This document shows positions 1 to 20,857 of a stretch of 20,857 nt of DNA, piece by piece; the stretch's first letter is position 1, and every line of letters starts with the position of its first letter. The DNA is taken from positions 1-20,857 of the IMG/VR virus record IMGVR_UViG_3300043410_001171; one strand, given 5' to 3'. The position numbers and the translations under genes were made by a program. The notes below the pieces were generated by a model that was given only the letters and a program-made list of their open reading frames with translations, had not been told where the DNA came from and did no database searches. This DNA comes from a virus.

Positions 1-123
1 CTACTTAACATGCAAGAACGTCTTGATGACCATGAGAAAGTAATTGAAAAGCTAATGCTAGTTATGCAAGATTTAACATCAGGTAAAGTACCTAACGGGT
101 TCCGTCAACCAAAGGCGAACTAA
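1..123 (+). CDS. Partial hypothetical protein (C-terminal end)
   Basis: The reading frame is open from the first base of the window to a TAA at 121-123, giving the last 40 residues of a protein that starts upstream. The visible part is rich in charged residues with regularly spaced Leu/Met (QERLDDHEKVIEKLMLVMQD), as expected for an amphipathic helix or short coiled coil, and ends in a basic tail. The next gene begins two bases after the stop, so it appears to be the first visible member of the same polycistron. No family is recognised and no function is proposed. An internal ATG at 10-12 could in principle be a start, but it has no ribosome binding site that can be judged from the window. Confidence 0.6.
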   Translation, partial: LLNMQERLDDHEKVIEKLMLVMQDLTSGKVPNGFRQPKAN

Positions 124-124
124 C

Positions 125-292
125 ATGAAAGATAGGAAGATTTTTTTGCATAAGTGGATGTGGTGGAAAAAGGGTGAGTGCGTAGTTGAAGTATTAAAGA
201 CGGGGCACTTCCCCACTACCGCCATGGTCAAGTTACCTAACGATAAAGAAACCGAAGTAGACATCGACGAACTAGAGATGACAAAGGACTAA
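125..292 (+). CDS. Small hypothetical phage protein, 55 aa
   Basis: An ATG at 125 opens 55 codons ending in TAA at 290-292. AAGGCGAAC about nine bases upstream can serve as a ribosome binding site. The protein starts with a basic, Trp-rich stretch (HKWMWWKKGECVVEV) followed by alternating hydrophobic residues and an acidic end (VDIDELEMTKD), which suggests a small beta-rich fold with an acidic tail. It has no signal peptide and no transmembrane segment. The neighbours on both sides are one to two bases away, supporting a single operon. An antisense frame over the same bases is rejected because this frame fills the gap exactly between the flanking genes. The family is unknown to me. Confidence 0.65.
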   Translation: MKDRKIFLHKWMWWKKGECVVEVLKTGHFPTTAMVKLPNDKETEVDIDELEMTKD

Positions 293-293
293 C

Positions 294-527
294 GTGGATA
301 AAGTTCTAACACTACGCGAATGGCACAAGCTAGATAAACCATCAGAACAAGTAGTGATTGAAGAACCTAAAAAGGTACTGCCTAGGTTAACAACTACACA
401 ACGTGAAGAAGTCAAAGCTAGGCTAAAAAATGGTGAACGTCTTAAATCATTAGCGATAGATTACAATGTGACGACGACAACCATATGGCGTATAAAAAGG
501 AGGTTAAACCATGAGTTGGAACTATAG
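294..527 (+). CDS. Small helix-turn-helix DNA-binding protein, 77 aa
   Basis: This 77-codon gene starts at GTG (294-296), one base after the previous stop, with AAAGGAC about eight bases upstream as ribosome binding site. Residues 33-71 read as a helix-turn-helix of the Hin/resolvase or HTH_23 type: a helix (TTQREEVKARLKNG), a second helix (RLKSLAIDYNV) and a recognition helix (TTTTIWRIKRRL). The first 30 residues are a charged, probably disordered extension. There is no catalytic domain, so it is more likely a small regulator or DNA-binding accessory protein than a recombinase. It overlaps the next gene by 17 bases. Its target site is not visible. The HTH assignment is by eye; the role as regulator of this operon is inference. 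Confidence 0.75.
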   Translation: MDKVLTLREWHKLDKPSEQVVIEEPKKVLPRLTTTQREEVKARLKNGERLKSLAIDYNVTTTTIWRIKRRLNHELEL

Positions 528-768
528 AGTAGTGCGGTTTAAAGACGAACCTGCATCAGCAAGTGAGACGGGAGAATACTATGAAATTAAAGAAGTGTTT
601 TATGATACTAGCGGTAAACCTGTTGGTTATAGTGATGCTACTTGCGGTTCTGACACTTACGATGGACTGTTTAAATGTATGTCAATGATGCAGTCTGCTC
701 ACGCTAAACCTACACTAGATGAAGCTGAGTTTTTTAATCAGCCGTTATATGATAAAGACGCTAATTGA
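511..768 (+). CDS. Small conserved phage protein starting MSWNYRVV, 85 aa
   Basis: ATG at 511 follows a near-perfect Shine-Dalgarno site (AAAAGGAGG at 495-503, spacing seven bases), one of the strongest in the window. The protein opens with MSWNYRVVRFKDE, then a segment of the type YYEIKEVFYDTSGKPVGYSD and a shorter C-terminal part. Proteins with this opening and the Y-x-I-x-E-V-Y/F-Y pattern are widespread small phage and bacterial proteins of unknown function; I recognise the pattern but no biochemical role. It overlaps the HTH gene by 17 bases, so its ribosome binding site lies inside that gene. It is predicted to be soluble. Confidence 0.8.
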   Translation: MSWNYRVVRFKDEPASASETGEYYEIKEVFYDTSGKPVGYSDATCGSDTYDGLFKCMSMMQSAHAKPTLDEAEFFNQPLYDKDAN

Positions 769-862
769 ATACATCCAGTGCTACTGGCAGTCCTTCGCCT
801 TAGGAATGCTGGTAATGTTTTTATGGCAACAGTATAAGGAAAAGAAACATGCCAATATTTGA
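749..862 (+). CDS. Possible 37-aa single-span membrane protein
   Basis: ATG at 749 opens 37 codons ending in TGA at 860-862, bridging the only gap between the 85-aa gene (20-base overlap) and the zinc-ribbon gene (14-base overlap). The product has a polar start (MIKTLIEYIQ), a hydrophobic stretch around residues 12-26 (CYWQSFALGMLVMFLW) and a basic tail (QQYKEKKHANI), the layout of a small single-pass membrane protein. The overlapping arrangement matches the rest of the operon. Against it, no Shine-Dalgarno site precedes the ATG, so translation would have to be coupled to the upstream gene. Roles such as holin, anti-holin or host membrane modifier are possible, but nothing in the sequence selects one. 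Confidence 0.4.
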   Translation: MIKTLIEYIQCYWQSFALGMLVMFLWQQYKEKKHANI

Positions 863-1049
863 TTATGTATGTACAGAATGTGGACATGAAGTTAAAGACT
901 TTCATAAAAGTATTAAAGCTGACCACCCAACAACATGCCCTGAATGTAAGAAGGAAGGGTTGCAACAATACTACGGCAATCATAAACAACACATAACATA
1001 CCAAGGACCTGATTGGCATGAGGCAAGTGGTAAGCGAGGTAAGTTTTAA
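849..1049 (+). CDS. FmdB-type zinc ribbon protein, 66 aa
   Basis: ATG at 849 has AAGGAA six bases upstream. The protein begins MPIFDYVCTECGHEVKDFH, the typical opening of the FmdB family zinc ribbon, with two CxxC pairs at Cys8/Cys11 and Cys30/Cys33 that would bind one zinc ion. The C-terminal third is polar and Gly/Lys-rich with no further domain. FmdB-like proteins are annotated as putative regulators, but their function is poorly known; phages carry them often. The stop codon TAA shares its last base with the start of the next gene (TAATG), which indicates translational coupling. Confidence 0.85.
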   Translation: MPIFDYVCTECGHEVKDFHKSIKADHPTTCPECKKEGLQQYYGNHKQHITYQGPDWHEASGKRGKF

Positions 1050-1210
1050 TGAATGAAAAATCAAAAGATCAAATGGCCGAAGTTACGCCTACCACCAATC
1101 AACCTACTGAACCTACCCAGTTGGAGTTGGACTTCGGAGACGAAGAAGCAGAACGTCGAATGGACATCATCGGAAGTAACGGTAACATCGGATACGGAGA
1201 AACAGAATGA
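1049..1210 (+). CDS. Small acidic hypothetical protein, 53 aa
   Basis: ATG at 1049 overlaps the previous TAA by one base; GAGGTAAG at 1036-1043 can serve as ribosome binding site. The 53-residue product is acidic and Thr/Pro-rich in its first half (VTPTTNQPTEPTQLELDFGD) and ends in a Gly/Asn-rich tail. The LELDFGDEE segment is a linear motif-like stretch common in small phage proteins and suggests a disordered protein that binds a partner. A second frame starting at 1053 is also open here, but its composition (many Trp, Pro and Leu) looks like a shadow, and the chosen frame gives ATGA-type coupling to the next gene. Function unknown. Confidence 0.6.
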   Translation: MNEKSKDQMAEVTPTTNQPTEPTQLELDFGDEEAERRMDIIGSNGNIGYGETE

Positions 1211-1371
1211 GTAGTCCCTATTGGAAAGTTGATTGGAGCACTGTTGAAACCTTTGATGATTTAAAAAAGATCATGGAAGCAACGGGGCTAACATTTCAAG
1301 GTGATTTACAAAACTGGAGTAGTATCTCAGAATATTTAGTGCTTGATTACGGGAAAGATAAAAATGGGTGA
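1207..1371 (+). CDS. Small hypothetical protein, 54 aa
   Basis: ATG at 1207 overlaps the previous stop as ATGA, and GGAGA about nine bases upstream is a plausible ribosome binding site. The 54-residue product is soluble and acidic, with a Trp-rich start (MSSPYWKVDWSTVETFDD) and a helix-forming middle (LKKIMEATGLTFQG). It ends inside the next gene with an eight-base overlap (ATGGGTGA). I do not recognise the family. The two-sided overlap is the main support that it is a real gene. Confidence 0.65.
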   Translation: MSSPYWKVDWSTVETFDDLKKIMEATGLTFQGDLQNWSSISEYLVLDYGKDKNG

Positions 1372-1771
1372 GTGGCTAGATAGAGCCTTAATGGTATCCC
1401 CTGTGTACTATGCTTTATGCACAACCGAAGCAGGCTACCACAAAATACTAAAAGGTATGGGCGTAGACAAGGATACATGGCCACCGTTCACATCATTTGA
1501 TGCAGGTGGTACGACACATTTCTTTACTAAAGGCGATAAGGTATCAGCCGTGGTATGCGTTAAAAACGATAAGAGTTTAGATAAGTTACAAATCTACGCA
1601 TTACTGGTTCACGAAGCTGTACATATCTGGCAAGAAATACTACAGAACATACATGAGAAAGCTCCTAGCCAAGAGTTCGAGGCTTACTCAATACAAAAAA
1701 TATCACAAAACTTGATGTACTCGTACGATAAACAAACCAAACCAAAGAAGGTTAAAAATGGCAAAGCTTAA
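1364..1771 (+). CDS. HExxH metallopeptidase-like phage protein, 135 aa
   Basis: The frame is open from a TTG at 1343, but the better start is ATG at 1364, giving 135 residues. It overlaps the previous gene by eight bases and has GGGAAAG about seven bases upstream. Residues 83-87 are HEAVH within a helix (ALLVHEAVHIWQEIL), the zinc-binding and catalytic motif of HExxH metallopeptidases. Acidic residues Glu104 and Glu106 (SQEFEAYSIQ), about 17-20 residues further on, are candidates for the third ligand of the gluzincin type. The protein is short for a protease and has no signal peptide, so it would act inside the host cell. Similar small HExxH proteins are known in phages, but their substrates are not. 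The C-terminus is basic. Motif assignment is seen; activity is inference. Confidence 0.7.
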   Translation: MGEWLDRALMVSPVYYALCTTEAGYHKILKGMGVDKDTWPPFTSFDAGGTTHFFTKGDKVSAVVCVKNDKSLDKLQIYALLVHEAVHIWQEILQNIHEKAPSQEFEAYSIQKISQNLMYSYDKQTKPKKVKNGKA

Positions 1772-2435
1772 AACATGGTCGTACTCGGCTGCTACAACTT
1801 TTGAAAAGTGCCCTAAACAGTACTTCCATTTATACGTAGCTAAAGATGTTAAACAAGACCCAAACACAGAACACTTTCTGTATGGTAACGAAGTGCACAA
1901 AGCTGCTGAGTTATACGTACGTGACAACGTGCCACTCCCTGAGAAGTTTGCACAATTCCAGCCGTCGCTTGACCGCTTGAAACAAATCCCAGGTAAGAAG
2001 TATTGTGAACTTAAAGTAGGCTTGACCCGCGACTTACAACCTTGTGGCTTCTTTGATGACAATGTGTGGTGGCGTGGTGCGATTGACTTGCTCATCGTTA
2101 ATCCTGAAACCAAGACCGCAACCGTAATCGACTACAAGACAGGGAAATCAAGCCAGTATGCAGATACTCGTCAACTATCTTTACTTGGCGCTGCCGTATT
2201 TAAGCACTTCCCTGAGGTTGAAGTTATCAAAGCAGGCTTAGTGTTCTTGGTCAGCAAAGAGATTTTAAAGTCCGACTTCAAACAAGAGTCATTCGATGAC
2301 ATGATTGGTGAGTGGGATACCCTCATCAAACGCATGGATACCGCATACGAGACAGAAGTGTTCAACGCCGTTGAGAACTTCGGCTGCCGTAAGTTCTGTC
2401 CTGTGACGAGTTGCCCCCATAACGGACAAAACTAG
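1758..2435 (+). CDS. PD-(D/E)XK (RecB/Cas4-like) nuclease, 225 aa
   Basis: ATG at 1758 lies inside the end of the previous gene (14-base overlap) after an AGAAGG ribosome binding site. The nuclease core is visible in order: His46 in GNEVHKAAE, Glu84, Asp110 in WWRGAIDLLIV, Asp125 and Lys127 in TVIDYKTGKSS (the D-x-K of motif III) and Gln139 in TRQLSLLG. Cys18 in EKCPKQYF, together with Cys210, Cys214 and Cys219 at the C-terminus (GCRKFCPVTSCPH), would complete the four-cysteine iron-sulfur or zinc site found in Cas4/AddB-type nucleases. The likely role is a DNA exonuclease in phage recombination or end processing, or in host DNA degradation. No cas1 or cas2 is nearby, so a CRISPR role is unlikely. 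Confidence 0.85.
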   Translation: MAKLKTWSYSAATTFEKCPKQYFHLYVAKDVKQDPNTEHFLYGNEVHKAAELYVRDNVPLPEKFAQFQPSLDRLKQIPGKKYCELKVGLTRDLQPCGFFDDNVWWRGAIDLLIVNPETKTATVIDYKTGKSSQYADTRQLSLLGAAVFKHFPEVEVIKAGLVFLVSKEILKSDFKQESFDDMIGEWDTLIKRMDTAYETEVFNAVENFGCRKFCPVTSCPHNGQN

Positions 2436-2978
2436 ATGATCATTCCGTTCTTACAACCCGATATCAAAACATGCAAACGATGTCATCAGCATCTAGGTAT
2501 CGAGTATTTTCATAAGAACAAAAATCGTAAAGATGGCTACAGTAATGAATGCAAGAACTGCTCAAGTGAACGTTCAAGCAGTGCGTATATAGCTGGAGCT
2601 AGAGCTAAAAAGCGTAAAGCCGCAACCGAGTGGAAGGATGCTAACCCTCTAGCTGTGTGGATATCTTATGCAGTGTATAGAGCTAAGCGCAGAGCCAAAC
2701 AAAAAGGACTACCCTTTTCCCTTACGACTAAACAAGTGGCTGCTATCATCCCCGATGTGTGTCCCATTTTTGGCACCCCATTTATATATGGTGGAAACGG
2801 GGTTGTAAGTGATAGCAGTCCGTCTATTGATAGGATTGACCCTAAAAAAGGTTACGTAATAGAAAATATTGCTATAATATCGGTAAAAGCCAATACCATA
2901 AAAAGCGCTTATACCGCGTCAGACTTACTGAAGGTAGCGCAGTGGCTAGCAAAGGTAGAACATGACAAAACCCCGTGA
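2436..2978 (+). CDS. HNH-like endonuclease with N-terminal zinc ribbon, 180 aa
   Basis: The ATG at 2436 directly follows the TAG of the nuclease gene; only a weak ACGGAC precedes it, so coupling is likely. Two Cys pairs (Cys13/Cys16 and Cys39/Cys42, in the pattern CKRCHQHL...DGYSNECKNC) form a zinc-ribbon-like head. A Lys/Arg-rich helix follows. The C-terminal part has CPIFGTPF, then PSIDRIDPKKGY at 129-140 and KANTIK at 151-156. This is the layout of an HNH / endonuclease VII-like fold in which the first His is replaced by Asp132 in the DRID element. Such genes are often free-standing homing endonucleases in phages, though a repair or packaging role is also possible. A TGCTATAAT promoter-like element lies within its 3' part. 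Confidence 0.75.
   Translation: MIIPFLQPDIKTCKRCHQHLGIEYFHKNKNRKDGYSNECKNCSSERSSSAYIAGARAKKRKAATEWKDANPLAVWISYAVYRAKRRAKQKGLPFSLTTKQVAAIIPDVCPIFGTPFIYGGNGVVSDSSPSIDRIDPKKGYVIENIAIISVKANTIKSAYTASDLLKVAQWLAKVEHDKTP
2870..2878 (+). promoter_or_regulatory. Possible internal extended -10 promoter (TGCTATAAT)
   Basis: TGCTATAAT, a perfect extended -10 element, lies inside the HNH-like gene about 84 bases before the start of the small HNH gene at 2962. No good -35 is present at normal spacing (GGTTAC at 2850-2855). Extended -10 promoters can work without a -35, and the same nine bases occur at two other places where promoters are expected. It could give separate expression of the small HNH gene. 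It may also be chance, because the surrounding codons are AT-rich. Confidence 0.35.
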
Positions 2979-3240
2979 TTACAAACGAGAGAACGAACTC
3001 TATAAAAGTAAGCCTGATCAGATCGCTAAACGTGTAGCCCGTAACAAGGCACGTCGTGAAGCTATCCGTGATGGTCGCGTTGCTAAAGGTGATGGTAAAG
3101 AAGTTGACCATATCATCCCTTTATCTAAAGGTGGTAGTAATAGTAAGGCTAATACACGTATTAGAACGAAGAGCCAAAACAGCTCTTTCCCTCGCAATAG
3201 CGATAACTCGATGAAGCGCAATACACCCAAGAAAAAGTGA
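2962..3240 (+). CDS. Small HNH-type endonuclease, 92 aa
   Basis: ATG at 2962 overlaps the previous gene by 17 bases and has AAAGG about seven bases upstream. The N-terminal half is a basic helical region (KRENELYKSKPDQIAKRVAR... ARREAIRDGRVAKGDGK). The HNH core follows: Asp49-His50 (EVDHIIPLSKGGSN), Asn64 (SKANTRI) and Asn73 (KSQNSSFPR), with no zinc-binding cysteines. This is the common small phage HNH format with the end motif KSQNSSFPRN, usually annotated as an HNH endonuclease of unknown target. It is the last gene before a strong terminator. A role in DNA packaging, as proposed for some phage HNH proteins, cannot be judged here because no terminase gene is adjacent. Confidence 0.8.
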   Translation: MTKPRDYKRENELYKSKPDQIAKRVARNKARREAIRDGRVAKGDGKEVDHIIPLSKGGSNSKANTRIRTKSQNSSFPRNSDNSMKRNTPKKK

Positions 3241-3269
3241 TTGTGTCGTACAAGGCATGAGTGTACTAT
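3241..3269 (+). promoter_or_regulatory. Weak sigma-70-like promoter candidate
   Basis: TTGTGT (3241-3246) and TACTAT (3264-3269) are 17 bases apart, matching three and four of six consensus bases. An overlapping TATAAC (3267-3272) is closer to consensus but badly spaced. If used, transcription would start near 3276 and end at the terminator at 3353-3403, producing an RNA of about 125-130 bases without a gene. The match is weak and is listed only because of what follows it. Confidence 0.25.
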
Positions 3270-3275
3270 AACCAT

Positions 3276-3403
3276 GTCAATTAATAGCAGCCCGCCCTTT
3301 CAATTGAAGTACTAGGACTGCGTATTGGTCGCTTGACTCACGTCACGAGTCTAACGGGCTAACCATCCTCCCCTCTCTCCATGGTTAGCCCGTTTCCTTT
3401 TCT
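3276..3403 (+). ncRNA. Candidate small RNA ending in an intrinsic terminator
   Basis: The stretch between the small HNH gene and the helicase promoter has no convincing ORF; the longest with an ATG is 13 codons from 3274, without a ribosome binding site. It holds three inverted repeats in a row: TCAATT/AATTGA (3277-3282 with 3302-3307), GACTC/GAGTC (3335-3339 with 3347-3351, seven-base loop) and the 14-bp terminator stem. The terminator loop is all pyrimidine and contains CCTCCCC, complementary to GGAGG-type ribosome binding sites. This would fit a regulatory RNA, but it could equally be just the 3' untranslated end of the upstream operon. Start point and expression are inference. Confidence 0.3.
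3353..3403 (+). terminator. Strong rho-independent terminator
   Basis: AACGGGCTAACCAT (3353-3366) and ATGGTTAGCCCGTT (3381-3394) form a perfect 14-bp stem with a 14-base loop, followed by TCCTTTTCT. The T-rich tail lies on the + strand only, so termination is expected for the upstream gene block. It separates the small-gene operon from the helicase operon; the promoter of the latter begins within about 15-20 bases of the tail. Confidence 0.85.
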
Positions 3404-3412
3404 AAAATCCCA

Positions 3413-3421
3413 TGCTATAAT
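3413..3421 (+). promoter_or_regulatory. Extended -10 promoter for the helicase gene
   Basis: TGCTATAAT at 3413-3421 is a perfect extended -10. The hexamer at the usual -35 distance (TTTCCT, 3393-3398, overlapping the terminator tail) is poor, as is common for extended -10 promoters. Transcription would start near 3428, giving a leader of roughly 30 bases before the helicase ATG at 3460. Confidence 0.6.
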
Positions 3422-3459
3422 ATGTAACGATCATTCTAAACAGAGTATAAGTTGCGTAT

Positions 3460-5016
3460 ATGGAAATCTACAAAGACAAAGCGTTACTAGTTAACACCCG
3501 CCGTCCTGATAGGATTATTGAGAGCATCCCTAAAAGTAAGATAGCCAAGACATTCGATAACGGCATCTCTCAAGTAGTGGTTAACTGGGGGTTAGACGAA
3601 GTTCACAAATTAACAGCGATGCGTATCTATAGCGCACCTGCTCCCATCACTAAAGAATACTCGTGGCCTGGCGTACATAAGCCCTTCGAGCATCAGATTA
3701 CAACCGCACAGTTCTTAGCTGCTAATAAGCGAGCCTACTGCCTATCCGAAGCAGGTACAGGTAAGACCTCCGCTGTGATATGGGCATCAGACTATCTGAT
3801 GAACAAAGGGTTAGTTAAGCGTATGCTTGTGGTATGCCCCCTATCTATTATGCAGGCAGCTTGGCAGTCAGACTTCTTCAAGACAGCGATGCACAGAACA
3901 ATAGGTATAGCTCATGGTACGGCTGATAAGCGTAAGCAGATTGTCAACGGCAACTACGATGTAGTCATCATCAACTATGACGGCATCGAGATCGTAGAGA
4001 AAGAGATTAAGGCAGGGAACTTCGACCTGATCGTGGTGGACGAAGCGAACTATGTTAAGACTACTACCACTAGACGTTGGAAAGCCCTTAACCGTATCTT
4101 AACCCCTGACACATGGCTATGGATGATGACAGGTACACCTGCTTCACAATCCCCAGTCGATGCTTACGGCTTAGCCAAACTTGTTAACCCAGCATCTGTG
4201 CCTAAGTATGCAGGTACGTTCAAAGATATGGTGATGCAGAAGGTTAGCCAGTTCACATGGGTGCCTCGGTTCAACGCACAAGATATCGTATTTAAAACAC
4301 TACAACCCGCCATTCGCTACACTAAGGCGGACTGCCTAGACCTACCCGATGTGCTCTATCAAACACGCGAAGTGCCACTAACCCCACAGCAAGATAAGTA
4401 CTACAAGCAGCTCAAAAAGAACTTCTACATTGAAGCTGGTGGTGAAGATGTTACCGCAGTTAACGCTGGGGTTATGCTAACAAAACTCTTGCAAGTGTCA
4501 GCAGGTAGTATCTATTCAGATAAGGGTGATGTGGTGGAGTTTGACGTATCTAATCGCATGGCTGCACTCAAAGAGATTATCAACGAAGCTAGCCACAAGG
4601 TGCTCATCTTCTGCCCATTCAGACACAGTATGCTGAAGATTACAGAGGAGCTGAAGAAGTCAGGTATATCATCAGATGAGATACATGGCGACGTGAACAT
4701 GAACCAACGGACGCAAATCTTTAAACGCTTCCAAGAAACGCCTGACCCTCACGTGTTAGTCATCCAACCTCAAGCAGCGTCACATGGTGTCACACTTCAC
4801 GCAGCGAACGTAGTTGTGTTTTGGAGTCCAGTGATGTCGGTGGAAACATACATACAATGCTGTGCTCGGGTTGATCGCGCTGGTCAGCGAAACCCGATGA
4901 CCGTAGTTCACCTACAAGGTTCACCTGTCGAGAAAAAAATTTACAACATGTTGCAAAATAAAATTGATACGCATCACAAGCTGGTCGATTTGTATCGAGA
5001 AGAGATTGAAGCTTGA
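3460..5016 (+). CDS. SNF2-type superfamily 2 DNA helicase / translocase, 518 aa
   Basis: The ATG at 3460 is forced, because an in-frame TAA lies ten bases upstream and the next Met is at residue 54. No Shine-Dalgarno site precedes it. After an N-terminal extension of about 70 residues come motif Q/I (FEHQITTAQF, then Walker A SEAGTGKT at 96-103), motif Ia (MLVVCPLSIM), motif II DEAN at 194-197, motif III TGTPAS at 224-229, helicase domain 2 (KVLIFCPFRHSM), motif V (SHGVTLHAAN, 441-450) and motif VI (QCCARVDRAGQ, 466-476). The order and the R-x-D-R-x-G-Q signature are those of SNF2-like proteins. A DNA-stimulated ATPase acting in replication, recombination or remodelling of protein-DNA complexes is likely. 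Its neighbours are replication genes, and the -35 of the next promoter overlaps its stop codon. Confidence 0.9.
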   Translation: MEIYKDKALLVNTRRPDRIIESIPKSKIAKTFDNGISQVVVNWGLDEVHKLTAMRIYSAPAPITKEYSWPGVHKPFEHQITTAQFLAANKRAYCLSEAGTGKTSAVIWASDYLMNKGLVKRMLVVCPLSIMQAAWQSDFFKTAMHRTIGIAHGTADKRKQIVNGNYDVVIINYDGIEIVEKEIKAGNFDLIVVDEANYVKTTTTRRWKALNRILTPDTWLWMMTGTPASQSPVDAYGLAKLVNPASVPKYAGTFKDMVMQKVSQFTWVPRFNAQDIVFKTLQPAIRYTKADCLDLPDVLYQTREVPLTPQQDKYYKQLKKNFYIEAGGEDVTAVNAGVMLTKLLQVSAGSIYSDKGDVVEFDVSNRMAALKEIINEASHKVLIFCPFRHSMLKITEELKKSGISSDEIHGDVNMNQRTQIFKRFQETPDPHVLVIQPQAASHGVTLHAANVVVFWSPVMSVETYIQCCARVDRAGQRNPMTVVHLQGSPVEKKIYNMLQNKIDTHHKLVDLYREEIEA

Positions 5017-5040
5017 CAATGTAAACAGACGTGCTATAAT
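5013..5040 (+). promoter_or_regulatory. Consensus sigma-70 promoter with extended -10
   Basis: TTGACA (5013-5018) and TATAAT (5035-5040) are both perfect and 16 bases apart, with TGC directly before the -10. The -35 uses the TGA stop codon of the helicase gene (5014-5016). Transcription would start near 5047, about 22 bases before the 130-aa gene, which has a strong AAGGAGGG ribosome binding site at 5058-5065. This is the best promoter in the window and should drive the genes from 5069 onward using the host polymerase. Confidence 0.85.
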
Positions 5041-5068
5041 GCTAGTTCAAATCAGTTAAGGAGGGTCT

Positions 5069-5461
5069 ATGGAGTTAGATGAAGTCAACCTCGAGAAGCT
5101 CATGCAAGCAGACATCAACATGCGTGAGAAGATCGCGGAACTTGAAAACGAAATCAAGGAAGTTGAGAAGAAGCGTGATGTAGTGCAACAAGCACTTCAC
5201 GAAGCTTGCCGAGCTTTAAATGTAAGTAGTCTTAAAACAAATGTAGGTACGTTATCACGTACAGTTAGAACGTCATACGTAACAAATAACTGGCCTGCGC
5301 TTTACGAGTTTATCAGAGAAAACAATGTACCTGAGTTCTTACATAAGCGTCTATCCAGTGGCAACATCAAAGAATTTCTAGAGGCTAATCCTGATAAATG
5401 TCCTGCAGGATTAACACCTATGAATGAGTACACAATTTCAATTCGTAAAAGTAAGGAGTAA
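5069..5461 (+). CDS. Coiled-coil phage protein of unknown function, 130 aa
   Basis: ATG at 5069 follows AAGGAGGG with ideal spacing and is the first gene of the promoter at 5013-5040. Residues 8-50 form a charged coiled coil (NMREKIAELENEIKEVEKKR). The C-terminal half has the pattern W-x-x-L-Y-E-F-I, FLHKRLSSGNIKEFLE, then NPDKCPAGL and a final beta strand (EYTISIRKSKE). This two-part layout (N-terminal coiled coil, C-terminal segment with the K/R-R-L/V-S and P-x-G elements) is seen in a widespread family of small phage proteins encoded near ssDNA-binding or recombination genes. I know of no proven function. Its position before the zinc-finger protein suggests a replication or recombination accessory role (inference). 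Confidence 0.75.
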   Translation: MELDEVNLEKLMQADINMREKIAELENEIKEVEKKRDVVQQALHEACRALNVSSLKTNVGTLSRTVRTSYVTNNWPALYEFIRENNVPEFLHKRLSSGNIKEFLEANPDKCPAGLTPMNEYTISIRKSKE

Positions 5462-5463
5462 GT

Positions 5464-5688
5464 ATGACTGCAGATATTGTAGTAGAAGATTGGCAATTTA
5501 GAGTATCGAAGGAACGTGATGAATTAGAGCAGCGTTTGTATAAACTAAATACCTTTATGAAAAGCAGAGCATTCGACAATCTTTGTCGTGATGAAGTACA
5601 ACGATTACACAACCAACGCCGTGCGATGCAAGATTATGCGCAAGCACTAACTGATCGCATCGCTCATTTCTATACAACAGGAGCTTAA
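5464..5688 (+). CDS. Small helical phage protein, crAss001_48-like, 74 aa
   Basis: ATG at 5464 has AAGGAG eight bases upstream and lies two bases after the previous stop. The sequence is almost entirely helical and follows a recognisable pattern: RVSKERDELEQRLYKLNTF, then SRAFDNL, LHNQRRAMQDYAQALTDRI. This is the signature (ERDEL, L-x-x-F, F-x-x-L, Q-x-x-x-M-x-x-Y, L-x-x-R-I) of a small protein family common in phages and sometimes named crAss001_48-related. The function is unknown; a helical hairpin is likely. It sits between the coiled-coil gene and the zinc-finger gene in the same transcription unit. The family name is from memory and moderately certain. Confidence 0.75.
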   Translation: MTADIVVEDWQFRVSKERDELEQRLYKLNTFMKSRAFDNLCRDEVQRLHNQRRAMQDYAQALTDRIAHFYTTGA

Positions 5689-5692
5689 TTAT

Positions 5693-6655
5693 ATGAGTAC
5701 AGAATTAGATATTTTCCAACAAGGCACAGCCGTTGCGACTACAGGCCCACGTGATGATGGCTTTACAAGTAACGTAGGTGGCTCAAGCATTACCTCACGT
5801 AGCATTGTTATTGTTAACAATAAGCTACGCGTAATGGTCAACGGTAAAGAGTTGATGAAGATTGAACAACCACACCTAGACGTGATCATCGTTAACTCAG
5901 CACCTACAGTTAACCGTATGTTCTACTCTGAAGGTTACGACCCGAAGGCAGCTAAGCGTTCACCACCTAAATGCTGGAGTCACGACAGTGCAGTTCCTGC
6001 GGCTGATGCACGTGAACCTCAAGGTACGAAGTGCGTAGACTGTAAACAAAACATTAAAGGCTCAGGTCAAAATGGTACGAAGGCATGTCGCTTCCACCGT
6101 TACATTGCGGTAGTGTTAGCAGATAACCCAACAGGTGATATCTACCGCGTTAAGTTGTCAGCGACTTCTGTGTTCGGTGATGGCACTAACGACCGCCGTC
6201 CCTTCCACGCTTATCGTGACTACCTCGTTGCTAACAACGAAGGTCTAGGTACAGTTGTGTCACGTATGATTGTAGGTGACGATAACTCTAATATTGGCTT
6301 CCGTCCTGTAGGTCGTTTGTCTGATGAGCAAGTAGCAGTCATCCGCAGCCGTTCACAAGAAGAAGACGCAGTACGTGCGATTACGATGTCTGTTGCAGCT
6401 GATCGTGATGAGAACGGTGAAGAGTTTGCACCAGCTTCTACTCCAGCACCTACTACACAAGGTTCAGTACCCCCATCAACACTAGCAGCAGGTACTACAA
6501 TCACTCCTACTCAAGAGCCAGCTGATGAGGACATTCCTGAACCAACAGTGCGTGCAGCTAAGCCAGCACCAACAACTGCAGCACCTACACCAGCCCCAGT
6601 TAAGGCTGACGGTGGTGAAGTAAGTTTGGATGACTTAGTAGCTGACTGGACATAA
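5693..6655 (+). CDS. Zinc-finger protein with acidic tail, possible ssDNA-binding protein, 320 aa
   Basis: ATG at 5693 follows CAGGAG with nine-base spacing. Residues 35-160 form the conserved domain: a beta-rich start (RSIVIVNNKLRVMVNGKE), then PPKCWSHDSAVPAAD with Cys94, TKCVDCKQN with Cys114 and Cys117, and KACRFHRY with Cys132, a four-cysteine zinc site, followed by strands (YIAVVLAD, YRVKLSATS). Residues 245-305 are a Pro/Thr/Ala-rich linker of low complexity. The protein ends in an acidic tip (GEVSLDDLVADWT), like the C-terminal tails of ssDNA-binding proteins that recruit partners. Placement between helicase and primase-helicase supports binding of single-stranded DNA during replication or recombination. 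The fold is not proven from sequence; an alternative is a recombination mediator. The domain pattern (CWS/CFS... C-x2-C ... C) is familiar from many phages without an assigned role. Confidence 0.65.
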   Translation: MSTELDIFQQGTAVATTGPRDDGFTSNVGGSSITSRSIVIVNNKLRVMVNGKELMKIEQPHLDVIIVNSAPTVNRMFYSEGYDPKAAKRSPPKCWSHDSAVPAADAREPQGTKCVDCKQNIKGSGQNGTKACRFHRYIAVVLADNPTGDIYRVKLSATSVFGDGTNDRRPFHAYRDYLVANNEGLGTVVSRMIVGDDNSNIGFRPVGRLSDEQVAVIRSRSQEEDAVRAITMSVAADRDENGEEFAPASTPAPTTQGSVPPSTLAAGTTITPTQEPADEDIPEPTVRAAKPAPTTAAPTPAPVKADGGEVSLDDLVADWT

Positions 6656-6665
6656 GGAGTGAGCG

Positions 6666-6899
6666 ATGAGAGGTTACTCACAAAGTATCATTGAAGCTAA
6701 CCAAAATGCTGCCCCTGGAATGGGGGTGGCACTAGGTGCTCTGTTGATTGCGCTTAAATACCCAGTTAGCCGAGCGGCAAAAGACCTTGAAGTTTCAAGA
6801 CAAACGGTCTATGATTGGATCTCTGGGAAAGCAATACCAACTCCAACAAAAAACCAGTTGATTACTGACTTAATAGATAAGTTAAGCCAATCAGAATAG
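6666..6899 (+). CDS. Cro/CI-like helix-turn-helix protein, 77 aa
   Basis: ATG at 6666 is preceded by TAAGGAG seven to eight bases upstream and lies ten bases after the previous stop. A helical segment (GVALGALLIALKYPV, residues 20-34) leads into a clear helix-turn-helix: VSRAAKDLEV then SRQTVYDWISGKAIPTP (34-60), followed by a C-terminal helix (KNQLITDLIDKL). The order matches small XRE-family phage proteins. It could be a repressor of the adjacent primase operon or an initiator-type DNA-binding protein, because it directly precedes the structured non-coding region at 6900-7023. Which of the two is inference. There is no lysogeny gene nearby, so a role as prophage repressor is not supported. 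Confidence 0.8.
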   Translation: MRGYSQSIIEANQNAAPGMGVALGALLIALKYPVSRAAKDLEVSRQTVYDWISGKAIPTPTKNQLITDLIDKLSQSE

Positions 6900-7023
6900 T
6901 AGTTTCGGGTGAAAGCGGATGCTAGGGATATACGACTCACGCCCATGTGGCGATGTTAAGTTGTCGCTAACAGGTAGGCCCTAGATGCAGCGAGTAGCCC
7001 AACCCTTTAACATGTGAGAGAAC
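6900..7023 (+). promoter_or_regulatory. Structured non-coding region before primase-helicase: leader RNA or origin candidate
   Basis: This 124-base gap is unusually long for the unit. CTAGGG (6922-6927) and CCCTAG (6979-6984) can close a domain that contains GCGAT/GTCGC (6950-6954 with 6963-6967) or, in competition, CGCC/GGCG (6940-6943 with 6949-6952). TTTC/GAAA (6903-6906 with 6911-6914) forms a small upstream hairpin. An 11-base stretch, ATACGACTCAC (6930-6940), equals the recognition part of the T7 promoter but lacks its TATAGGG. Two tiny ORFs (GTG 6909-6959, 16 aa; ATG 6919-6984, 21 aa) overlap it. No sigma-70 promoter or U-tailed hairpin is evident. The ribosome binding site of the next gene is weak (GAGAG). 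An RNA leader or a replication origin are both compatible. Confidence 0.4.
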
Positions 7024-9849
7024 ATGCAAACTTTAGAATTTCTACGGCACGTGTGGCCAACAGAAGGTGTTTATTGCATCGTTGGGAAAGACCAACAAAA
7101 CAATATCCAACCTAAATTCGTACATACTATTGAGCAAGCAGCGGAGGTTGCTCAACAGTTACTAGGTGATAACAGCGACGTGTATTTCGCATGCTCGACG
7201 TTTAATCAACCTACAGATCGTACAAAGGTTAACGCTAAACAAGAACGTGCGTTTTGGCTAGATATAGATTGTGGATACGACGAGAAGAAAGGTAAACACA
7301 AGGACTATAAAGACAAAGATGCTGCCCTTACAGCGCTGCGTTCATTCACAGATACAACAGGCTTACCTGAGCCTACGATTGTTGATTCAGGTCGTGGCAT
7401 CCACGTATATTGGACATTCACCGATCCAATAGCTAAAGAGCTATGGACTCCTGTAGCAGAAGGTCTCAAGTTCCTATGCGTTAAGCATGGTCTACGTGCT
7501 GATGGTGCATGTACTGCAGACGCTGCTCGTATCCTACGCGTACCTAATACCAAAAACTTTAAAGACCCTAGCAAGCCTTTAGACGTAGTTGTCCTCAACG
7601 AAGGATACCCTACACCTTTCGATGACTTAGCAGCACTTATCCCAATCCACTTAGGTGGCGAACGAATTAAGTCAGGTCACGAAGCTCACAAAATAGACGC
7701 AGATGGCGCTGTCTCATCATTTAAAAAGATTATGCAACGATGCATGTCAGGTGATGGCTGTGAACAACTTAAATACATAGCAACTAAACAAAAAGAAATT
7801 GACGAGCCACTATGGCGTTCAGGGTTATCCATCGCTCAATATTGTGAAGATCGTGGTGTAGCCATCCACAAGATATCATCTCAGCATCCTGAGTATTCAG
7901 CAGCAGCAACGGAAGCTAAGGCAGCTAGTATTCCTGCACCTCATACCTGTAATCAATTTGAAAGTTTACGTCCTGAGGGATGTAAGAACTGTAAGTTTAA
8001 GGGTTCGATAACATCGCCTATACAAATGGGTAAATATGTTCCTAGATCGATAGGATCAGACTTTATTGTTCAGGTTGAGAACAAAGAAACTGGTGAGGTT
8101 GAATCAAAAAACATCCCAGTATACCCATCCCCATATTTCCGAGGTAAGAACGGTGGTATATATAAATCGTTACCTGATAATGAAGATGACGGTATGCGTA
8201 TATATGATTATGACTTCTATCTAGTCGACCGATTGAATGATCCTGCAGTGGGCGACTGTGCATGGTTCAAACTACATCTACCTCAAGATGGTGTGCGTGA
8301 GTTTATTGCTCCTGTATCAAGCTTGATGAGCACAGAAAAAGCTCGTGACATTGTTAATAACATTGGCATATTTGAACGTGGTAAATCACTTGAAGGGATT
8401 ATTGAGTACATTCGAGTGTGTCTAAGTGAACAGCTAAAGAACAAGAAGGCTGCTCATATGCACAAGCAGTTTGGCTGGAATGAAAATAAGAGCATGATCA
8501 TCATAGGCAATCGTGAGATTAGTACATATGGTATTAACCACGTTCCTGTTTCAGAAGAGTTGAGCCAAGTAACTCCTACACTAACCAAGAAAGGTTCGTA
8601 TGATGAGTGGAAGAAGGCCATAGCGTTCTACGAGCGTCCAGGGATGGAACTTCGTGCATTTGGTTTCTTCTGTGGCTTTGGCTCTATGCTAATGCCATTG
8701 TTTGATTCTAGAGAAAAGTCAGCAGTAATTAACCTGTACAACCCTGAAGCAGGTCAAGGTAAAACATCTATCCTGCAGATGATGACTAGCATCTATGGCA
8801 ACCCTGATATTGAAGCTAAGCTAATTAACGTTTGGGGCGATACCGAGAACTCAATCATTAACCGATTTGGTTATATGAAGAACCTACCTGCAGCGGTAGA
8901 CGAGATGACTAACGTGAGCGCAGATGAACTACATCGCTTCCTCAAGTTTGTATCATCAGGTCGTGGTAAAAACCGTATGGGTAACGGAGCTAACAGAGAA
9001 CGAAACAATGATACTGTGTTTAACTTGATTTGTGTTGTATCAAGTAACACGGACTTCCGCACAGTGATGTTCTCACAGAAAGCTAAAGCATCAGGTGAGA
9101 TGGCTCGTTTCATTCAGCTACGTATTGAGAAAGACCACACATTAACTAAAGCTGAGATTGATAAACTAATGAGTATCATCTTTGATAATTATGGTCATGC
9201 AGGGGAACAGTATGGCCAGTACATACTACAAAACGTCGATAAGATTAAAAAAGATCTTGTAGCTATGCAAGTTAAACTAGATACCATGTTAGGTTTCAGA
9301 GGGGAAGAACGTAAGTACTCAACTAACTTAGCTGCAGTATTTTTAGGTGCTATCATCGCTAAGCGTTTAGGCATTCACAACATTGCTATTGAGCCTGTAT
9401 TGAAAGCAGTAGCTAAAGAGATTCGTGAGTTCATGGGCGTTATCAAGGAAAACAACTTTGATGCGATGGAGACATTGGGTAACTTCTTGGATGAGAACCT
9501 AGCACGTAACACACTAGTGATTAATGGTACGATAGATAAGAAAACTGGTTACACCGATGCTCCGATTATCAAGCCATCTAATGATCTAAAAGTTCGCTAT
9601 GAGCCTGATTTAAAAACACTTTATATCCCTTGCAATATTATCAAGAGTTATTTACACTCCGTGCAAGTCGAGTACAGCGATTTCGTACAAGGCTTACGAG
9701 CAGCAAATGTATTGCGTAACGATACAGGAGCAAACAAAGTAATGCATAAGGGATTAGAGATGAGTGGTCCATCAGTTAGATGTCTGTGGATCGACAGTTC
9801 TAAGTTTGATGTAGAAGTTCAATTGGATATACCACAACGTGTTGACTAA
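7024..9849 (+). CDS. Primase-helicase: AEP-like primase domain fused to DUF927-type helicase, 941 aa
   Basis: ATG at 7024 is chosen because an earlier ATG at 7012 is followed by TGA. Residues 1-200 resemble an archaeo-eukaryotic-type primase: FWLDIDCG with Asp80 and Asp82, SGRGIHVYW at 122-130 with His127, and DAARILRVPNTKNFK at 166-180. Cysteines at 309, 320 and 323 (TCNQF ... EGCKNCKFKG) form a zinc site typical of phage primases, followed by SPIQMGKY. The C-terminal half is DUF927/SF3-like: Walker A NPEAGQGKTS at 573-582, Walker B AAVDEMTN at 623-630, and sensor-like VVSSNTDF at 671-678 after the family's GRGKNRM element. The protein should unwind DNA and make primers at the phage fork. 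No DNA polymerase is in the window. It overlaps the next gene by 11 bases. Confidence 0.88.
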   Translation: MQTLEFLRHVWPTEGVYCIVGKDQQNNIQPKFVHTIEQAAEVAQQLLGDNSDVYFACSTFNQPTDRTKVNAKQERAFWLDIDCGYDEKKGKHKDYKDKDAALTALRSFTDTTGLPEPTIVDSGRGIHVYWTFTDPIAKELWTPVAEGLKFLCVKHGLRADGACTADAARILRVPNTKNFKDPSKPLDVVVLNEGYPTPFDDLAALIPIHLGGERIKSGHEAHKIDADGAVSSFKKIMQRCMSGDGCEQLKYIATKQKEIDEPLWRSGLSIAQYCEDRGVAIHKISSQHPEYSAAATEAKAASIPAPHTCNQFESLRPEGCKNCKFKGSITSPIQMGKYVPRSIGSDFIVQVENKETGEVESKNIPVYPSPYFRGKNGGIYKSLPDNEDDGMRIYDYDFYLVDRLNDPAVGDCAWFKLHLPQDGVREFIAPVSSLMSTEKARDIVNNIGIFERGKSLEGIIEYIRVCLSEQLKNKKAAHMHKQFGWNENKSMIIIGNREISTYGINHVPVSEELSQVTPTLTKKGSYDEWKKAIAFYERPGMELRAFGFFCGFGSMLMPLFDSREKSAVINLYNPEAGQGKTSILQMMTSIYGNPDIEAKLINVWGDTENSIINRFGYMKNLPAAVDEMTNVSADELHRFLKFVSSGRGKNRMGNGANRERNNDTVFNLICVVSSNTDFRTVMFSQKAKASGEMARFIQLRIEKDHTLTKAEIDKLMSIIFDNYGHAGEQYGQYILQNVDKIKKDLVAMQVKLDTMLGFRGEERKYSTNLAAVFLGAIIAKRLGIHNIAIEPVLKAVAKEIREFMGVIKENNFDAMETLGNFLDENLARNTLVINGTIDKKTGYTDAPIIKPSNDLKVRYEPDLKTLYIPCNIIKSYLHSVQVEYSDFVQGLRAANVLRNDTGANKVMHKGLEMSGPSVRCLWIDSSKFDVEVQLDIPQRVD

Positions 9850-10033
9850 CGGTACAGATTATCAAATAGATTGGCCTAACTTCAAGCCAGGCTCGTCTAT
9901 ATTTTTACCTGCTATAGATACGAAAGCTGCCGTTGATGCAGTGAAACGCGAAGCTAAACGCTTAGGGTTTCAATATGTCCTCAAGATTGTAGTTGAGGAC
10001 GGCATCAAGGGCGTTCGTGTTTGGCGTCTTTAA
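9839..10033 (+). CDS. Small conserved phage protein, 64 aa
   Basis: The gene starts at GTG (9839) or the adjacent TTG (9842), overlapping the primase-helicase by 11 bases without a clear ribosome binding site, so it is probably translated by coupling. The protein has W-x-x-F-K-P-G-S-S-I-F-L-P near residues 12-24, a helix (DAVKREAKRLGFQY) and an end of the form KIVVEDGIKGVRVWRL. This is a compact alpha/beta layout found in small proteins next to phage replication genes. The function is not known to me. It is the last gene of the + strand block; its stop shares bases with the stop of the opposing virion gene. Confidence 0.7.
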   Translation: MLTNGTDYQIDWPNFKPGSSIFLPAIDTKAAVDAVKREAKRLGFQYVLKIVVEDGIKGVRVWRL

Positions 10034-13000
10034 TCAGCGTATCTAGTTACGTCGCTGATATCTCGTTCGCGTTTCTCGTATTTAACGCCTGACGCACTGC
10101 GTTGGGCTTTATCTTTTCTACGTTGAGCGATTGAACGTTTGATAGACTCACCGTTAATTCTGCGACTAGGATGCTCGATATTGAACTCTCTAACTTGTTC
10201 AAGCGCTTCAGTAGGGTCTTCGCCATTTAATCTAGCAGTAGCTATGTCTTTAATGAGCTTGTTGCGTACATCATCAATTGCTTGAGTGATACGCTCTTTC
10301 TCATACATCGCTTGGTAGTATTCAGCTTCTTTAGTAGGTGTGAACCCTAACGCCTTGATCGCTTGATCCCATGCATTGAACTCGTCAGCTTCGATCGCTA
10401 CATTGCCTGAACGTGTTGTTAGACCTTCACTGCCTAGACGTTCAGCTTTCACTAATGAAGACATGAATTTAGGCAATACCTTCTCTAGGGCTTTTTGGTA
10501 ATCGCCTTCGCTACCTAGAATGAACGCGTCGCCTACACGTGATGCCATGCTTACTGGTGCTCCGCCTAAGTTAAACATAAACTCTGTCACTGCGTCTTTA
10601 CCTGTCGCAGCATCAGTGATGGCGCTTGAACGCATCATAGGGAATGGTAAGAACAAGTTCTCCATACTCATACTGCCTGAGTCTACACCCACCATAGCAG
10701 GTAGACCTTTCCAGAATACACGAGCGGTCTCATTACCGAACGTATCAGCTAGGGCATTACGTAGTTGAGTCTCTACATCACCGTCTTTATCGTCTTTGTC
10801 ACCGAACGCACCCATGAGGAATAATAGTGGAGCAGCTACTGGCACACCACGTATACCTGCCATGATCAACTGTGTACCCATGAGGTAGAAGAACGCACGT
10901 TTAGCTTCAGCATCACCACCCCAAGCATTCTTGAAGTTACGAGCTAGTAAGTAGATCATGCCTTGTTGGTATTTGCGGAACTGCATAGGGATACGGTTTA
11001 GACCACCCATGTGTCCTTGCTTCATGAAGTATGCTGCGTTTGTATCGCTGTAGTCTAGCTGTGTTAACTCAACAGCTTCCCGTGCAGCTTTAGTCGCTGC
11101 TTCTTCATTACCTGTTTTGTTCATCTCTAGGCGATAAGCTGCAAGTGCTGAAGATAAGCGGTTCATCAACTCAATGTTATGTGATGACCAATTGAACACT
11201 TTCCAGAACTTGATCGCTTTAGGACTCATGCCTTTAGTATAGACTTCAGTGTCCATGTTATTGGCAATATCTAGCTTGCCTAAGTCCTCAAGCATACGCA
11301 CCATCTTGAGTTCACCGCCTTCAAAAGCTTGTGAAAGGTCAGCATCTTTTAGGCTGAAGAACTTCCCACCACGACCACCTTTAACAACGTTCTTAGCATC
11401 TTTCCATGCACCAATCACTGCGCGGCTAGCGTTCTTCGCGCCATAGCGACCTGCTAGTTGAGGGATAGTAATTTGGAATGGCTGCGTCATATTCTGCAAT
11501 AGATATGATGGCGCAATACCCAAGTGATAGATCGAGCTAGCACCTGTTAACTTACTCAAGATAGGATGATGGTCGTATCTAGCATCTAGGTTCAAACGAG
11601 CACGAACGTTATTGTATACGTCACGAAGTTGCATGTCGTTCTTCGATTGGTTACGCATATCGATCAACGCTTTAGACATTGGCTTCATGAACCCCATACG
11701 TGATAGGTAGAACGAGTCACGCTCCATTGTCTCAGCGAACGCTTGTAGCATATTCTCTGTAGCACCAGCAATGTTACGACGTTTGATTTGACGTTGTAAC
11801 GCTGAGTTCTCAGGTAGTCCTGCAAGAACGCTATCAATCATCGCTTGGCGTAGTTGACGCATATCTTTAGGATCAATATCTAGATCAATCTCACGATCAA
11901 AGATCTTCTCAAGCTGGTCAATCGCACCAAACGAGTTTGCACGGATATTGTTCATGTACTCTTCTGACTTAGTCTCGCGTACATTCATCCCTTGACGTTT
12001 TAGTTTGTCAGCTTCTTTAGCTTGATCTGAACGTTTATCAAATGCAAATACTTGATAATGATCTTCGCTCTTCTCCATCTGACGCAAGCGCTCAATCAAG
12101 GCTTTACGCTCTGAACCTGATGCATTAGCTAGATCCTCACGAAGTGCACGAATCTCATCTGATTCCGCAACGACCAAGTATTCACCGAAACGCATCAATG
12201 GGAAGTATGGTCCACGCATTTCATTTAGTAACATTTCGTGCTCTTGGACAGCCTTCTCAATACGAGCGTTTATTTTTTCGGCTTCTTCTGGGGTTGCTTC
12301 TGCCAAGTCTTCAGCATAAGCCCCGCGTACCATGTCGTTATAAACTGTGCGGCGCAAGTTAAAGTTTTCTTGCAAGAGCGCCCTAGCTCTTTGATAGATC
12401 TGTTTAGCTTCTGGAGAGAGCGCGTTGTAGGCGTCGGACAGTTCTTCATATTTATCCCTCATGTCTTCAGTTAAGTGAGCATTAGGTTCGGACTCGAACT
12501 CTTCATCAGGATGGATCTTAGAGCGTGTAGCTTCAAGCATTAACTTGCCTAGCTTCTTATGCTCAGCAGAGTTAGAGAACGAGAACGCACCCCAATCCGA
12601 TAATAATGCGTGAGCTTTATTTTTTAGACGCTGCTGTGTCATTGTCATCTTATCGTTGAGGTCTGCATAGTTACGCAGAGCAGGCATAGCATTACCAAAC
12701 TGGTCAACCAATTGGTACATAGATAATAGTTTAGGTGTGAGCTTACGTAGTGCTGCGCCTAGATTTAGACGTGCATCAGATACGCGTGGGCTAACTAGAT
12801 CACGGAATATGTTATCACCTGTAGGTGTATCTGCACCTTCAACTGGAGCACTAGGCTCACGAAGCGCACGAGGTTCAGCAGGTTGTGCTTCTACCACTGG
12901 AGGCGCTTCAGGAGCAGGGGGAGCTTTAGCTTCGGTGTCCACTCTGTTCACTGCATCAGCATAAGCTTTATTTAGTTGGAAGTCGGTAATCTGTGAACCT

Positions 13001-15150
13001 GCTTCACCTAGTTCAGCACGTGCAGCATTGAGAGCATCAGTTTTAATTCGTGTGCCTCGTTTCACTATGTGATACATAATGTCAGCGAGTGCTGATAAGA
13101 ACTGTTGCAGTGTTACTTTTTCTTCAGGTGTGATGTTCTCTACACCACCAAATGTCTGACGAATAAATGCGCCAGCTGTATCTTTGGCAGCTTCGTAATT
13201 AACTTGGTCTTGATCAAACTCTTTTGCAGCTTGTAGACCTTCACGTTCAGCTTCTGGCATAACAGGTGCTTCACGGAAGCCAGCTTGTTCAGCTTTAGCT
13301 GCTTCAAGGTTAGCTTGTTTCTCAGCTGTACGAGCTTCTTCTTCAGCAGCACGTTGTTCAATGATACGTTGCTGACGTTCTTCAGGCGTAATACGTGGAA
13401 CCGCTGGTGCTTCTGGTTCTGCAATAACTTCTGTAGATTCAGGAGCTTGAGCTGCCTCTAGTGCAGCGTACTGTTCTCCTGTTCCTCCAAGAGGCACTCC
13501 AACATCAGCTCTAGTACTGTCCACTGGTGGAGCGACAGGTTCTTCAGCAACTGTGGCAACTCCTGCTCGTCCTCCCTGCTCATCAGTTCGAAGGCCAGCT
13601 CCACTTGCTCCCTGCTGAGCTGCAACTCTGGTAAGTTCATCTTGAGCCTCCTTAGCTTTATGTTCATCCATGAAGCGTTTAAACTTCTCAACTGCTTCAG
13701 TTTGTTTTGGGGTTAGTGAGCCTTTTTTCTCAATTACTTTTTCAAACAAATCAATCTTGCTATCCATAGGCATAGCAGGATCATTGATTGACTGTAGAGT
13801 TTTGAATGCTGCAGATCTAGGTTGGCTAAAGCCAAATGACTTAATCGTTGCATCATCTAACTCAAATGTAGGAGCAACCTGCATAGGCGCAGCTTCAGCG
13901 AATAAATCGCCTTGTGGAGATTCAGCTGCACGTTTAGCAGCGACTTCTTCTACTGTTGTTTCAGGAGCTAGATCTAACTCCATTTGTTCTTTTAATGGTT
14001 TACGAAGCTCAGCTTCTCTCGCTTGTAGTGCACGATCTTCAGCTAGTAGACGTTCTTGTTCTTCTCGTTGAGCCGTAGCAGCAATGTTGGCAATGCGGCT
14101 ACGTTCTTTATTGATAGCATCTAGTTCTAGTTGTTGCGCTTGTGCTTCGGCTTGTACCTTATCACGTGCTTGGCTTCGAGTAACAATATTACCCACACCG
14201 CCCAAGCCACCACCTAATACACCAGCAGCTGCAGCTGCCTCACCGTATTCACGGTATGCGTCTTCTGATGTTAAGTCTAAGCCAGCTTGTTTACGTTCAA
14301 GGATTTGTTGTGCCACTTCAGTAGGCATTTCAGATACAGCACCACGACCAGCGCCACGAGTTAGTGTGCCTGCTAATGAACGTTCAGCTGTTTTAGCTAA
14401 TTGATCTTCGGTAACTTTAGCAATAGGACGACCAATTACTTTAGCTACTACACCTGTACCTAATGTGAACATAGTAGCTGCTGTATCTAATGCAGCTTGG
14501 CCTGTAGCAGTGCTATACACTTCAGGAGTAACTAAAGGACCTTGCGTCTTTTCATCAATACGACGTTCGATGTTAGTGCCAGCGAATTGAGGTACGCCAC
14601 CAGCGATACCACCTATGATACCACCAACGATAGGACCAACTGGACCGGTAAGTGGTGAAGTAAGTGCACCTAAACGAGCACCAGTGAAAGCACCAGCGGC
14701 GGTAGGAGCCATGTATGGGAGTGAACGACCTAGTGCATCACGAGCTGCTTTATAAGTAGTACTAGCTGCTGCTCCTAAACCTTCTTTTTCATAGGCTTCA
14801 GGGATAGCTGCAAATGGAGTGTAGCCTACGTTGCGTTCTTGCTCCGCTGCTTTTTGTACGCCATAGGCTGCACGAATATCTTCTTCTGATTGGAACGGTG
14901 CTGCAACACCACGTTTAGTAGATTCATATGCACCAATAGCGCCTTCTTTAAGGCTAGGCAAGAAACCTTCTTTTACAGGAGCTGGTTTAACTTCAGCCAC
15001 AGGTTCCATTAGATGGGTAATAATCTCGTTATCGGTATACCCTTCTTTACGTGCACCTGCTACGTTAAACTTCTTTTTCTTACCTAAAAAGTCAGCAATC
15101 TCAGCTGGGCTATAACCTTCAGCTAAGGCTCCTTCGTAATCGAAAGCCAT
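10030..15150 (-). CDS. Giant virion/ejection protein with PLxRFG and LPD38-like regions, 1706 aa
   Basis: ATG at 15150 has AGGAG eight bases upstream. Residues 2-48 hold two copies of a short repeat (A-x-x-E-G-Y-S-P-A-E-I and A-R-K-E-G-Y-T-D-N-E-I). Gly/Ala-rich hydrophobic segments at about 145-190 and 305-325 could contact membranes. A charged coiled coil runs from about 327 to 385, followed by low-complexity Glu/Ala/Pro-rich linkers (about 500-660 and 740-780). Helical domains lead to PLMRFG at 984-989, the mark of PLxRFG-domain phage proteins. Near 1363-1450, LDYSDTNAAYF, IPMQFRKYQQG and a hydrophobic stretch resemble the large-polyvalent-protein domain LPD38. Such proteins are packed in the virion and ejected with the DNA. 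It is the last gene of the minus-strand virion operon. A lytic transglycosylase motif was not found. The exact function is inference. Confidence 0.8.
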   Translation of the reverse strand: MAFDYEGALAEGYSPAEIADFLGKKKKFNVAGARKEGYTDNEIITHLMEPVAEVKPAPVKEGFLPSLKEGAIGAYESTKRGVAAPFQSEEDIRAAYGVQKAAEQERNVGYTPFAAIPEAYEKEGLGAAASTTYKAARDALGRSLPYMAPTAAGAFTGARLGALTSPLTGPVGPIVGGIIGGIAGGVPQFAGTNIERRIDEKTQGPLVTPEVYSTATGQAALDTAATMFTLGTGVVAKVIGRPIAKVTEDQLAKTAERSLAGTLTRGAGRGAVSEMPTEVAQQILERKQAGLDLTSEDAYREYGEAAAAAGVLGGGLGGVGNIVTRSQARDKVQAEAQAQQLELDAINKERSRIANIAATAQREEQERLLAEDRALQAREAELRKPLKEQMELDLAPETTVEEVAAKRAAESPQGDLFAEAAPMQVAPTFELDDATIKSFGFSQPRSAAFKTLQSINDPAMPMDSKIDLFEKVIEKKGSLTPKQTEAVEKFKRFMDEHKAKEAQDELTRVAAQQGASGAGLRTDEQGGRAGVATVAEEPVAPPVDSTRADVGVPLGGTGEQYAALEAAQAPESTEVIAEPEAPAVPRITPEERQQRIIEQRAAEEEARTAEKQANLEAAKAEQAGFREAPVMPEAEREGLQAAKEFDQDQVNYEAAKDTAGAFIRQTFGGVENITPEEKVTLQQFLSALADIMYHIVKRGTRIKTDALNAARAELGEAGSQITDFQLNKAYADAVNRVDTEAKAPPAPEAPPVVEAQPAEPRALREPSAPVEGADTPTGDNIFRDLVSPRVSDARLNLGAALRKLTPKLLSMYQLVDQFGNAMPALRNYADLNDKMTMTQQRLKNKAHALLSDWGAFSFSNSAEHKKLGKLMLEATRSKIHPDEEFESEPNAHLTEDMRDKYEELSDAYNALSPEAKQIYQRARALLQENFNLRRTVYNDMVRGAYAEDLAEATPEEAEKINARIEKAVQEHEMLLNEMRGPYFPLMRFGEYLVVAESDEIRALREDLANASGSERKALIERLRQMEKSEDHYQVFAFDKRSDQAKEADKLKRQGMNVRETKSEEYMNNIRANSFGAIDQLEKIFDREIDLDIDPKDMRQLRQAMIDSVLAGLPENSALQRQIKRRNIAGATENMLQAFAETMERDSFYLSRMGFMKPMSKALIDMRNQSKNDMQLRDVYNNVRARLNLDARYDHHPILSKLTGASSIYHLGIAPSYLLQNMTQPFQITIPQLAGRYGAKNASRAVIGAWKDAKNVVKGGRGGKFFSLKDADLSQAFEGGELKMVRMLEDLGKLDIANNMDTEVYTKGMSPKAIKFWKVFNWSSHNIELMNRLSSALAAYRLEMNKTGNEEAATKAAREAVELTQLDYSDTNAAYFMKQGHMGGLNRIPMQFRKYQQGMIYLLARNFKNAWGGDAEAKRAFFYLMGTQLIMAGIRGVPVAAPLLFLMGAFGDKDDKDGDVETQLRNALADTFGNETARVFWKGLPAMVGVDSGSMSMENLFLPFPMMRSSAITDAATGKDAVTEFMFNLGGAPVSMASRVGDAFILGSEGDYQKALEKVLPKFMSSLVKAERLGSEGLTTRSGNVAIEADEFNAWDQAIKALGFTPTKEAEYYQAMYEKERITQAIDDVRNKLIKDIATARLNGEDPTEALEQVREFNIEHPSRRINGESIKRSIAQRRKDKAQRSASGVKYEKRERDISDVTRYAD
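10033..10059. other. Stem-loop at the convergent gene junction
   Basis: ATCAGCG (10033-10039) and CGCTGAT (10053-10059) form a perfect 7-bp stem with a 13-base loop, right where the + and - strand gene blocks meet. Neither strand has a T-run after the stem, so it is not a standard intrinsic terminator. It lies inside the 3' end of the 1706-aa gene and could slow or stop polymerases from both sides, or be incidental. Confidence 0.25.
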
Positions 15151-15164
15151 ATTAAACTCCTGAC

Positions 15165-16628
15165 TTATTTGAGATCAAACGTACCTAATGGTCGGCGGTT
15201 TGCTGGAGCTGCTGCTCCTGGTTTACCACCTGAAGCTGCTAGTGCAGCCATAGCATTATACGTTGCATCGAATTGGCGTTGCAAATGTTTAAGGGTGGTA
15301 GCATCAGGAGATACTGCACCTTGTTCAGTTTTAATACGATCAGCTAGTTTGTCTAGAATTGACTTATAGTATTCACGTTGATTTTGTAGTTCATATCGTT
15401 GGCTCTGAACTTCAGTCTTATCAATTTGTTCGCGAATACGTTTGTCCATAAGATCAATCTCACGATCTTTCTGTTCAAAGCCATACTTATCTTTGACTGC
15501 GTCATACTGACCTTTAGCATTAACTTCATTAGCACGAGCTTTATCAGCTTGTTTTTGAAGCGTAACAGTTTGACGAGCTTTATCGTCAGCACGTTTGCTA
15601 TCAGCACCGTAGTTAATTGCTGCAAGTTGTTCAGCACGTTCTGCTTGAGCAACTCTAGACTCCATATCAAAGCGGCGTTCTTCGGCTTTAGCCAAACGAT
15701 CTTTAGCTTCTGCATAATCTTTAAGGCCTTCGATACCGCCAGCTGCAATGTTCTGCATAGCAAATTGTGATTTACCAGCTGCCATACCTAGACCTGCTTT
15801 AGCTAGTGCCATCCATGGAGCTTGCTCAGCTTCCTTAGCACCTTTAGCTTCCATTTGAGCGATCTTGGCTTTTAATGCTGCACGACCAGCGTCTTCACCT
15901 AATTCAGCTTTGAACTCTTCAGCATAGTCACGCATGCTTTGGTCAGAAGGCATAGCTGCAGCATAACCAGCTTCATCAATCGAAACGGGCTTGAACTGTA
16001 AATCTTTATACCCTACTGAACCAATGCCTGTTCGTGTAGGTTTTACAGGAGCTGCTGGCGGTGTTTTAGCGGGTACCACTTCAGCTGGCGGAGCTTGTTC
16101 CACAGCAGCTTTAGTAGCCGCCGCTTGCGCTGGAGTCATAGGAGCTTTATCTGCTACTGTAGGGACATAGCCCCCTGCTGGTGTAAACGCTTGAGCCCAG
16201 CTAGGTAACATATCTCGATCAATATACCCGTATTTTTGAGCGTTTAAATCTCGATAGTATTGTTTAGCACGTTCCCAAAGTGATGGGTCTGGAGTACGTA
16301 ACATCGATGGTACATATTCTGATGTATCACCACCTCTACCGAAAGCAACGATACCGCCAGCAGCCATAGATTCTTCTTGGAACATGTCATCACGTACTGG
16401 CAGGCTAGCTACACCAGGATCTGCTTGTGCCATTACTTGTTGTGCTACAGTTTGCGTAGGCATCGCTTGTTTAGGTGCGCTAGCTTGACGAATCTCTTTG
16501 CGTCGTTGTAGTTCTGCTAAAGCCAAATAAGATGGCACTTGGCCATCTGGATTCTGCACATAGCCAATCAAGGCTTGGTCAGGCACACGTTGTAATTGAG
16601 CTTGTAGTTTCGCAATATTTGTAGCCAT
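15165..16628 (-). CDS. Phage virion protein with Ala-rich coiled coil and GGIVAF motif, 487 aa
   Basis: ATG at 16628 follows AAGGAT (minus strand) with good spacing. The N-terminal region (RVPDQALIGYVQNPDG, YLALAELQRRKEIR, residues 14-47) is a pattern found in many environmental phage virion proteins. It is followed by MAAGGIVAFGRGGD at 88-101, a Pro/Ala-rich linker (about 165-200), APWMALAKAGLGMAAGKSQFA (about 270-290) and a long charged coiled coil from about 300 to 435. The C-terminus is Gly/Pro/Ala-rich. There is no signal peptide. It lies between the 363-aa protein and the giant protein, with gaps of only 9 and 14 bases, so all three probably belong to the same tail or internal-virion assembly. 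Placement as an internal core or ejection protein is inference. Confidence 0.7.
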   Translation of the reverse strand: MATNIAKLQAQLQRVPDQALIGYVQNPDGQVPSYLALAELQRRKEIRQASAPKQAMPTQTVAQQVMAQADPGVASLPVRDDMFQEESMAAGGIVAFGRGGDTSEYVPSMLRTPDPSLWERAKQYYRDLNAQKYGYIDRDMLPSWAQAFTPAGGYVPTVADKAPMTPAQAAATKAAVEQAPPAEVVPAKTPPAAPVKPTRTGIGSVGYKDLQFKPVSIDEAGYAAAMPSDQSMRDYAEEFKAELGEDAGRAALKAKIAQMEAKGAKEAEQAPWMALAKAGLGMAAGKSQFAMQNIAAGGIEGLKDYAEAKDRLAKAEERRFDMESRVAQAERAEQLAAINYGADSKRADDKARQTVTLQKQADKARANEVNAKGQYDAVKDKYGFEQKDREIDLMDKRIREQIDKTEVQSQRYELQNQREYYKSILDKLADRIKTEQGAVSPDATTLKHLQRQFDATYNAMAALAASGGKPGAAAPANRRPLGTFDLK

Positions 16629-16637
16629 GTTTTATCC

Positions 16638-17729
16638 TTAACCTAGAGCCTTAGCCAAACCTAAACCAGCTAGACCCAAACCTGCAATTTGAGAAGTAGC
16701 TGATGGTGTTGGGTTATATTGTACTTGAGTTGAACCCAATGCTCCCGCATTACCGCGAAGAATATCTGAGTAGAACTGTAGTTGTTGCTTAGCATAGTTT
16801 TGCTGAGCCATTTTATTTTGGTAGTCAATATCAGCCTGTTTCTGTGCAAGGGCTTGTTGTTCTGCACCTGTTGCACCTTGGGCTGTCAATCTTGCCAAAT
16901 CAGCTTGTTGTTGCTCAGTACCTAATGCGCCAAGTTTAGCTGAAGTATCAATACCAGCTGTAAGACCTGCTTGACCAAGTTGAGCGCCCAATGTTGCAGC
17001 GTATTGTTGTGCTTGTTGTTGACGTGCTTGATCCGCGTTGAATTGTGCTTGTGCATTTGTATAGGCCTCTTGCGCACCTTTTGCACGAATATCAGCTAAA
17101 GTTTGAGTTAAGCCACGAGATTGTTCAGCTTGCAATAATGCATTACGAGCACCACCAAATGTACCACGACCAATAGCTCCAGTAGCAAGAGATGTTTTAT
17201 CCAAAGCCCCTTTCAGAGCAGCTTCACGCACTGCTTGATCAGTCACAGCTGATGCATAAGGTGACATATATTTAGACGCTTCAGCGGAGCCAAAAGTACC
17301 TGCCGTAGTTGGTGAATACATAAACGCCTGACCTAAACCACTTAATGCGGTACCATAACCTAATGTTTGTCCTGATGTTAGACCCGTAGATGATTTACCA
17401 AATTCGCCTGGACGTGTAAGCCCTGCGGTTTCAGCTTGTGTTCGAAGTTGTAATGGAGTAAATCCTGCTATTGTCTGTGTAGGCAAAGCAGAACCTGGCT
17501 TCATGCCGGTTACGTTACCTTTTGAATCGGTTACAAATACTTCTTTACCTGTTTGCTTTAAAAGCTCTTGGTAATATGGCTGTGCGTATTCAGGTAAGTT
17601 TGTAGAGTAAGATGTAGATTGAGTAGTGCCACCACCACCGTCACCGTCACCACCACCCCACAAAGTTAAATAAGTGCGTGTAATTGCAGCAGGGTTAAAA
17701 AACGCATGCAATAAGCTAAACAATTTCAT
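16638..17729 (-). CDS. Phage virion protein rich in Gln/Ala/Gly, 363 aa
   Basis: ATG at 17729 overlaps the stop of the GNAT gene as ATGA and has GGAG about ten bases upstream. The first 24 residues are hydrophobic and end in a Gly/Asp cluster (WGGGDGDGGGG, 24-34). A conserved-looking middle follows: PYYQELLKQTGKEVF, TIAGFTPLQLRTQAE, EASKYMSPYASAVTDQAV and GAIGRGTFGGARNALLQAEQ. The C-terminal half (about 200-335) is Gln/Ala-rich and helical, probably coiled coil, ending in a small hydrophobic Gly/Leu tail. The S/A-x-x-K-Y-M-x-P-Y and GTFGGAR patterns occur in virion proteins of environmental podovirus-like phages. An internal-virion or tail-tube-associated role is likely from context; no enzyme motif is visible. 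Confidence 0.7.
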   Translation of the reverse strand: MKLFSLLHAFFNPAAITRTYLTLWGGGDGDGGGGTTQSTSYSTNLPEYAQPYYQELLKQTGKEVFVTDSKGNVTGMKPGSALPTQTIAGFTPLQLRTQAETAGLTRPGEFGKSSTGLTSGQTLGYGTALSGLGQAFMYSPTTAGTFGSAEASKYMSPYASAVTDQAVREAALKGALDKTSLATGAIGRGTFGGARNALLQAEQSRGLTQTLADIRAKGAQEAYTNAQAQFNADQARQQQAQQYAATLGAQLGQAGLTAGIDTSAKLGALGTEQQQADLARLTAQGATGAEQQALAQKQADIDYQNKMAQQNYAKQQLQFYSDILRGNAGALGSTQVQYNPTPSATSQIAGLGLAGLGLAKALG

Positions 17730-18136
17730 ATTAATTTCTCCACTACAAACATAGTAGTATTTAGATTCATCTTTTGACGGTAGAGCCTAGCTTGTGGTTC
17801 TTTAGCCCATGCTCTAATTTTAGTTGCGCCTTGCAGTTTAGCCCAAGTTTCATATTGGGAAACCGTACCTTCATCGAATAATCCTCGACCACCCATAGCA
17901 GTAGTATGCGCTACGCGGTGATTAGGAGCATTTTGAATATCTACTGAAAAAGCACCGATGATTTTCTCATCTTCAACCACAACAAACAGCGTTTGCTTAT
18001 TAGACGCCAATATTGTTTTTAATTGGTCAGGTGTGCAATCTCCTGAACTTTGTTCAAATGATGCTTCAAAAAAGTGTTTTACTGTAGGCCAGACTTGATG
18101 AACTTGGTCTGGCGCTACGATTTGTACTTGTTTCAT
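17726..18136 (-). CDS. GNAT-like acetyltransferase-fold protein in the virion operon, 136 aa
   Basis: The ATG at 18136 shares one base with the stop of the upstream 657-aa gene (TAATG) and has no Shine-Dalgarno site, so translation is coupled. The sequence follows the N-acetyltransferase layout: an N-terminal helix pair, strand LFVVVEDEKIIGAFSVDI (50-67), then AMGGRGLFDEGTVSQYETWAKLQGA (80-104), strand KIRAWAKEP and the final RLYRQKMNLNTTMFVVEKL. The usual acetyl-CoA loop is only weakly kept (MGGRGLF). GNAT-like proteins occur among virion genes of T7-like podoviruses (T7 gp13 occupies a comparable place), where they act in assembly rather than as proven enzymes. Enzyme or structural role cannot be told from sequence. 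Confidence 0.65.
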   Translation of the reverse strand: MKQVQIVAPDQVHQVWPTVKHFFEASFEQSSGDCTPDQLKTILASNKQTLFVVVEDEKIIGAFSVDIQNAPNHRVAHTTAMGGRGLFDEGTVSQYETWAKLQGATKIRAWAKEPQARLYRQKMNLNTTMFVVEKLI

Positions 18137-20109
18137 TATGCAGGTAGATATTTGTCAGCGTTAATTTGTTTACCTTGCTTCTTAGTGCCTGTACGTGCTT
18201 TACGTACTTTATCCAGCATACCATATAAACGTTGTGAACCAGCCTTAGTAGAACCATTACCTAAATGAGAAACTACATCTGCAGGGATTACAAATTCGCC
18301 ATCAGCCAAACGTGCTGGTTGTTTACCTTCAATTGTAGCAGGAATTGAATCACTCATGCCATCACCAGGACCATCTAAATAACCGCCTTTGGCGTATGAT
18401 TCATGTTTAACACCATCAGCTGTATAGTAAACTTGTTTAGGGATTTCACGCATACCCATCCAAGTATTCATTCCTGAAGACATAACTTCTGCTCTTTGTG
18501 ATGGATTCATTTTACCTAATAGTTGAGTCATTAAAGGCCCAAAAGGTCCGCTGGGCGCAGAATATCTAATACCTGTGTCTCCACCAAAAGCGCTTGATGT
18601 ACCTGTGCCGAGATTTAAAGCTGGAATTTCATCTAAGTTTAAACTAGTTTCACCGCCATCAGCATAACCTGGAACACCACCAGAAGCCATAGAATTTAAA
18701 CGACCCAAGCCATAGCCATCACGACTTAGCGCTACGTTTGATGTAGTATCATCAGTAGTACTATATAAATCTTGCATACCACCTTGAGAAATAGTACCGC
18801 CTTGGGCATATTGCTTACGTAGGTTAGCCGCTTCTAATACATTATATCTAGGCACTGCAGTTTGAGCGGTCATTGCAGTGTTAGCAGTTTGAGCCGTTGC
18901 AGCAGCAGGGGCTAATGAACCAATCCCACCAGCTGGTAATGCTTGTGCAGCTTGACCTAAAGTTAACTCGCGATTCATACCACCAGCTTCACCCATATAA
19001 GGCATACGTTGACCAGTCAAGGCTAATTCAGCTTCTTGTTGACGTTGTGCATTATCTAGTTGTTGTGCTGTGGTTACAGGCATAATGTTGATTTGTGCAT
19101 CGAACTCGCTAGATTTTGCAGGTTGTTCATCTTGCATCTTTAGAGCATCGCCACCATCAGCAAATGATACTGGACCACCAGCTGCTAATAATTTAAGACC
19201 TGTATCGCCTGATAGATTTAATGTAGCATATGGGTCATATTTATCTCTTGGATTAGAACCCGGTGTAACTGTTTGACCATAAATATCAGAAGGTTCTAGA
19301 CCGCCTAAAGTTGCACCGACCAAAGGCATACCAAATGTTGAAGCCACACTTAAATTACCTGCTGGTTTGGCACCTGCCCCTGCAATAGCTTGTCGTGTAG
19401 CATCCCAAGATGCTTGATCCCCACTTGCTAAATTCTTAGCACCTTCCCATGCATTACCTAATGTTTCACCAAAGGTCTTAGATGTAGGAGCTGTCATTGC
19501 ACCTAATTGACTAGCATTAGCTGCTGTTTCTGCGGCAGTTGCGGCTTGGCCACCAGTCATTGGGCCATATTTCATAATATTGGCAATTTCATCTGCGCCT
19601 ACACCACTACGCATTAATTCTTGAGATACAGAATCTCTAACTAAAGGGTTTGAAATATCAATCCCACTCTTAGCTAAAGTATTAGTCATGCCTTGTGATG
19701 CATCAGCAGCGACAGCTCCTGTACCAGCTGTACCAGCTGCCTGTAAGGCATTATTGATACCGTACCCGCCATAACCACCAAGACCACCCATAACCGCTCC
19801 CATTAAAGGATTACGTTTGTTAGTCAAAGCGCCAGTCGCTGCACCTGCTGAAATACCAGCCATCAATGCATATTCAGGGAAAGCCGCAGAAGCACCAAAA
19901 CCTGCAAGAGTTGGAAGCAATGAACTAAAAAACCCACCCAAGCTAAATGCTTCTGGCAAGCCAGTATGCGGATTTATCGTCATCGAAGTGCCGTTTGCTT
20001 TAGCTAATGCTTGAAGACCAGCTACCTCATGTGGCTGCATATGCACCAAAGTTGAGTCACCGTGACGACCTAATTGTGCAATGCCATGAGCGATTTGTCG
20101 GGTTGTCAT
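18136..20109 (-). CDS. Gly-rich phage virion protein with repeated GG motifs, 657 aa
   Basis: The frame opens further upstream at 20163, but ATG at 20109 is preferred because AAGGAC lies seven to eight bases before it and the product then begins MTTRQIAHGIAQLGRHGD. Residues 13-55 (GRHGDSTLVHMQPHEVAGLQ, then INPHTGLPEAF) match a pattern seen in many phage tail-region proteins. A Gly/Ala-rich hydrophobic stretch covers about 56-130. Short GG motifs recur (LAAGGPVSFADGG 308-320, YAQGGTI 434-440, MASGGVPGYADGG 474-486, YAKGGYLDGPG 572-582). The conserved C-terminus reads GDGMSDSIPATIEG, ARLADGEFVIPADVV, SHLGNGSTKAG (582-624), a widespread phage virion signature. Its role may be a tail or portal-associated internal protein. 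It precedes the GNAT gene and follows the tail-fibre-like gene by 34 bases. Confidence 0.75.
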   Translation of the reverse strand: MTTRQIAHGIAQLGRHGDSTLVHMQPHEVAGLQALAKANGTSMTINPHTGLPEAFSLGGFFSSLLPTLAGFGASAAFPEYALMAGISAGAATGALTNKRNPLMGAVMGGLGGYGGYGINNALQAAGTAGTGAVAADASQGMTNTLAKSGIDISNPLVRDSVSQELMRSGVGADEIANIMKYGPMTGGQAATAAETAANASQLGAMTAPTSKTFGETLGNAWEGAKNLASGDQASWDATRQAIAGAGAKPAGNLSVASTFGMPLVGATLGGLEPSDIYGQTVTPGSNPRDKYDPYATLNLSGDTGLKLLAAGGPVSFADGGDALKMQDEQPAKSSEFDAQINIMPVTTAQQLDNAQRQQEAELALTGQRMPYMGEAGGMNRELTLGQAAQALPAGGIGSLAPAAATAQTANTAMTAQTAVPRYNVLEAANLRKQYAQGGTISQGGMQDLYSTTDDTTSNVALSRDGYGLGRLNSMASGGVPGYADGGETSLNLDEIPALNLGTGTSSAFGGDTGIRYSAPSGPFGPLMTQLLGKMNPSQRAEVMSSGMNTWMGMREIPKQVYYTADGVKHESYAKGGYLDGPGDGMSDSIPATIEGKQPARLADGEFVIPADVVSHLGNGSTKAGSQRLYGMLDKVRKARTGTKKQGKQINADKYLPA

Positions 20110-20143
20110 AATAAGTCCTTGTTTATTTTCCTGAATAATATCA

Positions 20144-20857
20144 CTAATATAGGGCTGATACAAATGTTGCGGTTAATATAACTGATGGAGAAACAGGAGT
20201 TACAGGCGCTGTTCCAGGAGCATATGTCGCACAAACAGTATTACCTGTTGTTGAAGCAAATAAAAGTTGAATGTAATCACCAGCATTAACTGATTCTACA
20301 AGGTTCCAAGAGATAATTGCCGTACCTGCAACACCACCGTGAATAGCTGGAATTGTAGCAACACCTGCACTGTAGGGAATATCTACCCCGTTCTTTCTAA
20401 ACCATAATGTTACGTTATCAATCGTACCGTCAAAAGAAACCATCTGAACGCTGAACTGAATGTTATATGTGCCAGAAACTGCAAAAACGACTTTTGTTGT
20501 ATCTGTTGGGTCAAGTGCAACTTGGTTAGATGTTGTTGTTTGTAATAACGCTACAGCAGACGCAGTTGTTGGAGAAGATAGACTTTGAGCTTCAGTAATT
20601 ACGGCACCAGCAGTGTGTGCTGCTTTTGTAGACCCATATGCCCCACGAGTAATCCCTGTAAACGATGTAGCTGTTTTGCCGGTATAAGTAATAATCTCAG
20701 TGCCGATAATAATTGCACCAGAAGTTAAAACAAATTGGGAGGTATCTCCAACAACGATAGGTGTAGTTGAAACGTTAGTAATACTGTTAGTTAGTGTGGT
20801 TACACCATCTTGATAAAACGCACCATTAGGAAACTGTAAATACGCACCGCCAATATT
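20144..20857 (-). CDS. Tail-fibre-like protein, C-terminal 237 residues (partial)
   Basis: The minus-strand frame is open from the right window edge to a TAG at 20144-20146, so the true start is beyond the window; an internal ATG at 20443 is not the start. The visible part begins with GGAYLQFPNGAFYQDG. A beta-rich module follows (TPIVVGDTSQFVLTSGAIII, then EIITYTG, FTGITRGAYGSTKAAHTAGA), a short repeat-like domain known from phage tail proteins. The last half has AVSGTYNIQFSVQM, NVTLWFRKNGVDIPYSAG, NAGDYIQLLF and a terminal strand, the order expected for a C1q/TNF-like jelly roll found at phage fibre tips. It is the first visible gene of the minus-strand virion operon and should face the host surface. 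Assignment rests on pattern, not on a search. Confidence 0.75.
   Translation of the reverse strand, partial: NIGGAYLQFPNGAFYQDGVTTLTNSITNVSTTPIVVGDTSQFVLTSGAIIIGTEIITYTGKTATSFTGITRGAYGSTKAAHTAGAVITEAQSLSSPTTASAVALLQTTTSNQVALDPTDTTKVVFAVSGTYNIQFSVQMVSFDGTIDNVTLWFRKNGVDIPYSAGVATIPAIHGGVAGTAIISWNLVESVNAGDYIQLLFASTTGNTVCATYAPGTAPVTPVSPSVILTATFVSALY

Follow-up and report, generated by a model that had tools for sequence, protein, structure and literature searches.

The window analyzed here is the whole of positions 1-20,857 of IMG/VR record IMGVR_UViG_3300043410_001171, a stretch of 20,857 nucleotides. A gene for a small helix-turn-helix protein (6666-6899, plus strand, TAG stop codon at 6897-6899) is followed on the same strand by the gene of a DUF927 primase-helicase (7024-9849), and the two are separated by a gap of 124 bases (6900-7023), as an earlier note on this DNA had stated. 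Upstream, the gene at 5693-6655 encodes a phrog_27714 protein with an acidic C-terminal tail, a gene that lies upstream of the element described here in many phages. A fold search of this protein was aimed at a ssDNA-binding fold. The predicted model (pLDDT 66) weakly resembled uncharacterised phage proteins and, with an E of 0.013, the recombination directionality factor of PhiC31. Positions 10030-15150 encode a polyvalent protein of 1706 residues, which has an LPD39 domain and similarity to DarB-like antirestriction proteins.

The gap contains a hairpin element (6907-7000, plus strand) that comprises a conserved base and an exchangeable tip. The outermost helix, P1, is formed by GGGT (6907-6910) and GCCC (6997-7000) with one U-G pair and starts 7 nt behind the stop codon of the helix-turn-helix gene. 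A first internal loop with the strands GAAA (6911-6914) and GAGTA (6992-6996) connects it to the short helix P2 (GC at 6915-6916 paired with GC at 6990-6991). The second internal loop is built up from GGATG (6917-6921) and ATGCA (6985-6989; family consensus ACGCA or TGCA) and leads to helix P3 (CTAGGG, 6922-6927, with CCCTAG, 6979-6984), on which an apical domain of 51 nt (6928-6978) is mounted. The order of parts is P1 – GAAA/GAGTA loop – P2 – GGATG/AYGCA loop – P3 – variable tip. The window thus has the features of the family represented by our covariance model R1 (see below), namely complementary P1 and P3 strands and both internal loops. GAA and AGUA strands next to a Watson-Crick helix are the hallmark of bulged-G (sarcin-ricin/loop E) modules in RNA, and the first internal loop carries this signature at the level of sequence. 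GAAA is constant in the family, which was, however, partly selected for GAAA.

The helices of the earlier note did not include P1. Its CTAGGG/CCCTAG arms are those of P3, with exactly 51 bases between them, and its two inner hairpins, GCGAT (6950-6954)/GTCGC (6963-6967) and CGCC (6940-6943)/GGCG (6949-6952), can both be drawn within the apical domain, overlap and are mutually exclusive as described. A further hairpin proposed there, TTTC (6903-6906)/GAAA (6911-6914), can pair but finds no support in the comparison, because GAAA is the conserved loop strand opposite GAGTA (6992-6996), and TTTC is replaced by other sequences in relatives. The description of the region as conserved-looking holds for the base of the hairpin and not for its interior.

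Folding energies did not distinguish the region from chance, neither for the gap compared with dinucleotide shuffles (z = +0.20) nor for the element alone (z = -0.31). ViennaRNA folds of other family members resulted in the same P1, P2 and P3. A search of the window against Rfam 15 at the gathering score gave zero matches, and a permissive Rfam search of the gap gave sub-threshold matches only, none of them credible. ARAGORN predicted no tRNA, and no terminator-like site was found in the gap. A candidate pseudoknot, ATGTTAA (6953-6959)/TTAACAT (7007-7013), was dropped; one of its strands lies in the window-specific tip and it had no comparative support.

A separate hairpin, CATGT-GAGAGA-ACATG (7011-7026, plus strand), is located at the start of the primase gene. 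Its loop contains a Shine-Dalgarno-like GAGAG, and the ATG start codon (7024-7026) falls in its 3' arm. Relatives have CATTGT/ACAATG or CATTG/CAATG at this position, a compensating change of length, and the folding energy corresponds to a z of about -3.4.

Other structures occupy the place upstream of the primase gene in further relatives. The more distant clade (L148-L154, L155, L157) has a different element, ACGGCA-CCGCTATC-TGCCGT, whose loop GCTATC is complementary to a downstream GATAGC in a pseudoknot-like manner; L155 and L157 show the compensatory ACGGTA/TACCG in place of ACGGCA/TGCCGT. Among relatives with a primase identity of 73%, five loci (L005, L006, L007, L009, L011) carry a minimal GGGGG-GAG-ACC-ATGA-GGT-AGTA-CCCCC hairpin at the same place, and two (L004 and L008) a GGGGCG/CGCCCC hairpin without the loop signature.

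Relatives of the element and covariation

Among 12 loci found through the primase, sequence and length of the interior were highly variable, and the terminal G-run and C-run as well as the start region were kept. The decisive comparison set comprised 60 loci collected via the primase alignment. The window and its relatives L168, L170 and L186 share GAAAGCGGATG ... AYGCAGCGAGTA around a covarying helix, which reads CTAGGG/CCCTAG in the window, CCATGG/CCATGG in L186, CTGTG/CACAG in L170 and TTAG/CTAA in L168.

The pattern GGGGGAAAR-N-RAGTACCCCACC was scanned over 2.9 million viral contigs in two length ranges. It matched at least 120 contigs per range, compared with a handful expected by chance according to our own estimate. 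The matches listed contain 184 distinct sequences, nearly all of them in gene junctions. The canonical form of the family is GGGGGAAAGCGGATGC-[tip]-GACGCAGCGAGTACCCCACC; its shortest members measure 34-41 nt, the tip being a small loop, and there is hardly any tip in members of 38-43 nt. Overall we collected at least 348 distinct copies. The sequence TTTCGGGTGAAAGC alone occurred in 118 contigs, which a rough count led us to take as chance matches, and this set was reused as a negative control.

Covariance model R1 was built from 38 training sequences, from which the window, L168, L170 and L186 had been left out. Its match in the window spans 6899-7010 and scores 42.6 bits (E 6.3e-10). The model gave 52 matches in 74 related loci, and on the 577 kb of unrelated viral loci that served as negative control nothing was found at E ≤ 1. 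Of 30 whole viral records 27 were matched, essentially once each, with one extra weak partial match in record G006. Of the other three, two have the short variant seen in relatives of the window, and the third is from the more distant primase clade.

Since the first scans held P1 fixed, this helix was analyzed separately in sequences from two scans with GAAAGCGGATGC and GCAGCGAGTA fixed, in which P1 had to differ from GGGG and no sequence was prescribed for its 3' strand. Among the matches listed, 136 of 157 distinct sequences form four standard pairs in P1 (114 with Watson-Crick pairs throughout), compared with a mean of 23.7 and a maximum of 38 of 157 for shuffled partners (2000 trials), a shuffling that takes no account of relatedness. 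Every P1 position shows at least four pair types. The helices found include GGCC/GGCC, GAGG/CCTC, GGGC/GCCC, TTGG/CCAA and the window's GGGT/GCCC (n = 6), and 27 of 603 P1 pairs are G-U. For P3, at least four consecutive pairs are present in 131 of the 157 sequences (shuffled mean 50, maximum 68), and the first P3 pair occurs in five standard types across 76 non-redundant canonical sequences. The pair changes are largely independent, because the flanks and neighboring genes of many members are unrelated.

The earlier note had called for covariation in relatives and had named uncompensated changes of the paired bases as evidence to the contrary. P1 and P3 covary in the family, and uncompensated changes did not occur for either helix when the family was tested. 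Covariation and the match of an independently trained model bear out the proposal of a structured region, so that a genuine structured element inside the gap is strongly supported by the sequence comparison. We regard the structure as nearly certain; the gap would then hold one of many copies of a probable RNA element that is widespread in phages, rather than an isolated origin or switch.

The family is without an entry in Rfam 15, against which ten member loci gave zero matches at the gathering score. Our literature search, which covered mainly open-access work, found no description of the element. Copies are present in the records of the uncultivated Manatee Spring phages MW202462 and MW202520. 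A blastn search with the canonical element against cultured phages returned nothing. The element is almost absent from cellular genomes: the strict pattern occurred in only two MAG contigs among 84,980 cellular genomes, and R1, run on 300 genomes of the order to which the beta-proteobacterial MAG belongs, matched that MAG only.

Two copies, one in Bordetella avium phage vB_BaM-IFTN6 (L619, 9611-9665) and one in L458 (11379-11440), keep the core loops, and their P1 strands are not evidently complementary. Given these copies, the core itself may be the part that is recognized.

Position in the genome

The element lies on the coding strand and is usually single in a genome. P1 starts 5-7 nt past a same-strand stop codon, or mostly 5-9 nt past it in the set with free P1, and ends about 17-22 nt ahead of the next start codon (23 nt in the window). 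A same-strand gene ends just 5' of the element in 116 cases, compared with 6 in which the sole adjoining gene lies 3' of it on the opposite strand; the corresponding numbers for the set with free P1 are 85 and 8. Tandem pairs with differing P1 were found at eight loci (L174, L209, L214, L222, L235, L298, L309, L314).

The upstream genes belong to many families. Where their products can be recognized, these are most often ssDNA-binding or annealing proteins, which come from several unrelated families (PHROGs 7364, 18154, 6015, 378 and 112; Enc34-type, SSB, RecT and ERF). The single family with the most members is phrog_27714, which includes the window gene at 5693-6655. Many upstream genes do not encode ssDNA-binding proteins. 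The genes downstream include those of DUF927 primases, DNA polymerases and MazG-like proteins and are unrelated between members.

This neighborhood bears on the suggestion of the earlier note that the gap is a replication origin, or in a related form an initiation hairpin in ssDNA. The usually single copy and the frequent proximity of ssDNA-binding, primase or polymerase genes are what an origin would lead one to expect. A check of GC skew on 13 records, however, revealed no consistent coincidence of the extremes with the element, nor do they coincide in the window. Moreover, the orientation of the element follows the genes and their transcription, the same base adjoins replication proteins of unrelated families, and the bulged-G signature together with the G-U pairs points to RNA. 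We consider an origin very improbable, the least probable of the readings weighed here.

The other suggestion of the earlier note was an RNA switch for the primase, a leader or riboswitch that would adjust translation in response to a ligand or protein sensed by the hairpin. Its intergenic location ahead of a start codon is in line with such a role, as is the second conserved hairpin (7011-7026), which buries the primase start codon in the lineage of the window. RNA control is, furthermore, known in P4-type and other phage replication operons. Against it, the same base precedes unrelated genes that form no related regulon, and the Shine-Dalgarno region is located outside the hairpin. Members of 38-43 nt have almost no tip, and in others tips are replaced wholesale, which leaves no constant core for binding a ligand. 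In our view this explanation is improbable.

A smaller class of copies (L226, L269, L327, L330, L333, L409, L417) is promoter-proximal. The order of parts in this class is a TATAAT-like box, a palindrome containing CTTCACGTG and then the element; L226 and L269 have extra G-rich/C-rich hairpins ending in CCCCACC. The location just downstream of such boxes and the single copy would suit an RNA that is read by RNA polymerase and controls transcription as a put-like antiterminator or an attenuator, instead of acting on the stability of the mRNA. Comparable junctions of cultured phages also have plain, terminator-like hairpins: in coliphage Bas82 and Salmonella phage Sasha one separates the gene of the ssDNA-binding protein from that of the polymerase, with a terminator annotation in Sasha, and Pseudomonas phage Rollin has one after its relative of the window gene at 5693-6655. 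On the other hand, among the matches listed only 77 of the 348 elements have at least five T in the next 8 nt, and most elements are not intrinsic terminators, because few carry a 3' T-tract. Transcription control of this kind seems to us as improbable as the leader.

Taken together, an origin, an intrinsic terminator and a riboswitch fit less well than a cis-acting RNA at gene junctions, which the sequence data suggest as the most likely reading.

Exchange of the tip

We compared 50 pairs of loci in which both flanks are similar. The arms are 97% identical on average and the interior 71%; in about 30 of the 50 pairs the interiors have identities of 0.37-0.68 by global alignment, which is near the level of unrelated short sequences. 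At least two unrelated interiors occur in 32 of 48 flank clusters with several members. The clearest pair is L408 (sample 3300008448) and L236 (sample 3300008107), with 22 differences in an alignment of 6.7 kb, all 22 of them inside the tip. Elsewhere in the region that the two share, L236 lacks three stretches of ~100-120 nt near positions 3771, 6454 and 7591 within otherwise identical coding DNA, possibly as a result of assembly faults. Among the near kin of the window, L168 and L186 are 96% identical over 3.4 kb and have unrelated tips.

Conversely, seven interiors of at least 20 nt are identical across two or more unrelated flanking contexts, some of them with different P1. The tip CTGACCAGTTAGCTGAAATGCAAAGGCAG was found in 12 contigs from 12 different metagenomes with differing flanks. 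The recurrence of one tip in that many metagenomes makes assembly chimerism an unlikely source of shared tips. Many tips are singletons; the others group into recurring families, each marked by a particular motif, and no relative of the window's own tip was found in the collected set. On these comparisons it is very probable that the tip is wholly exchanged between otherwise identical viruses.

A site of recombination or a small mobile element similar to integron attC sites or REP hairpins, with the constant arms as substrate and the tip as cargo, would also fit the precise replacement of tips, the sharing of identical tips between unrelated flanks and between copies that differ in P1, and the tandem copies. 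The element is, however, usually single, with its orientation and its offset of 5-9 nt from stop codons fixed, and no enzyme gene common to the members was seen. The supposed cargo is non-coding, with a length between a few nt and about 80 nt. With regard to attC, the flank profile of 157 members (3' consensus CCACCTTT) is without a GTT box. We rate a mobile site as quite unlikely, below the leader and transcription control and slightly above the origin.

Proposed function and known systems

Based on the conserved base, its position and the exchange of tips we propose the following mode of action for a cis-acting RNA. The element would act within the mRNA, since its orientation and spacing track translation signals, its first loop resembles an RNA module and wobble pairs occur. 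Its base is probably bound by a factor shared among many host bacteria, because phages with unrelated neighboring proteins keep it. In this way the element could mark the junction between the following gene and the gene upstream, whose product is often an abundant protein that binds ssDNA. The transcript might be protected or stabilized, processed, or partly blocked or attenuated at this point, so that the two genes would be expressed at different levels. The plain hairpins at comparable junctions of the cultured relatives Bas82, Sasha and Rollin are in line with this reading as well. The tip would be a replaceable module, swapped via recombination within the constant arms, and the neighboring annealing proteins could assist in this exchange. 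Its frequency suggests selection for novelty or diversity.

This combined proposal of a cis-acting mRNA element with a factor-held base, a junction-marking role and a replaceable tip is our best explanation, with belief and doubt about evenly balanced; a functional verdict on the element is given with slightly more doubt than belief. Several observations count against the proposal: some copies (L327, L330, L409, L417) are promoter-proximal leaders, P1 is not evidently paired in the copies of IFTN6 and L458, and many upstream genes encode other than ssDNA-binding proteins. A mere stabilizer, moreover, needs no such conserved base and leaves the exchange of tips unexplained.

A more far-reaching form of the proposal would be an RNA device in which a constant dock binds the factor and an interchangeable tip sets the specificity, a tip that is traded by recombination in the arms and rewarded when rare, for example in superinfection or incompatibility typing, as a decoy against RNA-targeting host defense, or as a specificity loop in antisense recognition. 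We put it forward tentatively and think it rather doubtful. If true, lytic phages would possess an RNA cassette that confers specificity and recombines. Environmental phages commonly carry the element, and its conserved base implies a host factor common to phages of unrelated lineages, which the RNA could be used to fish out. It is unusual for a non-coding element to evolve in such a way that its tip is cleanly replaced while the rest of the genome stays identical. This pattern suggests recombination with diversifying selection and poses a directly testable question in phage RNA biology.

Several known systems share single aspects with the element. The bulged-G module has the same GAA and AGUA loop strands beside a Watson-Crick helix; it is found in many RNAs and defines no family, and the likeness is one of sequence. 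P4/c4-type phage immunity RNAs (c4 is RF01695) are likewise short structured RNAs in replication or immunity regions, but neither the window nor the ten member loci gave an Rfam match at the gathering score. The terminator-like hairpin of Sasha and Bas82 has the same location at the junction of an ssDNA-binding and a DNA polymerase gene and differs in being a plain GC hairpin without conserved internal loops or exchangeable tip. Integron attC sites fold with conserved arms and a variable terminal structure, as the phage element does, and have RYYYAAC and GTTRRRY boxes at their ends; the phage element has no GTT/AAC box pair, integrase or gene-cassette array. The STAXI motif is a pseudoknot in two or three repeats with frequent UUCG loops; the authors who described it considered a role in connection with ssDNA (Weinberg et al. 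2010, PMC2864571). The phage element, in contrast, consists of one long hairpin, has two conserved internal loops and lacks the tandem pseudoknots with UUCG loops. Both are structured intergenic elements near genes of ssDNA-binding and other DNA-manipulating proteins, and by this neighborhood STAXI is the nearest named system.
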